Made by a program: the position numbers and the translations under genes
In this document: in pieces, positions 1 to 64,000 of the stretch
Numbering within the stretch: position 1 is the stretch's first letter
Layout: each line of letters opens with the position of its first letter
NCBI RefSeq assembly: GCF_041261205.1
Contig: NZ_JBGCCH010000039.1
Coordinates: 1 to 64,000 of the forward strand
Length of the DNA stretch: 64,000 bases
Source: Catenulispora sp. MAP5-51
GTDB lineage: Bacteria; Actinomycetota; Actinomycetes; Streptomycetales; Catenulisporaceae
Reading direction: 5' to 3'
Notes under the pieces: generated by a model
What the model was told of the DNA's origin: nothing
What the model saw: the letters and a program-made list of their open reading frames with translations, nothing else
Databases searched by the model: none

Positions 1-369
1 GGCGCTCGGGTGCTCGCAGAGTTCGGGGATGCCCCCGACCGCTACACCGATGCCAAAGCCCGCCGCAACTACGCCGCGACCAGCCCGATCACCCGCGCCT
101 CGGGCAAGAAACGCGTGGTCGCCGCCCGCTACGTGCACAACGACCGGCTCATCGACGCCCTGATGTTCCAGGCGTCCAAGGCCATCGTCGTCTCGCCCGG
201 CGCCCGCGCCTACTACGACAAGCAGCGCGAGCGCGGCATCGGCTACAACGCCGCCCTGCGCCAGGTCGCCAACCGACTCGTCGGCATCCTGCACGGCTGC
301 CTGAAACACGGCACCCTCTACGACGAGCACACCGCCTGGACAAACCAGGCCAAACAAACTACTGCTTGA
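1..369 (+). CDS. IS110-family transposase, 3' end (runs off window start)
   Basis: The frame is open from base 1, so the 5' part lies outside the window. The visible part is the C-terminal domain of IS110/IS116/IS902 (Transposase_20 type) recombinases. It shows the usual run of Tyr, Thr, Ala-Lys and Arg-rich residues, the 'SPITRASGKK' segment with the conserved Ser-Gly, and a C-terminal 'GYNAALRQVANRLVGILHGCL' helix. IS110 enzymes are DEDD recombinases that excise and insert the element through a circular form. The stop is at 367-369. Whether the upstream part is intact cannot be judged. The next 700 bases hold two decayed IS5-type genes, so this end of the window is an insertion-sequence hot spot. 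Confidence 0.85.
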   Translation, partial: GARVLAEFGDAPDRYTDAKARRNYAATSPITRASGKKRVVAARYVHNDRLIDALMFQASKAIVVSPGARAYYDKQRERGIGYNAALRQVANRLVGILHGCLKHGTLYDEHTAWTNQAKQTTA

Positions 370-380
370 CACATTCATTT

Positions 381-705
381 CAGGGATGTCTTTCGGATCG
401 GTGCGTCGGTCCGGTAGTGGGGTTGACTGACGCGCAGCGGGCGCGGATCGAGCCGTTGCTGCCGGGCCCCTCGCCGAGACGCGGTGGTCGGGTAGCGGGA
501 TCACCGTCAGGTGGTCGGTGCGATCGAGTGGACGCACCGGACGGGATCGCCGTGGGAGGAACTTCCCGAGCAGTTCGGGTCGTGGAAGGGCTTGTACACC
601 GGGCTGCGGAACCAGGCGGTCGATTGCGCTTGGGCGAAGGCGAGCGTCCACGAGTCCGGCGCCTGGTACGTGGAGAACCAGGTGGGCCTTCGCCTGCTGG
701 TGTAG
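381..705 (+). pseudogene. IS5-family transposase N-terminal remnant, frameshifted
   Basis: The first frame reads 'GLTDAQRARIEPLLP' and then 'PRRGGR', the standard N-terminus of IS5-group (DUF4096) transposases. From about base 496 the homology continues in another frame as RDHRQVVGAIEWTHRTGSPW and EELPEQFGSWKGLYTGLRN. The in-frame codon before this block is TAG. Beyond about base 620 the reading frame stays open to a stop near 705 but no longer resembles a transposase. The gene is thus frameshifted and lacks its DDE catalytic part. Confidence 0.75.
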
Positions 706-763
706 CAAGGTTTGTAGGCGCTCGCACTGTTGGTGGGCGGCTGCCTGCGTTCTAAATCATCTG

Positions 764-1032
764 TCAGCGGCTGTTTTCGAGGGCGGTCAGGACGAGCAGG
801 GCGCGCAGCAGGTTTGTGGCCCGGACTGGGTTGAGGCGTAGCCGGATCAGGATGCGCCAGCTCTTCAGGGTGGCGAAGCCGTGCTCGACGGGGCGCGGGC
901 GGCGGCGATGATCTGGTTGGTCTGCTTATGCGCTGCGGTGAGCTTGCGCTCGCGCTTGACTCCGGTGATGACCACCGGGTCATCGGGGTCCTGATCGGGG
1001 CCGACGAAGCCGAGGTCGGCCAGAGAACAGCG
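764..1032 (-). pseudogene. IS5-family transposase C-terminal remnant, frameshifted
   Basis: Read on the minus strand, this encodes the last part of a DDE transposase: ADLGFVGPD, then VITGVKRERKLTAAHKQTNQ and IIAAARAP. In the next frame follow VEHGFATLKSWRILIRLRL, NPVRATNLLRALLVL and TALENSR, ending in TGA at 764-766. The shift lies near base 887, where one C appears to be missing from a run. The block VEHGFATLKSWRI carries the last catalytic Glu of this family. An in-frame stop lies just upstream at 1033-1035, so only the 3' third survives. It lies opposite to the fragment at 381-705, so the two are not one simply interrupted gene. Confidence 0.75.
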
Positions 1033-1079
1033 TCAGCGTCGGACGGTGCTGGCGGAGACATACGTGGCGTCCGACACCT

Positions 1080-2822
1080 TCACTGTCCTTTCGTCGAAGC
1101 GGCCGGCCGGTCCGGCCCCGCCTGGCGATGGCGGCCGCGCAGCACCGAGGCGAGCGCCCCGACCAGCGACATGGTCGCGGCCGCGCTGAAGACGATGACC
1201 AGTCCGTGGTGGAAGGGCCCGGAGACGAGTTCGGGGAAGAACCGGTCGCCGGTCAGGGTCTGGGCGTTGTGGGCCGGCAGGGTGTGCAGGACGCCGCTGG
1301 GCGCGAGCAGGTGGGAGATCGGGTTGTTGCCGAGGAACGTGGCGAACAGCGTGCTCACCGGCGGCAGTCCGGCGACCTGGTGGGCGGTGTCGGCCGGCAC
1401 GCCTTGCGCCTGCAGGCCCGTGCTCAGGGTGTGCGGCAGCGTGCCGGCCAGGCCCGTGATCATCAGGGAGAAGAACAGGCCGATCGACAGCGCGGTGCCG
1501 GAGTTCTGGAACGTCGCGCGCATCCCGGAGGCCACGCCGCGCTGGTCCGGCGGCACGCTGCCCATGATCGCCGAGGTGTTCGGGGCCGAGAACATCCCCT
1601 GGCCGATCCCGCTGAGCAGAAGCAGGCCCGCGAACGCCGGATACGGGAAGTCCACCGGCAACAGCAGCAGGCCGATGAACGCGGCGGCGACCAATATCAG
1701 CCCGCTGGTGGAGAACAGGCGCGCGCCGTACCGGTCCGACAGGTACCCGGACAGGGGTCCGGCGATGAGGAACCCGACGGTCAGCGGCAGCATGAAGATG
1801 CCGGCCCACAGCGGGGTGCGTTCGAAGGCGTAGCCGTGCAGCGGCAGCCAGATGCCCTGGAGCCAGATGATCAGCATGAACTGCAGCCCGCCGCGGGCGA
1901 TCGCGATCAGCAGCGCCGCCAGGTTCCCGGCGGCGAAGGCGCGGATGCGGAACAGCCCGAGGTTGAACATCGGATCGGCGATCCGGGTCTCGGCGAGGCA
2001 GAACACGACCAGGAGCAGGAATCCGCCGGCCAGACCACCCAGGACCCAGGGGTTCGTCCAGCCCGTCGAGTGGCCGCCGTAGGGCTGGATGCCGTAGGTG
2101 ATGGCGGCCAGCAGCGCACCGGCCCCGGCGGTGAAGGTGAGGTTGCCGACCCAGTCGATGCGGCCGGGCTTGCGGGTGCCGACCTCCCGCAGGCTGCGGT
2201 AGGACCAGATGGTGCCGATGACCCCGATCGGCACGCTGACCCAGAACACCGCGCGCCAGTCGATCGCCGCCAGCAGCCCGCCGGCCAGCAGCCCGAGGAA
2301 CATCCCGGCGAGCGCGGTGATCTGGTTGACGCCCAGCGCCATGCCGCGCTGCCGCGCCGGGAAGGCGTCGGTGAGGATGGCCGCGGAGTTCGCGGTCAGC
2401 ATGGATCCGCCGACGGCCTGGACGACGCGGAACCCGATCAGCCACAGCGCACCGCTGCCGCCCTTCAACGGGTCGACCGACAGGGCCAGCGAGGCGCAGG
2501 CGAAGATCGCGAAGCCCATGTTGTACATCCGCACCCGGCCGAACATGTCGCCGAGGCGGCCCAGCGCGACCACGAGCACCGCGGAGACCAGCAGGTAGCC
2601 CAGGATCATCCAGAGCAGGTAGCCGATGTTGCCCGGGGCCAGCGGGTCCAGGCCGATGCCGCGGAAGATCGCGGGCAGCGAGATGATCACGATCGAGCTG
2701 TCGACGGCCGCGATCAGCACGCCCAGGGTCGTGTTGGACAGCGCGATCCACTTGTAGCGGCCGTCGTCACGGTGGCTGTCCTTGACGCGGACGCCGGACC
2801 GTTCCTTCGCCCCGGATCTCAC
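1080..2822 (-). CDS. MFS drug:H+ antiporter, DHA2 (EmrB/QacA) family, 14 TM
   Basis: The 580-residue protein has about 14 hydrophobic segments. A signature lies between TM2 and TM3 (ALGRLGDMFGRVRMY, the MFS loop motif A), and there is a long cytoplasmic link between TM6 and TM7. Size and topology fit the DHA2 family of proton-driven multidrug exporters; the substrate cannot be read from sequence. The start is GTG at 2820-2822, overlapping the TGA of the MarR gene (GTGA), so the two are translationally coupled. The MarR-type operator at 3271-3306 therefore probably controls both genes, giving a drug-inducible efflux unit. Confidence 0.88.
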   Translation of the reverse strand: MRSGAKERSGVRVKDSHRDDGRYKWIALSNTTLGVLIAAVDSSIVIISLPAIFRGIGLDPLAPGNIGYLLWMILGYLLVSAVLVVALGRLGDMFGRVRMYNMGFAIFACASLALSVDPLKGGSGALWLIGFRVVQAVGGSMLTANSAAILTDAFPARQRGMALGVNQITALAGMFLGLLAGGLLAAIDWRAVFWVSVPIGVIGTIWSYRSLREVGTRKPGRIDWVGNLTFTAGAGALLAAITYGIQPYGGHSTGWTNPWVLGGLAGGFLLLVVFCLAETRIADPMFNLGLFRIRAFAAGNLAALLIAIARGGLQFMLIIWLQGIWLPLHGYAFERTPLWAGIFMLPLTVGFLIAGPLSGYLSDRYGARLFSTSGLILVAAAFIGLLLLPVDFPYPAFAGLLLLSGIGQGMFSAPNTSAIMGSVPPDQRGVASGMRATFQNSGTALSIGLFFSLMITGLAGTLPHTLSTGLQAQGVPADTAHQVAGLPPVSTLFATFLGNNPISHLLAPSGVLHTLPAHNAQTLTGDRFFPELVSGPFHHGLVIVFSAAATMSLVGALASVLRGRHRQAGPDRPAASTKGQ

Positions 2823-3268
2823 AGTCGCTCCGCGAGCCGGTTCATCAGCGGCAGCACGGCGAGCATCACGTCCCGTTCGGCCGGCGTGAATTCCGCGTCC
2901 AGGACTGCCGCGATCCGCCGCACCGATTCGGACCGGCGCTCGACCAGCAGGGTCCGGCCCGCGTCCGTCACGGCGATGACCACGCGACGGCCGTCCCCGG
3001 GGTGCTGCCGACGGCTCACCAGGCCCCGCTCCTCCAGGGTCGCCAAGGTCACCGCCATGGCCTGCGGCCGAACGCGCTCCGCCTCGGCGAGCGAGCCGGG
3101 CGAGTCCGGGCCCTCCCGTTCCAGCCGGGACAGGACGGACAGCTCGGAGAGCGCGACGTTCCCCACGGCGTGGGCCTGCCGCAGACTCCGCGCGGTGCGG
3201 CCCACGACCAGCTGCAACTCCGCCGCGAGCTCTTGAGCGTCGGAGGCGGGCGGATCGGTCTCGTCCAC
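2819..3268 (-). CDS. MarR-family transcriptional regulator
   Basis: This 149-residue winged-helix protein has the MarR layout: an N-terminal dimerisation helix (residues 12-35), the wHTH core 'ALSELSVLSRLEREGPDSPGSLA' with the recognition helix around VRPQAMAVTLATLEERGLV, and a wing with the typical D-G-R-R (HPGDGRRVVIAVT) turn. A C-terminal dimer helix follows. The start is GTG at 3268. It is the first gene of a two-gene unit with the DHA2 exporter. A perfect 8-bp inverted repeat just upstream is its likely operator, which suggests autorepression relieved by a ligand, as is usual in this family. Confidence 0.9.
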   Translation of the reverse strand: MDETDPPASDAQELAAELQLVVGRTARSLRQAHAVGNVALSELSVLSRLEREGPDSPGSLAEAERVRPQAMAVTLATLEERGLVSRRQHPGDGRRVVIAVTDAGRTLLVERRSESVRRIAAVLDAEFTPAERDVMLAVLPLMNRLAERL

Positions 3269-3270
3269 AA

Positions 3271-3306
3271 GTAGTTACTTTAGCTTAATTAATTCAATGT
3301 AACTAC
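3271..3306 (-). promoter_or_regulatory. Palindromic operator upstream of marR-efflux unit
   Basis: GTAGTTAC (3271-3278) and GTAACTAC (3299-3306) form a perfect 8-bp inverted repeat centred at 3288.5. The same centre coincides with the palindrome TTAATTAA (3285-3292). This AT-rich patch stands out in GC-rich DNA and begins three bases upstream of the regulator's GTG. The size and symmetry fit a MarR dimer site overlapping the promoter. The convergent sigma-hydrolase gene ends at 3320, so the site can only serve the marR side. Confidence 0.7.
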
Positions 3307-3319
3307 CCCCAGGCCACGC

Positions 3320-5287
3320 TCACCGCGGGTACTGACCGAACACCTGATGCAGGATGTCCATGTAGACCCCATGGCCGCTGGGACTGGCCCAGGCGGTGGC
3401 CGACTCGGCGGCGGTGCCCTCGCCCCACTCGTTGTACGAGATGATCAGCTGGAACGGGTCTCCGGAGCGGGCGACCGTGGTGACGTCCTGCTTGAAGCGC
3501 CCGGGATCGCGCGGAACAGCCGGGGTCTGCGTGTCGTACTTCCAGAAACCGGGTGAGGTCACGGCCGAGTAGCCGTTCTGGACGTCGAGGTCGTCCACGT
3601 ACTGGTGCCAGCCCTGAGGCTGGTCGGCGCACTGGCGGTAGCCGCCGAAGACTTTGAGGACCACGTAGTAGTGCGCGGTGCGGTTCGCCTCGGCCCAGCG
3701 GGTGGCCATGCCGCAGCCGTCCGAGCCGTCGGCGTAGACGAAGATCACCGGCAGGCCGTTGATGTGCAGCCACGCCTTCTGGTCGGAGTACTTGCGCAGA
3801 TAGACCAGGTCATCGGCGATCTGGGTGGACGAGGGATCCCCGTAGGCCTCCTGCTCGTAGTACGCCGACCAGGAGAAGCCGAGCTTCGCCGCCTCGGCCA
3901 TCAGCAGCGGCGTCCGCTTGTCCTCGCGCCGCCCCCGGCCCCACCACGAGATGATCCCGGCCTGGAGCCCGCCGTACTGCATGTCCCGGATCTGGCGGTC
4001 GACGGTCGACACCTGGTCGACGCTGTAGTCGCCGGCCGAGGGAGTGTAGTGGCTGCCGTTGTCGGCGAAGTTCTCGGGATACCAGGGGTAGTAGAAGGCC
4101 GCGCGCACCGGGAGCGCGGTGTTGACGATCGTCGAGGAAGAGGCGGAGGAAGGGATCGAGCTCGGCTGCGTCGGCTTGGGCGTCGTGGCGGGCTGGGACG
4201 CCGGCGAGCTCGCGCCAGGGCTCGACGATGCGGACGAACCCGGCGTCGGCGGAGCCGTAGTGGTGGTCGTGCCGTTGCTGTCCGCGGCTCGCGCCGGGGA
4301 AGCACTCGCGTACCGGATGCCCACTCCCCCGGCGACCACGGCGAGCGCCACGAATCCTGCGACGGTCGCCTTGCCCGCGGCGGACAAGGCGGTCCAGTGG
4401 ACCATGCGATGGCCCCGCCCGGCCGCCTGACGCACGCCACGGTTCGCGGCCCGCCGCCCGAGAGCAGCCGATCCGGAGCCCGCACCCTTCATCGTCAGCG
4501 CCGTCACCGCCACGCGCAGTCCCACTGCGACCGGCACCAGCGCCAAGCCCGCCAACAGGAACTCGGCGGGAACCAGATCCTGCTGAAGCCCGCCGCAGGA
4601 CGGACACTCCCGCACATGACGCGCGATGCGCTTGCGCCACAGCCCCTCGGGCCGGCCGTCCCAGCGCGCGCAAACCCCGGCCAACTCCGGGCAGCGCGGC
4701 GTGGCCGCCAGCGCACGCACCACCGAGCGCGCCGTCTCCAGCCGCGCCTTGGTGCGGTGCACGAGGACGGCGGCCTTCGCCGGGCTGACGTCCATCGCGG
4801 CTGCCAGCTCGGACCGCGTCAGATGCCCGGCGGTCTCCAGCCACCACAGGGACAGCAGCTGTCGGTCTTCGGCGTCCAGCCAGCGCGTGGCCCGCGCCAC
4901 TTCCAGCCGCTGCTCGCTCAGGCCCAGCGCGGCTATGGTCAGGTCGACGAAGTCGGCCCCGGGATCGGCCAGCGCGTCGGCTTCATACTGTGCGGCATCC
5001 GGCGCCGACCGCCGCCGGCTGTCGTGGCGGCGCACCTCGCGCATCGCGATGGCCACGAGCCAGGAGCGGAAGGCCTCGGGATCGCGCAACTGCGGCAGGT
5101 CGCGTACGGCTTGGAACATGGCCTCCTGGACCACGTCGTCCACCTCGACGGAGCGCCGCAGCGCCCGCCCGACCACGTTGTAGACCAGCGGCAGATACGC
5201 GCCGATCAGCACATCCAGGGCCCGGCCGTCGCCGGCCCGGGCCGCTTCGACCGTCCTGGCGTCCGGCGCCCGGTTCGCTTCCGTCAT
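3320..5287 (-). CDS. ECF sigma factor fused to membrane anchor and extracytoplasmic GH99/GH71-like hydrolase domain
   Basis: One uninterrupted 655-residue frame starting at ATG 5287. Residues about 20-90 are sigma region 2 (VDDVVQEAMFQAVRDLP) and about 125-190 are region 4 (LTRSELAAAMDVSPAKAAVLVHRTKARLE). Residues 200-240 hold a Cys/His cluster (C-x4-C, then H-x3-C-x2-C) like a zinc-finger anti-sigma module. Hydrophobic segments follow near 245-265 and 305-325, then a Ser/Thr/Pro linker (about 330-385). Residues about 390-655 resemble the GH71/GH99 clan of alpha-glycanases and endomannosidases (AAFYYPWYPENF, IISWWGRG, VIFVYADGSDG, IISYNEWGEG with a candidate Glu). The sigma part would sit in the cytoplasm and the hydrolase outside. 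Such C-terminally extended ECFs are known in Actinobacteria. The substrate and activity of the outer domain are inferred. Confidence 0.85.
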   Translation of the reverse strand: MTEANRAPDARTVEAARAGDGRALDVLIGAYLPLVYNVVGRALRRSVEVDDVVQEAMFQAVRDLPQLRDPEAFRSWLVAIAMREVRRHDSRRRSAPDAAQYEADALADPGADFVDLTIAALGLSEQRLEVARATRWLDAEDRQLLSLWWLETAGHLTRSELAAAMDVSPAKAAVLVHRTKARLETARSVVRALAATPRCPELAGVCARWDGRPEGLWRKRIARHVRECPSCGGLQQDLVPAEFLLAGLALVPVAVGLRVAVTALTMKGAGSGSAALGRRAANRGVRQAAGRGHRMVHWTALSAAGKATVAGFVALAVVAGGVGIRYASASPARAADSNGTTTTTAPPTPGSSASSSPGASSPASQPATTPKPTQPSSIPSSASSSTIVNTALPVRAAFYYPWYPENFADNGSHYTPSAGDYSVDQVSTVDRQIRDMQYGGLQAGIISWWGRGRREDKRTPLLMAEAAKLGFSWSAYYEQEAYGDPSSTQIADDLVYLRKYSDQKAWLHINGLPVIFVYADGSDGCGMATRWAEANRTAHYYVVLKVFGGYRQCADQPQGWHQYVDDLDVQNGYSAVTSPGFWKYDTQTPAVPRDPGRFKQDVTTVARSGDPFQLIISYNEWGEGTAAESATAWASPSGHGVYMDILHQVFGQYPR

Positions 5288-5394
5288 GCTCGCTTCCTTC
5301 GCTGCCGCAGACTTCTCGTCGTGCTGTCATAGAAGGGAGGGCCGCGGCGCGCCCGAGCATTGCACAAACTTCGTGGCCGACTTCGTTTCTGTCC

Positions 5395-5788
5395 TTATGA
5401 CGGATCCACGGGCGCCAGTCCGCCGATGAGGGCCGGCAACGAACCGCGCAGGATGTCCAGTAGCTCTGCGCGAGGAATCATCGGCGTAGCAGTCCAGGCC
5501 AGCACGGTGTCCTCGACGAACCCGAACCAGCCGTGCAGCAGCAGATCCACTCGCGGATCGCCGGGTTCGCCGAGATCGCCGGGCTCGCCGAGTGCCCGGC
5601 GCGCGCGGTCGACGAAGACCGCCCGGGTCCGCTCGTAGATGTCGATCACGTAGTCGGCTCCGCCGGCCGCACCGCGGAACAGCGCCAGATACGGCACGCG
5701 CCGCCGCTCGACGAAGGCGAGGTACGCCTCCAGCGTCTGCGCGAGCTGTTCGGCCGGCGGCGCCGCCGGATCCGGCTCGGTAGAGGGG
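5395..5788 (-). pseudogene. TetR-family regulator, C-terminal ligand domain only
   Basis: The minus-strand frame reads 'EQLAQTLEAYLAFVERRR', 'VPYLALFRGAAGGADYVIDI' and 'LLLHGWFGFVEDTVLAW', a typical C-terminal ligand/dimer domain of TetR regulators. The last 100 residues could start from GTG 5697, but homology continues upstream in frame to about 5788. There the sequence runs into the 3' end of the PhyH gene. No helix-turn-helix is present in any frame nearby, so the DNA-binding half has been lost. It is probably non-functional. It ends in the gap before the sigma-hydrolase gene. Confidence 0.6.
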
Positions 5789-5791
5789 CGG

Positions 5792-6652
5792 CTACCGGAT
5801 GCCGTCCGCCGGGCGTTGCCACAGGGGACGACAGATTGCGGGATCGCTGTAGTCGGGGACGCCGTCCACGGTGCGGACTAGATCGTCATTGCCGTGGCGC
5901 ACCGGCACGCCATCCTGGCCGAGACGCCGCACCCAACGGTTGTCACCGGGTTGCAGATGGACCGCCAGGGAACGGCGCGGTTCGCCGCCGTGATTAAGGC
6001 CGCTGCCATGGACCGTGCGGCAGTGGTGGAAGCTGACCTGGCCGCGTCGCAGCGTGGGCGTGACCGGCTCGACGGAATGGCCCTGGCTGCGGGTCCGTTC
6101 GATCAGGGCCGTGTCGTCCTGCGAGAAGAAGTCCAGACCGGTGACATCCCACTGCTGGCTGCCGGGCAGGAAGGAGACTCCGCCGTTGGCCTGGTCGACG
6201 TCGTGGAAGCCGATCCAGGCGGTGAGCATGTCGTCCGAGGAGCACGACTGCCAGTACTGGCGGTCCGTGTGCCAGCCCACCCGGCTCGGAGCTCCGCCGG
6301 CGTCCACCGGCTTGTACAGCAGTTGGTCATGCCACAGCCGGATGCTGTCGGCGCCGGCGAGGACGGCGGCGGTGGCGGCTATGGCGGGATGGGCGACCAG
6401 GTCGGCGAGCTCGTCCACGCGCAGCGACGCGTAGTCGTTCTTGCGGAGGACGTCCCCGTGTTCGGGGCGCCAGCCGCGGGTGCCGGGAAGGTCGGGCAGC
6501 GCCCGATCGTGGTCCTCGGCATAGAACCGGCGCATTCCGCGCTCGGCGGCATCGAGCAGTTCGCCCGGCAGTATCACCGGCGAGACCCAGTAGCCATTCT
6601 GTCGGTAGAAGGCGACGTCATCAGGTCCTGGAAGAAGGGTGTTGAGGTCCAT
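5792..6652 (-). CDS. Phytanoyl-CoA dioxygenase (PhyH) family Fe(II)/2-oxoglutarate oxygenase
   Basis: The 286-residue protein has the double-stranded beta-helix iron ligands: H-x-D in 'GWHTDRQYW' (about residues 133-135) and the distal His in 'CRTVHGSGLNHGG', followed by the 2-oxoglutarate-binding Arg in 'EPRRSLAVH'. Length is normal for PhyH-type hydroxylases, which act on small molecules, often in secondary metabolism; the substrate is unknown. Its ATG (6650-6652) overlaps by two bases the ATG of the divergent AraC gene. This, and the inverted repeat around both starts, makes it the likely target of that regulator. It overlaps the 3' neighbour, a decayed TetR gene, in another frame. Confidence 0.85.
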   Translation of the reverse strand: MDLNTLLPGPDDVAFYRQNGYWVSPVILPGELLDAAERGMRRFYAEDHDRALPDLPGTRGWRPEHGDVLRKNDYASLRVDELADLVAHPAIAATAAVLAGADSIRLWHDQLLYKPVDAGGAPSRVGWHTDRQYWQSCSSDDMLTAWIGFHDVDQANGGVSFLPGSQQWDVTGLDFFSQDDTALIERTRSQGHSVEPVTPTLRRGQVSFHHCRTVHGSGLNHGGEPRRSLAVHLQPGDNRWVRRLGQDGVPVRHGNDDLVRTVDGVPDYSDPAICRPLWQRPADGIR

Positions 6653-6660
6653 GGCCTCAA
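6642..6660. promoter_or_regulatory. Inverted repeat containing both divergent start codons
   Basis: TTGAGG (6642-6647) and CCTCAA (6655-6660) flank a CCATGG core. Read on either strand, each arm supplies a GAGG that can act as the ribosome binding site for the ATG on that strand: AraC at 6651 and PhyH at 6652. If both starts are real, the two transcripts overlap through their whole 5' leaders. It may be a translation-initiation arrangement rather than a protein-binding site. Confidence 0.45.
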
Positions 6661-7604
6661 GCTATGGGCGCGAACCGCCGCCGAGCTTCCCCGATGTTCC
6701 TGCATCTGTACACAATCTTCAGGTGCACACGCTGACCCGACCCGACGGGGCCAAAGCCGGATTCCACGCCGAGGTCGACGAATCGGCCGGCGGCCTGCAC
6801 CACGCCGGAGAACAGTGGGTTCCCCCGCATTTCATGATCGACACCCACAGCCATCCGGTGTGGGAGCTCTACCTCCAGGTCCACGGGCTGACTCGATGGA
6901 TGGTCGGAAGCAGAACGCGGTCTTTGCACCCGGGAGACCTCTTGGCGGTCGCACCCGGGGTGAAGCACCGGCTGATCACGCCGACCAACGGCAATCACCA
7001 CTTCTATTTCGCGGCCTTCGACCTGCCGACGGTCCTGCACCGACACCCCGCGCTCGCCGCTGCATGGGCCGACCAGCCCGAGAGCATCCACTGTCAGGCC
7101 ACCAGCGCCCTGCCCGAGGCCTTCGCGGCTCTCACCCGCGAGCTCACCTTCCACCAGCCGTATCCGCACGAAGGCATCACCCTGGCTCTGGACCAGGTCG
7201 TGCTGGCCACGACCCGCAGCCTGCAGGCGAGCGCACCGCTGCCGCGGATGAGCGTCCACCCCGCCGTCGCCGCCGCTCGCGACCTGCTCGACCGGCACTG
7301 CGAACGCCGCTGGAGCCTGGCCGACCTGGCCCGCCACGTCGGGTTGGCGCCCACCTACCTGGCCGGCATGTTCGCCGCGGAGATAGGCCAGCCGCCCCAT
7401 CGCTACCTCCAGCAACGCCGCATCGACGTCGCCAAGCAGCTGCTGGCCACCAGCGACCTGCCCGTCACCGCGATCGCCACCAGCCTCGGATTCGCCTCCA
7501 GCCAGCACTTCGCGCGCGCCTTCGGGCAGGCAGTCGCCGCCACGCCGACCGCCTACCGAAGGCAGCAGCGCAGCGTTTCACGGCCCGAGCAAGGAAACCG
7601 TTGA
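6651..7604 (+). CDS. AraC-family regulator with N-terminal cupin domain
   Basis: Residues about 20-150 form a cupin sensor (HFMIDTHSHPVWELYLQVHG, then LHPGDLLAVAPGVKH). Residues about 215-305 are the two AraC helix-turn-helix motifs (SLADLARHVGLAPTYLAGMF and VTAIATSLGFASSQHFARAF). The start is taken at ATG 6651, which has GAGG five bases upstream. GTG 6639 and GTG 6723 are alternatives, and the latter would avoid the overlap with phyH. The head-to-head layout suggests that it controls the PhyH dioxygenase gene in response to a small ligand. Confidence 0.85.
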   Translation: MASSYGREPPPSFPDVPASVHNLQVHTLTRPDGAKAGFHAEVDESAGGLHHAGEQWVPPHFMIDTHSHPVWELYLQVHGLTRWMVGSRTRSLHPGDLLAVAPGVKHRLITPTNGNHHFYFAAFDLPTVLHRHPALAAAWADQPESIHCQATSALPEAFAALTRELTFHQPYPHEGITLALDQVVLATTRSLQASAPLPRMSVHPAVAAARDLLDRHCERRWSLADLARHVGLAPTYLAGMFAAEIGQPPHRYLQQRRIDVAKQLLATSDLPVTAIATSLGFASSQHFARAFGQAVAATPTAYRRQQRSVSRPEQGNR

Positions 7605-7740
7605 GTAATCCCATCTCGCCCGCAAGCATCAACACATCGACAACTCGGGTGTCAGTGCACTGCTTACTGCTTTACTGGCGCTGATCAAACCCGCGCCGTC
7701 AAGGCGTGTCACGTTTCTGCGCCACCAGAAAGGCCGTTCC

Positions 7741-9390
7741 TTGAACATCGCTGGGAACTCTGCTCCACCACCACAGCGCCGCTTCCGCACCGGACGCCGG
7801 CTCACCGCCGTCCTGGGCGCGGCGGTCCTGGCCAGCGTCATGGCGACCGGTCTGGCCGTGGCCAGCCCGGCCCCGGCCCCGGCGCACCGGGCCGAACCGA
7901 GGATTCCCACCCTGAACTGGACGGACTGCACCGGCGGCTTCCAATGCTCCGACGCGGCCGTCCCGCTGGACTACCGCGATCCGCAGGGCCCGACCATCAC
8001 CCTGCACATGATCCGGCACCTGGCAGCCGACCCGGGCCAGCGCGTGGGCACCCTGTGGATGGAGCCCGGCGGACCCGGCAGCAGCGGGCTGGACTTCGCC
8101 CGCGACAACTACGCGGACCTGCCGGCCGAGCTGCAGAACAAGTTCGACATCGTCAGCTTCGACCCGCGGGGCATCCAGACCAGCTCGGGCGTCGCGTGCT
8201 ACAGCGATGCCCAGTACACCGCGGCCGTCAACGCGGCCAAGGGCGTTCCGGGGCCGGACGCCTTCGCCAACGCCGTCAAGGCGGGGGCGGACTTCGACCA
8301 GAACTGCGTGACCAAGCTCGGGGACACCGCCGGCCTGTTCGGCACGGCATACGTCGCGCGGGACATCGATCTGCTCCGCCAGGCTCTCGGCGAGCAGCAG
8401 CTCACGTTCTACGGCCGGTCGTTCGGCACGTACGTCGGCACCGTCTACGCGAGCATGTTCCCGGGCCGGGTGCGCGCCATGGCGCTGGACGGCGCCTACG
8501 ACCCGAACCACTACGCGAACAACCCCTACGCCTACGACTGGCCGCAGTACATCGCGCTGGACGCGGCGATGAACGACTTCCTCACCTGGTGCGACCAGAA
8601 CCAGTCGGAGTGCGGGTTCGGCGGCGGGAACGCCAAGGCGGCCTTCACCGCCCTCAAAGCCGACCTGGACGCCAACCCCGTCCAGATCCCCGGCGGCGGG
8701 GTGGCCAACGGCTTCACCCTGGCCTACCGCCTGCTGTTCAACATGGACGACGGCAAGGTGATCTGGCCGGCGTTCGGCCAGGCGCTGCGCCAGGCGCAGC
8801 TGCACGACCCCACGTCGTTCCTGCTCCGTCCGCCGTCCCCGGCCAGCTGGGCCCAGCTCAACCCCAACACCGTGGTCTCCTGCGACGACCGGGCCTTCCC
8901 AACCAGCATCTCGCAGCTGAAGTGGAACGTCACGGCCGAGGCCGCGGCGGCACCGCTGCTCGGCACGCCGTGGGCCTACGCACCGCCAATGTACGACCAG
9001 AACAGCGCCCCGGCGTGCGTCCAGTGGCCGGTCGAGCGGGTCAGCCGCTACACCGGTTCCTACCGGGCGGCGGGCTCGGCGCCCATCCTGGTGATCGGCA
9101 CCACGCATGACCCTGACACCCCCTATCAGGATGCTGTCTCTCTCTCCAGGACCTTCGACAACGCCGAACTGCTGACGTTCGACGCCCAAGGACATACCGC
9201 CTTCGGCCGGAGCGCTTGTGTGACCGCGGCGACCGCCACCTACCTGGCCGATCTGACCCTGCCGAAGCCGGGCACCGTGTGCTCGGACGAGATCCCGCCG
9301 GCTCCGGTGACGTCCGCGAACGTCGCGAAGTTCAGCGCCCTGCGCAGCGGCGCCTCGGATGCGCAGGAGCTGATCCGCGCCGGAAGCTGA
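7741..9390 (+). CDS. Secreted alpha/beta-hydrolase, peptidase S33 / tripeptidyl aminopeptidase type
   Basis: The 549-residue protein begins with a Sec/Tat-like signal peptide (twin Arg in RFRTGRRLTAVLG, hydrophobic core, cleavage near ALA-VASPAPA, about residue 40). The oxyanion segment WMEPGGPGSSG, nucleophile Ser in YGRSFGTYVG, Asp in 'TTHDPDTPY' and His in 'AQGHTAFGRS' give the catalytic triad of the TAP-like S33 family. The C-terminal TAP-like domain is present. The start is TTG 7741 with AAAGG upstream. No other start keeps the signal peptide whole, though a TTG start lowers certainty. It probably releases peptides from protein N-termini outside the cell. Confidence 0.85.
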   Translation: MNIAGNSAPPPQRRFRTGRRLTAVLGAAVLASVMATGLAVASPAPAPAHRAEPRIPTLNWTDCTGGFQCSDAAVPLDYRDPQGPTITLHMIRHLAADPGQRVGTLWMEPGGPGSSGLDFARDNYADLPAELQNKFDIVSFDPRGIQTSSGVACYSDAQYTAAVNAAKGVPGPDAFANAVKAGADFDQNCVTKLGDTAGLFGTAYVARDIDLLRQALGEQQLTFYGRSFGTYVGTVYASMFPGRVRAMALDGAYDPNHYANNPYAYDWPQYIALDAAMNDFLTWCDQNQSECGFGGGNAKAAFTALKADLDANPVQIPGGGVANGFTLAYRLLFNMDDGKVIWPAFGQALRQAQLHDPTSFLLRPPSPASWAQLNPNTVVSCDDRAFPTSISQLKWNVTAEAAAAPLLGTPWAYAPPMYDQNSAPACVQWPVERVSRYTGSYRAAGSAPILVIGTTHDPDTPYQDAVSLSRTFDNAELLTFDAQGHTAFGRSACVTAATATYLADLTLPKPGTVCSDEIPPAPVTSANVAKFSALRSGASDAQELIRAGS

Positions 9391-9471
9391 GCTGGTATCT
9401 GACACCTGACACCCGGCACGCTGGCCGGTTCGCGAACCATGACGGTCGCGGACCGGCCTTTCTGCGAAGGG

Positions 9472-9747
9472 TCATGCGGCGAGCGGGGCCGGCCTGCCGT
9501 CGGAGTCCTCGGCCGCCGGCCGGGCCAACTCGTCCAGGGACAGGCCGAGGACGGCGGCAACGGCCGCGATGGTGAAGAAGGAGGGGGTCGGGGCCCGGCC
9601 GGTCTCGATTTTGCGCAGCGTCTCGGCGGACACCCCCGCCGCCGTCGCGACCTCCGCCATGCTGCGTTCGCCGCGGGCTTGCCGGAGCAGGGAGCCGAGG
9701 TGTCTGCCGCGTTCGAGTTCGGACCGGGTCAGCGGATTGCGCACCAT
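9472..9747 (-). CDS. XRE-family helix-turn-helix regulator, divergent from map
   Basis: The start is set at ATG 9747 (MVRNPLTRSELERG), giving 91 residues; a start at 9801 would read through the operator. Residues about 16-70 form a Cro/C1 helix-turn-helix (LGSLLRQARGERSMAEVATAAGVSAETLRKIETGR, then PSFFTIAAVAAVLGLSLDEL). It is small, one domain only, with no ligand domain. The gene faces away from a methionine aminopeptidase gene 60 bp away, with a palindromic AT-rich site between, so autorepression and control of map are likely. Confidence 0.85.
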   Translation of the reverse strand: MVRNPLTRSELERGRHLGSLLRQARGERSMAEVATAAGVSAETLRKIETGRAPTPSFFTIAAVAAVLGLSLDELARPAAEDSDGRPAPLAA

Positions 9748-9754
9748 GACCGTG

Positions 9755-9776
9755 ATACTAATACCGGTATAGTAAT
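9755..9776. promoter_or_regulatory. Operator between xre and map
   Basis: The core ATACCGGTAT (9761-9770) is a perfect 10-bp palindrome. It is bordered by ACTA (9757-9760) and TAGT (9770-9773), which give a second overlapping symmetry. It lies 8 bases upstream of the xre ATG and about 30 bases upstream of the map GTG. This is the only AT-rich stretch in the intergenic region and the best candidate for the XRE binding site. Confidence 0.6.
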
Positions 9777-9806
9777 TGGGTCGAGGCGGCCGGGAGGGCA
9801 CGGATC

Positions 9807-10574
9807 GTGGTGGAGTTGAAGAACGCGGCGGAGCTGGACGCCATGCGCGAGGCGGGGCGAGTGGTCGGCACGATCCTGGAAGCCGTCCAGCGCGCGGCGA
9901 CTGTGGACGTCAGCCTGCGGGAGCTGGACGAAGTGGCCCGCACCGTGCTGAGCGAGGCCGGGGCGACCTCGCCGTTCCTGAACTACCGTCCGTCCTTCGC
10001 CGGGTCGCCGTTCCCCGCGGTGATGTGCGTCTCGGTCAACGACGCCATCGTGCACGGCATCCCCGGCGGCTACCGGCTGCGGGACGGCGATCTGGTCGGC
10101 GTCGACTGCGGGGCGACACTCGACGGCTGGAGCGGCGACGCCGCCGTCAGCTTCATCGTCGGCACCCCGGGACCGGCGGACACCCGACTGCTCGACACCA
10201 CCCGGCGGGCCCTGGCCGCCGGCATCGCGGCAGCCGTCGTCGGCGCCCGGATCGGCGACATCTCCCATGCCGTCGGCACCATCGGCCGAGCCGCCGGCTA
10301 CGGCATCCCGCAGGACTTCGGCGGCCACGGCATCGGCCGCCGCATGCACGAGGACCCGGACGTCCCGAACGAGGGACGCCCTGGCAGGGGCCTGCGACTG
10401 CGGCACGGCATGACCCTGGCGATCGAGCCGATGTTCATCGCGGGCGGACGCGACGAATATCGCGCCGCCGCCGACGGCTGGACCCTGCTCACCACCGATG
10501 GCAGCCGCGCCGCGCACGTCGAGCACACCATCGCCGTCACCGACGGCGGTCCCCGCATCCTGACCCGGCCCTGA
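9807..10574 (+). CDS. map: Type I methionine aminopeptidase
   Basis: The 255-residue enzyme removes the initiator Met from new proteins. All five metal ligands are visible: Asp in LVGVDCGATLDGW, Asp in GWSGDAAVSF, His in FGGHGIGRRMHEDP, Glu in 'LAIEPMF' and Glu in HVEHTIAVTD. Length is normal for the short type I form without an N-terminal zinc finger. The start is GTG 9807. Actinomycetes usually have more than one map gene. This one, paired with its own XRE regulator, is likely an accessory copy. A terminator follows at 10647. Confidence 0.93.
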   Translation: MVELKNAAELDAMREAGRVVGTILEAVQRAATVDVSLRELDEVARTVLSEAGATSPFLNYRPSFAGSPFPAVMCVSVNDAIVHGIPGGYRLRDGDLVGVDCGATLDGWSGDAAVSFIVGTPGPADTRLLDTTRRALAAGIAAAVVGARIGDISHAVGTIGRAAGYGIPQDFGGHGIGRRMHEDPDVPNEGRPGRGLRLRHGMTLAIEPMFIAGGRDEYRAAADGWTLLTTDGSRAAHVEHTIAVTDGGPRILTRP

Positions 10575-10646
10575 CATCCGGGGACGCCCGATCCTGAGAT
10601 CTGCTGGCCGGTCTTCAGCACCAGCGCGGCCGGCTGACCGCCCCTG

Positions 10647-10678
10647 CCGGAGGCCCGCCCCTCGGGGCCGCCGGTTTT
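10647..10678 (+). terminator. Rho-independent terminator after map
   Basis: Arms CCGG-A-GGCCC (10647-10656) and GGGCC-G-CCGG (10665-10674) pair with one A/G mismatch and an 8-nt loop, followed by TTTT (10675-10678). It lies between map and the convergent glutaminase gene. Confidence 0.6.
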
Positions 10679-10752
10679 GGCTCCCTTCTACGGCGTTGGA
10701 CCTCGCCGATGAAAATTCGGAGACGGAGTGGTCGGCGGGTTGGTCCACGACC

Positions 10753-11985
10753 TCAGTCCTTCGAGCTGTCGCCGTCCCAGCTGTCCTCGGCTTCCGGCAC
10801 CTTCTCCCGGTCGCTGGGGATCAGCCTGATCCCGCGGGCCAGCAAGTCGCGGCCGGTGGCCTGCAGGAGTCCGGCGGCGATCGGGCGGACCACGGTCACG
10901 TCCGTGACGTCCAGGTCCACCGCCGTGAGGGGGAAGGTGGCGGCCATTTCCTGCAGGTGACGCCCGATGCCCTCGGCGGCCACGAAGTCCAGCTCGCCAC
11001 GCAACGCGAGCGTGAGCCGATCGGACTCCACCGAGGAAGCCGAGATCGGCGACCGGTGCACGCCGGACGGCATGAACATGTGCAGGCCCAGGCGCTCGGA
11101 CGTCTCCTGCAGCGCCGCCATGCCCCGCACGCTGTTGCCCCGCGCGTCCAACGGCGGGCTGAAGACGCCAAGACCCAGCTCGCCGGGCAGGACCGCGGCG
11201 ATACCGCCCCCGACACCGCTCTTGGCCGGCAGCCCGACCCGGACCATCCACTCCCCGCTGTTGTCGTACATCCCGCAGGTCGCCATGACGGACAGCGTCG
11301 TGCGGACCGCGTCCTCATCCACCACCCGCTTGCGGGTGACCGGGTTGACGCCCATGTTGGCCAGCGTCGCCGCCATGATGGCGACGTCGGTCGCGGTCAC
11401 CCGCAGCGCGCACTGCCGGAAGTAGATGTCGGTCGCCTCCTGGGCCGACCGGCCCAGAACGCCTTGGGACAGGGTCAGATAGCCGAGGGCCCGGATGCGA
11501 TCTCCGGTCTCGGCCTCCGAGCGGTACACCTGCTCGTCCACCTCCAAGGTCCGGCCCGCGAACGCGGACAGGCCCTCACGGATCCTGGTGAAGCTCTCCT
11601 CAGGAGTACCGGCGATCAACGACGTGGCGACGATCGCCCCGGCGTTGATCAGCGCGTTCGCCGGGCGACCGGTCCCCGGCTCCAGGCTGATCGCGTTGAA
11701 CGGCTCCCCGCTCGGCTCGAACCCGATGTGGCGCGAGACCTCGTCCAGGCCGAGGTCGGCCAGGACGAGCGCGTAGACGAAGGGCTTGGAGACGGACTGG
11801 ATCGTAAAACTCTGCTCGACGTCGCCGGCCTCATAGACGTGGCCGTGGACGCTGACCATGCTCATGGCGAACGCCTCGGCGTCCGCCACGGCCAGCTCGG
11901 GAATATAGTCGGCGACCCGCCCCCGCGGCGGATCGGCGGCGTGCCGACCAAGCAGCCTGACCAGCGCCGAGGTCACGGGGTCCAC
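10753..11985 (-). CDS. glsA: Glutaminase A with C-terminal STAS domain
   Basis: Residues about 5-300 (from GTG 11985) form a beta-lactamase-fold glutaminase: Ser-x-x-Lys in 'FTIQSVSKPF', the 'GRPANALINAGAI' Asn loop, and 'KSGVGGGIAAVLPGELGLGV'. It hydrolyses glutamine to glutamate and ammonia. A STAS domain follows (LTLALRGELDFVAAEGIGRH, 'VDLDVTDVTVVRPIAAGLL'), as in many actinobacterial glutaminases. The usual phospho-Ser motif is 'VTVVRPIAAG' here, with no Ser at that site, so STAS is more likely a binding or dimer module. The start could instead be 11976 or 12045. It is convergent with map. Confidence 0.88.
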   Translation of the reverse strand: MDPVTSALVRLLGRHAADPPRGRVADYIPELAVADAEAFAMSMVSVHGHVYEAGDVEQSFTIQSVSKPFVYALVLADLGLDEVSRHIGFEPSGEPFNAISLEPGTGRPANALINAGAIVATSLIAGTPEESFTRIREGLSAFAGRTLEVDEQVYRSEAETGDRIRALGYLTLSQGVLGRSAQEATDIYFRQCALRVTATDVAIMAATLANMGVNPVTRKRVVDEDAVRTTLSVMATCGMYDNSGEWMVRVGLPAKSGVGGGIAAVLPGELGLGVFSPPLDARGNSVRGMAALQETSERLGLHMFMPSGVHRSPISASSVESDRLTLALRGELDFVAAEGIGRHLQEMAATFPLTAVDLDVTDVTVVRPIAAGLLQATGRDLLARGIRLIPSDREKVPEAEDSWDGDSSKD

Positions 11986-12156
11986 GGGCGCCTCCGGTCT
12001 CGATCGGTACCGCAGCCTGACTCCCCGCCAGGCTACAAAGACCACTAAGGCGGCCGATCGCAGAGAGCCCGCCGGATGGGCCGCCCGGGTGAACGATTCG
12101 GCCTCATCCCCTACGGACTCCCGACAAAAGTGGGCTGTCTGATTTCGGCCAGCCGT

Positions 12157-13137
12157 TCAGAGGGGATAGGTCACACCGGTCAACCGCTCGGATTCATGCC
12201 ACAGGCGCTGCTGCGCCTCGCTGTCGCGGGCGCTGTCAATGGTCCCGACCTGCACCGGGTATCCCTTTGCCTCCAGCCTTCCACCGGGGCCGTAGTAGCT
12301 TCCGCCCGGGGCCGTCGGATCAGTGGCGGCCCGCAGCGTGGGCAGCGCACCCATGAGCGGGTCCTGTCCGAAGAGCCAGTTGAGCGGCCGGTAGACGGCG
12401 CGGGTGACGGGGGAAAGGCTGCGGTTCAGCTCGGTGCTGGCAAAACCGAGATGCGCCGCGAGTGCGGAGGTCGAACCGCCGTCGCTGTTCAACGGACGGG
12501 TAGGCGCTTGGGCTTGGGCCTGGGCAAGCCTGCGCTGCAACTCGAAGGTGAACATCAGGTTGGCCAGTTTCGACTGGCTGTAGGCGGTCTTACGACCGTA
12601 CTCGCGGGCCGACTGAAGATCGTCGAAGTTGATCGTCCCCTGTCGGTGGTTCAGGCTGCTGACGGTGACGATCCGCGAGCCGGGGGTCTGGCGCAGCCGT
12701 TCCAGCAGCAGCCCGGTGAGCGCGAAGTGTCCGAGGTGGTTTGTGCCGAACTGAAGCTCGAAGCCGTCGCGGGTGGTGCCGTAGGGCGTGTACATCACGC
12801 CCGCGTTGTTGATCAGCAGGTCCATCCGAGCGTGCCTCGAGAGTAGCCCGTCCACGGCCTCGCGGATCGATTCGAGCGACGCCAGGTCGAGTCGCGCCAC
12901 CTCGACCCGCGTCCTGGCCGTTTCTCTCCCGGGCGTGTCCACCGCTGCCGCCATCCGTTCGGCTGCCGCACGCGCCTTGCCCGTGTCACGACAGGCGAGC
13001 ACGACTGTGGCTCCACGCTGCGACAGCACCCGCGCCGTGTCGAATCCGATGCCTGTGTTGGCGCCGGTGATCAGGGCCACCCGGTCGGATTGGTCCGGCA
13101 CGTCGTTCTCCGTCCACTGTGATGCAGACATGTGCAC
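12157..13137 (-). CDS. Short-chain dehydrogenase/reductase (retinol dehydrogenase/POR-like)
   Basis: The 326-residue protein has the classical SDR signs: 'TGANTGIGFDTA' (NADP-binding, about residue 24), ACRD after beta 2 suggesting NADP preference, 'LINNAGVM', Ser in VTVSSLNH and the catalytic Y-x-x-x-K in 'YSQSKLAN'. The C-terminal extension (LAAHLGFASTELNRSL and an S-Y-Y-GPGG stretch) fits the subgroup related to human retinol dehydrogenases. Substrate unknown. ATG 13131 is an alternative start. It stands alone between glsA and the ABC exporter operon. Confidence 0.88.
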   Translation of the reverse strand: MHMSASQWTENDVPDQSDRVALITGANTGIGFDTARVLSQRGATVVLACRDTGKARAAAERMAAAVDTPGRETARTRVEVARLDLASLESIREAVDGLLSRHARMDLLINNAGVMYTPYGTTRDGFELQFGTNHLGHFALTGLLLERLRQTPGSRIVTVSSLNHRQGTINFDDLQSAREYGRKTAYSQSKLANLMFTFELQRRLAQAQAQAPTRPLNSDGGSTSALAAHLGFASTELNRSLSPVTRAVYRPLNWLFGQDPLMGALPTLRAATDPTAPGGSYYGPGGRLEAKGYPVQVGTIDSARDSEAQQRLWHESERLTGVTYPL

Positions 13138-13223
13138 CAGTGCAGCAGTGCGAAGGCGGCCTCCGCAACCCAGCGGTAGCCCCGAGGCCGGAGCTGCTCA
13201 GCTGGGTGCGGACGCCGGAGTCC

Positions 13224-14009
13224 TCACACGTCCCGCCGGTCGGTCACGAACACCGCCGCCCCGAGGCCGACGACCGTCCAGGCGGCGAGCGCGAGGGCTG
13301 AGGCCGCGACGGACGGCGGGAGCGTCTGTGTAGGCGGGCCGAAGCCGTGGTCGGCCAGGGTCTGCCACGCGGTCACGGGAAAGGCGTTGACCAGGTGCGC
13401 GGCCCACGGGGCCGTGGGGTTGCCGAGGATCTGCGGCAGCATGGTGAGCAGGGCGAGCGTGCCGCCGACGCTGCCCCCGACGTGCCGGATCACGGCCCCC
13501 ACACCCAGCCCGACCAATCCCGCGACCGGGAAGATCAGGGCACTGCCGGTGACGGCCCGGAACGCTCCCGCGTGCCCGATCGACACACCCACGTGCACGC
13601 TGCGCAGCTCCGCCTGGCTGACGGCGAACGCGGCCACAGCGGAGACGATCCCGGTCACCAGCAGCGTCACCGTCACGACCGTCGCCTTGGCCAGCACCAT
13701 CGTCCGCCGGTCCGGCGCCGCGGCGAACGTGGTGCGGATCAGGCCGCTGGTGTGCTCGCCGGCCAGGCCCAGCGCTCCGAAGACCGCCGCGACCGCCAGC
13801 AGCAGCTGCCAGGTGTCCTGGTCGAAGGCCTTCGCCATCGGGTCGATGCGCGGCCAGATACTCGGATCGCTCGGCACGTTGGTGCCCGCGTTCCACGCCG
13901 AGGCGACCGCGATGGCGACCATCGCCGCGAGCAGGAGCGGGGTCGAGCGCAGCGAGAACAGCTTCAGCCATTCGGCGGCGACGAAGTGTCGGTATCGCAG
14001 CATATTCAT
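13224..14009 (-). CDS. ABC-2 type transporter permease (second copy)
   Basis: A 261-residue membrane protein beginning MNMLRYRHFVAAEWLKLFS at ATG 14009, with GGAGGG seven bases upstream. It has about six TM segments, and the first is followed by a soluble loop, as in the LtxB/NatB-like permeases of actinomycetes. 'GEHTSGLIRTTFAAAPDRRT' is the conserved cytoplasmic coupling helix, found also in its neighbour as 'GEHASGQIRTTLTAVPARGR'. The two permeases are thus paralogues, probably forming a heterodimer with the ATPase. The ATG overlaps the previous stop (ATGA). Last gene of the operon. Confidence 0.87.
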   Translation of the reverse strand: MNMLRYRHFVAAEWLKLFSLRSTPLLLAAMVAIAVASAWNAGTNVPSDPSIWPRIDPMAKAFDQDTWQLLLAVAAVFGALGLAGEHTSGLIRTTFAAAPDRRTMVLAKATVVTVTLLVTGIVSAVAAFAVSQAELRSVHVGVSIGHAGAFRAVTGSALIFPVAGLVGLGVGAVIRHVGGSVGGTLALLTMLPQILGNPTAPWAAHLVNAFPVTAWQTLADHGFGPPTQTLPPSVAASALALAAWTVVGLGAAVFVTDRRDV

Positions 14010-14806
14010 ACGTCCCTCCGGCGCAGGACCACCACGGCCGCGCACATCGTGAGCAGCGGCCAGAGCGCGAACACCGTCCACGCGTGCGCCGGCGACGGCA
14101 GATCGGTGAACACCGTCGGCTGGAGCCCATCGGTCTGGCTCAGCCGCGACCAGGCATAGGCGACGAGCGACTGGCTGATGTCCGAGCTCCCTCCCCCGCC
14201 CATCGAGTGGAACACGAGCGGCAGGAACATGAGCACGACGAAGACCGTCACGATCGACGCCGCGACATGGCGGATCAGCGCCCCGATCGCCACGCCGACC
14301 GCCGCGGACACCCCGAGCACCAGGCCGGAGCTGAGGATCGCGGTCCCGACGCCTTGGTCGGACAGCTTCAGGTGGAAGCCGCGGCCGGCCATCGACGACT
14401 GCGCGACGTGATAGCCGATCAGTGCTTGGAGCCAGCCGAGCACCGTCATGACGGCGCAGACGACCACGGCCTTGGCCAGCAGCACCCGGCCACGGGCCGG
14501 GACGGCCGTCAGCGTGGTACGGATCTGTCCGCTGGCGTGTTCTCCGGCCACGGTGAGCGCGCCGATCGTGCCGGCCCACGCCATCAACAGCAGCCACGAC
14601 GGCAGGTTGAAGGCGGCGTGATAGACGTCGAACGTCTGCTGCATGCTCTTCGGGAACTTGGGAAACGCTGCGTAGTCGGTCTGCCCGGTGTGCCAGGAGT
14701 TGTATACGGCCCCTGCCATACCCAATCCCAACACCAGCGCCGTGGACCGCAGCGACCAGAACTTCACCCACTCGGCGGCGACGAGCCGCGGGAAGCGGGC
14801 CCTCAC
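14006..14806 (-). CDS. ABC-2 type transporter permease (first copy)
   Basis: The 266-residue paralogue of the following gene, with the same order of segments: 'RLVAAEWVKFWSLRST' at the N-terminus, a periplasmic-side loop around residues 40-65, a coupling helix 'GEHASGQIRTTL' and five further TM helices. GTG 14804-14806 overlaps the ATPase stop (GTGA). Translational coupling on both sides gives an ATPase-permease-permease operon. Divergence from a NarL-type two-component system suggests that the exporter is induced by it, as for many actinobacterial antibiotic-resistance exporters; the substrate is unknown. Confidence 0.88.
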   Translation of the reverse strand: MRARFPRLVAAEWVKFWSLRSTALVLGLGMAGAVYNSWHTGQTDYAAFPKFPKSMQQTFDVYHAAFNLPSWLLLMAWAGTIGALTVAGEHASGQIRTTLTAVPARGRVLLAKAVVVCAVMTVLGWLQALIGYHVAQSSMAGRGFHLKLSDQGVGTAILSSGLVLGVSAAVGVAIGALIRHVAASIVTVFVVLMFLPLVFHSMGGGGSSDISQSLVAYAWSRLSQTDGLQPTVFTDLPSPAHAWTVFALWPLLTMCAAVVVLRRRDV

Positions 14807-15540
14807 CGCCGGCCCCCGTCCTCGACCGGGCCGGCGGAGAACTCCACCCGGTCCGCGGTGAGCTCCATGAACGCCTCCTCCAGCGAGGCGTGCTTCGTGA
14901 AGTCGGCCAGCGGCCCGGTCGCGACCAGCCGGCCCCGGCCGACGACCACCACCTCGTCGGCGGTGTGGGTCATCTCGGCGAGCATGTGGCTGGACACCAG
15001 CACCGTGCGGCCCTCGGCGGCCAGCCGGCGGAACAGGCCCCTGATCCACAGCACGCCCTCCGGATCCAGGCCGTTGAGCGGCTCGTCGAAGATGAGCACC
15101 GGCGGGTCGCCGAGCAGCGCGGCGGCGATACCGAGCCGCTGCTTCATGCCCAGGGAGTACGTGCCGACCCGGCGCCGCGCGGCGCTCTCCAGCCCGACCT
15201 CGGCCAGTACCGCGCCGACGCGGGAGCGCGGCAGTCCGTTGCTCAGCGCGAGCGCGCTCAAGTGGGCCCGGCCGGAGCGGCCCTTGTGCACGTCGTCGGC
15301 GTTCAGCAGCGCGCCGACGTGCCGCAGCCCGATGCCGAGGGTACGGAAGTCGCGGCCGTCGATGGTCGCGGTCCCGGAGGTCGGCTTGTTCAGTCCGAGC
15401 AGGATCCGCAAGGTGGTGGTCTTCCCGGCGCCGTTGGGGCCGAGGAAGCCGGTGACGCGGCCCGGTTCGGCGGTGAAGGACAGGTCGTCCACCGCGGCGA
15501 CGGGGCCGAAGCGCTTGGTGAGGTTCTTGATTTCGATCAC
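14803..15540 (-). CDS. ABC transporter ATPase (DrrA/NatA-like)
   Basis: GTG 15540 gives 'VIEIKNLTKRFGPVAAVDDL', the usual N-terminus of exporter ATPases; longer starts to 15588 add unrelated residues. Walker A 'GPNGAGKTTT' (about residue 39), signature 'YSLGMKQRL' in place of LSGGQ, Walker B 'PVLIFDEPLNGLDPEG' and switch His in 'LVSSHML' are all present, so it should hydrolyse ATP. The C-terminal segment 'SLEEAFMELT' is typical of DrrA/bacitracin-type exporters. First gene of the three-gene export operon; about 135 bp separate it from the divergent kinase. Confidence 0.92.
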   Translation of the reverse strand: MIEIKNLTKRFGPVAAVDDLSFTAEPGRVTGFLGPNGAGKTTTLRILLGLNKPTSGTATIDGRDFRTLGIGLRHVGALLNADDVHKGRSGRAHLSALALSNGLPRSRVGAVLAEVGLESAARRRVGTYSLGMKQRLGIAAALLGDPPVLIFDEPLNGLDPEGVLWIRGLFRRLAAEGRTVLVSSHMLAEMTHTADEVVVVGRGRLVATGPLADFTKHASLEEAFMELTADRVEFSAGPVEDGGRR

Positions 15541-15674
15541 GGCCAGTACGGTCCCGCGCACCGGCCCCGCGCCGCGTCGGCTCCACACCCGACTTCCGGG
15601 CCGCCGCGTACATCAGGCGGTGTACTGCTCCGAGGCGATGCCCGGTGACCGGCGTGTTTTCTACGATCGGGGGC

Positions 15675-16946
15675 GTGACCCAAGCCATGCCCCGCCCGCG
15701 CCCCCCGCTCCTGCTGCGCTCGCCGGTGATCCTGACGGCGCCGATGCTCACCGGCGCTGTCTTGGTGTTCGCGGTGCTGCTGCTCACGACCATGAACACC
15801 GCACTGATGCTCCCGCCGTTCGCCAGGGCGAATGAGGGCCACCTGGTGCTGATCCGCCCCTGGGTCAACCTGCTGCTGGCCGTCGTCATGGCCGCGCCGC
15901 TCATGCTCGGCCGCCGCTATCCGCTGGCGATCCTGACCGTCATCCTCATCGAGGCCTTCGCGTTCGCGGCGGTCGAGGGCCGGCCCTGGCCGTTCTACCT
16001 GGCCACGTCCGTCCTGGTGGGGCGCGCGGCCGTGACGCGGGGCCGGCGGGCGTCCGCGACCGGCGCCCTGGCCGCTGTCGCTGTGTTCACCGTCGAGCTC
16101 GTGCTCTCCAGGTCCGCCAGCGACGACGGATGGAGCGACATCCTCAGCGTGGTCTCGGGGATCACCTTCGTGATGGCCACGGCGTGGACCGTCGGGGATT
16201 CGTTCCGCCAGCGTCAGGACTACCGCGACTCGCTGCTCGAGTGGGAGTCCGGGCGCGCGGTGCTCGACGAGCGGCTGCGGATCGCGCGCGACCTGCACGA
16301 CATGGTCGCGCACAGCATCAGCGTCATCGCGTTGCAGTCCGGGGCGGCGCGGCGGGTGATCGACGTCGAGCCCGCCGGGGCGAAGGAGGCACTGGGCGTC
16401 ATCGAGGACACCAGCCGCGAGGCCCTGGCCGGGCTGCGGCGGATGCTCGGGGCGCTGCGCGAGACCGACGCCGCGGGTCCGCGCGGGCATGACGACGCGC
16501 CCGGGCTCGGCGACCTCGACCGGCTCGTCGAGGCGGCGAGCGCCTCGGGCCTGCGGACGGAGGTCCGGTGGGACGGGGAACGCCACCCGCTGCCGCCGGA
16601 GGTCGAGGTGTCGGCGTTCCGGATCGTGCAGGAGGCGCTGACGAACGCGGTCCGGCATGCTCGCGCCACGTCGTGTGTGGTCACGCTGGCGTTCGGGCGG
16701 GAGGACCTGACTGTGACAGTGGTCGATGACGGCCAGGGTCCGGGCGCCGTCCCCGGCATCCCACGCGGCCCCGGCGTCGGCTACGGTCTGCTCGGTATGC
16801 GCGAGCGGGTCGGGCTGCTGCACGGCGACTTCGCCGCCGGACCTCGGGACGGCGGCGGCTTCCGGGTCGCGGCGCGGCTGCCGTTCTACGCCGCGAACCC
16901 GGTGGAAGCGGCGGTGGAGAAGATGACGGACGGCGGTTCGCGGTGA
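15675..16946 (+). CDS. NarL-type sensor histidine kinase
   Basis: From GTG 15675 (GGGGG just upstream; GTG 15645 is an alternative), 423 residues. The N-terminal half has about six TM helices and no extracellular domain, so the signal is probably sensed in the membrane. The HisKA_3 phospho-acceptor is the first His of 'ARDLHDMVAHSISVIALQSG' and the HATPase_c domain shows 'VQEALTNAVRHA' and 'VDDGQGPG', then 'GYGLLGMRERVGLLHG'. This layout is the intramembrane-sensing kinase class often paired with resistance exporters. The stop overlaps the regulator start (GTGA). Confidence 0.9.
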   Translation: MTQAMPRPRPPLLLRSPVILTAPMLTGAVLVFAVLLLTTMNTALMLPPFARANEGHLVLIRPWVNLLLAVVMAAPLMLGRRYPLAILTVILIEAFAFAAVEGRPWPFYLATSVLVGRAAVTRGRRASATGALAAVAVFTVELVLSRSASDDGWSDILSVVSGITFVMATAWTVGDSFRQRQDYRDSLLEWESGRAVLDERLRIARDLHDMVAHSISVIALQSGAARRVIDVEPAGAKEALGVIEDTSREALAGLRRMLGALRETDAAGPRGHDDAPGLGDLDRLVEAASASGLRTEVRWDGERHPLPPEVEVSAFRIVQEALTNAVRHARATSCVVTLAFGREDLTVTVVDDGQGPGAVPGIPRGPGVGYGLLGMRERVGLLHGDFAAGPRDGGGFRVAARLPFYAANPVEAAVEKMTDGGSR

Positions 16947-17665
16947 GCGACTACGAGGTCGAACACCACGAGGTGGAACATTACGAGGCCGACCACGAGG
17001 AGCCGCAGCGCCCCATCAGGGTTCTGCTGGCCGACGACCAGCCGCTGGTCCTGTCGGCGCTGCGCATGCTGCTCAACGTCACGCCCGACGTCGCCCTGGT
17101 CGGCGAGGCGGCCTCGGGGGCGCAGGCCGTCCGGATGGCCCGCGAGCTGGCGCCGGACGTGGTCGTGATGGACATCCGGATGCCCGGCATGGACGGGATC
17201 GAGGCGACCGCCCTGCTCACCGGCACCGCCGGTCCGCGGGTCATCATCCTGACGACCTTCGACGAGGACGACAACGTCTACCGCGCACTGCGCGCCGGCG
17301 CCTCCGGCTTCCTGGTCAAGGACATGGCCCTGGAGGAGATCCTCGGCGCGATCCGGGTGGTCGCCTCCGGCGACGCGCTGATCGCCCCGAGCGTCACCCG
17401 GCGCCTGATCGAGGAGTTCGCCGGCCGCCCCGACCCCGCACCGCGTCCGACCCCCCGGCTGGCCGCGATCACCGACCGCGAACGCGAGGTGCTGACCCTC
17501 GTCGGCCGCGGCCTGACCAACGCGGAGATCGCCGACCGGCTCTACATCAGCGGCGCCACGGTGAAGACACACCTGGCCCGGCTGTTCGCCAAGCTCGACG
17601 CGCACGACCGCGCGCAGCTGGTCATCGTGGCGTACGAGAGCGGGCTGGTGACGCCGTCGCGGTGA
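16943..17665 (+). CDS. NarL/LuxR-family response regulator
   Basis: The 240-residue protein has an unusual acidic, His-rich N-terminus (residues 1-22, EVEHHEVEHYEADHEEPQR) before a standard receiver domain. Acidic pocket 'LADDQ', phospho-acceptor Asp in DVVVMDIRMPGMDG, Thr in 'ILTTFDEDD' and Lys in 'GFLVKDM' are present. A LuxR helix-turn-helix follows (LTDRE-type 'ITDREREVLTLVGRGLTNAE', 'ATVKTHLARLFAKL'). It is coupled to the kinase by a 4-nt overlap. The likely target is the ABC exporter transcribed the other way. Confidence 0.92.
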   Translation: MSDYEVEHHEVEHYEADHEEPQRPIRVLLADDQPLVLSALRMLLNVTPDVALVGEAASGAQAVRMARELAPDVVVMDIRMPGMDGIEATALLTGTAGPRVIILTTFDEDDNVYRALRAGASGFLVKDMALEEILGAIRVVASGDALIAPSVTRRLIEEFAGRPDPAPRPTPRLAAITDREREVLTLVGRGLTNAEIADRLYISGATVKTHLARLFAKLDAHDRAQLVIVAYESGLVTPSR

Positions 17666-17687
17666 CCGGCCGGGCGGTATCGGTGAC

Positions 17688-18320
17688 CTACTTGGCGTCG
17701 AAGACCACTGCGATCTGACGGATGAAGGTGTTTCCGACGGCGGAGCGGAGGAGGAAGTCGGCGACGTTCGTCCGAGAGGTCGAGGGGAAGATCGGCGTCT
17801 TCTTGATGTCCTCAAGCGCGACGCTGCTGTAGCGCATGCTGTCACCGTTGTTCAACGCCCCGGGATATTCGAGCGTCCACTTCAGATCGCTGGCCTTCAG
17901 GAGCACTTCCGAGGCGGCCTTGTCCGCATAGGTCTTCCGAAGCACGGTTCGGAACAGCGGGCCCACAAGAAATGATGCCTTTGCGAGGGAGTCGCCGACT
18001 CCGAACGCGGACAGCAGGACGAATCGGTCGACGCCGGAGGTCTGCGCGGACGCGATGACCGCGCGGACCGCGTCGGTGATCAGCGTCGGGGTCTCGCCGG
18101 CCTTCTTCACCCCGAGCGTGCTGATGATCGCGTCGTGGCCCTGGGCCGCCTTCGCGATCGCGGCGGCGTCGGTGACGTCGCCGGTGACGACGTGAGCGCG
18201 CGGGTCAACGGAGGAGCCGGGCCGCCTGACGAGGGCGGTGACCTGGTGTCCCTCGTCGAGCGCCTTCTTGACGAACAGGACACCGGTGCGCCCGGTTGCT
18301 CCAAGGACAAGAAACTTCAC
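17688..18320 (-). CDS. NAD(P)H-binding atypical SDR (NmrA/SDR_a5-like)
   Basis: The start is placed at GTG 18320 (VKFLVLGATGRTGVLFVKKAL) with GAGGGA seven bases upstream; a start at 18392 would read through an operator-like repeat. The G-x-x-G-x-x-G nucleotide-binding loop and 'GDVTDAAAIAKA' fit the NAD(P)-binding atypical SDRs. 'RFVLLSAFGVGD' replaces the usual catalytic Tyr-Lys pair, so it may be a redox sensor or reductase of unknown substrate. It is divergent from a second NAD(P)-binding gene. Both promoters carry the GTCAG-N5-CTGAC motif, so they are probably co-regulated. Confidence 0.82.
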   Translation of the reverse strand: MKFLVLGATGRTGVLFVKKALDEGHQVTALVRRPGSSVDPRAHVVTGDVTDAAAIAKAAQGHDAIISTLGVKKAGETPTLITDAVRAVIASAQTSGVDRFVLLSAFGVGDSLAKASFLVGPLFRTVLRKTYADKAASEVLLKASDLKWTLEYPGALNNGDSMRYSSVALEDIKKTPIFPSTSRTNVADFLLRSAVGNTFIRQIAVVFDAK

Positions 18321-18369
18321 GATACTTCCCTCTCTGATGAGAATATAGTCAGGATTGTTTACCAATGTA

Positions 18370-18384
18370 GTCAGGTTGGCTGAC
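18370..18384. promoter_or_regulatory. GTCAG-N5-CTGAC operator, copy 1
   Basis: GTCAGGTTGGCTGAC is a perfect 5-5-5 inverted repeat inside the longer GTAGTCAGG...CTGACCA. A partial copy (TAGTCAGGATTGTTTACCA) lies just left at about 18347-18365. It sits about 50 bases upstream of the leftward gene's start. The same TAGTCAGG word precedes the marR gene at 20544. Confidence 0.6.
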
Positions 18385-18466
18385 CATGTCAAACCGAGCT
18401 CGAACGCCTGACGGTTGTCGTAGCTTGCCTCGCTGTTGCCATAAGTTCGGATGCATGACTATGGTA

Positions 18467-18481
18467 GTCAGGAAAGCTGAC
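18467..18481. promoter_or_regulatory. GTCAG-N5-CTGAC operator, copy 2
   Basis: GTCAGGAAAGCTGAC repeats copy 1 with a different spacer; the shared core is GTAGTCAGG-N3-GCTGACCA. An adjoining inverted repeat GACTA-TGG-TAGTC (18457-18469) overlaps it. It lies about 65 bases upstream of the rightward gene at 18547. Confidence 0.6.
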
Positions 18482-18546
18482 CAGTTGGATGCCAAGCAAG
18501 CACGCACTGCCGCATCCGGAGGACTGAGAGAAAAGGACCACGACCC

Positions 18547-19434
18547 ATGATTTTGATCACCGGAGCCACCGGCACCGTCGGCTCGGAAGTCATCAAAGCG
18601 CTCCTCCCCGCCCAGGCCGGCCACCTGCGGGTCCTCACCCGCGATCCTGGCGCGGTCTTTCCCGACGGCGCCCAGAAGGTCGTCGCCGACGCCGGCGGCA
18701 GCGATCTGACACCCGTTCTGGACGGTGTGCACGCGGTGTTCTCGATAACCCCCGGGCTCACCATCGCCGAGCACGATCACCGGCTCGTGGCTGCGGCACA
18801 GCGAGCGGGCGTGGAGCGGATCGTCAAGCTTTCCGTGCGCAACGTCGGGCACGACGGCACCGACCCCATCACCGCCTTGCACCGGGCCGGCGAGGAAGCG
18901 ATCCGCGACAGCGGCATCGGATGGACGTTCCTGCGTCCCACCGCGTTCATGTCCAACGCGCTCAACTGGGCGGGAATGATCGCGGCCGATCAGGTGGTGT
19001 ACGCGCCGTTCGCCGCCGGGCGGGCCGCCGTCGTCGACCCGGCGGACATCGCGGCGGTCGCCGCGGCCTGCCTCACCCAGGACGGCCACAACCACCGCGT
19101 CTACGAGCTCACCGGCCCCGAACCGCTCAGCCCCGCCGAGCAGGTGGCGCTCCTGGGCGAGGTACTGTGGCGCGACCTGCGCTACGTCGAAGCCGACCCG
19201 GCCGGGATGGTCGCGCAGATGGTGTCCTACGGCATGCCCGAGGAGCAGGCGCAGGCCGTCACCGAGTTGTTCCGTTCCACCCTGGAGCCGTACAACGCCG
19301 AGCCGACAGGCGATGTCGCCGCGGTCACCGGCCGCCCGGCGCACAGCTTCACCGACTGGGCAAAGGCCCACCGCGCCGAGTTCCCCTCCGCCGAGGCCGT
19401 CCAGGACGCCGCAACCATCGAGGAGTCACGATGA
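18547..19434 (+). CDS. NmrA-family NAD(P)-binding protein / quinone oxidoreductase-like
   Basis: The 295-residue protein starts MILITGATGTVGSEVIKALL with the G-x-x-G-x-x-G loop. The central 'RIVKLSVRNVG', then 'GIGWTFLRPTAFMSN' and 'PADIAAVAAACL' segments are typical of the NmrA/QOR2-like atypical SDRs, which bind NAD(P)H and often act on quinones or sense redox state. No classical Tyr-x-x-x-Lys is seen. An AGAGAAAAGGA Shine-Dalgarno lies upstream. The stop overlaps the start of the hemerythrin gene (ATGA). Confidence 0.87.
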   Translation: MILITGATGTVGSEVIKALLPAQAGHLRVLTRDPGAVFPDGAQKVVADAGGSDLTPVLDGVHAVFSITPGLTIAEHDHRLVAAAQRAGVERIVKLSVRNVGHDGTDPITALHRAGEEAIRDSGIGWTFLRPTAFMSNALNWAGMIAADQVVYAPFAAGRAAVVDPADIAAVAAACLTQDGHNHRVYELTGPEPLSPAEQVALLGEVLWRDLRYVEADPAGMVAQMVSYGMPEEQAQAVTELFRSTLEPYNAEPTGDVAAVTGRPAHSFTDWAKAHRAEFPSAEAVQDAATIEESR

Positions 19435-20081
19435 GCACCTCCGGGCCCCGCGTCGACACCCACGAGATGGTTCTGATCCACCGCGTCCTCCGGCGCGAGT
19501 TCGGTCAGCTGCCCCGGCTGTTCCGTTCCGCGGCCGATGACCGAGCCCGGTCCAAAGTCATCGGCGCGCATGCCCGCGAGATGTTGGACTTCCTCCACAC
19601 GCACCACACCGGCGAGGACGAACTGCTCTTCCCCTTGCTGCGTGACCGAGCCGCGCTCGACCCGGAGCTGATGGACCGGATGGACGCCCAGCACATGCAG
19701 GTCGACGATGCTGTCAGGGCTCTCGAAGCGGAACTGCCGGCGTGGACCACGAACGCTGACGCCGACACCGGCGAGCGGATGGCGACCCGCGTCGAAGCAA
19801 CGATGCCGACGCTGATCGCCCACCTGGCCGAGGAGGAGCAGAAACTGCTTCCGATCGTCTCCGTCACGGTGACGCAAAGCGAATGGGACGCGCTCGCCAA
19901 GCACGGCATGAGCGCGATTCCGCTCACGCGGCGCCTGATCATCCTCGGCCACATCACCGAGGAGGCCAGTGACGCCGAACGGCGGAAGTTCATGCAGGTC
20001 GTTCCGGCCCCGGCCCGTCTGGCCTACAAGGTGATCGGCCACCGCCGGTTCGCCCGCGAGACCATCGCGATCCGCGGCTGA
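19431..20081 (+). CDS. Hemerythrin HHE-domain protein
   Basis: ATG 19431 gives 216 residues. The four-helix hemerythrin domain (residues about 10-150) holds the di-iron ligands: His in 'MVLIHRVLRRE', H-x-x-x-E in 'HTHHTGEDELLFPLL', His in 'DAQHMQVDD' and H-x-x-x-E in 'LIAHLAEEEQKLLP'. These proteins bind oxygen or NO, or sense redox state. The C-terminal 60 residues (LTRRLIILGHITEEAS onward) are a conserved extension in actinobacterial versions. It is coupled to the NmrA gene, so the pair may form a redox-response unit controlled by the nearby MarR. Confidence 0.9.
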   Translation: MSTSGPRVDTHEMVLIHRVLRREFGQLPRLFRSAADDRARSKVIGAHAREMLDFLHTHHTGEDELLFPLLRDRAALDPELMDRMDAQHMQVDDAVRALEAELPAWTTNADADTGERMATRVEATMPTLIAHLAEEEQKLLPIVSVTVTQSEWDALAKHGMSAIPLTRRLIILGHITEEASDAERRKFMQVVPAPARLAYKVIGHRRFARETIAIRG

Positions 20082-20103
20082 CCGACGGGCGGGATCGGAT
20101 CCA

Positions 20104-20544
20104 TCAAGCGTACGGGTCGGTGATCTCGCGGAGTTGATCGAGGATCTGATGCAGCAGCGTGAAGTTGCGGGTGCCGAGGTAGGTCTCCCACTCCGCGTAG
20201 ATCTCATCGAGCGTGGCCATGGCCACCGCGACCGCTCGCCGGCCGCGTTCCTCGATCACGATCAGCCGGGCCCGACCGTCCGTCGGGTCGGGGATCCGGC
20301 GGACGTAGCCCAGGTGTTCGAGCTGGTCAACCATCGCGCTGGCGCTCTGCTTGGTCATCTGCGCCTGGTCGGCGAGGTCTTTGAGGCGCGAGCCGTCCGG
20401 GGCGACGCGCTGGAAGACCCGGCACTGGGCGAGCGTCCAGTCGTCGAACCCGGCATCCTGCAGGGCCCGGAAGAGCCGGTCCTCGGTGTACCGGTACGGG
20501 ATGAACAACGACACCCCCAGGTCAACCCGTCGTCCGTCGTCCAT
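20104..20544 (-). CDS. MarR-family transcriptional regulator
   Basis: The 146-residue protein has a wHTH core (LKDLADQAQMTKQSASAMVDQLEHLGYVRR), wing D-P-T-D-G-R-A-R-L-I, and terminal dimer helices. It is convergent with the hemerythrin gene. The word TAGTCAGG, found in both operators at 18370 and 18467, also occurs at 20571-20578, 27 bases upstream of this start. The simplest reading is that this MarR represses itself and both divergent units at 18.3-18.5 kb. No Cys is placed as in OhrR/MgrA, so the inducer is open. Confidence 0.88.
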   Translation of the reverse strand: MDDGRRVDLGVSLFIPYRYTEDRLFRALQDAGFDDWTLAQCRVFQRVAPDGSRLKDLADQAQMTKQSASAMVDQLEHLGYVRRIPDPTDGRARLIVIEERGRRAVAVAMATLDEIYAEWETYLGTRNFTLLHQILDQLREITDPYA

Positions 20545-20570
20545 GCCGCCCTCGGCTCCGTCGCTCCAAC

Positions 20571-20600
20571 TAGTCAGGCATCGTTACTACCGTCAGTATA
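20571..20600. promoter_or_regulatory. TAGTCAGG motif upstream of marR
   Basis: TAGTCAGG at 20571-20578, followed by GTTACTAC and CGTCAG, is less symmetrical than the copies at 18370 and 18467 but has the same half-site. Its place just upstream of the regulator start fits an autoregulatory site. Confidence 0.45.
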
Positions 20601-20943
20601 TGGCAGCGCTGAAAGGCGCTCCGCGGGTCACGTCAGCCGCCCTGGGTTCCCCCGCCTCGATGTTCAGACCCGTGCCGGCATGGAGGAACCGCGTGTAGAG
20701 CGACACAGGGACGGAAACGATCCGCACACGGCGCACCTGAACACCGCGGCTGGTCGCCCCAGCCACGGCACCAAACCAGCCCGCCCGCCGAGTTCGCTCC
20801 TCGTCCGTCGCCCTCGGACCACCGCCGGCAGCCTGCCACGCCGCCCACGCCTCAGCCTCGGTAGCCACACCGTAGGCGTCACGCATCTCCATGTGTACGG
20901 CCGACGACCTGGCCTCGTGTAAGTGCTCCCGGATCAGCGTCAC
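20593..20943 (-). CDS. DUF6879-like protein, C-terminally truncated
   Basis: GTG 20943 with GGGAGAG upstream. 'AVHMEMRDAYG', then 'GVQVRRVRIVSVPVSLYTRF' and 'GLNIEAGE' match the conserved core of DUF6879 proteins of actinomycetes, which commonly sit beside XRE/DUF5753 regulators. The family normally ends with a V-R-W-L-P-R-like strand just after A-G-E. Here that strand is missing and an unrelated tail (PRAADVTRGAPFSAAIY) runs to a stop close to the marR promoter. It is thus probably a 3'-truncated, non-functional copy. No partner regulator is present. Confidence 0.5.
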   Translation of the reverse strand: MTLIREHLHEARSSAVHMEMRDAYGVATEAEAWAAWQAAGGGPRATDEERTRRAGWFGAVAGATSRGVQVRRVRIVSVPVSLYTRFLHAGTGLNIEAGEPRAADVTRGAPFSAAIY

Positions 20944-21500
20944 CGGTGGTCTCTCCCTTGGGCTTCAGAGTTGAGCGAGGAACTGACGCATCCGTGCGGG
21001 AACCCGAATGACCGTCTCGTGCGGCGGGACGTCAGTGGCGTGCCCCGGGGACCGGCCCCGCCTCAGCACAGCCGACCAACGTCACGGCGTCAGCGCGGAT
21101 CCCCGTGTTCGTCGCAGTCATCACCATCGTGGTCGCTGCGATGCCGGAGCCACGTAGGGCCCGACGAAACCGTTCGCAGCAACGCTGATCGCGTGACGGT
21201 CTCCTGCCGTTCAGCCGCCGAAAGGGATCGACAGATCGGAGTTCTTGGTTTCCGCGCCTGAGCATGACGACGCGGCTTGCCATTCTCCACTTGCCGTCCT
21301 GCGCGTGCGTTCGCGACACTGCGCTTCACGCGTCAAGCAGGTCTACGACATTGGTCGCATCCGCCGACGGCCCCTCAGACACTGCTCTGAGCGCGTTTGC
21401 GGTCACCCTCCTGACGGAACCTGCGGCGGGGGCGCGTATGAGGAGATCGCGCGCGACAGCTGGCGTGCTGACCCGGGTCTGGAGCACTGCCACTGCATGT
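20944..21500. other. Intergenic stretch without a supportable gene
   Basis: About 560 bases between the truncated DUF6879 gene and the SpoIIE phosphatase. All six frames give only low-similarity open frames with irregular codon use. No transposase motif, tRNA-like fold or strong hairpin was noticed. It probably holds decayed accessory sequence. Confidence 0.5.
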
Positions 21501-22634
21501 TCAGGCCGCCGGTTCGGGTCCGTTCGATACCGAGGTCCGTCGGATCGCCACCAGCGCGGCGTCGTCGTCACGCTGGCCGCCCGTATATGCCAGCAGATCC
21601 CGGCGGAGGTGGTTCACCAAGGCCTCGGGAGCCGCGTCCGCCCAGTGTGCCGCGCGTTCAGCCAGGGGGTAGAAGGTGCCGGTGGAGTCGCGCGCCTCGG
21701 TGACTCCGTCGGTGTGGAGCAGCAGGGTTTCGTCGACGTCGAACGGGATGGTCACGGTGAAGACGGGACTGAGGGTCAGGGCCTGCAGGCCCAGTGGCGG
21801 AGCGGCCTCCTCGCCGCCCACCACCACGGCCTCGCCGTGCCGCAGTCGCAGCGGCGACGGATGGCCGCAGTTGGTCAGATACGCCAGCGGCTCGTCGTCG
21901 GGGAACTCCAGCAGCAGCGCGGTGATGAAGTGCTCCCCGGTCTCGTCGCCGGACGCGGCGAAGTCGAGCAGGTAGCGCTGGACGTGCCGGTCCAGGACAC
22001 CAGCCAGTTCGGTCAGGTCAACCGCGCGCGCGGCGACCAGGCGGAACGCGCTGAGCAGCAGGGCCGCCTCGCCGACCGCGGCCAAGCCCTTGCCGCGCAC
22101 GTCGCCGATCAGCAGCCGCGTCGCATGCGGGGTGCGGGTGGCGGTGTACAGGTCGCCGCCGATCTGCGCCTCGTCCACGGCGGCCAGGTAGGTGCTGGCG
22201 ATGTGCAACGGCCCGATGCGGTCCGGCAACGGTCGGAGCAACGCCCGCTGCGCGGTTTCGGCCACAGATCTGACCTGCGCGAGCTGGCGGGCGCGGCGCT
22301 CGCGGACGACCGTGAAGACGACGATCAGGACCGTCAGCACGGTCAGCGCGATGATCTGGGCGATGTGGTTGCTGGTGGCGAGCCCGCCGTGGAACACGGC
22401 GATCACCACCTGCGCCGCCACGGCGAGGGCGCCGATCCCGGCCGTCGCCAGGGCGCCGGCCAGGGACGGCGCCAGCGCGGGCGCTATGACCAGGAGCGGG
22501 CCCAGGTGGATGTCGGTGGGAGACCGGAGGTCGACCGTCGCGATCACCACGATGAGCACGACGGGGAGCAGCAACAGCACCCGGCTGCGCTGCCCCGGCC
22601 AGTCGTCGTCGGTCCACCGGGAGCGGACGCCCAT
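21501..22634 (-). CDS. Membrane PP2C-type phosphatase (SpoIIE/RsbU family)
   Basis: The 377-residue protein has three to four TM helices (residues about 18-105), then a short linker helix and a SpoIIE phosphatase domain. Metal-binding Asp residues are seen in 'QIGGDLYTATRTP', 'IGDVRGKGLAA' and 'LLLHTDGVTEARD', and near the end in 'GGQRDDDAALVAIR'. Such enzymes dephosphorylate STAS anti-anti-sigma factors in partner-switching networks. No PAS or GAF sensor is present, so the membrane part may be the sensor. The STAS and HATPase proteins at 38.2 and 40.9 kb are possible partners, but no operon links them. Confidence 0.88.
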   Translation of the reverse strand: MGVRSRWTDDDWPGQRSRVLLLLPVVLIVVIATVDLRSPTDIHLGPLLVIAPALAPSLAGALATAGIGALAVAAQVVIAVFHGGLATSNHIAQIIALTVLTVLIVVFTVVRERRARQLAQVRSVAETAQRALLRPLPDRIGPLHIASTYLAAVDEAQIGGDLYTATRTPHATRLLIGDVRGKGLAAVGEAALLLSAFRLVAARAVDLTELAGVLDRHVQRYLLDFAASGDETGEHFITALLLEFPDDEPLAYLTNCGHPSPLRLRHGEAVVVGGEEAAPPLGLQALTLSPVFTVTIPFDVDETLLLHTDGVTEARDSTGTFYPLAERAAHWADAAPEALVNHLRRDLLAYTGGQRDDDAALVAIRRTSVSNGPEPAA

Positions 22635-22951
22635 GGTTCAAATGTGCTCTGAACCTGGGCCCCGCGCATGTGCGCCGCCGCTGGACAGCCGGTCTTCCAC
22701 TCGGCCGAGCCTCACCCGCGCGGCGGCGCGCGGGAGGTAGAGCCGGCAGAACCGGAACACAGGTGGACTGGAGGCGACCCCCAAGATCGTTCACTCTTCA
22801 ACGAGGCCGTCCGCCCGCCGCTCTATCCGCTCCAGTAGTTTGCGAAATTCCTCGTTGGCGGGTCGCTCCACGAGGGCTACAACCGGAGGACCAGGACAGA
22901 TATTTTCTGACCTGGTCTTCTTGCGTTATCGGGACGCGTCCTTCTTAAGTG

Positions 22952-23008
22952 CAAGGCCTCCGGCGAAGTTCGTGGGTGTCTACTCCACACGAGCAACCGG
23001 AGGCCTTG
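22952..23008. repeat. 12-bp perfect inverted repeat, IS-associated hairpin
   Basis: CAAGGCCTCCGG (22952-22963) and CCGGAGGCCTTG (22997-23008) are perfect complements around a 33-nt loop. It stands immediately before a decayed IS5-type reading frame, so it is probably the leader hairpin or an end of that element rather than a host terminator (no T-run). Confidence 0.55.
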
Positions 23009-23183
23009 TGGCTTCTTTGTACGCGCTCGACGCCACGTGGCCACGCGTCATGTGGTCCCGGTGCCGGTCTGGATGGCCGGCCACGGCGGGCGGCCGGAGG
23101 GCTACCGCCACCGGGAAATGATCGATGCAGTGCTCTACCTGGTCGACAACGGCACGACCCACAGGCATAGGCTGAAGTCGTGA
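23009..23183 (+). pseudogene. IS5-family transposase N-terminal fragment
   Basis: The frame reading VPVWMAGHGGRPEGYRHREM and then IDAVLYLVDNGT matches the N-terminal 'GGRP-x-x-x-x-R-x-x-x-D-A-x-x-Y-x-x-x-N-G' region of IS5/IS4-type transposases. It then loses similarity and ends in TGA 23181-23183, overlapping the GTG start of the AAA gene. The catalytic part is absent. The insertion or deletion thus came to rest exactly at the 5' end of the next gene and may supply its promoter. Confidence 0.6.
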
Positions 23184-25567
23184 ACCTGGTCGGGCGCGAT
23201 CGCGAGATAGACGTGCTCAGTGGGCTGTTAGAGCGAGCGGCGCGGGGTGCGGGCTCCTTCCTCGTGGTACGGGGCGCGCCAGGGGCGGGGAAGACGGCGC
23301 TGGCGGATGCCGTCGCGACGGATGCACGACGGCGGGGCTTCGAGGTCCTGCAGATCGCGGCTGGTCCGTCAGGGTCCGGTCGGCTGCTGTGGGCGCGGTT
23401 GCTGCGTGACGCGGGTGGGACGCCGGAGGACGAGCGGCGGTTGCTGGAGCCGTCGGGGCCGCTCGATGTCGACGAGGCTGTAAGGGGGCTGGTGTCCTCG
23501 ATCCCGCGTCTGATCGTCGTCGACGATCTGGACGAGGCGGGGCCGGAGGCGGTCGGGGTACTGCCGTTCCTGGCCTCCCGGTTGGCCGGGAGCGCGACAA
23601 GCGTCGTGGTCACCTGCGGCACGTCGATCGAGCCCGGGCCGGTGCTGCACCTCGGACCGCTGAGTGAGGCAGATCTCGGGACGCTCACCGAGGAGCAGCG
23701 CACCGACGTGCGGCAGGCGCTGTGGCTCGCCGCTTCTGGACTGCCCGGCCCGGCCCTGCAGCTGGCGGCGAGGGTGGCCGGAGCGAGCCCCGGCACGGAC
23801 CCCGTCGCCGTTCTGGCCCTGAACGCCCCCGCTCAAGCGGAGTTCCTCATAGGCGACCCGCCATTGGTCCGCCTGTTGGAGACCGCCGCGGACCGAGATC
23901 TGCCGGCCGTGCTCCGAGCCCGGGTCCTGGCCCGGCTCGCCCGGGAACTCCTCGCCGAGCCCCGTACCGGCCCGCGTCGCCGCGAGCTGGTGGACGAGGC
24001 ACTCGCGCTGGCCCGGGCCGGCGGCGAACCGGGGGTGCTGGCAGAGGTGCTGGACGCGCGGCTGCACGCGTTGTGGGACCCGGCCGCCTCGGCGGACCGG
24101 CTGGCCGCGGCGTCGGAGATCATCGAGCTCGCCCGCGCCGCCGGTGACGGCGAACGGGAACGCCGCGGCCTGTTCTGGCGATTCATGGCCCTGATGGAGC
24201 TCGGCCGGGTCGCTGATGCCGAAGCGACCCTCGCGGTGTTCGCGCGCGCCGCGGAGCTGGCCGGTGACGCCCACGCGGTCGTCATGGCCTCGGCCCGGCA
24301 CGCGATGCTCGCCGTCCTGCGCGGTCGCTTCGACCTGGGCCGCCGCCTCGCGGAGCAGGTCGGTGCCGCCGGCCGCGCCGCCGGGCTGCCGGATGCCGAA
24401 GCGCTGGCCGGGACGCTCCGCGCCATGATCGGCATGGAGCGGGGAACGCTGCGGGAAGGGGCCGCGATGGCCGACGCGATGCTCGCCGTCGCCCGGACCC
24501 GCCCCGGCCACTTCTACGAGGCGACCGCCGCCACGGTGCTGGCCGTCTTCGGTCAGACGCACGAAGCCACGGCCGAGTCGCAGCGGGTGCTGCCGGACGT
24601 GCTGGCCGGCTCCGGACCGCGCTGGCTGGGTTCGGTCTGCGGGCTGGCTCTGGTCGCGGCGGCCGCCCACGACCACGAGGCGGCGACGCAGCTCTACCGG
24701 GTGCTCGCCCCGTATCGCGGGCTGCTGGTCGTCCAGGGCGGTGCGGCCTTCGTCCTCGGCCCGGCCGGCCACTACCTGGGGCTGCTGGCAGCCGAGGCCG
24801 GCCACTGGGACGAGGCCGTCGAGCTGCAGACGGAGGCGGCCGCGATGTGCGAGCGCATCGGTGCCCTGCCCGCGCTGGCCCACGCGCGGTCCGCGCTCGC
24901 CGACGCGCTCGTCTCCCGGGGCCGTGCGGGCGATCGCGAGGCGGCAGAGGTACTGCGTCAGCAGGTACGGAACGCGGCCGAACGGCTGGGAATGACTGTG
25001 TTCCTGGCGTCACTCCCTTCGGCGGCCGATCGCTGGCGGCTCCGCCAGGACGGCGAGGACTGGCAGCTCGACGCCGACGGTGAGCGCGTCCGCCTACGCG
25101 ACAGCCGGGGCCTGCACTACCTCCGCGCGCTGCTGGCCGCACCGGGTCAGGAGATCGCGGCGCTCGACCTGGTGGCCGGTGGGCCCGGGGTCACGGCCAC
25201 GTCGGCCGGGCCGGTCATCGACGTCCAGGCCCGGGCTCAGTATCGGCGCCGACTGGAAACGATCGCGACGGAACTCGACGCCGCCGACCGCAGCGGCGAC
25301 ACCGTCCGCGCCGAGAGCCTGCACCACGAACGCCGCCTGCTCCTCGACGAACTGCGCCGGGCGACCGGTCTCGGCGGCCGGAGCCGGTTCGCCTCACCCG
25401 AAGCCGAGCGGGCCCGGGTCAACGCCACCCGCACCCTGCGCTCGGTGCTCGACCGGATCGGCCGGGTCGCGCCGAAGGCCGGCGCCCACCTGGACGCGTC
25501 CGTCCGCACGGGGCAGCGCTGCCGCTACGAACCAGGGCCGGGCGGACCGTCCGGTTGGGACGTGTGA
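23180..25567 (+). CDS. AAA/NB-ARC-like ATPase with TPR region and C-terminal winged-helix-like domain
   Basis: A 795-residue protein. Residues 1-200 form an AAA_16 ATPase: 'NLVGRDREIDVLSGLLERA', Walker A 'GAPGAGKT' (about 32-39) and Walker B 'PRLIVVDDLDEAG'. Residues about 240-620 are Ala/Leu-rich helical repeats of TPR type. From about 625, 'WRLRQDGEDWQLDADGERVR', 'LRDSRGLHYLRALLAAPG' and 'EIAALDLVAGG' form a domain seen in many actinobacterial signalling ATPases, followed by a coiled coil (YRRRLETIATELDAADRSGD). No LuxR HTH ends the protein. Likely a STAND-type signal-transducing regulator; ligand and target unknown. The start overlaps an IS fragment's stop. Confidence 0.75.
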   Translation: MNLVGRDREIDVLSGLLERAARGAGSFLVVRGAPGAGKTALADAVATDARRRGFEVLQIAAGPSGSGRLLWARLLRDAGGTPEDERRLLEPSGPLDVDEAVRGLVSSIPRLIVVDDLDEAGPEAVGVLPFLASRLAGSATSVVVTCGTSIEPGPVLHLGPLSEADLGTLTEEQRTDVRQALWLAASGLPGPALQLAARVAGASPGTDPVAVLALNAPAQAEFLIGDPPLVRLLETAADRDLPAVLRARVLARLARELLAEPRTGPRRRELVDEALALARAGGEPGVLAEVLDARLHALWDPAASADRLAAASEIIELARAAGDGERERRGLFWRFMALMELGRVADAEATLAVFARAAELAGDAHAVVMASARHAMLAVLRGRFDLGRRLAEQVGAAGRAAGLPDAEALAGTLRAMIGMERGTLREGAAMADAMLAVARTRPGHFYEATAATVLAVFGQTHEATAESQRVLPDVLAGSGPRWLGSVCGLALVAAAAHDHEAATQLYRVLAPYRGLLVVQGGAAFVLGPAGHYLGLLAAEAGHWDEAVELQTEAAAMCERIGALPALAHARSALADALVSRGRAGDREAAEVLRQQVRNAAERLGMTVFLASLPSAADRWRLRQDGEDWQLDADGERVRLRDSRGLHYLRALLAAPGQEIAALDLVAGGPGVTATSAGPVIDVQARAQYRRRLETIATELDAADRSGDTVRAESLHHERRLLLDELRRATGLGGRSRFASPEAERARVNATRTLRSVLDRIGRVAPKAGAHLDASVRTGQRCRYEPGPGGPSGWDV

Positions 25568-25659
25568 GCTGGGACGTGTGACCCCCGTACGGATTGTTCG
25601 CCGTGGATTTACGCCTCCTGGATGAAAGAGGGCACGACACCTACCAGGAGGGCCGAACC

Positions 25660-26523
25660 ATGACCGAACTGTCCGCGAACACCTCCCGTCCCCCGGACGG
25701 AGCGGCGGCCCCGGACGCGGCCCCGGATCGGGCCCCGAACCGCGGCCCGGACTGGGGAGTCGGCCGGTACGAAGAGATCGCCCCGGACCTGGCCTCCGCG
25801 GCGGGCGTCGTGGTGGACACAGCGGCGATCCAGCCGTCGGAACGCGTGTTGGACCTCGGCTGCGGCACCGGCAACGCGACCCTGCTCGCGGCGGCCCACT
25901 CGCCGCACGTCATCGGGGTCGACCCGGCCGCCCGGCTGCGCGAGGTCGCCGAAGCCCGCGCCAAGGCCGCCGGCGACGGCACCACCCGCTTCCTCGCCGG
26001 CCGCGCCGAGGAACTGCCGCTCGGCGACGCGGACGTCGACGTCGCACTCTCGGTGTTCGCCCTCATCTTCGCCGCAGATCCCGAGTCCGCCGCGGCGGAG
26101 CTGTCGCGCGTGCTGGCCCCCCATGGACGCATCATTCTGAGCGCCTGGATCCCCAGCGGCACGATGTTCGAGTACGTCTCGCTTGTGCAACAGACGATCC
26201 GCCGCGCGATCGGGGCGCCGGCCGCACCGCCACCGTTCCGGTGGGAGGAACGCGGGGCGCTGACCGGGCTGCTCGCCCGGTATGGATTCAGTGTTCATGT
26301 CACCGAACACTCCCTGGCGTTCACGCACGAATCGCCCGAAGCCTTCCACGACAACCAGTCGCGGCACCATCCGCTCGCAGTGGCGGGGATGGCTGCTCTG
26401 GAACGGACCGGCCAGGCAGCGGACCTTCACCCACAGCTCCTGGAGATCCTGCGCGCGGGAAACGAGGACCCGGAGGCGTTCCGTATGACGAGCCGCTACA
26501 TCGTGGCTGAGGCCCGTCGCTGA
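25660..26523 (+). CDS. Class I SAM-dependent methyltransferase
   Basis: ATG 25660 follows GGAGGG, giving 287 residues. The first 30 residues are Pro/Ala-rich repeats of A-P-D/N-R. The Rossmann-like fold shows motif I 'VLDLGCGTGNATLLAA' (about residue 66), motif II acidic 'VIGVDPAARL', and 'LPLGDADVDVALSVFALIFA' at motifs III/IV, as in Methyltransf_11/UbiE-like enzymes acting on small molecules. The gene follows the STAND ATPase with a gap of about 90 bases, so they may share a transcript. Acceptor substrate unknown. Confidence 0.87.
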   Translation: MTELSANTSRPPDGAAAPDAAPDRAPNRGPDWGVGRYEEIAPDLASAAGVVVDTAAIQPSERVLDLGCGTGNATLLAAAHSPHVIGVDPAARLREVAEARAKAAGDGTTRFLAGRAEELPLGDADVDVALSVFALIFAADPESAAAELSRVLAPHGRIILSAWIPSGTMFEYVSLVQQTIRRAIGAPAAPPPFRWEERGALTGLLARYGFSVHVTEHSLAFTHESPEAFHDNQSRHHPLAVAGMAALERTGQAADLHPQLLEILRAGNEDPEAFRMTSRYIVAEARR

Positions 26524-26744
26524 GGTCAGGGCCCTGGCCGCTGGGAGGGGGTTGGGGCAGGGAATTGAAACGAAACTCGGAACGATCAAAGTGACAGGGG
26601 TCGCGGAACCGCAAGAACCCATAGCTCACAGCGTTGCCGTGTGCCATCCAAACGCGGAACCCACAATTCGAGCACTGATCCTCATCGCCGCCACCCTGGC
26701 GCTAAAGCTCGGCACCACTCAACGCGAAAGCTGCGTCTTCCCAG

Positions 26745-26990
26745 GCTGATGCCATTCGCCAGATCAAGGACCAGAAGCTGTACAGCGCGTTCATCCCCGA
26801 GGTCGCAGGCTCTCAGGATCGGCTCGTGGTCGCCTCGGCTTCGGGCGCCTCACCGGCCACCGCGATCGAGAAGGTGGTGACTGCGACGGACGCAACGGAG
26901 CACCGCACGGTCGCCGTCGAAGACGTGGTGCCGATCGGGGCTTCCGACCAGAACGGCCTTAGCTCGTTCTATCCGGCGGCCGGCTGGTGA
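26745..26990 (+). pseudogene. Remnant of a DUF3533/YhgE-like membrane protein
   Basis: The frame 'ADAIRQIKDQKLYSAFIP', 'LVVASASGASPATAIEKV' and 'TVAVEDVVPIGASDQNGLSS' resembles the extracellular domain of actinobacterial DUF3533/ABC-2-like membrane proteins (A-I-R-x-x-x-x-Y-x-A, then ASA-S-x-x-x-A, V-E-D-V-V-P-L). It has no start codon of its own, lacks both flanking TM parts and stops at 26988-26990. The 220 bases before it contain no recognisable coding sequence. Confidence 0.5.
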
Positions 26991-27075
26991 CGGCGGTCGG
27001 GTACGGAAGGTGGAGCTGCTGCACAAACCCCGGCCGCGACGAACTTGGATTGCCCGCCGGGCCGACGCGTCGGCG

Positions 27076-28245
27076 TCAGGACCGAAGGGTGCGCAGGCCG
27101 GTGCGGATCTCGCTGACCAGGGTCTCGGGTTGTTCCAAGGCTGCGAAGTGGCCGCCCTTGTCGGTCTCGCCATAGTGGATCAGGTTGCTGTAGGTGGCTT
27201 CGATCCAGCTGCGGGGTACGCGGGGGATGTCCCTCGGGAAGACGGTCGCCGCTACCGGGAGGGTGAGCTTCGGGCCGGCGAAGGTGAGCGACTTGTTCTC
27301 CCAGTAGATGCGGGCGGATGAGGCCGCGCTGTTGGTGAACCAGTAGAGGGATATGGCGTCGAGCATGTCGTTGGTGCTGAGGGCGTCCTCGGGGAGGCCG
27401 TGGTTGTCGGTCTTGGACTGGAACTTCTCGTAGATCCAGGCTGCCTGGCCGGCGGGAGAGTCGGCCAGGGCGAATCCGACGGTCTCCGGCTTCGTGCCCT
27501 GAAGGTGGTTCGAGCCGCCGAGGTCGCCGGTGTAGAGGGCGAGGGTCTCTACGGCGTGGCGCTGCTCGGGCGACAGCGTGTCGGTGTCGGGTATCTGTGC
27601 GGGAAAGGCGTACTGGGTGTTCAGGTGAATTCCGAGAAGCCCTTCAGGCTCCGTGGCCGCGAGGGCGGTGGTCACGACGGCGCCCCAATCGCCGCCTTGC
27701 GCTGCCCATCTCGTGTAGCCGAGGCGCTTCATCAACTCCGCCCACGCGCTTGCGATGCGCGATACGTTCCACCCCGGCTCCGTGGGCTTCTGGGAGAACC
27801 CGAACCCGGGGAGCGACGGGATGACGACGTCGAAGGAATCGGCGGCGTCTCCCCCGAACGCGACCGGATCGGTCAGCGGGCCGATCAGCTTCAGGAACTC
27901 GGCGATCGAGCCCGGCCACCCATGCGTGAGAATCAGCGGCATCGCATCGGGGTTCTTGGACCTGACGTGGATGAAGTGGATGTCCAGCCCGTCGATCGTG
28001 GTCAGGAACTGGGGGAAGCGGTTGAGTTCGGACTCCAGGCGCCGCCAGTCGTAGCGGTGCTCCCAGTGGTCGACCAGAGATCTGGCGTTCTCTATGCGAA
28101 CCCCTTGCGACCAGTCGCCCACGGTTTCCGGATCCGGCCAACGCGTTCTGGCCAGGCGCTGCTTGAGGTCGTCGATCTCCGCATCCGGGATGGAGACGGT
28201 GAACGGGCGGACGAGGGCCGAGGTCGGCGGCGTCGGTGTGGTCAT
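27076..28245 (-). CDS. Epoxide hydrolase (EHN-domain alpha/beta-hydrolase)
   Basis: From ATG 28245, 389 residues. The N-terminal EHN domain (residues about 10-115: FTVSIPDAEIDDLKQRLART, 'RWPDPETVGDWSQG') precedes an alpha/beta-hydrolase with oxyanion motif 'LTHGWPGS', nucleophile Asp in 'QGGDWGAVV', lid Tyr residues and catalytic His in 'DKGGHFAALEQP'. This is the microsomal-type epoxide hydrolase architecture, which opens epoxides to diols. It is divergent from a TetR regulator with two perfect palindromic sites between them, so its expression is probably induced by its substrate or a related hydrophobic compound. Confidence 0.92.
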   Translation of the reverse strand: MTTPTPPTSALVRPFTVSIPDAEIDDLKQRLARTRWPDPETVGDWSQGVRIENARSLVDHWEHRYDWRRLESELNRFPQFLTTIDGLDIHFIHVRSKNPDAMPLILTHGWPGSIAEFLKLIGPLTDPVAFGGDAADSFDVVIPSLPGFGFSQKPTEPGWNVSRIASAWAELMKRLGYTRWAAQGGDWGAVVTTALAATEPEGLLGIHLNTQYAFPAQIPDTDTLSPEQRHAVETLALYTGDLGGSNHLQGTKPETVGFALADSPAGQAAWIYEKFQSKTDNHGLPEDALSTNDMLDAISLYWFTNSAASSARIYWENKSLTFAGPKLTLPVAATVFPRDIPRVPRSWIEATYSNLIHYGETDKGGHFAALEQPETLVSEIRTGLRTLRS

Positions 28246-28289
28246 TGTCTTCTTCTCTCCTGAGCTTCGGAGCACGGCGCAACTCTTCG

Positions 28290-28335
28290 TTGCACACCAG
28301 TGTGCAATCTACTTCGTTGCACACTGGTGTGCAAC
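28290..28335. promoter_or_regulatory. Two perfect palindromic TetR operators
   Basis: TTGCACACCAGTGTGCAA (28290-28307) and GTTGCACACTGGTGTGCAAC (28316-28335) share the core TGCACAC-N2-GTGTGCA. Their centres are 27 bp apart, and they fill the whole space between the start of tetR (28345) and the hydrolase leader (28245). A further half-site ACTGGTG follows at 28335. The high symmetry makes this the clearest operator of the window. Confidence 0.85.
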
Positions 28336-28344
28336 ACTGGTGTC

Positions 28345-28944
28345 GTGCCCACCGAGTCCTCCCGCGCGCGCTCGATGATCGAGACCCGCGATCGCATCCT
28401 CGACGTCGCCCTCGATGTGCTGGGAGAGAACCCCGACGCCGGAATGGGCGACATCGCCTCCGCCGCCGGCGTCGTCCGCCGCACGGTCTACGGCTATTTC
28501 CCCTCGCGCCTGGACCTGATCCGGACCCTCACGGAACGTGCCGTCGCCGAAATGACGGCCGTGCTCACCGAGGTCGACTCCCCCGGCACGGCGGCGGACG
28601 CGGCGTGGGTCGAGTTCATCGCCCGCGTCTGGCCGGTGGCACACCGGTACCGAGTGCTGTTGGCGCTACGCCGTGGCGAGTACGGCGAGGCGATCCACGA
28701 CTTGCTCGGCCCTGTTGATGAGCTTCTCGCAGACCTCGTGAAACGCGGCCAGGACGGCGACGTGTTCGCCCGGCATCTGCCGGCGGACATCTTGAGCCAG
28801 GTCGCCTACGGCGTCGTGTTCACCCTCGCGGACAACGACCTGGCGAACGGCACTCAGGGCGTCCGGGCAGCGACGATCACGAGCCTGCTGATGCTCGGCG
28901 TTCCCGAGAAGCGCGCGATCGCTCTGGCCGGCGACCAGCGCTGA
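28345..28944 (+). CDS. TetR-family transcriptional regulator
   Basis: GTG 28345 gives 199 residues; an upstream GTG at 28300 lies inside the operators and is unlikely. Helix-turn-helix: 'RDRILDVALDVLGENPDAGM', 'GDIASAAGVVRRTVYGYFPS', with the typical Y-x-Y/H-F-x-S turn. The C-terminal domain (residues 70-199) is the variable ligand/dimer part. It should bind the paired palindromes just upstream and repress both itself and the divergent epoxide hydrolase. Confidence 0.9.
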   Translation: MPTESSRARSMIETRDRILDVALDVLGENPDAGMGDIASAAGVVRRTVYGYFPSRLDLIRTLTERAVAEMTAVLTEVDSPGTAADAAWVEFIARVWPVAHRYRVLLALRRGEYGEAIHDLLGPVDELLADLVKRGQDGDVFARHLPADILSQVAYGVVFTLADNDLANGTQGVRAATITSLLMLGVPEKRAIALAGDQR

Positions 28945-28964
28945 CCCGGCGGCATCGCGCCCGG

Positions 28965-31073
28965 TCAGAGCCCTGACCGCTCCCCCAGCCCCGGCAGCAC
29001 CTTCTCCAGCGTGATCGGCAGGTCCCGAACGCGTACGCCGCAGGCGTGCCACACCGCGTTCGACACCGCGGCGGCCGTGCCGACGATGCCGATCTCGCCG
29101 ATGCCCTTCGACCCCATCGCGTTGACGTGGGGGTCGTGCTCGGGGAGCCAGTGGGCTTCGATCTCCTCGACGTCGGCGTTGGCGGCGATGTGGTACCCGG
29201 CGAAGTCGTGGTTCACGACGTGGCCGGTCCGGGGGTCGAGGACGCTGTTCTCGTGCAGCGCCATGGACAGTCCCATCGTCATCCCGCCGATGAACTGCGA
29301 CCGGGCCGTGCGCGGGTTGATGATCCGGCCCGCGGCGAACACACCCAGCAGGCGGCGCACCCGCACCTCTCCGGTGTCCACGTGGACGTGCGCCTCGGCG
29401 AACTGCGCCCCGAAGGCGTGCATCGCGTAGCGATCGTCGGCCGGCCCGACGCTGCCGGAGGCCTCGGCCCGGTCGGGCGGCTCGGTCCCGTACCTGTCGC
29501 GGAAGGCACGCGCGGCCTCGACGACGGCCGAGCCCCACGTCGTCATGCCCGACGATCCCCCGGCGACCGAGGCCATCGGGTAGGCGGTGTCGCCGATCCG
29601 CACATCCACCAAGTCCACCGGTACGCCGAGCGCGTCGGCGGCGATCTGCGGCAACGTGGTCCAGGTACCGGTGCCGAGGTCGGCCGCGCCGATCTCGGTG
29701 ACGTAGCGGTCCCCTTCGCGCCGGATGACGGCCGTCGACTCGGACATGCGGTGGACCGGGTAAGTGGAGGCCGCGACGCCCGTGCCGACCAGCCAGTCAC
29801 CATGGCGGCGCACGCCGGGCCGCGGGTCGCGCGCCGGCCAGCCGAACCGCTCCGCGCCCTGGCGCAGACAGCCGACGAGGCCGCGGCTGGAGAAAGGCTT
29901 GCCCGAGCCGGGCTCGACGTCGGGCTCGTTGCGGATCCGCAGCTCGACCGGGTCCATGCCGAGGCGCTCGGCCAGCTCGTCCATCGCCACCTCGGGCCCG
30001 AACATGCCGGGGCACTCGCCGGGGGCGCGCATCCAGGACGGCACCGGGACGTCGAGGGCGGCGAGCCGATGGGTGGTCTTCCGGTTCGGCGAGGCGTACA
30101 TCATCCGAGCGGGCACGCCGGTCTGCTCGGCGAACTCCTTGATCCGTGACGTCTGTTCGACGACGTCGATCGCGACGGCGGTGAGCGTGCCGCCGCGGTC
30201 CGCGCCCAGCCGGCACCGCTGGATGGTCGGGGTGCGGTAGCCGGCCAGGGAGAACATCTGCTGACGGGTCAGGGCCAGCCGCACGGGCCGGCCGGGAACC
30301 GCGCGTGCCGCCAGGACGGCGAGCACCACGTTGACGTGCGGTTGCCCCTTGGACCCGAACCCGCCCCCGACATACGGGCAGACGACCCTGATCTGCTCCT
30401 CGCCGAGACCGAACACCTTCGCCACCGTGGTGCGCGTCGGATGCACGCCCTGCGTGGAGTCCCACAAAGTGAGGAACCCCTGGCCCGCCGGATCCCACAG
30501 GGCCGCCGTGGCGTGCGGCTCCATCGGGTTGTTGTGAGTCATCGCGGTCGTATATGTCTGCTCGACGGTCACCTCCGCGGCTGCCATGGCGGCATCGACG
30601 TCGCCCTCGGCGGTGTCGGTCGGATGGCCCGCGTTCACCTTGTCGGGCGCGTACAGGTCGTCGCGGTCGGCCCGCAGTTCGGCGTCGTGCGCCTCTTGCG
30701 CATAGTCGATGCGGACGAGGGCGGCGCCGTGCCGTGCCACCTCGGAACTCTCGGCGAGGACCACGGCGATGACCTGGCCCCTGAAGGCGACCTCCGCGTC
30801 CTGCAGCGCCGCCAGCTCCCTGTCCTCGGTGGAGGCGAGGCGCTCCGCGGTCCGCGGGGTGAGCACGGCGACCACGCCGTCGAGCGCTTCGGCGGCGGCG
30901 GTGTCCAGCTCGGTGACGCGCCCCCGGGCGATCGTGGCCTGTACGGGACACAGGTAGACGGCATTGCCCAGCGGGGTCTCGTAGGCGTAGGTGGCCGTGC
31001 CCAGGACCTTTGCGGGCCCGTCCCGGCGGGGCAGGTCCCGGCCGATGGCGTCCGGCTCGCTCAGGAACGTCAT
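28965..31073 (-). CDS. Xanthine dehydrogenase-family molybdopterin-binding subunit (PaoC/YagR-like)
   Basis: ATG 31073, 702 residues. The large subunit of a molybdenum hydroxylase: the aldehyde oxidase a/b hammerhead domain (RDGPAKVLGTATYAYETPLG onward), then Mo-cofactor regions 'GGGFGSKGQPHVNVVLAVLA', 'MRAPGECPGMFGPEVAMDEL' and 'GSKGIGEIGIVGTAAAVSNA', whose Glu is the expected base. It oxidises aldehydes or N-heterocycles by water-derived hydroxylation. The ATG overlaps the FAD-subunit stop (ATGA). Third gene of the operon. No XdhC/PaoD-type sulfurase chaperone follows, so cofactor insertion must rely on a gene elsewhere. Confidence 0.93.
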   Translation of the reverse strand: MTFLSEPDAIGRDLPRRDGPAKVLGTATYAYETPLGNAVYLCPVQATIARGRVTELDTAAAEALDGVVAVLTPRTAERLASTEDRELAALQDAEVAFRGQVIAVVLAESSEVARHGAALVRIDYAQEAHDAELRADRDDLYAPDKVNAGHPTDTAEGDVDAAMAAAEVTVEQTYTTAMTHNNPMEPHATAALWDPAGQGFLTLWDSTQGVHPTRTTVAKVFGLGEEQIRVVCPYVGGGFGSKGQPHVNVVLAVLAARAVPGRPVRLALTRQQMFSLAGYRTPTIQRCRLGADRGGTLTAVAIDVVEQTSRIKEFAEQTGVPARMMYASPNRKTTHRLAALDVPVPSWMRAPGECPGMFGPEVAMDELAERLGMDPVELRIRNEPDVEPGSGKPFSSRGLVGCLRQGAERFGWPARDPRPGVRRHGDWLVGTGVAASTYPVHRMSESTAVIRREGDRYVTEIGAADLGTGTWTTLPQIAADALGVPVDLVDVRIGDTAYPMASVAGGSSGMTTWGSAVVEAARAFRDRYGTEPPDRAEASGSVGPADDRYAMHAFGAQFAEAHVHVDTGEVRVRRLLGVFAAGRIINPRTARSQFIGGMTMGLSMALHENSVLDPRTGHVVNHDFAGYHIAANADVEEIEAHWLPEHDPHVNAMGSKGIGEIGIVGTAAAVSNAVWHACGVRVRDLPITLEKVLPGLGERSGL

Positions 31074-32074
31074 CGGGTGTCCTCTCGGGCCAGGTCGCGC
31101 AGAGTGGCGGTCAGGGTGCGGCGCAACAGCGGGACCTTGAACGCGTTGCCACCGTCCAACCCCTCGGCCGGCCGGGCGGCAGCGAGTTCCGCGTCCGCGG
31201 CGGCCCGGTAGCTGCCCTCCACGGCCGCCGAACCCCGCAGCACCTCTTCGGCCCGGTACGCGCGCCACGGCGCGTGCGCCACACCGCCGAACGCGATGCG
31301 CGCGTCCACCACCACGCCGTCCACCACATCGAGTGCCGCCGCCACGCTGACCAGGGCGAAAGCGTAGGAGGCGCGGTCGCGGACCTTGCGGTAGGCCGAT
31401 CGGCGGGCGATGGGCTGGGCCGGGAGGTCGATCGCGGTGATCAGCTCACCGTGCTCCAGGACCGTGTCGCGCTCCGGGGTGTCGCCGGGCAGCCGGTGCA
31501 GGTCGACGAAGGCGATCGTGCGCTCGCCCCGCGGACCGAGCACCCGCACCCGCGCCTCCAGCGCGGCCATCGCCACGGCCATGTCGGACGGGTGGACCGC
31601 GATGCAGTGCTCCGACGCGCCGAGGATCGCGTGGTCGCGGGTCCACCCGCCGATCGCCGAGCAGCCGGAGCCCGGCTCCCGTTTGTTGCACGGCGTCGTG
31701 ACGTCCTGGAAGTAGACGCAGCGAGTCCGTTGCAGCGGGTTGCCGCCGACCGTCGCCATGTTGCGCAACTGCGGCGAGGCGCCTGACAGCAGCGCCTGGG
31801 ACAGCATGGGGAACCGCTCGCGCACCCGCGGGTCCGCGGCGAGTTCGCTGTTGCTGACGCCCGCGCCGATCCCGAGGGCGCCGTCGCCGATCTCCTCGAT
31901 CGTGTTCGGCAGCGAACGGGTGACCCCGACGAGCAGCCCGGGTTCGACGACGCCCAGCTTGAGGTGGTCCACCAGGTTCGTACCCCCGCCGAGGAACACC
32001 GCGGCGGGGTCCTCGGCGACGCTGCGCACGGCGTCCGCGGCGTCGGTGGGGCTGAGGTAGTCGAACGGCTTCAC
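31070..32074 (-). CDS. FAD-binding subunit of molybdenum hydroxylase (PaoB/YagS-like)
   Basis: GTG 32074, 334 residues. 'FLGGGTNLVDHLKLGV' is the FAD pyrophosphate loop and 'LRNMATVGGNPLQRTRC' the second FAD motif. Next comes a Cys-rich insertion 'CVYFQDVTTPCNKREPGSGC', which in E. coli PaoB holds an extra [4Fe-4S] cluster. This marks the enzyme as PaoABC-like rather than a classical xanthine dehydrogenase. The C-terminal CO_deh_flav_C domain is present. It overlaps both neighbours by four bases. Confidence 0.93.
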   Translation of the reverse strand: MKPFDYLSPTDAADAVRSVAEDPAAVFLGGGTNLVDHLKLGVVEPGLLVGVTRSLPNTIEEIGDGALGIGAGVSNSELAADPRVRERFPMLSQALLSGASPQLRNMATVGGNPLQRTRCVYFQDVTTPCNKREPGSGCSAIGGWTRDHAILGASEHCIAVHPSDMAVAMAALEARVRVLGPRGERTIAFVDLHRLPGDTPERDTVLEHGELITAIDLPAQPIARRSAYRKVRDRASYAFALVSVAAALDVVDGVVVDARIAFGGVAHAPWRAYRAEEVLRGSAAVEGSYRAAADAELAAARPAEGLDGGNAFKVPLLRRTLTATLRDLAREDTR

Positions 32075-32652
32075 CCGGCTGCCTCCGCACCGGAGGTCCT
32101 CTGGGCGGCGGCCCCCGCGGCCTGCTGAACGGCCGACACGATGTTGACGTAGGCCCCGCAGCGGCACAGGTTGCCGCTCATCCGCTCGGCGACCTCGGCA
32201 CGGTCCAACCGCGGCGCCCCCGTACCGCCGGTGACGGCGCTCGGCCAGCCCTGCGCGAATTCGCCGAGCATCCCGACCGCGGAGACGACCTGTCCCGGGG
32301 TGCAGTAGCCGCACTGGAACGCGTCGCAGTCGATGAAGGCCCGTTGCACCGGATGCAGGCCGTCGCCGGGCTGCGCGTCGGCGGGCTGCGCGTCGTCGCC
32401 GGCCACCTCGGAGCCGAGTCCCTCGGCGGTGACGACCTCGGCCCCGTCCTGGGTGACCGCGAGCACCAGGCAACTCAGCACGCGCCGCCCGCCGGACAGC
32501 ACCGTGCACGCGCCACACTGCCCGTGGTCGCAGCCCTTCTTAGGGCTCGTCACCCCCAGCCGCTCACGCAGGACATCGAGCAGCGTCGTGCGCGTGTCGA
32601 CGGTCAGCCGACGCGGGACCCCGTCAACCCGGACCGTGATCTCGGTATCCAT
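32071..32652 (-). CDS. [2Fe-2S] subunit of molybdenum hydroxylase (PaoA/YagT-like)
   Basis: The 193-residue protein has a plant-type ferredoxin fold with 'GCDHGQCGACTV' and a distal Cys at 'RVLSCL', and a helical domain with 'CDAFQCGYCTPGQ' and 'MSGNLCRCGAYVNIV', giving eight cluster-binding Cys for two [2Fe-2S] centres. A Gly/Gln/Pro-rich insertion (about residues 83-97: repeats of A-Q-P) is unusual. No Tat signal is present, unlike E. coli PaoA, so the complex should be cytoplasmic. First gene of the three-gene operon. Confidence 0.93.
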   Translation of the reverse strand: MDTEITVRVDGVPRRLTVDTRTTLLDVLRERLGVTSPKKGCDHGQCGACTVLSGGRRVLSCLVLAVTQDGAEVVTAEGLGSEVAGDDAQPADAQPGDGLHPVQRAFIDCDAFQCGYCTPGQVVSAVGMLGEFAQGWPSAVTGGTGAPRLDRAEVAERMSGNLCRCGAYVNIVSAVQQAAGAAAQRTSGAEAAG

Positions 32653-32841
32653 ACGGCGGGGTTACCCCTGCCGGAATGGATCACACGATGCGGCGCGGCG
32701 ACTCACACGGGCGGCGGCACGGCCCGGCCCGATCCGGCCCGATCCGCCCAGGGGGTCGTTTGAACGGCACGCTCAGGGGCATGCGGGCGCAGCTCTCTGA
32801 CTCGACGTGTTGGCCCGCTTCCCCGATGAGAAGGACGCTGT

Positions 32842-33832
32842 ATGTCGCCGGTGGCGTGTACCGATCCGACGGATCTCCTCGTGATCTTCGGTATAACCGG
32901 GGATCTGGCTCACAAGATGACGTTCCGTGCGCTGTATCGGCTGGAGCGCAGAAGCCTGCTGGACTGCCCCATCATCGGGGTGGCCGCCGACGACCTGTCC
33001 ACGGCGCAGTTGGTGGACCTGGCCCGTACGGCCATCGCCGAGGGCGGTGAGGCCATCGACGAATCCGTCTTCGCACGCTTCGCCGAGCGGCTGAGCTACC
33101 TGCACGGGGATGTCAACGACGCCGCGTTGTACAAGCGCCTCGCCAAGCAGATCGGCCAGATCGGCCGGGGACGCCGTCCGCTGTTCTATCTGGAGATGCC
33201 GCCCGCGCTGTTCGGGCCGATCGTGGAGCGCCTCGACGAAGCCGGTCTCCTGACGGATGCCGCGGTCGCGGTGGAGAAGCCGTTCGGGCACGATCTGGCC
33301 TCCGCGCGGGACCTCAACGCACGTCTGCGCAAGGTCCTGCGCGAAGACCAGTTGCTGCGCGTCGACCACTTCCTGGGCAAGGAACCAGTCATCGAGCTGG
33401 AGTATCTGCGGTTTGCGAACTTGGCGCTGGCCAGGATCTGGGACCGGGACTCCGTCGCGGCGGTGCAGATCACCATGGCCGAGGACTTCGGGGTGCAGGA
33501 CCGCGGGGCGTTCTATGATCCGGTCGGCGCGCTGCGCGATGTCGTGCAGAACCATCTGCTGCAGGTACTGGCCCTGGTCACGATGGAGCCGCCGTCGGGC
33601 CCGGACCCCCGAGCCGTACGAGCGGCTCCTGCACGCCGCCATGGCCGCCGACCACCAGCTGTTCGCGCGGGAGGACAGCGTGGAGGAGACCTGGCGCATC
33701 GTCCAGCCGCTGCTCGACGAGCCGCCGGAGATCCACCGCTACGAACGCGGATCGTGGGGACCGGCCGCGGCGGCCCGGCTGACGCGGGGGCATCCGCGCT
33801 GGCAGAAGCCTTTCGCCGTCGGGAAACAGTGA
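32842..33832 (+). pseudogene. zwf: Glucose-6-phosphate dehydrogenase with internal deletion and frameshift
   Basis: ATG 32842 opens a good zwf N-terminus: 'VIFGITGDLAHKMTFRALYR' (NADP loop), 'VAVEKPFGHDL', 'LRVDHFLGKEPV' (catalytic His region) and 'DPVGALRDVVQNHLLQVLAL'. After 'MEPPSGPD' near base 33606 the homology jumps to the C-terminal block in another frame: 'EPYERLLHAAMAADHQLFAR', 'DSVEETWRIVQPLL' and 'YERGSWGP', ending at TGA 33830-33832. About 150-170 residues of the substrate-binding domain are missing. The protein encoded cannot be a working dehydrogenase. Next comes gnd, so the pair was once an oxidative pentose-phosphate unit. Confidence 0.82.
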
Positions 33833-33876
33833 CGGTGCCGCAGCGGACTCCAACCACGCAACGAGGGAGACACGAC

Positions 33877-34896
33877 GTGCAGCTGGGAATGATCGGCCTC
33901 GGACGCATGGGAGCGGACATCGTCCGCCGGCTGATGCGCGAGGGACACGAATGCGTCGTCTACGACCGCGATCCCGCGGCCGTCGACAAACTCCAGGCCG
34001 AGGGCGCCACCGGCGTCGGCTCGCTGGACGATCTGGCGGCCCGGATGAGGGCGCCGCGGGCGATCTGGGTGATGGTCCCCGCCGGCGAACCGACCACCGG
34101 CGTCATCGACAAGCTGGCAGGAATACTGGACGCTGACGACGTCGTTATCGATGGAGGCAACACCTACTACCGCGACGACCTCGAACACGCCCGAACCCTG
34201 GCGCAGCACGGAATCCGGCTGCTGGACTGTGGAACGAGCGGCGGGATCTTCGGGCGCGAGCGCGGCTACTGCCTGATGATCGGCGGCGAAGCCGAAGCCG
34301 TCACCCGCCTGACCCCGATCTTCGCCGCCCTGGCGCCCGGCGTGGAAGGCGCGCCCCGCACACCCGGACGCTCGACGGAACCCGTCGCTCCCGAGGAGCA
34401 GGGCTTCCTGCACTGCGGACCCTCCGGTTCGGGCCACTTCGTCAAAATGGTCCACAACGGCATCGAGTACGGCATGATGGCCTCCCTGGCCGAGGGCCTG
34501 AACATCCTGCGCAACGCCGACATCGGCACCCGCGCTCAGACCGGCGACGCGGAGACCGCCCCGCCGGCCGATCCCGAGTTCTACCGCTATGACATCGACG
34601 TCGCCGCGGTGACCGAGGTCTGGCGCCGCGGCAGCGTGATCAGCTCCTGGCTCATGGACCTGACCGCCGCCGCCCTGCACGAATCCCCGGACCTGGCCGG
34701 ATTCCGCGGCGCCGTGTCCGACTCCGGCGAAGGACGCTGGACGTCCATCGCCGCCATCGACGAAGGCGTGCCCGCCCCCGTACTCACCGCCGCGCTGTAC
34801 TCGCGATTCGCCTCGCGCCGCCTGGACGACTTCGCGGACAGGGCGCTGTCCGCGATGCGCAAGCAGTTCGGCGGTCACGATGAGAAGAAGGAATAG
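33877..34896 (+). CDS. gnd: 6-phosphogluconate dehydrogenase, short (GndA-like) form
   Basis: GTG 33877 with GAGGGAG nine bases upstream gives 339 residues. N-terminal 'LGMIGLGRMGADIVRRLMRE' binds NAD(P), 'CGTSGGIFGRERGYCLMIGG' and 'GSGHFVKMVHNGIEYGMMA' contain the catalytic Lys/Asn residues, and 'SWLMDLTAAAL' follows. The length fits the ~300-340-residue NAD-type decarboxylating enzyme rather than the 470-residue form. It converts 6-phosphogluconate to ribulose 5-phosphate and CO2. The broken zwf frame is open into this gene without a stop, so a chimeric read-through product is conceivable. The gene's own ribosome binding site argues for separate translation. Confidence 0.9.
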   Translation: MQLGMIGLGRMGADIVRRLMREGHECVVYDRDPAAVDKLQAEGATGVGSLDDLAARMRAPRAIWVMVPAGEPTTGVIDKLAGILDADDVVIDGGNTYYRDDLEHARTLAQHGIRLLDCGTSGGIFGRERGYCLMIGGEAEAVTRLTPIFAALAPGVEGAPRTPGRSTEPVAPEEQGFLHCGPSGSGHFVKMVHNGIEYGMMASLAEGLNILRNADIGTRAQTGDAETAPPADPEFYRYDIDVAAVTEVWRRGSVISSWLMDLTAAALHESPDLAGFRGAVSDSGEGRWTSIAAIDEGVPAPVLTAALYSRFASRRLDDFADRALSAMRKQFGGHDEKKE

Positions 34897-35025
34897 GGAT
34901 ACGACTCCTGACAGCCCTCGAGGACCGTGCCAAGGCGTTTCCATCGCCGGGCGCGGGCGGCGAGGCCGGCCGGGCCGTGTGTGACGTGAGATGACACCGG
35001 CTCCGCCGCATAAGGCCCGCAGTGC
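34897..35025. other. Intergenic region between gnd and the helicase leader
   Basis: No coding sequence is supported. The helicase promoter probably lies at its right end, just before the TAGAGT at 35026-35031. No strong terminator hairpin with T-run was seen after gnd. Confidence 0.4.
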
Positions 35026-35305
35026 TAGAGTCGTCCTGGTCGCATTTGCGGTTCCCATGATCTCGGGTGCGCCTGACCGCTGTAGCAGACAGGCCCATCT
35101 TCGTTTACCCAGTGCTGTTTTCCGTACAGCCACCTGCTGGTCGTCATCGCAGAAACCGCATCCGCCGTAGGCGGTAGACCCGCGCCAGGCGAACCGATTC
35201 CACGGTTCGCACCCACGTTTCACCGGCTCGTTCGTGTCGGCTCCCCGCGGTCCCACCGCGGCGCGGGGCCTTCCTCGATACGTGCCCTTTGAGGAAGGTC
35301 CTTGC
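35026..35305 (+). promoter_or_regulatory. Long structured 5' leader of the DEAD-box helicase gene
   Basis: A possible -10 box TAGAGT lies at 35026-35031, about 270 bases before the ATG. The leader holds an element also found before cspA: GTCGCA (35039-35044), GGTTCCCATGA (35050-35060) and TGCGCCTG (35068-35075) pairing with CAGGC (35090-35094). A GC-rich hairpin around CCGCGGTCCCACCGCGG lies at about 35248-35265, and the word GTGCCCTTT occurs at 35282-35290, 24 bases from the start. Long leaders are typical of cold-shock genes. See the cspA leader. Confidence 0.55.
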
Positions 35306-36835
35306 ATGACTCGTTCCAACCGCTCGTCCGCGCGCGATTCAGCCGGGCAGGATGGCTCCGGCTCGCACCGGTCCGGATCTGGACGCCGCTTCCGCGGCGA
35401 CAGCCGCGCCGCTGCTCCGGCCGGCCGCAAAGCCTCGCCGAAGACCTCACCCGTGACGGGCGAGTTCGCGTTGCCGGCCGGCACCACGCCCGCGCTGCCC
35501 GCCGTCAGCGCGTTCAGCGAGCTCGACCTGCCGCCGGCCCTGCTGACGGCCTTGACCAAGCAGGGTCTGACGACTCCGTTCCCGATCCAGGCCAGCACCC
35601 TTCCGAACTCGCTGGCCGGGCGCGACGTGCTGGGCCGCGGCCGCACCGGTTCGGGGAAGACCATCGCGTTCGGCCTGGCCGTCCTGGCCCGCACCGCCGG
35701 GCGCCGGGCCGAGCCCCGGCGGCCGCTGGCCCTGATCCTGGTCCCCACCCGGGAACTGGCGCAGCAGGTCACCGACGCGCTCACCCCCTACGCCGCCGCG
35801 GTCCGGCTCCGGATGGCGGCCGTCGTCGGCGGCATGTCCATCGGCCGCCAGGCCCACGCCCTGCGGGGCGGCGCCGAGATCGTCGTGGCCACCCCGGGGC
35901 GGCTGAAGGACCTCATCGAGCGCGGGGACTGCCACCTGGACCAGGTCGGCGTCACCGTCCTGGACGAGGCCGACCAGATGGCCGACATGGGCTTCCTGCC
36001 CCAGGTCACCGAACTGCTCGAACAGGTGGCTCCGGACGGGCAGACCATGCTGTTCTCCGCGACCCTGGACCGCAACGTCGACCGCCTCGTCCGCCGCTTC
36101 CTCACCGACCCGACCACGCACTCCGTGGACCCGGCGGCCGCCACGGTCAGCACCATGGAGCACCATCTGCTCCACGTACAGGCCGACGACAAGAACGCGA
36201 CCGTCGCGCACATCGCCGCCCGTGACGGCGGCGTCATCATGTTCACCGACACCCGCCACGGTGCCGACCGCCTGGTGCGGAATCTGCTCGCCAGCGGCGT
36301 GAAGGCGGCGGCGCTGCACGGGGGCAAGTCCCAGCCCCAGCGCACCCGCACCCTGGAGCAGTTCCGCAACGGCCAGGTGACCGCGCTGATCGCCACGAAC
36401 GTCGCGGCCCGCGGCATCCACATCGAGGGCCTGGACCTGGTCGTCAACGTCGACCCGCCCAACGACCACAAGGACTACCTGCACCGTGGCGGCCGCACCG
36501 CCCGGGCCGGGGAATCCGGCACCGTCGTCACCCTGGTCCTGCCCACGCAGCGGCGCGAGATGACCCGCATGATGGCCGCCGCCGGTATCCGCCCGAGCAC
36601 CGCCAACGTCCACTCCGGCGACGCCGAACTCGCCGGCATCACCGGGGCCCGCGTCCCGACCGGGGTCCCGGTCACCATCCCCGACCCGGTGGTCGAACGT
36701 CCCCGGCACACCGGCACTGGCGGCGGCTCCGGCGCCGGCCGCAGGCGGCGCGGCCGTTCCGGTCACCCGAACGCTCACCCGAGCCGCACCACGCAGGCCG
36801 GTCCCCGGTCTCGACGCAACGGGGCTGCTGCCTGA
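35306..36835 (+). CDS. DEAD-box ATP-dependent RNA helicase
   Basis: ATG 35306, 509 residues. The Ser/Arg/Gly-rich N-terminus (1-60) is followed by the helicase core: Q motif 'FSELDLPPALLTALTKQGLT' and PFPIQ, motif I 'GRGRTGSGKTIAF', Ia 'PTRELAQQ', 'TPGRL', motif II 'VLDEADQMADMG' (DEAD), motif III 'FSAT', motif V 'ATNVAARGIHIEGL', motif VI 'HRGGRTARAGESG'. The basic Arg/Gly tail (about 465-509) is an RNA-binding extension. These proteins unwind RNA duplexes in ribosome assembly and cold adaptation. A terminator hairpin and a cspA gene follow, and both genes share a leader element. Confidence 0.93.
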   Translation: MTRSNRSSARDSAGQDGSGSHRSGSGRRFRGDSRAAAPAGRKASPKTSPVTGEFALPAGTTPALPAVSAFSELDLPPALLTALTKQGLTTPFPIQASTLPNSLAGRDVLGRGRTGSGKTIAFGLAVLARTAGRRAEPRRPLALILVPTRELAQQVTDALTPYAAAVRLRMAAVVGGMSIGRQAHALRGGAEIVVATPGRLKDLIERGDCHLDQVGVTVLDEADQMADMGFLPQVTELLEQVAPDGQTMLFSATLDRNVDRLVRRFLTDPTTHSVDPAAATVSTMEHHLLHVQADDKNATVAHIAARDGGVIMFTDTRHGADRLVRNLLASGVKAAALHGGKSQPQRTRTLEQFRNGQVTALIATNVAARGIHIEGLDLVVNVDPPNDHKDYLHRGGRTARAGESGTVVTLVLPTQRREMTRMMAAAGIRPSTANVHSGDAELAGITGARVPTGVPVTIPDPVVERPRHTGTGGGSGAGRRRRGRSGHPNAHPSRTTQAGPRSRRNGAAA

Positions 36836-36841
36836 CGGCCA

Positions 36842-36878
36842 CTCCACGCCGCCCTCCGAAACGGGGGGCGGCGTGGAG
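36842..36878 (+). terminator. Strong hairpin after helicase gene
   Basis: CTCCACGCCGCCC (36842-36854) and GGGCGGCGTGGAG (36866-36878) form a perfect 13-bp stem with an 11-nt loop, seven bases after the stop codon. It has no T-run, as is common for terminators in high-GC actinomycetes. Confidence 0.7.
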
Positions 36879-36929
36879 CCGCGTACTGCCACGTACGGCA
36901 CCGATTCGGCGATTCCCCGGCTTCGTGAT

Positions 36930-37096
36930 AACCTCTACGTAGTTGCAGTAGTGGTACCCATGAACTAAGTGTGCGCCTGGTGCTCAATGCTCAGGCGCAT
37001 TTTGTTTTTCCGGAGTCCTCCGGATCGGGGTCATTTCAGCGGCCGGGGTCCCGCACGGTGCGGTGCCCTTTCGTCCCCCTCAAGGAGGAATTTTCC
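36930..37096 (+). promoter_or_regulatory. cspA 5' leader with attenuator-like hairpin
   Basis: GTTGCA (36942-36947), GGTACCCATGA (36953-36963) and TGCGCCTG (36972-36979) repeat the helicase leader element in the same order and spacing. Here TGCGCCTG pairs perfectly with CAGGCGCA (36992-36999) around a 12-nt loop, followed by a T-rich run (37000-37009, nine of ten T). That is the form of an intrinsic terminator, about 100 bases before the ATG. GTGCCCTTT (37063-37071) and AAGGAGGAA (37082-37090) precede the start. Cold-regulated antitermination or mRNA-structure control is plausible but inferred. Confidence 0.6.
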
Positions 37097-37300
37097 ATGA
37101 CTACAGGTACCGTGAAGTGGTTCAACGCGGAAAAGGGTTTCGGGTTCATCGCGCAGGACGAGGGCGGCCCGGACGTCTTCGCGCATTTCTCGAACATCGC
37201 GGCCGACGGCTACCGCGAGCTGCAGGAAGGCCAGCGGGTCAGCTTCGAGGTCACCCAGGGCCAGAAGGGCCCGCAGGCCTCGAACATCGTTCCGGCCTAA
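37097..37300 (+). CDS. cspA: CspA-family cold-shock protein
   Basis: 67 residues, [20 protein letters not shown] at the N-terminus. RNP1 'KGFGFI' and RNP2 'VFAHF' (usually VFVHF) are present on a five-stranded OB fold. The protein binds single-stranded RNA and DNA and acts as an RNA chaperone. ATG 37097 is preceded by an ideal AAGGAGGAA. It lies downstream of the helicase gene with its own leader, and a bidirectional terminator follows at 37340. Confidence 0.95.
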
Positions 37301-37339
37301 CAGCCTGAGCGAAGCGCCTGACGCTCCGCGGATTTCTTA

Positions 37340-37382
37340 GCGTGAACCAGCTCCCCCGGCGGGGGGCTGGTTCACGCTTTTT
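37340..37382. terminator. Rho-independent terminator between cspA and rbpA
   Basis: GCGTGAACCAGC (37340-37351) and GCTGGTTCACGC (37366-37377) form a perfect 12-bp stem with a C/G-rich loop, followed by TTTTT (37378-37382). It can serve cspA and, on the other strand, the convergent rbpA gene that ends at 37388. Confidence 0.9.
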
Positions 37383-37387
37383 CGGCA

Positions 37388-37720
37388 TCAGGCCACGGCA
37401 CGCAGCTTGGTGAGCGCCTCGTCGAGGATGGCTTCGGCTTCGGCCGCGCTGCGCCGGTCGCGGACGTAGGCCAGATGGGTTTTGAACGGACCCGCGACCA
37501 CCGGGGCCGGGGGATTGTCCGGGTCCAATCCTCCGAGCCGATCGCAGTCCTGGCAGTCCCAGGTGACGGGGATGTCCGCGGTCGCGGCGAAGACCGGCCT
37601 GGTCGAATGGCCGAGGGCACACCAGAAGGTCACCATCACCCGCCCGACTCCCGGACCGCGTTCGGTCTCGCCCCCGGGTCCGGCCCCTACTTTGCTCCCG
37701 CGTATTCCGCTGCGCGCCAT
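37388..37720 (-). CDS. rbpA: RNA polymerase-binding protein RbpA
   Basis: ATG 37720 (MARSGIRGSKVGAGPGGETE) with GAAGGAG upstream gives 110 residues. The N-terminal tail, the zinc fold C-x3-H ... C-x2-C (WCALGHST, WDCQDC) and the C-terminal sigma-interaction helix (HLAYVRDRRSAAEAEAILDE) match RbpA. It binds RNA polymerase and principal sigma factors and stabilises the open complex, and it occurs only in Actinobacteria. This is a main lineage marker in the window. The last zinc-knuckle residues 'CDRLG' replace the more usual C-G-x-x-A. Confidence 0.93.
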   Translation of the reverse strand: MARSGIRGSKVGAGPGGETERGPGVGRVMVTFWCALGHSTRPVFAATADIPVTWDCQDCDRLGGLDPDNPPAPVVAGPFKTHLAYVRDRRSAAEAEAILDEALTKLRAVA

Positions 37721-38240
37721 GTTCCGCCAGTCTCCTTCGTCGCGGTCGGCCCGGGTGAAGCCGAGCGAGCCTTCCCGCAGTGATGACAGCACGCCCCAGC
37801 GGCGGTACTGGTCAGAAATCGAGGCGATCGCCGCCGATCGATCGATCATCGGGCGAGGCGATCAAACCCCTGGCCCGACACGTCATATACGAGGCGATCG
37901 CATCATCGGGGCGACCACGGCCGGACCGGAGAAGACGGAGTCGGAAGACTCTGCGGCGCCGGAGGGTCTGCCGCATTTGGAAAGCGGCACTGTCTGGGAC
38001 AGTAGCAGTAGCGGCGGTGTATGAGAACATGCCCGACGACGAGGCGCGCCGATTTGCCGGTATTCATGAACCCCTCGCGATACAGTGGGACCACTCCAGC
38101 CCGCCGTCCAGGTCACGATGGTGCGGCTGCCTTTCCTCGGCGCATTGCTGCGTTTTCGACGTCGAACGCCTGAAGGCAAGGACGTCGTTTTCCCTCGCAT
38201 GTGCAGCGGCCCTGGCCCCGACGCCGAAAAAAGGAACCTG
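37721..38240. other. Divergent intergenic region rbpA / STAS gene with short direct repeats
   Basis: About 520 bases. GAGGCGATC occurs three times (37821, 37855, 37891) and ATCATCGGG twice (37845, 37902), spaced about 34-36 or 57 bases. The region also has AT-richer patches around 37885 and 38075. Open frames across it show no family resemblance. It probably holds both promoters and leaders. Confidence 0.4.
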
Positions 38241-38651
38241 ATGAATACCACCGTCAAGCCCGCCACGCCGCGCCGCCGCAAGTTCGCAGCCGCCGCCGGA
38301 ACACCCCCGGGCAGCCTGGGTGTCGCGGTCCACACCACCTTGCAGGGAGCTGTGGTCACGTTGAAGGGCTACCTGGATCTGTCCACGACGCCGACGCTCG
38401 ACGCCGCCTGCCGTGGCGTACTGGACTTCTCGCGAAACCAGCAAGTGGCCGCCGACCTGACTCTGCTGTCGTTCTGCGACGGCGCGGGTGTGAGCACCCT
38501 GATGCGCTTCCACCGCCAGGCGCAGGAGACCGACGGCTGGCTACGCCTGTGTGCGCCCAAGCCCACCCTTCGCAGGATTCTGGGCATCGCCGACCCGGCG
38601 AAGACGCTGCGTTGTTACTCCAGCCCGGTGGAGGCGTTCGCCGACGTCTGA
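38241..38651 (+). CDS. STAS-domain protein (anti-anti-sigma type) without the phospho-Ser
   Basis: ATG 38241 with AAAAGGAACC gives 136 residues. A basic N-terminal tail (1-30) precedes a STAS fold: 'TLQGAVVTLKGYLDLSTTPT' and 'VAADLTLLSFCDGAGVSTLM'. In SpoIIAA/RsbV proteins the motif is D-S-S-G with a phosphorylated Ser; here it is D-G-A-G. It therefore cannot be regulated by the usual anti-sigma kinase step and may be a constitutively active antagonist. It sits near RbpA, CspA and an HATPase protein, in a stress-related block. Confidence 0.82.
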   Translation: MNTTVKPATPRRRKFAAAAGTPPGSLGVAVHTTLQGAVVTLKGYLDLSTTPTLDAACRGVLDFSRNQQVAADLTLLSFCDGAGVSTLMRFHRQAQETDGWLRLCAPKPTLRRILGIADPAKTLRCYSSPVEAFADV

Positions 38652-38676
38652 GGCCTTTGCCGCGCCTGTTTACGAG

Positions 38677-38721
38677 CTCTGCCCTACAAGCTCTGCCCTA
38701 CAAGCTCTGTCCTACAAGCTC
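38677..38721. repeat. 14-nt tandem repeat (3.2 units)
   Basis: CTCTGCCCTACAAG occurs at 38677-38690 and 38691-38704, with a one-base variant CTCTGTCCTACAAG at 38705-38718, then CTC. It lies between the STAS gene and the convergent MFS gene and overlaps the last codons of the latter (ELVGQSL and stop). A unit length of 14 changes the frame, so copy number sets the C-terminal end of the transporter. Confidence 0.75.
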
Positions 38722-39942
38722 CGCGGGCTGCGATGCGGCTGAAGACTGAAGCGGCGGCCGAGGACCCGCCGTCCCGCGCCGCGACAACAGATGTCCCGCC
38801 AGCGCGGCGCCCAGCCCTGCCAAACCGGCCGCCACGAAGCCGTAGGCCGGTGTGGTCATGTCGATCGCTCCCCCGACCATCGGGGATCCGAGGGCGAAGC
38901 CGGCGCTCAGTGCCGAGGATTGCAGGCCGGTCGCCTCCCCCCGCACGCTGGCGGGTGCGAGGCGGCTCACCGCGTCGGCCACCATGGACAGTGTCGGCGC
39001 GGTGAGCAGTCCGGCGGCGATGCCGGCCACGCACAACGTGGGCCAGCTGTGGGCCAGAGCGGCGGGGGAGGTCGCCAGTCCGAGTCCGGCGAGGAGCAGC
39101 CACGTGGGCAGCGGCCGGGACAGCGAGCCGTATACGAGCCCGCCGACGATCGAAGACAGGCCGTAGACCGCCACGACCGGGCCGGCCCAGGACACCTGGC
39201 CGGCTGCTCTGAGGGTGGCGACGATCGACAGCTCGGTACCGCTGAGCAGCACCGTGGTGCCGAAGGCCATCACGAGGACCGCGACCATGCTCGGGCCCAG
39301 CCACTCGCTCCGGCGGGGGCGGGGGCGAGCAGTCGGGCCGGCGTCGGCCTCCGCCTCGTCCTCGTCCTCGGCCCTCAGCGGCGGGTTGAGGACAGCGATG
39401 CCCACCCCGCCCACCACGATCGCGGCGCCGGCTCCCCACGCCACCGCGCCCGGGGAGATCGCCGCCGCGCCGAGGATCACGATCGGCGGGCCCAGTACGT
39501 ACGACAGCTCGCCTTGGATCGATTCCAGCGCGAACGCGGCCCGGCGCTGCCCGGCCGGCGTCGTCGCGGCGATCGCCTGTCGGGTCACCAATTGGGCCGG
39601 CACCATCAGCAGGCCCGCCACGAAGGCGGCGCCCATCAGAACCGGGTACGGCAGGAACGGAACGCTCGCCCAGAACACGATCTGCACCGCGGCGGTGACC
39701 AGGAGCACGACACGCGCGCCGCGGCGGTCGATCAGGCGCCCGAGCAGCGGCGCGCCGAGTGCCAGTCCCGTGGTCAGAGCCGCCGCGACACCGCCGGCCG
39801 CCGCGTAGCTCATGTGCAGGCCCAGCACGACGTACAGCGTCAACGTCATCATGTCGGCCGCGAGCGCGGCGCGGGCGATCAACGAGACGCCCAGCAGCGA
39901 CGCCAGCCCCGGCACGGCGAGTACTCGTCGGTATCCGATCAC
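38698..39942 (-). CDS. MFS transporter (12 TM)
   Basis: GTG 39942 (VIGYRRVLAVPGLASLLGVS) with GGGAAG nearby gives 414 residues and about 12 TM helices in two halves, separated by a charged Asp/Glu-rich loop (about residues 185-205, EDEDEAEADAG). The loop 'LGAPLLGRLIDRRGARVVLL' matches MFS motif A. It resembles sugar- or drug-efflux MFS proteins; the substrate is unknown. The gene is divergent from a LysR regulator, with a LysR-box-like site covering the space between. The 3' end lies in a 14-nt tandem repeat. Confidence 0.85.
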   Translation of the reverse strand: MIGYRRVLAVPGLASLLGVSLIARAALAADMMTLTLYVVLGLHMSYAAAGGVAAALTTGLALGAPLLGRLIDRRGARVVLLVTAAVQIVFWASVPFLPYPVLMGAAFVAGLLMVPAQLVTRQAIAATTPAGQRRAAFALESIQGELSYVLGPPIVILGAAAISPGAVAWGAGAAIVVGGVGIAVLNPPLRAEDEDEAEADAGPTARPRPRRSEWLGPSMVAVLVMAFGTTVLLSGTELSIVATLRAAGQVSWAGPVVAVYGLSSIVGGLVYGSLSRPLPTWLLLAGLGLATSPAALAHSWPTLCVAGIAAGLLTAPTLSMVADAVSRLAPASVRGEATGLQSSALSAGFALGSPMVGGAIDMTTPAYGFVAAGLAGLGAALAGHLLSRRGTAGPRPPLQSSAASQPAELVGQSL

Positions 39943-39999
39943 CTTCCCGACGGTAGATCGCCCGCGCCGCCATAGGAAGCGGGAATTCTGTTGGGTCTG

Positions 40000-40018
40000 C
40001 CATAATCGATGCTTATGG
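40000..40018. promoter_or_regulatory. LysR-box-like inverted repeat at lysR start
   Basis: CCATAATCGATGCTTATGG: arms CCATAA and TTATGG around a 7-nt spacer give the T-N11-A pattern of LysR sites. It overlaps the ATG of the regulator (40015) and lies 58 bases from the MFS start, well placed for autoregulation and control of the transporter. Confidence 0.6.
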
Positions 40019-40857
40019 CAAGGGATCTTGAGATCATCCTGCTGCGGTCGTTCGTCACCGCTGTACGGGTCGGCAGCATCAGCCGGGCCGCGACCGCCCT
40101 CGGACACACCCAGCCCGCGCTCAGCCAGCAGCTGCGCAAGCTGGAGAGCACCGTCGGCCGCCCGCTGCTGCACCGATCGACCACCGGCGTCCTGCCGACC
40201 CGGGCCGGCGAGGAGCTCCTGCCCTACGCCGAACGCATCCTGTCGCTGTCCGAGCAGGCGCTCACCGAAGCCGGGCGCGCCCTCACCGGCCGCTGCGGCA
40301 TCGGGCTGCTCGAAGACCTCGCCGCGTACCAGCTGCCGCAGGCCTTCGCCGACCTGGCCGGGCTGCACCCCGACGCGACGCTGGAGGTCCTGAGCCTGTC
40401 CACCGCCGAGATGCGGCGGGCCTACGACGCGCGCCGCGTCCAGCTCGTGCTCGACGCCGTGGGGGACCTTCCCGCGCCGCCGCGCTGGACGGTGCGCCGC
40501 CCGCTGGTGTGGGCGGTCGGCCCGGGTGTGGACGTCACGGCCGATCCGCTGCCGGTGGTGCTGTTCTCGAACCCGTGCGTGTGGCGCACGTCGCTGCTGG
40601 AGTCGCTGGAACACGCCGGCCGGCGCTGGCGGGTGGCGTTCGAGAGCAACAGCCTGGCCGGTGTGCTCGCCGCGCTGCGGGCCGGACTGGGAGTCGCGGC
40701 GCTCATGCCCTCGAATCTCGAACCGGCGATGTCCATCCCCGACCCGCGGGCCCTGCCGCCTCTGCCGGACCTCGAGCTCGGTCTCACGCGGCATCCGCGC
40801 AGCGAGGGCGATCCGTTGGCCGATGCTGTGGAGGCCACGCTGCGGCGGACGATTTGA
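40015..40857 (+). CDS. LysR-family transcriptional regulator
   Basis: ATG 40015 (or 40009) gives 280 residues. N-terminal wHTH 'LRSFVTAVRVGSISRAATAL', 'GHTQPALSQQLRKLESTVGR', and P-L-L-H-R-S-x-x-G-V-x-x-T-x-A-G are standard LysR features. A LysR_substrate domain follows (GLLEDLAAYQLPQAFADLAG onward), slightly short. It probably senses the substrate of the divergent MFS transporter. Confidence 0.92.
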   Translation: MARDLEIILLRSFVTAVRVGSISRAATALGHTQPALSQQLRKLESTVGRPLLHRSTTGVLPTRAGEELLPYAERILSLSEQALTEAGRALTGRCGIGLLEDLAAYQLPQAFADLAGLHPDATLEVLSLSTAEMRRAYDARRVQLVLDAVGDLPAPPRWTVRRPLVWAVGPGVDVTADPLPVVLFSNPCVWRTSLLESLEHAGRRWRVAFESNSLAGVLAALRAGLGVAALMPSNLEPAMSIPDPRALPPLPDLELGLTRHPRSEGDPLADAVEATLRRTI

Positions 40858-40883
40858 TGGGTTCTGATGGGGCCCGCAACGGG

Positions 40884-41393
40884 CTACCCGCCTCGGGCAA
40901 CACCACCGTCGGTCACCGTGAGCCGTCGGCCGGGGTTCAAGCCCGAGCGGGAGCCCGAGGCTGAGGCCGAGCCGCCCGATCCCGCGCTCGGCCCCACAGC
41001 GAGCCTGGCCCACACCGCCTTGCCGTCCCGGCGCCGCTCGACGCCCCAGGCCTGGGCGAGCCGTCCCACGATCATCAGGCCGACCCCTCCCCCGGCCCGG
41101 CCGTCCGCCGGCCCGGTCCGGGGTTCCTTGTCGGCCGCGCCGTCGGCGACCTCGATCGTGATCGCCGAGCGGGCCCTGCGGACGCGGACGGTGAGCTCGG
41201 TGCCGGCGTGGCGGACCGCGTTGGTGACCAGTTCGCTGGTGATCAGCGTCGCCTGCTCGACCCAGTGGTCGAGCCGCCACCGCGAGAGGGTCTCGGCCAC
41301 GAAGTCGCGGGCCCGCTGCGGCGCTGACTTGCGCGGCTGTAAGGCGAGGGTTCGTTCCGTGCTCGCGTCCGCGGTCGCCAGATCGCCGTCCAC
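40884..41393 (-). CDS. HATPase_c serine kinase (anti-sigma/RsbW-like)
   Basis: 169 residues. GHKL N-box 'TLITSELVTNAVRHAG' and G1/G2 'IEVADGAADKEPRTG', 'GGGVGLMIVGRLAQAWGVER' define the small ATP-binding kinases that phosphorylate STAS proteins and sequester sigma factors. The last 30 residues are Ser/Gly-rich and variable. This type is highly expanded in Streptomyces-like genomes. The nearest STAS protein (38.2 kb) lacks the target Ser, so its true partner is probably elsewhere. Confidence 0.85.
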   Translation of the reverse strand: MDGDLATADASTERTLALQPRKSAPQRARDFVAETLSRWRLDHWVEQATLITSELVTNAVRHAGTELTVRVRRARSAITIEVADGAADKEPRTGPADGRAGGGVGLMIVGRLAQAWGVERRRDGKAVWARLAVGPSAGSGGSASASGSRSGLNPGRRLTVTDGGVARGG

Positions 41394-41523
41394 TATCGCT
41401 CATCCCCTGAGAAATCGGTCGCCCGTGAAGGTCTTTCCACCGCCACGTTTATTCGCTGATCGCTTGGCCACAAGGGTCCGGGTCGAACATTCAGCCCAGC
41501 CTCACGCGGCTTAAGGAGTTCCC

Positions 41524-41595
41524 TTGTACATCAGCGTCGGTGCCATCGTGCTAATCCTGATCATCGTTCTCGTCGTCATGATGATGCGGCGGTAG
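41524..41595 (+). CDS. 23-residue hydrophobic membrane peptide
   Basis: TTG 41524 is preceded by AAGGAG seven bases upstream. The product is one TM helix with a basic end (L-Y-I-S-V-G-A-I-V-L-I-L-I-I-V, then L-V-V-M-M-M-R-R). It sits alone between the HATPase gene and hsp20 and ends six bases before the convergent hsp20 stop. The strong ribosome binding site and clean single-helix composition support a real small protein. Its function is unknown. Confidence 0.6.
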   Translation: MYISVGAIVLILIIVLVVMMMRR

Positions 41596-41601
41596 CGCGG
41601 C

Positions 41602-42090
41602 TCACGGGTTCCCCGGGTCATCCGTGTCGTCGATCCGGACCGTCCTGCGCGGCCCTCGTGCCGCGCGGGGCACCGTCACCGTCAGGATGCCGGCCGCCAG
41701 ATCGGCGCGGACCTCCTCGGGATCGGCGTCGGCGGGAAGGGACGTGCGGTACCCGAACCGGCCGGCGCGGTGTGTCAGGAAGCTGTCTTGCCCGGGCTCC
41801 CCGCGGGCCAGGTCACCGTGGATGTGGAGCTGGTGGCCCTCGATGTCGATCGAGATCCGGTCGCGCGCTATCCCGGGCAGCTCGATCCGGATCCGGTACG
41901 CCTCGGGCGTCTCGTCCTCCTCGGCCGCCGGTGTCCAGCGCGACGGACCGAGCCAACCGCCCGTGGCACGCCCCGCCCACGAACCGAGCCGGTCGAGCAG
42001 CGCCTCCAGATCGGCCGTCGGCATGCCGGGCAGGCCCCAGTGCGGACGGGAGCTGTCGCCGCCACCGCTGGGGGAAGAGGTGTCATGCAT
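41602..42090 (-). CDS. Hsp20 small heat-shock protein
   Basis: ATG 42090 with AAGGAGAAAAC upstream gives 162 residues. The alpha-crystallin domain (about 60-150) includes 'YRIRIELPGIARDRISIDIE', then 'HLHIHGD'-like 'GHQLHIHGDLARGE', 'GRFGYRTSLPADADPEEVRA' and the final 'DLAAGILTVTVPRA' strand with the A-x-x-x-G-x-L motif. The C-terminal I-x-I/V anchor is 'VRIDD', less typical. An ATP-independent holdase against aggregation. No HrcA CIRCE or HAIR element was seen upstream. Confidence 0.93.
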   Translation of the reverse strand: MHDTSSPSGGGDSSRPHWGLPGMPTADLEALLDRLGSWAGRATGGWLGPSRWTPAAEEDETPEAYRIRIELPGIARDRISIDIEGHQLHIHGDLARGEPGQDSFLTHRAGRFGYRTSLPADADPEEVRADLAAGILTVTVPRAARGPRRTVRIDDTDDPGNP

Positions 42091-42240
42091 GATGTTTTCT
42101 CCTTCACCATTCGCTTTTGAGTCTCTGACGCGCCGTATGGCCAAAGCTCCGGCGGTCAAACGGCCGGAAAAGTGCGCCTTTCCGCCACGCGTTTGGTGCT
42201 GAGAATGCGGGGCACCCACAGGGGGCACAGAGGGCTCCCC

Positions 42241-44934
<2,694 letters not shown>

Positions 44935-44996
44935 GATCGTCGACCTTAAGGAGCACTGACAGAACGCGCATTTCGGGAGGCAGTGTTCAGCAGTGT

Positions 44997-45932
44997 TCAG
45001 CTCCCGTCCCACTCCCAGCGGATCCCGACGTTGCCCGGCGGCACCGGAGCGACGTTGACGTGCACCGACCGGTACCCGGTCATGGTCAGCTCGCGCGCCT
45101 GACGTCCTTCGTAGGCGAAGCAGGCCACCGGCAGCCGGGCCGGGTCGAACCGCACCTGGAGCGCGTACTGCCCGGCCGGGAACCGGAAGCCGCGGTGGTA
45201 GTCGTCGCACTCGGCGCCGGAGGTGTCGAGCACCTCGTAGCGGATCAGGTGCGTCTGCCGGATCCCGAGCACCAGGTCGAACAAGAGCTCGGAGATCAGC
45301 AGTCCGGCGTCCCGGTCGCGGCGGACCCGCCCGACCCGGCAGTTCTCCAGCGCCCGCAGGTCGACCTGATCGATGTCGGCGCCGGGGTCGGCCGTCGTGA
45401 TGGCGATATAGCGGTCGACGCCGTCCTGGTGCGCCCGCAGGACCTGGAAGGTCTCGCGCCGCGCGCAGGAGCGGGCACCGTCGATCCAGACGAGTTCGTG
45501 CTGGGCCGCGATGTGCAGCTTGTCGTCGGCGGTGGTGTCCAGCGAGGCGATCAGCTCCTCCACGACCGGCCAGTCGGGCATCAGCTGCCGGTAGGCCCGC
45601 GAGCCCTGCGGCAGGCCGGCCGAGGGGCCGCGGGGGCGGCGGGGGCCGAGCAGGACCAGCAGCGCGTCCGCGGGCAGGCCCAGGATCTCCTCCAGCGCCG
45701 ACACCGCGCGCAGCGAGTCGGGACGTTCCGGGCGGCGGTGGCCGTTCTGCCAGCAGCTCAGGGTCGCGGTGCCGACCTGGATGCCGCGGGCCGACAGGTG
45801 GCTGCGCAGCCGCTCCAGCGACAAACCGCGGGCCGCGATCGCGGCGTGCAGCGCCTCCTCGAACGGTCCGGAGCGCAGAACCGACGGCAGGTTCGAGGCG
45901 GCGTCCCGGGCCGCGCCGGTGTGAACATTCAC
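44997..45932 (-). CDS. XRE-family regulator with large C-terminal domain
   Basis: GTG 45932, 311 residues; a longer start at 46148 would cover the divergent promoter. Residues about 20-80 form a helix-turn-helix (ALHAAIAARGLSLERLRSHL, 'GIQVGTATLSCWQNGHRRPE', 'RAVSALEEILGLPADALLVL'). The remaining ~210 residues have no recognised domain but contain 'HELVWIDGARSCARRETFQV' and a C-terminal beta-rich part. That resembles other long actinobacterial XRE proteins with an unknown sensor. It lies between the glucosidase and the divergent cysteine protease and could control either. Confidence 0.78.
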   Translation of the reverse strand: MNVHTGAARDAASNLPSVLRSGPFEEALHAAIAARGLSLERLRSHLSARGIQVGTATLSCWQNGHRRPERPDSLRAVSALEEILGLPADALLVLLGPRRPRGPSAGLPQGSRAYRQLMPDWPVVEELIASLDTTADDKLHIAAQHELVWIDGARSCARRETFQVLRAHQDGVDRYIAITTADPGADIDQVDLRALENCRVGRVRRDRDAGLLISELLFDLVLGIRQTHLIRYEVLDTSGAECDDYHRGFRFPAGQYALQVRFDPARLPVACFAYEGRQARELTMTGYRSVHVNVAPVPPGNVGIRWEWDGS

Positions 45933-46103
45933 AGATAACCAAGCAAGCGCCGGATTAAGAATCCTGTCAAGGCGCGCTCTTTCACGGTGTCCCCGCACCG
46001 GCCTGCCGAGCCCTGGGGCGGCCCGCCCACCTGGACCTACGCTCACGCCACTGCCCCACCGGGACAGCCAGCGACAGCAAAGGAAAACGGAAAGGAGTCC
46101 AGC

Positions 46104-46703
46104 GTGCCCCTCACCCCCGGTATCCCGCCTTCGCGGCGGAACCGCCACTTCCGGGCGGTCGCGGCGCTCGCCGCCGTGCTCTCACTTCTGGGCATCGTCG
46201 CGGTGCCCACGGCGTCCGCCGCCACCGCGAACCGGCTGAACATCACCATGCAGGCGCAGCAGGCGTCGAACTGGTGCTGGGCCGCCTCGGGCAACACGGT
46301 CGCGACGTACTACGGCTACACCTATTCGCAGAACCAGTTCTGCGACCTCGCCTTCGGCAACAACCTCAACGCCTCCTGCGCCAACTCCCAGGCCTCGCTC
46401 GCCGACGACCAGAACGCCTTCTCCTCGATCGGCATCTCGCCGGGCAACTACGTCACCGGCTACCTGTACTACTCCTCGGTGATCCGGGAGATCGACGCCG
46501 GCCGGCCGGTCATGGCCCGGATCCAGTGGTCCTCGGGCGGCGGCCACATGGAGGTCCTCTACGGCTATGACCAGAGCCAGAGCTGGGTCTACTGGGGCGA
46601 CCCGTGGCCGTCGGACAACCGCTACAACTGGGGCGCCTACAGCTACTACGTCGACAACAACTCCTTCGAGTGGACGCACTCCCTCGACTACATCGGCGCG
46701 TGA
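46104..46703 (+). CDS. Secreted papain-like cysteine protease (C39/C70-like)
   Basis: GTG 46104 with AAGGAG eight bases upstream gives 199 residues. A signal peptide (about residues 1-39, cleavage near ASA-ATAN) precedes a compact domain. Catalytic Cys is in 'QQASNWCWAASGNTVATYYG', His in 'SSGGGHMEVLYGYDQSQS' and Asp/Asn in 'VYWGDPWPSDNRYNW'. This is the papain-like family 2/AvrRpt2-like fold common in actinobacteria. It is probably active outside the cell. It is followed after only 14 bases by a membrane-anchored secreted protein, likely its partner. Confidence 0.85.
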   Translation: MPLTPGIPPSRRNRHFRAVAALAAVLSLLGIVAVPTASAATANRLNITMQAQQASNWCWAASGNTVATYYGYTYSQNQFCDLAFGNNLNASCANSQASLADDQNAFSSIGISPGNYVTGYLYYSSVIREIDAGRPVMARIQWSSGGGHMEVLYGYDQSQSWVYWGDPWPSDNRYNWGAYSYYVDNNSFEWTHSLDYIGA

Positions 46704-46717
46704 GGAGGGACGAGAAC

Positions 46718-47569
46718 ATGCTTCGCAGGACTTTGACGACGTTGGCGCTCGCCTCCGGGCTCGCCGCGCTGAGTGTGGGGACGGCGTCGGCAGCATCATC
46801 CACCCCGGCCCCGGCGGCGCCCGGCAGCGCGGACGTCGCCGCCGCGCACGCCGCCGCGGCCTCCAGCCTCGACACGGTCGGCCGCTTCCTGGCCGCCGGC
46901 AGGCAGAAGCCGCAGGGCACCATGCAACAGCAGGAGGCCGCCGCCGCGACGCTGGCTCCGCGCCTGGACAGCACCACGGTCCCGGTCTACTACCTGAGCG
47001 CGGCCTTCGTCGCCGACCCGTCGTCGGCGGGCACCGCGGCGCCGGTCGCGAACCTGGCCTTCCTCGCCACAGACGCCGTCGGGACCTCCGGCGCGCACGC
47101 CTCGGTGTGGACGGCGAAGGTCGGGACGGCGTGGCAGGTCGTGAACATCGCCCAGGGCTCGGACGAGACCGCGTACGCCGGCCAGGCCGCGCCCGGCGGA
47201 ACGGTCTTCGAGGAGCCGCAGATCGGCGCCTGGTACCAGCTGCTCGGCGGACAGGTGCTGCCGCTGGACGCCACCGCGCGCCAGTCGGTCGGGACGCGGG
47301 GCATGAGCCTGGCCGACTACCACCAGCTGGTCCGCTCCCGGTACGCCGACAAGCTGCCCGGCAGCGCCTACGACCGGGCCGGCATCGCCGGCGGGTTCCA
47401 GCCTCAGAACCCTGCGTTGGCCAAGGAATCAGGATCGGGATCGGGATCCGGCGTGGACGGGGCGGCGGCATTCGGCACGGCCGGTGGTGTGCTGGCCGCC
47501 GCCGGCGTCGGGCTCGCCGGACTCGTCGGGTACCGGCGGACGCATCGACGGGGAGGTTCTGCGGCTTAG
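46718..47569 (+). CDS. Secreted, C-terminally membrane-anchored protein of unknown function
   Basis: ATG 46718 with GAGGAGGGA gives 283 residues. A signal peptide (1-25) is followed by an Ala-rich segment, a globular domain of about 150 residues (VPVYYLSAAFVADPSS, 'GTAWQVVNIAQGSDETAYAG', 'GMSLADYHQLVRSRYADKLP'), a Gly/Ser linker (SGSGSGSG) and one TM helix with a basic tail (GYRRTHRRG). So the globular part faces outward, tethered. I do not recognise the domain. Tight linkage to the secreted cysteine protease suggests an operon, perhaps substrate, anchor or inhibitor. Confidence 0.7.
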   Translation: MLRRTLTTLALASGLAALSVGTASAASSTPAPAAPGSADVAAAHAAAASSLDTVGRFLAAGRQKPQGTMQQQEAAAATLAPRLDSTTVPVYYLSAAFVADPSSAGTAAPVANLAFLATDAVGTSGAHASVWTAKVGTAWQVVNIAQGSDETAYAGQAAPGGTVFEEPQIGAWYQLLGGQVLPLDATARQSVGTRGMSLADYHQLVRSRYADKLPGSAYDRAGIAGGFQPQNPALAKESGSGSGSGVDGAAAFGTAGGVLAAAGVGLAGLVGYRRTHRRGGSAA

Positions 47570-47589
47570 AAATCAGGATCCTGACAGTC

Positions 47590-47621
47590 GGGCCGACGGG
47601 ACTTGGGGCTCCCGTCGGCCC
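47590..47621 (+). terminator. Hairpin after protease operon
   Basis: GGGCCGACGGGA (47590-47601) and TCCCGTCGGCCC (47610-47621) form a perfect 12-bp stem with an 8-nt loop. There is no T-run, but position and strength fit termination of the protease operon. Confidence 0.65.
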
Positions 47622-47729
47622 GGCGTGCTGTACGCGTGGTGGCTGCACGGAGCTGCTGTAACCCGTCCTCCTATCGATTGGTGAACCGTTTTCGTGTACT
47701 GCGCTATGCGCTTCCTTTGGGGGGAACTG

Positions 47730-49202
47730 ATGCAAAAAACGAAACTCACGGCCGTGCTCACCTCGTTGTCGACGGGAGCCGCGGCCTTCGCGATGGTCCT
47801 GGGCCCGATGGGCCTGTCCAACGCCCAGGCCGCCACTCGGGCCGCCGCCTCTCCCGGCTTCGAGGTCGCCTTCCAGGCGCCCTCGACCCGCCTGGTGGAG
47901 GTCAATCCCGCCGGCCAGGCGGTCATCACCCAGTCGGCGATGGCCCAGCAGACCAGCCCGTCGCTGGCGGCGCTGCCCAATGGCAGCTTCGACGAGGCCT
48001 TCGCGGCTTCGGACCGCACCCTGTGGTTCGCGAACTCCGTCCAGGGCGGGCACCAGGTGATCCAGCCGACGTGCAGTACGGCCCCGTACATCGTGACCCC
48101 GGGGACGAGCCCGTCGCTGGGCGTGGACAAGCAGGGCATCGAGAACTTCCTGTTCTCCGAGGGCGGGGACGTGACCAGCCTGGAGATCCCGGTCCAGAAC
48201 CAGACCTGCAGCTCCTCTCCCGGAGACATCGCCACCGGTACCAGCCCCTCCGTCGCGGCACTGAACGTCGGCCCGAACGAGGGCGGCTTCATCTTCGTCG
48301 AGACCTGGGTAGCCGGTAACGGCCTGGTGATGGTGCGCGAGCCGGGCAAGGGCACGCACATCGCCGGCAACGGCCTGCAGGCCGCGCCGGGCACCAACCC
48401 GTCGGTGGCCGCGGGCCTGAACGGCACCTGGCGGCTGGCCTACCAGGGCACCGACCACCGGCTCTGGACGGTCGACAGCGCCGGCAACACCACCCGGACC
48501 CTGTCGAACCTGACGCCGACCTCCAGCCCGGCGATCGCGGGGCTGGCGGACGGCGGCTACGAGATGGGCTTCGTGGCCGGCGACGGCTCGCTGTGGGCCG
48601 ACCTGAACGGCAACGGCCACCAGGTCGCCGGCGTGACGGTGGCGCCCGGCAGCAACGCCGCCATCGCCGGGAACAACGCCGACAGCTGGGAGATCGCGGT
48701 GCCCCGCTCCGGCGACCACCACCTGCTGACGGTCACCCCCGGCGACAGCGTCCACGACACCGGCCAGGTCGTGGCCACCAACACCACGCCGGCGGTCACC
48801 GGCCTGCTCCCGGCCGCGTCCGGCAGCGCCGGCACCGCGACCCTGACGATGAACGAGCAGCAGACCGTCGGCGGCTTCATCCCCTTCAAGGGCCAGTTCC
48901 CGCCGTTCGGCTCGACCCAGCCCGGCAAGGTCGTGTCGATCACCTACCCCGCGTCCGGCTTCCTGGACTCCTCGCTGCTGTTCGTGAAGGCGGGCCACTC
49001 GACCGCCGAGTGCGGCAACCCCAACTCGGTGGTGGCTTTGGGCGAGGGCAAGACGACCACGCCGGCGCAGCTGTCCGCGATCTTCGGCACGTCGACCCCG
49101 ACGTTCTCCACGACCAGCCCGCTGAACGCCGTCACCTGCTTCAGCGGCCCGACGCCGACCCCGTCGTTCATCAACCTCACGATGAACGTGCAGTTCAGTT
49201 AG
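47730..49202 (+). CDS. Secreted beta-propeller/tectonin-like repeat protein
   Basis: ATG 47730 with GGGGGGAAC upstream gives 490 residues with a signal peptide (about 1-35, A-Q-A-A). The mature part has at least five repeats of about 45-50 residues built as 'TSPSLAALPNGSFDEAFAAS', 'DRTLWFANS', 'GTNPSVAAGLNGTWRLAYQG', 'TDHRLWTVDSAGNTTRT', 'SSPAIAGLADGGYEMGFVAG' and 'DGSLWADLNG', each ending in L-W. This resembles tectonin or PLL-like lectin propellers. A separate C-terminal domain of about 130 residues contains two Cys. It probably binds a ligand or carbohydrate at the cell surface; no catalytic motif was seen. Confidence 0.75.
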   Translation: MQKTKLTAVLTSLSTGAAAFAMVLGPMGLSNAQAATRAAASPGFEVAFQAPSTRLVEVNPAGQAVITQSAMAQQTSPSLAALPNGSFDEAFAASDRTLWFANSVQGGHQVIQPTCSTAPYIVTPGTSPSLGVDKQGIENFLFSEGGDVTSLEIPVQNQTCSSSPGDIATGTSPSVAALNVGPNEGGFIFVETWVAGNGLVMVREPGKGTHIAGNGLQAAPGTNPSVAAGLNGTWRLAYQGTDHRLWTVDSAGNTTRTLSNLTPTSSPAIAGLADGGYEMGFVAGDGSLWADLNGNGHQVAGVTVAPGSNAAIAGNNADSWEIAVPRSGDHHLLTVTPGDSVHDTGQVVATNTTPAVTGLLPAASGSAGTATLTMNEQQTVGGFIPFKGQFPPFGSTQPGKVVSITYPASGFLDSSLLFVKAGHSTAECGNPNSVVALGEGKTTTPAQLSAIFGTSTPTFSTTSPLNAVTCFSGPTPTPSFINLTMNVQFS

Positions 49203-49209
49203 GAGGTAG

Positions 49210-50286
49210 CTAGGAGATAGCAGTTTCCGGGCCTGTGTGGCCGGTCCGCCCTTCCCGCAGGGCGCCGGCCAGACAGGCCCTGACGTGTCGGCTCGGATCG
49301 TCGGCCAGACGGCGGATGATCTCGAAGGCGTCGGGCGTGCCGATCAGCGCGAGGGACTTCACCGCCTGCGCGCGGACCTGCTCCTCCACTTCTTTGCTCG
49401 CTCCTGCCAACACCGACAGCGGATACCGCTCGCGCGGAGTTCTGCGATGCCCCTCCAACCACGCCAGCGCGGTCCGCGGCCCGCGGGTGTAGCCCAGGCT
49501 ATTCAGGTGCTCGTCGACCGCGGCCTGATCGACCCCGGCGGCGTTGTGGATGCCGCGCGTCGCCATCCGCCTGAGCGCCGCGTCCGGCGTGGTGTTCACC
49601 ACGTGGACCAGCGCCCCGACCACCCCCGGGTCGCCGCGCTCGGCGAGCGGCCGGACCAGCTCCATGCGGATCACCCCGTGGAACAACGCCGATACGACCA
49701 GCTCCGTGGCGCGGGGGTCGCGGCACCGGGCCAGGGCGTCCATCGCGAGGTCGCGGGTCTGGACATGGCCGAGGGCGTCCAGGAGTTCGGCGACCGCCGG
49801 CTCGGGGCCGAGCTGGATCAGCACCCTGATCAATGACTGCCGAGTCGACCAGTACTTGGGATCCATCCGCCGCAGAAGCCGGGCGATGTCCGGTGCCGCC
49901 TCGGTGGCGCCGAGCGAGGCCAACGACGTCGCGGCGGCCACGGCGGCGGGCCGGCCCACGCGGACCATGGTGATCAGATCCGGGACGGCCTCGGTGAGGC
50001 GGAGCCGGCCGGCCAGGTAGGCCGCGCGCTTGGCGGCGGGTTCGCTATGCAGAACCTCCAGTACTGCCGTCCGAAGCGCCTCCTCGCCGCCGATCGCCAG
50101 GATCGCATCGCTGGCTCGGGTCTGGCTCTGCAGGGGGTTCGGCCACCCGAGGGATTTCGTCAGCGCGGGCAGGCAGGAGCGGTCTCCCAGGCGTTCCACC
50201 GCCGTCATACGCCGGTAGTCCTGCGGCTTCTCGGTCAACAACTCGGCCAGACGGCGCACGACCTCCTGCCGCGACGGCGTCCACAT
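49210..50286 (-). CDS. HEAT-repeat protein
   Basis: From ATG 50286, 358 residues of repeated paired helices with PBS-lyase/HEAT spacing: 'RAAYLAGRLRLTEAVPDLIT', 'AATSLASLGATEAAPDIARL', 'AMDALARCRDPRATELVVSA' and 'RAQAVKSLALIGTPDAFEII', then 'RRLADDPSRHVRACLAGALR'. Such solenoids act as protein-binding scaffolds. No TM or signal sequence is seen. The N-terminal 15 residues are the reverse complement of a low-complexity region of the truncated gene on the other strand, so the true start may be inside (for instance at a V-V near 50232). Function unknown. Confidence 0.75.
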   Translation of the reverse strand: MWTPSRQEVVRRLAELLTEKPQDYRRMTAVERLGDRSCLPALTKSLGWPNPLQSQTRASDAILAIGGEEALRTAVLEVLHSEPAAKRAAYLAGRLRLTEAVPDLITMVRVGRPAAVAAATSLASLGATEAAPDIARLLRRMDPKYWSTRQSLIRVLIQLGPEPAVAELLDALGHVQTRDLAMDALARCRDPRATELVVSALFHGVIRMELVRPLAERGDPGVVGALVHVVNTTPDAALRRMATRGIHNAAGVDQAAVDEHLNSLGYTRGPRTALAWLEGHRRTPRERYPLSVLAGASKEVEEQVRAQAVKSLALIGTPDAFEIIRRLADDPSRHVRACLAGALREGRTGHTGPETAIS

Positions 50287-50612
50287 CGGCCGCGGCATCG
50301 ACCTCGGCGGCCACACCGAGCAGCCCGTCCCCGACCGATCCAGGCTCGATCGTCAAGGCCTACTACGACGCCATCAACGCCCACGACTACGCCAAGGCCT
50401 GGTCCCTCGGCGGCAAGAACCTGAGCTCCAACTTCGCCTCGTTCAGCGGCGGCTACGGCCAGACCAAGAGCGCGGTCATCACCATCGACTCCGTGGACGG
50501 CGACCAGGTCGACGTCACCTTGCTCGCGACGCAGAACAACGGCAGCCAGGCGACGTACGAGGGGACCTACACCGTGACCTCCGGAGTGATCACGAGCGCC
50601 GACCTGCATTAG
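50250..50612 (+). pseudogene. 5'-truncated lipoprotein-like gene
   Basis: The plus frame reads a Thr/Ala/Ser linker (TASTSAAASTSAATPSSPSP), then 'GSIVKAYYDAINAHDYAKAW', 'SLGGKNLSSNFASFSGGYGQ', 'TKSAVITIDSVDGDQVDVTL' and a final '[15 protein letters not shown]' to TAG 50610-50612. This is the usual mature part of an actinobacterial lipoprotein with an NTF2-like fold. No start codon, signal peptide or lipobox Cys precedes it; upstream lies the HEAT gene on the other strand. The 5' end has apparently been lost at a junction near 50250. Confidence 0.6.
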
Positions 50613-50724
50613 TGCGTCAGAGGGGTCCTGCCAGTACCTGGAACGTCAAGGACTCGCAGCTCCGCGCGGTCACGGCTTGGATGGATGGCACGAGACCACA
50701 TCACGCGAGGAAGGCTCGTCACCC

Positions 50725-51702
<978 letters not shown>

Positions 51703-51706
51703 CATC

Positions 51707-52078
51707 ATGACCACCCAGCCCAGCCCCGCCCAGCCCACCCCCGCTCAGCCCAGCCCAGCCCAGCGCCTGATCGGCGACACCGCTCCGAAGCTCGTGGAGC
51801 TCACCGACCAGGTCCTGTTCGGCGACGTGTGGGAACGGCCCGAGCTCTCTCCGCGCGACCGCAGCCTGATCACGGTCGCCGCGCTGGTCGCGCTCTACCG
51901 TCTGGAACAGCTCCCCGCGCACCTGCGCCGCGCCCTGGACAACGGCCTGAGCCCGGAGGAACTCGGCGAGGCCGTCACCCATCTGGCCTTCTACGCCGGC
52001 TGGCCCAGCGCTATGAGCGCGGCCACGGCACTGCGCGGCATCGTTGAGGAGAACGCGACCCGGGCCGAGGAGACATGA
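51707..52078 (+). CDS. Carboxymuconolactone decarboxylase-family (AhpD-like) protein
   Basis: 123 residues. The N-terminus is a P-A-Q-P repeat (residues 4-18, QPSPAQPTPAQPSPAQ), followed by the CMD fold: 'PKLVELTDQVLFGDVWERPE', 'LSPRDRSLITVAALVALYRL' and 'HLRRALDNGLSPEELGEAVT', then 'HLAFYAGWPSAMSA'. The AhpD-type C-x-x-C pair is absent; the usual His/Glu around the site remains. It starts four bases after the AKR stop. Likely a small dehydratase or decarboxylase-like enzyme acting with the neighbouring reductases. Confidence 0.9.
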   Translation: MTTQPSPAQPTPAQPSPAQRLIGDTAPKLVELTDQVLFGDVWERPELSPRDRSLITVAALVALYRLEQLPAHLRRALDNGLSPEELGEAVTHLAFYAGWPSAMSAATALRGIVEENATRAEET

Positions 52079-52473
52079 TGGCGGACACCGCTTGGAGCAC
52101 CGGCGAACTCGAGCAGATCGCGTCCCGCGACGAACTGGACGTCGCGCCCCGCCGCAGCGACGGCACGCTGACCAAGCCGCGGATCGTGTGGATGGTGCGC
52201 GTCGGCGGCGACGTCTACGTGCGCTCGGTCCAGGGCACCGACGGCGCCTGGTACCGGACCACGCGCGGCAGCGGCGAAGGCCACGTGAGCACCGCCACCG
52301 TCGACAAGGACGTCGCGTTCCTCGACGTCGAGGACTCCGGCGGCGACTCCGGCGGCCTCCAGGACCGCATCGACGCCGCCTACCGCGCCAAGTACAGCCG
52401 CTACCCCGGCCCGGTCGCCTCGATCACCGCGGCCAAGGCGCGCGCCACGACCATGCGGCTCGTCCCGCGGTGA
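52075..52473 (+). CDS. DUF2255-family protein
   Basis: 132 residues with the DUF2255 signature: 'WSTGELEQIASRDELDVAPR', 'RIVWMVRVGGDVYVRSVQGT', 'GAWYRTTRGSGEGHVSTATV' and a C-terminal 'IDAAYRAKYSRYPGPVASIT'. The family's small beta-barrel resembles flavin/F420-dependent nitroreductase-type proteins. Function is unknown. The ATG overlaps the CMD stop (ATGATG), and its own stop overlaps the SDR start. Confidence 0.9.
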   Translation: MMADTAWSTGELEQIASRDELDVAPRRSDGTLTKPRIVWMVRVGGDVYVRSVQGTDGAWYRTTRGSGEGHVSTATVDKDVAFLDVEDSGGDSGGLQDRIDAAYRAKYSRYPGPVASITAAKARATTMRLVPR

Positions 52474-53297
52474 GCCGCGAAGTCGCCGTCGTGATCGGCC
52501 CCGGCGGCATCGGCCGGGCGATCGCCCGCCGCGTCGGGGCCGGCCGCACCGTCCTGCTGGCCGGCTACGGCGCACAGGAGACGCAGGACGCCGCCGAGCA
52601 GCTGCGCGGCGACGGCTACGACACCGCCGTCGCCCCCACCGACATCTCCGACCGCGACGCCGTCGAGGCCCTGGCCGCCACAGCCGCCGAGCTGGGCCCG
52701 GTCACCCGGGTCATCCACGCCGCGGGGGTCTCCCCCACGCAGGCGAGCATCGAACGGATCCTGCACGTGGACCTGCTCGGCACCGCCTTCGTCCTGGACG
52801 CGTTCGCCCGCGTGGTCGCCCCGGGCGGCGCCGGGATCGTGGTGGCCAGCATGGCCGGGCACCGGGAGAGCCCGTACGACCACGATGTCGAACACGCGCT
52901 GGCCACCACCCCGACCGCGGAACTGCTGGCCCTGCCCTTCCTGGCCCCCGAAGCCATCGGCTCGACCGTCCACGCCTACGCGCTGTCCAAGCGCGCCAAC
53001 TCCCTGCGCGTCCAGACCGCCGCCGCGGCCTGGGGCAAGCGCGGAGCCCGCGTCAACGCGATCAGCCCCGGCGTGGTCATCACCCCGCTGGCCCTGGACG
53101 AGCTCTCGGGACCGCGCAAGGACTGGTTCGAGCACGTCCGGCAGGTCTGCGCCGCCAAGCGGTTCGCCACGCCCGACGAGGTCGGCGACGTCGCGGCGTT
53201 CCTGCTCGGACCGCAAGCCGGGTTCATCACCGGGGCCGACCTGCTGATGGACGGCGGTGTGACCTCGGCTCTGCGGGTCGGCGAACTGACCGTCTGA
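52470..53297 (+). CDS. SDR-family oxidoreductase
   Basis: GTG 52470 gives 275 residues. The cofactor loop is 'GPGGIGRAIARRVGAG' (a variant of TGxxxGIG), followed by 'VIHAAGVSPTQASIERILHV', Ser in 'IVVASMAGHRES', and Y-x-x-x-K in 'HAYALSKRANSLRV'. The C-terminal 'RFATPDEVGDVAAFLLGPQA', 'FITGADLLMDGGVTS' is standard. Fourth gene of the AKR-CMD-DUF2255-SDR operon, which joins two NADP-dependent reductases to a CMD protein; joint action on one substrate is inferred. Confidence 0.92.
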   Translation: MSREVAVVIGPGGIGRAIARRVGAGRTVLLAGYGAQETQDAAEQLRGDGYDTAVAPTDISDRDAVEALAATAAELGPVTRVIHAAGVSPTQASIERILHVDLLGTAFVLDAFARVVAPGGAGIVVASMAGHRESPYDHDVEHALATTPTAELLALPFLAPEAIGSTVHAYALSKRANSLRVQTAAAAWGKRGARVNAISPGVVITPLALDELSGPRKDWFEHVRQVCAAKRFATPDEVGDVAAFLLGPQAGFITGADLLMDGGVTSALRVGELTV

Positions 53298-53424
53298 CGG
53301 GAGTGCGCCGGCGATTCCGTATGAGTCGGGGCCGGCCGGGTACGCCGGGGCGATGCGTGTTCCATCGACATCCGACGAACGCCGAACGGCCACACGCACC
53401 CCGGACGGCTCCCCCAACCCTAGA

Positions 53425-53674
53425 TCGCGCCCTTCGCTGGGCGGGTCATCGGGCGTGCCGGCGAGCGGATCCCGGCGATCGTCGGACTGGTCGTGGCCGC
53501 CGCCGGTCTGGCGTTGCTGGCGCTGGCCGAGCCGGGCTCGTCGCGGAGGCCGGAGCGGTTGCCGGGCAGCCCGGCAGCGCGGGATTCCTTCGCGGGTTGC
53601 ACGGCGTGGCGTTGGGGGCGGCGGTCCTCCACGTGCTCATGGCAGGGCTGGTCGCGATCGCGGCCAAGGATTGA
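53425..53674 (+). pseudogene. MFS transporter C-terminal remnant, frameshifted
   Basis: 'RSPFAGRVIGRAGERIPAIV', then 'GLVVAAAGLALLALAEPGS' looks like a TM helix pair of an MFS protein. About 40 bases later the homology-like sequence continues in another frame as 'GSAGFLRGLHGVALGAAVLH', 'VLMAGLVAIAAKD', ending at TGA 53672-53674. Neither frame has a full transporter. It fills most of the 470-base gap before the PAP2 genes. Confidence 0.45.
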
Positions 53675-53768
53675 CGCCGCTGAGCTGTAATACTCCCGAT
53701 GCCGCCTGGTTTGAAGCCTGTCCCCTGGGTATCCGGCCGCCGCCCGGCACGAAGGAGGTTGTGATCCC

Positions 53769-54503
53769 GTGACACGCTTGCACGAACGCTTCGGCGCGCG
53801 CTTGGCCCTGACACTGTTCGTCGCGGTCCCGGCCGCCGCGCTGGCCGGCCTGATCGCGGTCGCGGTGGAGAGCGCCTGGGACCCGTTCCGTGAGCTCGAT
53901 CAGAACACCGCCACCTACCTGCACGTCCACGCGGCAGGGCATCCGCTGGTCATCAAGACCCTGCTGCGGATCTCGGACTACGGCGGCCCGACTCCCTCGC
54001 GCATCCTGATCGCGGTCCTCGCGGTGGTGCTGTGGGTACGCGGCGCGCGCCGGCTGGCGGTGTGGGCAGCCTCGACGATGATCGCCGGCGCGATCCTCGA
54101 CAGCGGGCTGAAGCTGCTGGTCGACCGGGCCCGGCCGCATCTGCCGAACCCCTTCGCGCATGCTCCCGGTGCGTCCTTTCCCTCCGGCCACTCCATGGCC
54201 TCCGCGTTGGCCGCCGGGATCATCGTCCTGGTGGTGCTGCCGCTGGTGGGCCGGGTCGGCACGATCGTGGCGTGGACGGTGGCGGGGCTGGCCGTGTTCG
54301 CCGTCGGGTACAGCCGGGTGGCGCTGGGCGTGCACTGGGTCACGGACGTCGTGGGGGCCTGGCTGTTGGCCGTCGCGCTGCTCGCGGCCACGGTGTCGGC
54401 GTTCCAGACCTGGCGCGTCGAGCACGGGCTGCGGCCGGCCCATCCGCTGGCCGAGGGCGTGGAGCCTGAGGAGTCGGAAGAGCTTTCTGGAGGTGGGGAA
54501 TGA
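53769..54503 (+). CDS. PAP2-family membrane phosphatase (first copy)
   Basis: GTG 53769, 244 residues, six TM helices. The three phosphatase motifs are complete: K-x6-R-P in 'KLLVDRARPHLPNP', P-S-G-H in 'GASFPSGHSMASALAAG', and S-R-x5-H-x3-D in 'YSRVALGVHWVTDVVG'. Such enzymes remove phosphate from phosphatidic acid, undecaprenyl pyrophosphate or related lipids outside the membrane. The acidic tail (EPEESEEL) is unusual. Its stop overlaps the second PAP2 gene (ATGA). Confidence 0.92.
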   Translation: MTRLHERFGARLALTLFVAVPAAALAGLIAVAVESAWDPFRELDQNTATYLHVHAAGHPLVIKTLLRISDYGGPTPSRILIAVLAVVLWVRGARRLAVWAASTMIAGAILDSGLKLLVDRARPHLPNPFAHAPGASFPSGHSMASALAAGIIVLVVLPLVGRVGTIVAWTVAGLAVFAVGYSRVALGVHWVTDVVGAWLLAVALLAATVSAFQTWRVEHGLRPAHPLAEGVEPEESEELSGGGE

Positions 54504-55189
54504 CAGCATCGGCGACCGGGGCCGCGCCGACGCGCGACCTGCGCCGTGCCGGGCTGCGGCTGGTCCTCGGAGCGGTCGTGGTCTTCGCGGTGCTGGCCGC
54601 CGCGGGCTGGCTGGTCACCGGGCCGGCCGCCCACGTGTGGCCGTTGAGCGTCGAGGACTGGGTGAACCGGACCCTGGCGCAGCACCGGAATCCGACCCTG
54701 AACGACATATCAGGGTTCTTCTCAACCGTCGCGAACACTCCGTCAGCCATCGCGCTGAGCGTGGTGGCCTTCGTCGCGATCAGGGTCCTGACCCATCGCT
54801 GGGTCGAGTCGGTATTCGTGGCGACCGCGCTGATCGTCGAGCTGAGCATCTTCCTGGTGACCACGATGGTGGTCGACCGGGCCCGGCCGGCGGTCGTCCA
54901 CCTGGACACCGCCCCGCCGACCTCCAGTTTCCCGTCCGGCCACACGGCCGCGGCCACGGCGCTGTACGCGGCGGTGGCGCTGGTGGCGTGGCGGCACGGG
55001 ACCGCGTGGCCGGTGTGGCTGCTGCTGGCGATGCCCTGCGCGGTCGGCCTGTCTCGGCTGTACCGGGGCATGCACCACCCCAGCGACGTCGTCGCGGGGA
55101 TGGTGCTGGGGACGTTGTGTGTGCTGCTCGCCAAGCGTGTCGTCCTGGCCGAACCGGCACCGGCGGTCAGGCGTCGGGGTCGGCGGTGA
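54500..55189 (+). CDS. PAP2-family membrane phosphatase (second copy)
   Basis: 229 residues, six TM helices. Motif 1 is shortened to 'MVVDRARPAVVHLDTAPPTS' with the Lys replaced (T-T-M-V-V-D-R-A-R-P). Motif 2 is 'SFPSGHTAAATALYA' and motif 3 'LSRLYRGMHHPSDVVAG' is complete. It is a paralogue of its neighbour rather than a duplicate at high identity. Translation is coupled to the first copy. The pair probably acts in phospholipid or cell-wall lipid recycling. The last 23 bases overlap the convergent YihY gene. Confidence 0.9.
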   Translation: MTASATGAAPTRDLRRAGLRLVLGAVVVFAVLAAAGWLVTGPAAHVWPLSVEDWVNRTLAQHRNPTLNDISGFFSTVANTPSAIALSVVAFVAIRVLTHRWVESVFVATALIVELSIFLVTTMVVDRARPAVVHLDTAPPTSSFPSGHTAAATALYAAVALVAWRHGTAWPVWLLLAMPCAVGLSRLYRGMHHPSDVVAGMVLGTLCVLLAKRVVLAEPAPAVRRRGRR

Positions 55190-56141
55190 CCGGAGCACCC
55201 GCCCCGGCCCGGCGGCTCTCCAACTGCGCGGCGAACGCTATCCCGTAGAACAGCGCGATGGCGCTCAGGTTCGACCACAGCAGGAAGGCCAGCACCGCCG
55301 TCAGCGGACCGTAGGTGGTGCCGAAAGTGTGGCTGCCCTCGACGTACCACGACAGCGCGGCGGTCAAAGCGAGCCACACCACCAGCGAGACCGCGGCCCC
55401 GAACACGAGCCAGGTGGCCGAGGGCTGCCGCCGCCGGGGCGCCTTGCGGAACAGGATCCCGGCGGAGACCAGGGCCAGCAGGGTGCCGACCGGCCACCGA
55501 ACCAGGTTCCAGAGATCCAGGGCGCCCGGCGACCAGTGGTAGGCGTCGCCCAAGGAGCGGCCGAAGGACTCGCCGAAGACCAGCAGCGCCAGACCGCACG
55601 CGATCGGCACCCCGGCCAGCACAGCGCGCAGGAACGCGCCGCCGTACTTGGCCGGGAAGGGACGGTCGCGCTGCACGCCGTAGATCCGGTTCGCGCCGCG
55701 CTCGACCTGGCCCATCGCCACGGTCAGGGACACCAGCGCCGCCGCCAGACCCAGCCACACCGCCGAGCGGCCGCCGTCCCCGGCGCCCTGCAACGCCTGG
55801 CCGACGGCGGCCCGGCTCGCCGGCGGCGTGACGCGCTCGATGGTGTCCTGCAGGGCCTGGCCCCAGCGCGCGTCGTGCGCCGTCTGCGCCAAGCCCACCA
55901 AGGCGATCAGGCCGGGGATGGCGGTGAGCGCCATCTGCAGGGCCAGGGCGCGGGCGTGGCTGAAGCCGTCGCCGTAGCGCAGGCGGACGAACGCGTCGCG
56001 CAGCAGTGTCCCGGTCCCGGTGCGGCGCAGGGTGCGCCAGGCATCGTCCGCAGACAGTTCCTGGCCCGACATGGTCCTGGTCTGCGGCACCTTCGTCGTG
56101 GTCGACATGGTCCGCCGGATGTCCACGACGCGCGTAATCAT
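55167..56141 (-). CDS. YihY/virulence factor BrkB-family membrane protein
   Basis: 324 residues with about six TM helices. N-terminal 'DAFVRLRYGDGFSHARALAL' and 'QMALTAIPGLIALVGLAQTA' (conserved S-x-A-R-x-x-A-x-x-x-x-x-A-x-P), then 'GQVERGANRIYGVQRDRPFP' (the N-x-x-Y-x-V-x-x-x-R motif) and 'TTYGPLTAVLAFLLWSNLSA' (Y-G-x-L-x-x-x-x-x-x-L-x-W) identify the family. An exporter or lipid-related role has been proposed for the family, which was earlier mis-called RNase BN. It is convergent with the PAP2 genes and divergent from the lipid kinase, consistent with an envelope-lipid cluster. Confidence 0.9.
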   Translation of the reverse strand: MITRVVDIRRTMSTTTKVPQTRTMSGQELSADDAWRTLRRTGTGTLLRDAFVRLRYGDGFSHARALALQMALTAIPGLIALVGLAQTAHDARWGQALQDTIERVTPPASRAAVGQALQGAGDGGRSAVWLGLAAALVSLTVAMGQVERGANRIYGVQRDRPFPAKYGGAFLRAVLAGVPIACGLALLVFGESFGRSLGDAYHWSPGALDLWNLVRWPVGTLLALVSAGILFRKAPRRRQPSATWLVFGAAVSLVVWLALTAALSWYVEGSHTFGTTYGPLTAVLAFLLWSNLSAIALFYGIAFAAQLESRRAGAGAPVTADPDA

Positions 56142-56180
56142 GCGCGGTTTGGGTTATGCGCACGCGGCTACCAGGAGACG

Positions 56181-57077
56181 GTGAATCAGGTCGCGCTCGT
56201 GATCCATGAAGACAAGCTCGCGGCATTGCGCGGGGACGACCCCCGCGATCTGCTGCGCTGGGCGCTGCGGGAGCACGGAGAACCGCCGCCGAAGCTGTAC
56301 GCCACCAGCAACGAGGACGCCGGAGGGAAGGCAGCGCGCACCGCGCTGGCCGACGGCGCGGAGCTCGTTGTGGTCTGCGGCGGCGACGGGACGGTGAGCG
56401 CCTGCGCCGCAGCCCTGGCCGGGACCGGCATCCCGATGGCGGTGATACCGATCGGGACGGGGAACCTGGTGGCCCGGAACCTGGGCGTCCCGCGTGATGT
56501 GGAGGAGGCGGTGGCGGTCGCCGTCAACGGCGTCGATCAGGCCATTGATCTGGGCCGGTTGGACGACGGAGTGATGGTCGGCATGGCGGGCGTCGGCCTG
56601 GACGCCGCGATGGTGCAGGACGCCCCGCGCTGGCTGAAGCGCCGGATCGGCTGGCCGGCCTACGTGGTCTCGCTGGTCCGGCATCTGGCGGACCAGGGCT
56701 TCGCGGCGACGATCGAGGTGGACGGCCGCCGCACCCGGCACAAGCACGTCCGCATGGTCGTCATCGGCAACGTCGGCGCGCTGCACGGCGGCATATCGCT
56801 GTTCCCCGACGCCCGGCCCGACGACGGCGTGCTGGAGGTCGCGATCCTCGCGCCCCGCACCGTCTTCGGCTGGGCGTCGGTCGTCGCGCGCCTGGTACGC
56901 GGAGGGGGTCGCTCACCGGTCGTCGAGCGGCTCCGTGGGCGGCACATCGTGGTGCGCGGCCGGCGTCCGCTGCGACGGGAAGCCGATGGGGAGCCGCTTG
57001 CGGACGGCCGGGTGCTGGACGTCAAGGTCGCGCCGAAAGCGTTGCTGCTGCGGCTGAAACAACCGCTGGACCGGTAG
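56181..57077 (+). CDS. Diacylglycerol kinase catalytic-domain (DgkB/LCB5-type) protein
   Basis: GTG 56181 with CAGGAGAC upstream, 298 residues. The ATP-binding 'VVCGGDGTVSACAAALAGTG' (GGDGT), 'AVIPIGTGNLVARNLGVP' (G-T-G-N-x-x-A-R) and 'GMAGVGLDAAMV' mark the soluble diacylglycerol/sphingosine-type lipid kinases. It would make phosphatidic acid from diacylglycerol, the reverse of the PAP2 reaction encoded two genes away. Its 3' end overlaps the convergent GlxA-type gene by 56 bases. Confidence 0.92.
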   Translation: MNQVALVIHEDKLAALRGDDPRDLLRWALREHGEPPPKLYATSNEDAGGKAARTALADGAELVVVCGGDGTVSACAAALAGTGIPMAVIPIGTGNLVARNLGVPRDVEEAVAVAVNGVDQAIDLGRLDDGVMVGMAGVGLDAAMVQDAPRWLKRRIGWPAYVVSLVRHLADQGFAATIEVDGRRTRHKHVRMVVIGNVGALHGGISLFPDARPDDGVLEVAILAPRTVFGWASVVARLVRGGGRSPVVERLRGRHIVVRGRRPLRREADGEPLADGRVLDVKVAPKALLLRLKQPLDR

Positions 57078-58059
57078 CGACTGGATGCTCCCCTTGGAAC
57101 GTCTTGCGATAGGCCTGCGGCGAGACGCCGACCGCCGTGTGGAAGTGGCCCCGCAGCGATGCCGAACTTCCGAAACCGACGCTTCTGGCCAGACGGTCAA
57201 TGGGTAGATCGCTGCTCTCCAACAGGTGCCGGGCGTACTCGACGCGCTGCTGGATGAGCCAGTCGACCGGCGTCATGCCGACCTCCTGGCGGAAGCGGCG
57301 AGTCAGGGTTCGGACACTCATGCCCGCGTGGCGCGCGAGTTCGTCCAGCGGTAGCGGCTGGTCCAGGTGCTGCATGGCCCAGACTCGGGTGGCCGAGGTC
57401 GAGGCGTCGGTGGGGCCGGGGACGGCGCGTTCGATGTACTGCGCCTGACCGCCCTCGCGCCACGGCGGGACCACGCATTGGCGGGCCGCCCGGTTGGCGA
57501 CCGCGCTGCCGTGGTCGCGCCGGATGAGGTGCAGGCACAGATCGACGCCCGCGGCCACGCCCGCCGAGGTGAGGACGTCGCCGTCGTCGACGAACAGCAC
57601 GTCGGCGTCCCAGTCGACGGCCGGGAACAGGCGGCGGCAGTCCTCGGCCTCCTCCCAGTGCGTGGTCGCGGGGCGGCCGTCGAGCAGTCCGGCCGCTGCC
57701 AGCAGGACCGCGGCGGTGCAGATCGAGACCACGCGCGTTCCCGGGCGCAGGGCCGCGAAGACGCCGACGGGCAGCGCCGGATCGGTCCCGCCGGGGCCCG
57801 CGGGCTGCCACGCGAAGGGCGGCACCACGAGGGTGTCCGCGGTGGCCAGGGCCTCGATGCCGTGCTCCACACCGATGGTGAAGTCGGCGGCGGTGGTGAC
57901 CGGGCCGCCGTCGGGTGAGCACGTGACGACCTCGTACAGGGGCGCGCCGTCGGGACCGCGGGCGGAGCCGAAGACGCGCGCCGGGATGCCGAGTTCGAAG
58001 GGGAACACCTGCGGGAGTGCCAGGACGACGATGCGGTGGGGTCTGCGAGCAACGACCAT
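57022..58059 (-). CDS. GlxA-family regulator (DJ-1/PfpI domain plus AraC HTH)
   Basis: ATG 58059 gives 345 residues; in-frame upstream ATGs in the 18-nt repeats allow longer forms up to 394. Residues about 10-180 are a DJ-1/PfpI-like domain (IVVLALPQVFPFELGIPARV, 'VVSICTAAVLLAAAGLLDGR', with the nucleophile-elbow Cys in S-I-C-T-A). Residues about 225-320 are two AraC HTHs (LPLDELARHAGMSVRTLTRR, 'LPIDRLARSVGFGSSASLRG'). Such proteins sense small metabolites. It is divergent from a quinone oxidoreductase gene, its probable target. Confidence 0.9.
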   Translation of the reverse strand: MVVARRPHRIVVLALPQVFPFELGIPARVFGSARGPDGAPLYEVVTCSPDGGPVTTAADFTIGVEHGIEALATADTLVVPPFAWQPAGPGGTDPALPVGVFAALRPGTRVVSICTAAVLLAAAGLLDGRPATTHWEEAEDCRRLFPAVDWDADVLFVDDGDVLTSAGVAAGVDLCLHLIRRDHGSAVANRAARQCVVPPWREGGQAQYIERAVPGPTDASTSATRVWAMQHLDQPLPLDELARHAGMSVRTLTRRFRQEVGMTPVDWLIQQRVEYARHLLESSDLPIDRLARSVGFGSSASLRGHFHTAVGVSPQAYRKTFQGEHPVATGPAVVSAAAATLSARP

Positions 58060-58146
58060 GGCCGGATCTGTACTCGTGGCCAGAGCTGTACTCATGGCCA
58101 GAGCTGTATCCATGGCCAGATCTGTACTCATGGCCAAATCTTTGCG
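58057..58146. repeat. Five 18-nt tandem repeats between glxA-like gene and oxidoreductase
   Basis: Units at 58057, 58075, 58093, 58111 and 58129, all variants of CATGGCCAGATCTGTACT. The repeat starts on the regulator's own ATG and runs 90 bases into the divergent region. On the minus strand each unit is six codons (A-M-S-T-D/A-L), four of the five with an in-frame ATG. The units could be binding sites for the regulator, a variable N-terminal tail, or both. Confidence 0.8.
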
Positions 58147-58242
58147 CACATCGTCGCTGGGGACACTTTCAGGGGTCCGGTCGTGGCCTCGAAAATAGTC
58201 ATGCAAGCAGCTCTGAACTCGTCACGAAGAAGGAAAACGTTG

Positions 58243-59184
58243 ATGCGCGCGATCAGTCAGGAAGTCCTGGGCGGACCCGAAGTCCTGTCCGTCGTCGAAC
58301 GGCCGCTGCCGGCGCTCGGGCCCTCCGACGTCCTGGTGCGGGTGCACGCCGCCGGGGTGAACCCGACCGACTGGCTGCACCGGAACACCGGCCTGTATCT
58401 GGGCCGACCGCCGTTCGTCGTCGGATGGGACGTCTCCGGCGTGGTGGAGGCCATCGGGGTCGGCGTCACGATCCTCGAGCCCGGCGACGAGGTCTTCGGC
58501 ATGCTCGACTATCCGCGCGGCGCCGGCGGTTACGCGGAATACGCCGCGGCTCCGGCGCGGAACTTCGTGCGCAAGCCCGAGGGGCTCGACCACGTCCACG
58601 CGGCGGCGCTGCCGGTGGTCGCGCTCACGGCGTGGCAGGCCCTGGTCGACACCGCTCGGATCCAGCCCGGTCAGCGGGTGCTGATTCACGCCGCGGCCGG
58701 CGGGGTGGGTCATGTCGCGGTACAGATCGCCAAGGCGCGGGGCGCGTATGTGATCGGCACCGCCAGCGCGGGCAAGCACGAGTTCGTGCGCGGTCTGGGC
58801 GCCGACGAGGTGATCGACTACACCACGACCGACTTCGCCGAGACCGTGCGAGACGTCGATGTGGTCTTCGACGCGGTCGGCGGGGACTACGGCCTGCGCT
58901 CGCTGCGCACCATGCGGCCCGGCGGCACCCTGGTGGCCATCGTGTTCTCGAACCGGGAGCAGGTGGTGGCGCAGGCGAAGGAGTACGGCGTGCGGGTGAA
59001 GCACCTGACCGTCGAAGCCGACCAGGCCGGGATGGCGGCGGTCGCGGAGCTCGTCGAACAGGGCCGGCTGCGGGTGCACGTGGACGCCGTGCTGCCGCTG
59101 GAACAGGCAGGCGAGGCGCAGCGGCGCGGCGAGACCGGACGGACGACCGGAAAGCTCGTACTGGCGGTTCGCTCGGACGTTTGA
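58243..59184 (+). CDS. NADP-dependent quinone oxidoreductase-like (MDR superfamily)
   Basis: ATG 58243 with AAGGAAAAC upstream gives 313 residues. The GroES-like N-terminal domain (VLVRVHAAGVNPTDWLHRNT, 'VVGWDVSGVVEAIG') is followed by a Rossmann domain with 'LIHAAAGGVGHVAVQIAKAR' and 'GADEVIDYTTTDF'. No zinc-binding Cys cluster is present, so it belongs to the zinc-free QOR group. It probably reduces quinones or enones with NADPH. Likely regulated by the divergent GlxA-type protein. Confidence 0.93.
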   Translation: MRAISQEVLGGPEVLSVVERPLPALGPSDVLVRVHAAGVNPTDWLHRNTGLYLGRPPFVVGWDVSGVVEAIGVGVTILEPGDEVFGMLDYPRGAGGYAEYAAAPARNFVRKPEGLDHVHAAALPVVALTAWQALVDTARIQPGQRVLIHAAAGGVGHVAVQIAKARGAYVIGTASAGKHEFVRGLGADEVIDYTTTDFAETVRDVDVVFDAVGGDYGLRSLRTMRPGGTLVAIVFSNREQVVAQAKEYGVRVKHLTVEADQAGMAAVAELVEQGRLRVHVDAVLPLEQAGEAQRRGETGRTTGKLVLAVRSDV

Positions 59185-59229
59185 AGTCCTTCCCTTTGGT
59201 CACACGGTATCCCGACTCAGGGAGGCGTC

Positions 59230-59823
59230 ATGATCATCGGTGTTATAGCGGCGATCGTCATCGTCGTAGGCCTCGCCATCGCGGCCGTGGAGTACGACCG
59301 GCGCCGGAAGCGTGCCGCTTTCGGCGCCGAATACGAGGCGCTCGTCGAGCAGGAGGGCAGCCGCCGGGCCGCCGACAAGGAGCTGGGCCGCCGGCGGCGG
59401 GCGTACTCGAACCTGGATCTCAGGCCTCTGGGAGCCCAGGAGCGCGACAGCTACGCCGCGGAATGGCGGAAGGTGCAGGAGTCCTTCGTCGACGACCCCG
59501 CCACCGCCCTGAACGACGCCGAGGCCGCGGTGGTCCGCCTGGCCCGCTTCCGGGGCTACCCGGGCGGCGACGGCGAGGCACTGCTGGAGCTGCTCTCCGT
59601 CCCGCACGCGACCGCCGTCTCGGGCTACCGCGAGGCGGCCCAGGTCCGGCAGACCACGGAAACGGATCCTCAGGGCACGTCCACTGAGAGCATCCGCCAG
59701 GCCTTCCAGAAGTACGCCGCGCTGTTCAACGACATGCTCACCGCAGCCGGCCAGGACGAGGGCACGCACCAGAGCCGGAGCTCGGACGTCGAGCCGGCAG
59801 ACAGCGTGGAGGTGGGTCGATGA
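59230..59823 (+). CDS. Membrane-anchored protein with W-Q-F-DP domain (unknown function)
   Basis: 197 residues. An N-terminal TM helix (IIGVIAAIVIVVGLAIAA, residues 2-19) is followed by a basic stretch (EYDRRRKR) and then a domain containing 'YAAEWRKVQESFVDDPATAL', 'NDAEAAVVRLARFRGYPGG'. The core W-x-x-V-Q-x-x-F-V-x-D-P recurs in the next gene as 'WSSVQATFVEDPHRSV'. The C-terminus is helical, then Ser/Asp-rich. GTG or ATG overlap couples it to the following gene (ATGA). Function unrecognised; probably a peripheral scaffold or stress protein. Confidence 0.7.
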   Translation: MIIGVIAAIVIVVGLAIAAVEYDRRRKRAAFGAEYEALVEQEGSRRAADKELGRRRRAYSNLDLRPLGAQERDSYAAEWRKVQESFVDDPATALNDAEAAVVRLARFRGYPGGDGEALLELLSVPHATAVSGYREAAQVRQTTETDPQGTSTESIRQAFQKYAALFNDMLTAAGQDEGTHQSRSSDVEPADSVEVGR

Positions 59824-60563
59824 ACGAGCACACTGCTGTAGAGCACGAAGACATCACTGACGAGGAGAAGTCGACCGAGCCCGGATTCCGCACGGTCACC
59901 TACACTTCGCCCGGGTTCGACACCGGCGCTGAAGACACGGAAGACACGGAAGACAGGGAAGACGCGGAAGACAGGGAAGACAGGGAAGACACGGTCACCG
60001 GCTCCCACACCGAGACTCAGGCTGAGGCCCAGGCCGACAAGCAGGCCGAGGCTGAGACAGAAGCCGGCTTCGGCCCCAGCCACTACACCGAGCCTGAGCC
60101 CGAGACCGAGAGCGAAGCCGGCTTCGGCTCCAGCTCCTACACCGAGGCCGAGACGGAGGCTGAGACCGGCTTCGACTCCGACTCCGACTCCGACTCCGAC
60201 TTCGCCACCGCCACCGCCACCAACACCGAGGCCCAGACCGAATCCCCTGCGGCAGCCGCGGACACCGTCGCCGAACCCCTGCTGGGAGCGGCCTCCGCCG
60301 AGGCCTTCATCGACCGCTGGTCCTCGGTCCAGGCCACCTTCGTCGAGGACCCGCACCGCTCCGTCACGGAGGCCGACACGCTCCTGACCGAGGTCCTCAC
60401 CGCGTACCAGCAGGCCATCGAACAGCGGCGCGCGCAGATCGCCGGCTCCGGGGCCGGCAGCACCGGCGGTACCGACAGCGCCGGCAGCGCCCCGGACACC
60501 GAAGGCCTGCGGCTGGCCCTGCTGGAGTACCGGAGCATCATCACCGCGATGGTCGGCGTTTGA
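59820..60563 (+). CDS. Acidic low-complexity protein ending in the same W-Q-F-DP domain
   Basis: 247 residues. Residues 30-140 are strongly acidic and repetitive: (E-D-T/R) units encoded by GAAGACACG/GAAGACAGG 9-nt repeats (about 59929-59991), then imperfect E-T-E-A-G-F-G-x-S-x-Y-T-E repeats and a D-S-D-S run. The C-terminal 95 residues hold 'AFIDRWSSVQATFVEDPHRS', 'VTEADTLLTEVLTAYQQAIE', the same motif as the membrane-anchored neighbour. The two proteins are thus paralogous at the domain level, one anchored and one with a disordered acidic arm. Function unknown. The DUF1345 gene overlaps its stop. Confidence 0.75.
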   Translation: MNEHTAVEHEDITDEEKSTEPGFRTVTYTSPGFDTGAEDTEDTEDREDAEDREDREDTVTGSHTETQAEAQADKQAEAETEAGFGPSHYTEPEPETESEAGFGSSSYTEAETEAETGFDSDSDSDSDFATATATNTEAQTESPAAAADTVAEPLLGAASAEAFIDRWSSVQATFVEDPHRSVTEADTLLTEVLTAYQQAIEQRRAQIAGSGAGSTGGTDSAGSAPDTEGLRLALLEYRSIITAMVGV

Positions 60564-61195
60564 CCCTCTCGGCCACAGCCGGTACTCGGCTCACCACGGC
60601 GCTCGGCGCGGGCTTGCTCGCCGGCGCCGTGGCGGCGTTGTCGGGGGCGGGGCGTACGGCCCCGCTCGTCGGCTGGGATGTGCTGGCGCTCGTCTTCGGG
60701 GGCTGGACGTGGCGTGCGGTGTGGCCGCTGGGCCCCTCGCAGACCCGGGCTCATGCGCAGGACGACAACCCCAGCCGCGACCTGGCCGACGCGCTGCTGA
60801 TCGGGGCGGCGGTGGCCAGCCTGGCGGCGGTCGGCGTCGTCCTGTTCGGGGCCTCGCACGCCCCCGGGGCCGACCGCTACGTTCAGGCCGCGCTGGCGGT
60901 GTTCTCGGTCTTCGTGTCCTGGGCGCTGGTCCACACCGTCTTCAGCCTCAAGTACGCCCGGCTGTACTACCAGGGCACCCCCGGCGGCATCGACTTCAAC
61001 GAGACCGAGCCGCCGCAGTACAGCGACTTCGCCTATCTGGCGTTCACCATCGGGATGACTTTCCAGGTCTCGGACACGAATCTGCAGACCAAGGAGATCC
61101 GCCGCGCGGCCCTGCGCCACGCCTGGCTGTCGTTCCCGCTCGGCGCGGTCATCATCGCCACCTCGATCAACTTGGTGTCGGGGCTGGCCAAGTAG
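60560..61195 (+). CDS. DUF1345-family integral membrane protein
   Basis: TTG 60560 gives 211 residues with five TM helices. 'HTVFSLKYARLYYQGTPGGI', 'YSDFAYLAFTIGMTFQVSDT' and 'LRHAWLSFPLGAVIIATSIN' are the strongly conserved family blocks (H-T-x-F-x-L-x-Y-A-x-L-Y-Y, D-F-x-Y-x-x-F-x-x-G-x-x-x-Q-x-S-D). Function unknown. The TTG overlaps the previous TGA, suggesting coupled translation with the two W-Q-F-DP proteins. Confidence 0.88.
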   Translation: MTLSATAGTRLTTALGAGLLAGAVAALSGAGRTAPLVGWDVLALVFGGWTWRAVWPLGPSQTRAHAQDDNPSRDLADALLIGAAVASLAAVGVVLFGASHAPGADRYVQAALAVFSVFVSWALVHTVFSLKYARLYYQGTPGGIDFNETEPPQYSDFAYLAFTIGMTFQVSDTNLQTKEIRRAALRHAWLSFPLGAVIIATSINLVSGLAK

Positions 61196-61257
61196 CGCGG
61201 ACCCCGGGCGCGGCGCCGCTAAAATGGGCGGGTCGCACCCAGAACGCAGGAGGTCCG

Positions 61258-62046
61258 TTGCCCGAGGGTGATTCGGTCTTCCGGACCGCCGCGCAGCTGC
61301 ACGAGGCACTGGCCGGCGACGAGCTCGTCCACGCCGACCTGCGCGTCCCGGCGCTGGCCACCACCGATCTGACCGGCCGCCGCGTGCTGGAGAGCGTCGC
61401 CCGCGGCAAGCATCTGCTGACCAGGCTCGAAGGCGGGCTGACGCTGCACACGCACCTGCGGATGGAGGGGCGCTGGGCCGTCTACCGGGCCGGCGAGCGG
61501 TGGAGCGGCGGTCCCGCGTGGCAGATCCGCGCCGTGCTCGGCACCGCCCGCAGCACCGCCGTCGGCTACCGGCTGCCGGTCGTCGAACTGCTCGCCACCG
61601 CCGATGAGGCCGGCGCTGTCGGCCACCTGGGCCCGGACCTGCTCGGCCCGGACTGGGACGCCGCCGAGGCGCTGCGGCGGCTGTCCGCCGATCCCTCCGT
61701 CCCGCTGGCCATGGCCCTGCTGGACCAGCGGAATCTGGCCGGCGTGGGGAACGTCTACGCCAACGAACTCAGCTTCCTGGCCCGCGTCCCGCCCTGGCGG
61801 CCGACCGGCGAGGTCCCCGACCTGGCGAAGATCGTGGACACCGCGCACCGGCTGCTGACGCTCAACCGGCTGCGCCACGGACACGTCACGACCGGCGACA
61901 CCCGCGCCGACCGCCGGAACTGGGTCTACGGCCGGGCCCGGCAGCCCTGCCGGCGCTGCGGGACCCGGATCCTCACCTCGAGCCTCGGGACGCCGCCGCA
62001 GGATCGGGTCGTGTACTGGTGCCCGAAATGCCAGCCGGAGCAGTAG
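61258..62046 (+). CDS. nei: Endonuclease VIII-like DNA glycosylase (Nei/Fpg family)
   Basis: TTG 61258 after AGGAGGTCCG places the essential Pro next to the initiator Met (M-P-E-G-D-S-V), which only this start allows. 262 residues. N-terminal P2 and E3 are catalytic, 'LLTRLEGGLTLHTHLRMEGR' carries the Lys/Met region, 'LLDQRNLAGVGNVYANELSF' is the helix-two-turn-helix, and 'PCRRCGTRI', then 'YWCPKCQPEQ' the zinc finger. It excises oxidised bases from DNA and cleaves the strand by beta/delta elimination. Resembles the Nei2 type of actinobacteria. Confidence 0.93.
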   Translation: MPEGDSVFRTAAQLHEALAGDELVHADLRVPALATTDLTGRRVLESVARGKHLLTRLEGGLTLHTHLRMEGRWAVYRAGERWSGGPAWQIRAVLGTARSTAVGYRLPVVELLATADEAGAVGHLGPDLLGPDWDAAEALRRLSADPSVPLAMALLDQRNLAGVGNVYANELSFLARVPPWRPTGEVPDLAKIVDTAHRLLTLNRLRHGHVTTGDTRADRRNWVYGRARQPCRRCGTRILTSSLGTPPQDRVVYWCPKCQPEQ

Positions 62047-62067
62047 TCGCGTCGCGGCTGCCGAAGA

Positions 62068-64000
62068 TCAGGACAACTCGTCATCGCTGTCGTGGGTGAG
62101 GTCCGGTGTCGCCAGACGTTCCCGGAGCCTGACCGCCTCCTGGCCGGCCATCTGGTCGCAGATGAACAGTGCCTCCTCATACAGCGAGCGGGCCTCGGCT
62201 GTCTTTCCCATGGCCTTGCGTACCGAGGCCAGTCCGCACAGAGCCTCGGTCTGGCCGTGGAGGTCGTTGCTGTACCGGCCGAGCTCGAGGTACTGGCGGT
62301 AGGCCCGATCGGCCTCTTCGTACTGGCCCAGGGCGATGTTCGTGAACCCGATGTTGCCCATGACCAGCCCCAGGCTGATCTCGTCGCCAGGGGCCCGGTA
62401 CAGCTCCACGGCTTCGAGCAGTCGGGCCCGAGCCTCGGCCGGCCGTTTCAGAATCAACAGGCAACTGCTCGAATTCTGCATGGCGGTCCGCTCGACGTGC
62501 ACGTCCCCGAGGCCGCGTCCGATCTCGACCGCGCGGTCGGCCGCGGCCAGGCCCAGTTCGGCCCGGCCGGATCTGGAGTATATGGCGACGAGATTGGACA
62601 GGACACTGGCCTCGGTTCGCTGTTCCCCGAGCTTGCGCGCCAGGCCGAGGGCCTCTTCCAGGTAGGATTCGGCCGCGTCCAGCTCGCCCAGCCGCTCGGA
62701 CGATATGCCGAGACCGCTCAACAGTTTCATCTGCGCCGCCGTGTCCCCGGTGCGCTGAGCGCAGTCCAGGCCGCGAAGGTGCAGTCGTTCCCACTCGCGC
62801 CAGTTCGCGCTGACGCCCAGGAACGTCGACACTGTGAGCGGCAACCGCCAGCCCAGGACCGCTGTGTCACTCGCGACGGCGAGATCTGTAACCGCCACCA
62901 GGTTCGCCAGTTCTCGCTCGCACCAGGCGGCCGCCGCGGCAGGGGAGTCGAAGTCGAGAGCCGCCAAGCGTGGAACGTCGCCCCGGTATTCGGGCAGGGA
63001 CCGGCCGGGCTTCATCGTCCGCCCGGCCGCGTCCATGGTCGTCATGTACCACGTCATGAGCTGTCGCAGGGCATTGTCGTGCTCGCCGCCGGACAGGTCG
63101 TCGCCCGCCCGCTCGGCCGCGTAGGCGCGGAGCAGGTCATGGAACTCGAAACGGTCGGCCACACGCTGTTCCAGCAGATGCTCGTCGAGGAGCCGTTCCA
63201 GCGTCGATGCGGCCTCGGCCACGGAGAGTTCGGCCATGGCGGCCGCGGTGTGGGCGCAGAAGTCGGGGCCCGGGTTCAGCCCCAGGATGCCGAAGAGCCG
63301 CCTTTCGGGCGGGTCCAGGCCCTGGACGGAGAGGTCGAAGGCAGCTCGCGGACCACGCCGTGTCTGGCCGAGCGCCGCCGTACCCCCGGCACGGAGCCTG
63401 GTCTCCAGGTGAGCCAGCGTCCAGGTCGGCCGAGACCGCAACCGGGACGCGGCCAGCGCCACCGCGAGGGGCAGCCGACCGCAGGCCTCGACGATCGCGG
63501 CAGCGGCCGCCGGCTCGGCGTCGACGCGGTCGGCCCCGGCGACGCGTCGCAGCAGGGCGATCCCCTCGGCGACGGTGAACACGTCCAACACGTGGAGGTC
63601 GGCGTGTTCCAGACCGATGAGGGAGCGCCGAGAGGTGACCAACACCAGACACGTCGGCGAGGCCGGTGTCAGGGGACGGATCTGGTCTTCGTCGGCGGCA
63701 TTGTCGAGCACGATGATCGCGTGCTGTCCGTGGATCCGGTCCCGGAACATCGTCGCGCGCTCGTTCCGTCCGGCCGGGATCTGTTGTGCGGGGACGCCCA
63801 GAGCGCGCAAGAACGTGTCCAGGACCTCCGACGGATCGGCGGGCCCCTGCTCGGCGTCGAAGCCACGGAGATTGACGAAGAGTTGAAGATCCGCGTATCG
63901 GCCCTCCCGCACCAGCGCGTGCGCGACGCGGACCGCCAACTGGGTCTTGCCGACTCCGCCCATTCCCTCGATCGCCGAGATGACGACGGTCGGTACGGCG
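62068..64000 (-). CDS. AfsR-like NB-ARC/TPR regulator, C-terminal part (runs off window end)
   Basis: The frame is open to base 64000; the 5' part lies outside. Visible: P-loop 'GMGGVGKTQLAVRVAHALVR', Walker B-like 'QHAIIVLDNAADEDQIRPL', 'CLVLVTSRRSLIGLEHADLH' (sensor), 'CGRLPLAVALAASRLRSRPT' (GLPL-like) and a winged helix 'FEFHDLLRAYAAERAGDD', so an NB-ARC module. From about 330 residues after the P-loop come five to six TPRs (AAESYLEEALGLARKLGEQR and similar). SARP regulators of the AfsR/DnrI type have this order after an N-terminal BTAD/OmpR part, expected beyond the window. Probably a transcriptional activator. Confidence 0.85.
   Translation of the reverse strand, partial: AVPTVVISAIEGMGGVGKTQLAVRVAHALVREGRYADLQLFVNLRGFDAEQGPADPSEVLDTFLRALGVPAQQIPAGRNERATMFRDRIHGQHAIIVLDNAADEDQIRPLTPASPTCLVLVTSRRSLIGLEHADLHVLDVFTVAEGIALLRRVAGADRVDAEPAAAAAIVEACGRLPLAVALAASRLRSRPTWTLAHLETRLRAGGTAALGQTRRGPRAAFDLSVQGLDPPERRLFGILGLNPGPDFCAHTAAAMAELSVAEAASTLERLLDEHLLEQRVADRFEFHDLLRAYAAERAGDDLSGGEHDNALRQLMTWYMTTMDAAGRTMKPGRSLPEYRGDVPRLAALDFDSPAAAAAWCERELANLVAVTDLAVASDTAVLGWRLPLTVSTFLGVSANWREWERLHLRGLDCAQRTGDTAAQMKLLSGLGISSERLGELDAAESYLEEALGLARKLGEQRTEASVLSNLVAIYSRSGRAELGLAAADRAVEIGRGLGDVHVERTAMQNSSSCLLILKRPAEARARLLEAVELYRAPGDEISLGLVMGNIGFTNIALGQYEEADRAYRQYLELGRYSNDLHGQTEALCGLASVRKAMGKTAEARSLYEEALFICDQMAGQEAVRLRERLATPDLTHDSDDELS

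What the first reader, a model, noticed from the sequence alone, without database searches (positions are those of the whole stretch)
3320..5287. One-protein sigma factor / transmembrane / extracellular glycanase
An uninterrupted frame joins ECF sigma regions 2 and 4, a Cys/His zinc-finger-like segment, TM segments, a Ser/Thr/Pro spacer and a GH71/GH99-like domain. A sigma factor physically tied to a surface hydrolase could couple polysaccharide recognition directly to transcription without a separate anti-sigma factor, possibly needing proteolytic release. Extended ECFs are known in Actinobacteria, but this outer domain type and the built-in zinc finger deserve attention. No separate anti-sigma gene lies nearby.
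Basis: partly seen in the sequence, partly recalled or inferred. Interest (0 to 1): 0.8.

Follow-up and report, generated by a model that had tools for sequence, protein, structure and literature searches.

The report
One-piece membrane sigma factor with glycanase
A soil actinomycete gene encodes a single protein that joins a gene-switching sigma factor, a likely built-in brake, a membrane anchor and a sugar-cleaving-type domain, so it probably senses a polysaccharide outside the cell and switches genes on inside; proteins of this kind were already predicted, but this outer domain and the promoter it appears to use are new details.

Summary
In detail: window 3320-5287 (minus strand) is one intact, conserved 655-aa gene joining an ECF sigma factor (1-190), a zinc-type anti-sigma segment (C199-H224-C228-C231), probably one membrane helix (about 306-324), a Ser/Thr/Pro linker and a GH99-like domain (389-655) with the catalytic Glu pair. 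I found six full-length homologues; 28 further relatives in a tree keep the inner part, 26 of them with CAP, AbfB or beta-helix instead (11 shown by Pfam). Such fusions (ECF52/53) are already in print as predictions, so this is a variant. New here: a promoter-like motif, TTTCTGTTAT-N18/19-YCTCC, lies before 32 of 37 sigma genes, the window's included (TTTGTGCAAT form, 5336-5368). On megaplasmids it also lies before adjacent genes for CAP proteins (4 of 4) and GH10-GH62 enzymes (2 of 2), matching the neighbouring sigma's outer domain; two of these six hits are weak. GH99-type genes sit beside alpha-1,3-glucanase or related hydrolase genes in 5 of 7 loci, though not in the window. Most likely the outer domain senses an alpha-glucan or mannan and proteolysis frees the sigma. 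Ligand, topology, proteolysis and targets are unproven; in the own genome only the self-promoter was found; no structure was obtained.

The parts
3320..5287 (-). whole gene, 655-aa sigma / anti-sigma-type / membrane / GH99-like protein
4718..5287 (-). ECF sigma factor, regions 2 and 4 (residues 1-190)
   Evidence: TIGR02937 23-185, 65.3 bits; Sigma70_r2 27-92; PDB ECF sigmas by sequence
4595..4693 (-). zinc-site residues C199-H224-C228-C231 of the built-in anti-sigma-type domain (Hx3Cx2C with a Cys as likely first ligand)
   Evidence: all four invariant in 21 of 21 rows; Hx3Cx2C in 35 of 35; zinc binding itself inferred
4502..4576 (-). hydrophobic conserved stretch LVPAExLLxxLALxPV (residues 238-262), read here as an anti-sigma helix rather than a membrane helix
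   Evidence: conserved across outer-domain types; hydropathy and charge; inference
4316..4372 (-). probable single membrane helix (about residues 306-324), N-terminus inside
   Evidence: more basic before than after in 34 of 35 proteins
4124..4312 (-). Ser/Thr/Pro-rich linker (residues 326-388)
   Evidence: sequence; relaxed dN/dS 0.41
3323..4123 (-). GH99-like domain (residues 389-655), with C525 and C553 invariant
   Evidence: Pfam 38.6 bits against a cut-off of 33; profile against 4acz E 2.2e-21; both Cys invariant in 12 of 12
3419..3430 (-). catalytic Glu pair E620 and E623 (NEWGEG)
   Evidence: invariant in 12 of 12; aligned with NEWHEG of 4acz
5336..5368 (-). putative self-promoter TTTGTGCAAT-N18-CCTCC
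   Evidence: only exact match in the 10.9-Mb own genome

Best explanation
It is a one-component, membrane-anchored ECF sigma factor. At rest the built-in zinc anti-sigma-type domain holds sigma regions 2 and 4 at the inner face of the membrane. The GH99-like domain outside binds, and may cut, an alpha-linked polysaccharide, most likely an alpha-1,3-glucan or alpha-mannan such as those of fungal walls. Binding or cutting lets proteases cut the protein outside and within the membrane, and the freed sigma transcribes its own gene and, at least in relatives, genes for proteins that act on the same kind of target. Shown here: the architecture and its conservation, the invariant zinc-type and catalytic residues, different outer domains on one inner module, a shared promoter-like motif before the sigma genes and before adjacent matching genes in relatives, and neighbouring alpha-glucanase-type genes in relatives. 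Inferred: inhibition by the zinc domain, outside location of the GH99 domain, the ligand, proteolysis, and that the motif is the promoter of this sigma.
For: Domains and catalytic pair. Intact frame under purifying selection. Invariant zinc-type residues. Charge pattern for one helix and two invariant Cys, expected of a disulfide outside. Outer-domain differences: by Pfam, CAP in 7 proteins (L007, L012; L039, L042, L044, L045, L047), AbfB in 3 and beta-helix in 1; the 7 GH99 rows form one clade of the inner-part tree, support 95/93. Motif: strict pattern before 19 of 23 sigma genes and 0 times elsewhere in 475,562 bases; matrix hits before 32 of 37 sigma genes, 15 of them training rows. Matrix hits not used in training lie before CAP genes in L044 (32.0), L045 (25.9), L043 (25.9) and L047 (16.8) and before GH10-GH62 genes in L050 (23.9) and L049 (16.3). 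GH87 alpha-1,3-glucanase, GH71/99-like or GH42-like genes beside the sigma in 5 of 7 GH99-type loci.
Against: In the own genome the exact pattern occurs only at the sigma gene; up to 2 mismatches adds one site against 1 in the control, and that site does not precede a minus-strand gene. The window's 82-kb contig holds no other relative of the GH99, GH87, GH71/99-like or GH42-like queries by tblastn. L047-L050 and L025 lack the motif before the sigma gene. Real-DNA background for the matrix is higher than the Markov control: 3 hits of 16 or more (L021, L023, L024) in 158.8 kb without a sigma gene against 0.08 expected per 95 kb, so the L047 and L049 hits are weak alone. None of the enzyme genes beside the GH99-type sigmas has its own matrix hit of 13 or more. 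No Pfam anti-sigma zinc-finger model matched. No structure was obtained.
Confidence: 0.66

Rival explanations
1. The outer domain is first of all a working surface enzyme; the sigma fusion ties its expression to something else, not to a ligand sensed by the domain.
For: 43 positions, the catalytic pair among them, are invariant across sigma-fused and stand-alone GH99-like domains; Catellatospora has the domain on its own membrane anchor without a sigma part (L006).
Against: Relatives carry a binding-type domain (AbfB) or CAP on the same inner part, which fits sensing better than one enzymatic role.
Confidence: 0.15
2. Two hydrophobic helices both cross the membrane, so the GH99 domain is cytoplasmic and acts on internal glycans.
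For: Both stretches pass hydropathy thresholds in the window protein.
Against: The loop between them is basic (+8 in the window), the first stretch is a conserved motif and scores low in L042 and L051, the linker is Ser/Thr/Pro rich, and two Cys are invariant.
Confidence: 0.08
3. The conserved TTTCTGTTAT-N18/19-YCTCC sequence is not this sigma's promoter but a site for another regulator or a housekeeping promoter that controls these genes.
For: TGTTATCGT in the Streptomyces members also fits an extended -10 TGnTAnnnT (recalled consensus); no biochemical test exists here.
Against: Two blocks at near-fixed spacing, start codon 6-7 bases after the second block in four GH99 members, presence before adjacent matching genes, and a changed first block (TGCAAT) together with a changed region 4 helix in Catenulispora (one lineage).
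Confidence: 0.2
4. The fusion is a decaying or misassembled gene with no signalling role.
For: The window copy lacks the hydrolase neighbours seen in most relatives.
Against: dN/dS 0.18 overall and about 0.1 in the folded parts; promoter block conserved with C. rubra.
Confidence: 0.03

Closest known systems
ECF52 sigma factors, SCO4117 of Streptomyces coelicolor (PMC5826349, passages)
   Same: ECF sigma + zinc finger + membrane helix + Pro-rich stretch + carbohydrate-related domain in one protein; positive autoregulation and proteolytic release proposed there
   Different: SCO4117 carries a carbohydrate-binding module (smart00776), not GH99; its proposed motif CSGYN-17-SRHA differs from the motif here; group assignment of the window protein could not be tested
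ECF53 sigma factors (PMC8999054 and PMC10766802, passages)
   Same: Predicted built-in zinc anti-sigma domain, one or two membrane helices; glycosyl hydrolase or carbohydrate-binding domains predicted for some ECF52/53 members
   Different: No GH99 domain, promoter motif or matching neighbour genes in the passages seen; the primary surveys were not held
SigI-RsgI systems of Clostridium thermocellum, above all RsgI6 with a GH10 outer domain (PMC4711584, passages)
   Same: Outer glycanase-type domain as polysaccharide sensor resembling an enzyme of the regulon; autoregulated sigma
   Different: Sigma and anti-sigma are two proteins; analogy only
GH99 endo-alpha-mannosidases / endomannanases (4acy, 5lyr) and related GH71
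   Same: Profile match E 2.2e-21 to 4acz and EW[H/G]E catalytic pair
   Different: Shorter domain; H[I/L]EPY motif replaced by YYEQE with only the Glu kept; substrate unknown

Membership tests
ECF sigma factors | sigma70 regions 2 and 4 recognised by curated model | tested here: met
   TIGR02937 65.3 bits against 42.9 over 23-185; Sigma70_r2 49.7 against 24; no Pfam region-4 hit
ECF52/ECF53 | fused zinc anti-sigma domain, membrane helix and carbohydrate-related domain | tested here: met
   (by signature and hydropathy)
ECF52/ECF53 | membership by the group's own sequence model or tree | not testable with these tools
   group models and representatives not held; Huang 2015, Casas-Pastor 2021 and Pinto 2019 not held
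ECF52 | proposed promoter motif CSGYN-17-SRHA | tested here: inconclusive
   a different motif, TTTCTGTTAT-N18/19-YCTCC, is conserved here; the published motif is called theoretical by its authors
class I anti-sigma domain (zinc type) | Hx3Cx2C signature | tested here: met
   35 of 35; likely first ligand is Cys, invariant 21 of 21
class I anti-sigma domain (zinc type) | match to a curated family model | tested here: not met
   no Pfam anti-sigma model among hits up to E 1
class I anti-sigma domain (zinc type) | binds and inhibits its sigma | not testable with these tools
   bench; the structure job did not finish
GH99 | Pfam gathering score | tested here: met
   38.6 against 33; the homologue L002 is just below, 32.7
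GH99 | EW[H/G]E catalytic pair | tested here: met
   12 of 12 keep both Glu; aligned with 4acz
GH99 | H[I/L]EPY motif (described for eukaryotic clades, PMC11025385 passages) | tested here: not met
   YYEQE at 476-480; Glu kept
GH99 | endo-alpha-mannosidase or mannanase activity | not testable with these tools
   bench only
SigI-RsgI | separate RsgI anti-sigma protein | tested here: not met
   single ORF

The most novel reading that the evidence does not exclude
A family of one-piece sigma receptors in which the outer sensor is a tethered copy or partner of the kind of protein that the sigma switches on (CAP with CAP, arabinose-binding AbfB with arabinoxylan enzymes, GH99-like with alpha-glucan enzymes), using one recognisable promoter whose first block changes together with the sigma's region 4; the Catenulispora member is the alpha-glucan/mannan version and would let a filamentous soil bacterium detect fungal walls directly.
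Probability: 0.38. Interest if true: 0.72.

Novelty: new variant of a known kind. Interest (0 to 1): 0.52.

Why it matters
[quoted passage not shown] The conserved promoter-like motif and the pairing of outer domain with adjacent genes in relatives make ligand and regulon directly testable in harmless soil actinomycetes, and would link sensing of fungal or plant polysaccharide to transcription in one polypeptide.

Tried and rejected
Frameshift, misassembly and two-protein readings were rejected on homologues, dN/dS and internal starts. Two membrane crossings were considered and set aside. A signal-peptidase-like ASASPARA stretch after the membrane helix was considered as a site-1 cleavage point by analogy with RsiV/RsiP (PMC8844934, passages), but by eye in the alignment it is kept only in the two Catenulispora proteins, so it is not claimed. 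A search for GGAAC-type ECF promoters upstream gave nothing. Targets in the own genome: none beyond the self-promoter at the stringency used, spacing fixed at 18 for the mismatch search. The numbered ECF group could not be tested. Structure: machine busy; job accepted and unfinished. Rows set aside: of the 37 loci, L030-L037 (weak sigma matches) were not analysed further except as scanned DNA; L019 and L027 were left out; L023 (partial) was left out. L017 (contig end) and L025 (frame ends early) have no readable outer domain and are labelled 'cut'. In one search the label CAP was given by default to rows not named otherwise: 7 of the 22 are shown by Pfam; the rest were judged by eye from shared C-termini or translations. 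Of the 20 plasmid records, 14 were fetched; H4 and H6 looked like duplicates of H3 and H5, and H15, H18, H19 and H20 were not fetched.

Full report
What is there. The minus strand of window 3320-5287 encodes one 655-residue protein from an ATG preceded by a GAAGGA-type ribosome site, judged by eye. Curated models find an ECF sigma factor at the N-terminus and a GH99 domain at the C-terminus above the Pfam cut-off. Each of 12 GH99-like domains taken from the window and 11 loci matches Pfam GH99 at E up to 1; 10 of 12 also match WbsX and 2 match GH71. Their profile matches the solved GH99 endo-alpha-mannosidase 4acz at E 2.2e-21, and the catalytic pair of 4acz (NEWHEG) aligns with NEWGEG, residues 619-624. 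E620, E623, E478 and two cysteines (525, 553) are invariant in 12 of 12 domains. That E478 is an active-site residue is recalled; only its alignment with the Glu of HIEPF in 4acz is.

It is one functional gene. Full-length homologues occur in Catenulispora rubra (91%), Actinacidiphila, three Streptacidiphilus and a Streptomyces megaplasmid. Between the window and C. rubra dN/dS is 0.09 in the sigma part, 0.12 in the zinc part, 0.13 in the GH99 part, and 0.32 and 0.41 in loop and linker. The window lies at the start of an 82-kb contig of a 10.9-Mb genome.

The brake and the membrane. Between sigma and membrane lies C-x24-H-x3-C-x2-C. All four residues are invariant in 21 of 21 aligned rows, and Hx3Cx2C is in 35 of 35. 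Hx3Cx2C is the signature used for zinc-type class I anti-sigma domains, in which helix 4 binds sigma region 2 (PMC7406223, passages). The conserved hydrophobic stretch LVPAExLLxxLALxPV follows the motif here, and I read it as that helix. The 15 residues before the second hydrophobic stretch are more basic than the 15 after it in 34 of 35 proteins. I therefore read one membrane crossing, sigma inside and GH99 outside. Two crossings would put the enzyme inside; this is not excluded.

Different outer domains on one inner part. Chromosomal Streptomyces relatives keep the inner part at about 60% identity but end in a CAP domain (L007 and L012 by Pfam; the others by their shared C-termini). Of ten plasmid-borne relatives scanned, one ends in GH99, five (L039, L042, L044, L045, L047) in CAP, three (L048-L050) in AbfB and one (L051) in a beta-helix. 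In a tree of 35 inner parts the 7 GH99 rows form one clade (95/93), and all labels together need 5 changes where 4 is the least possible; the labels are those described under Tried and rejected.

A promoter-like motif. Upstream of the sigma genes lies TTTCTGTTAT-N18/19-YCTCC. A strict form occurs before 19 of 23 sigma genes and nowhere else in 475,562 bases, both strands; the four misses are the window and L001 (TGCAAT instead of TGTTAT), L017 and L025. Fifteen of the 19 are closely related Streptomyces. The matrix, trained on 15 sites, scores at least 16 before 32 of 37 sigma genes; misses are L025, L047, L048, L049 and L050. In four GH99-type genes (L002-L005) the start codon follows the second block by 6-7 bases, as in a leaderless transcript. 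The first block and the region 4 helix both differ in Catenulispora, which is suggestive but a single lineage.

Candidate targets in relatives. In the 14 plasmid loci 7 non-self matrix hits score at least 16, and 6 lie before adjacent genes: CAP genes in L044 (32.0), L045 (25.9), L043 (25.9) and L047 (16.8), and GH10-RicinB-GH62 genes in L050 (23.9; a 51-residue ORF lies between) and L049 (16.3). The seventh (L051 +887, 16.2) does not precede an annotated gene on its strand within 2 kb. These four loci are the only ones in which tblastn found a CAP gene beside the sigma in the DNA held. A Markov control expects 0.08 hits of 16 or more per 95 kb and none of 20 or more, but real DNA is less kind: the 15 loci without a sigma gene (158.8 kb) hold 3 hits of 16-18.3 (L021, L024, L023) and none of 20 or more. 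So four of the six hits are strong and two are weak alone. The neighbour's kind matches the outer domain of the sigma (CAP with CAP, AbfB with arabinoxylan enzymes); signal peptides were not tested. The beta-helix gene beside L048 has no hit of 12 or more.

GH99-type neighbours. In 5 of 7 GH99-type loci GH87 alpha-1,3-glucanase (L001, L003), GH71/99-like (L003, L005, L038) or GH42-like (L001, L004) genes lie beside the sigma. None of these enzyme genes has its own matrix hit of 13 or more; in L003 and L038 they follow the sigma gene on the same strand and could be co-transcribed. The GH71/99-like label is weak (Pfam GH99 E 6e-4, below cut-off, for L038; DUF7910 only for L003). The window and L002 lack such genes in the DNA held. 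In the own genome the exact pattern is found once, at the gene itself; with 2 mismatches there is one further site against one in the control, lying at the start of a plus-strand ORF.

How it most likely works. By these data and by analogy with RsgI6, whose GH10 outer domain binds xylan with very low catalysis and resembles an enzyme of the regulon (PMC4711584, passages), the GH99-like domain senses an alpha-linked polysaccharide, the anti-sigma domain is removed after proteolysis, and the sigma acts on its own promoter and, in relatives, on matching genes. Proteolysis has been proposed for ECF48, ECF52 and ECF53 (PMC8999054, passage). That the target may be fungal wall rests on the alpha-1,3-glucanase neighbours and is inference.

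What is known. A review states that some ECF52 and ECF53 proteins have predicted glycosyl hydrolase and carbohydrate-binding domains, without experimental validation (PMC10766802, passage). So the kind is known. In the searches of the open library (listings) I saw no report of a GH99 or CAP outer domain or of this motif, but the primary surveys are not held, so earlier description there cannot be excluded. A study of GH99 evolution (PMC11025385, passages) holds no occurrence of 'sigma'.

Limits. No structure was obtained; the ECF group is untested; the chromosomes of the plasmid-bearing strains were not searched; the own genome was searched only for the exact and the 2-mismatch pattern. Every step of signalling is inference.

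Noticed in passing
L006 5361-6428: Catellatospora tritici has the same GH99-like domain (60%) on its own short membrane anchor and Ser/Thr/Pro linker, with no sigma part; none of the long ORFs beside it looked like a sigma gene by eye.
   Followed up: partly
L024 5866-7740: A Jatrophihabitans MAG has a GH99-like domain in one ORF with a phosphoesterase family domain.
   Followed up: no
L004 5831 and L005 4722: Two Streptacidiphilus sigma genes carry a second copy of the promoter-like motif about 100 bases upstream of the first.
   Followed up: partly
L048, L049, L050: AbfB-type sigma genes lack the motif before themselves although two of them have it before the adjacent enzyme gene; they may use another promoter.
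   Followed up: no
window 53754-53786: The only 2-mismatch copy of the self-promoter in the own genome lies in the same window but overlaps the start of a plus-strand ORF; judged chance.
   Followed up: yes
window 10-369: The contig begins with what looks by eye like the end of a transposase ORF; not tested.
   Followed up: no
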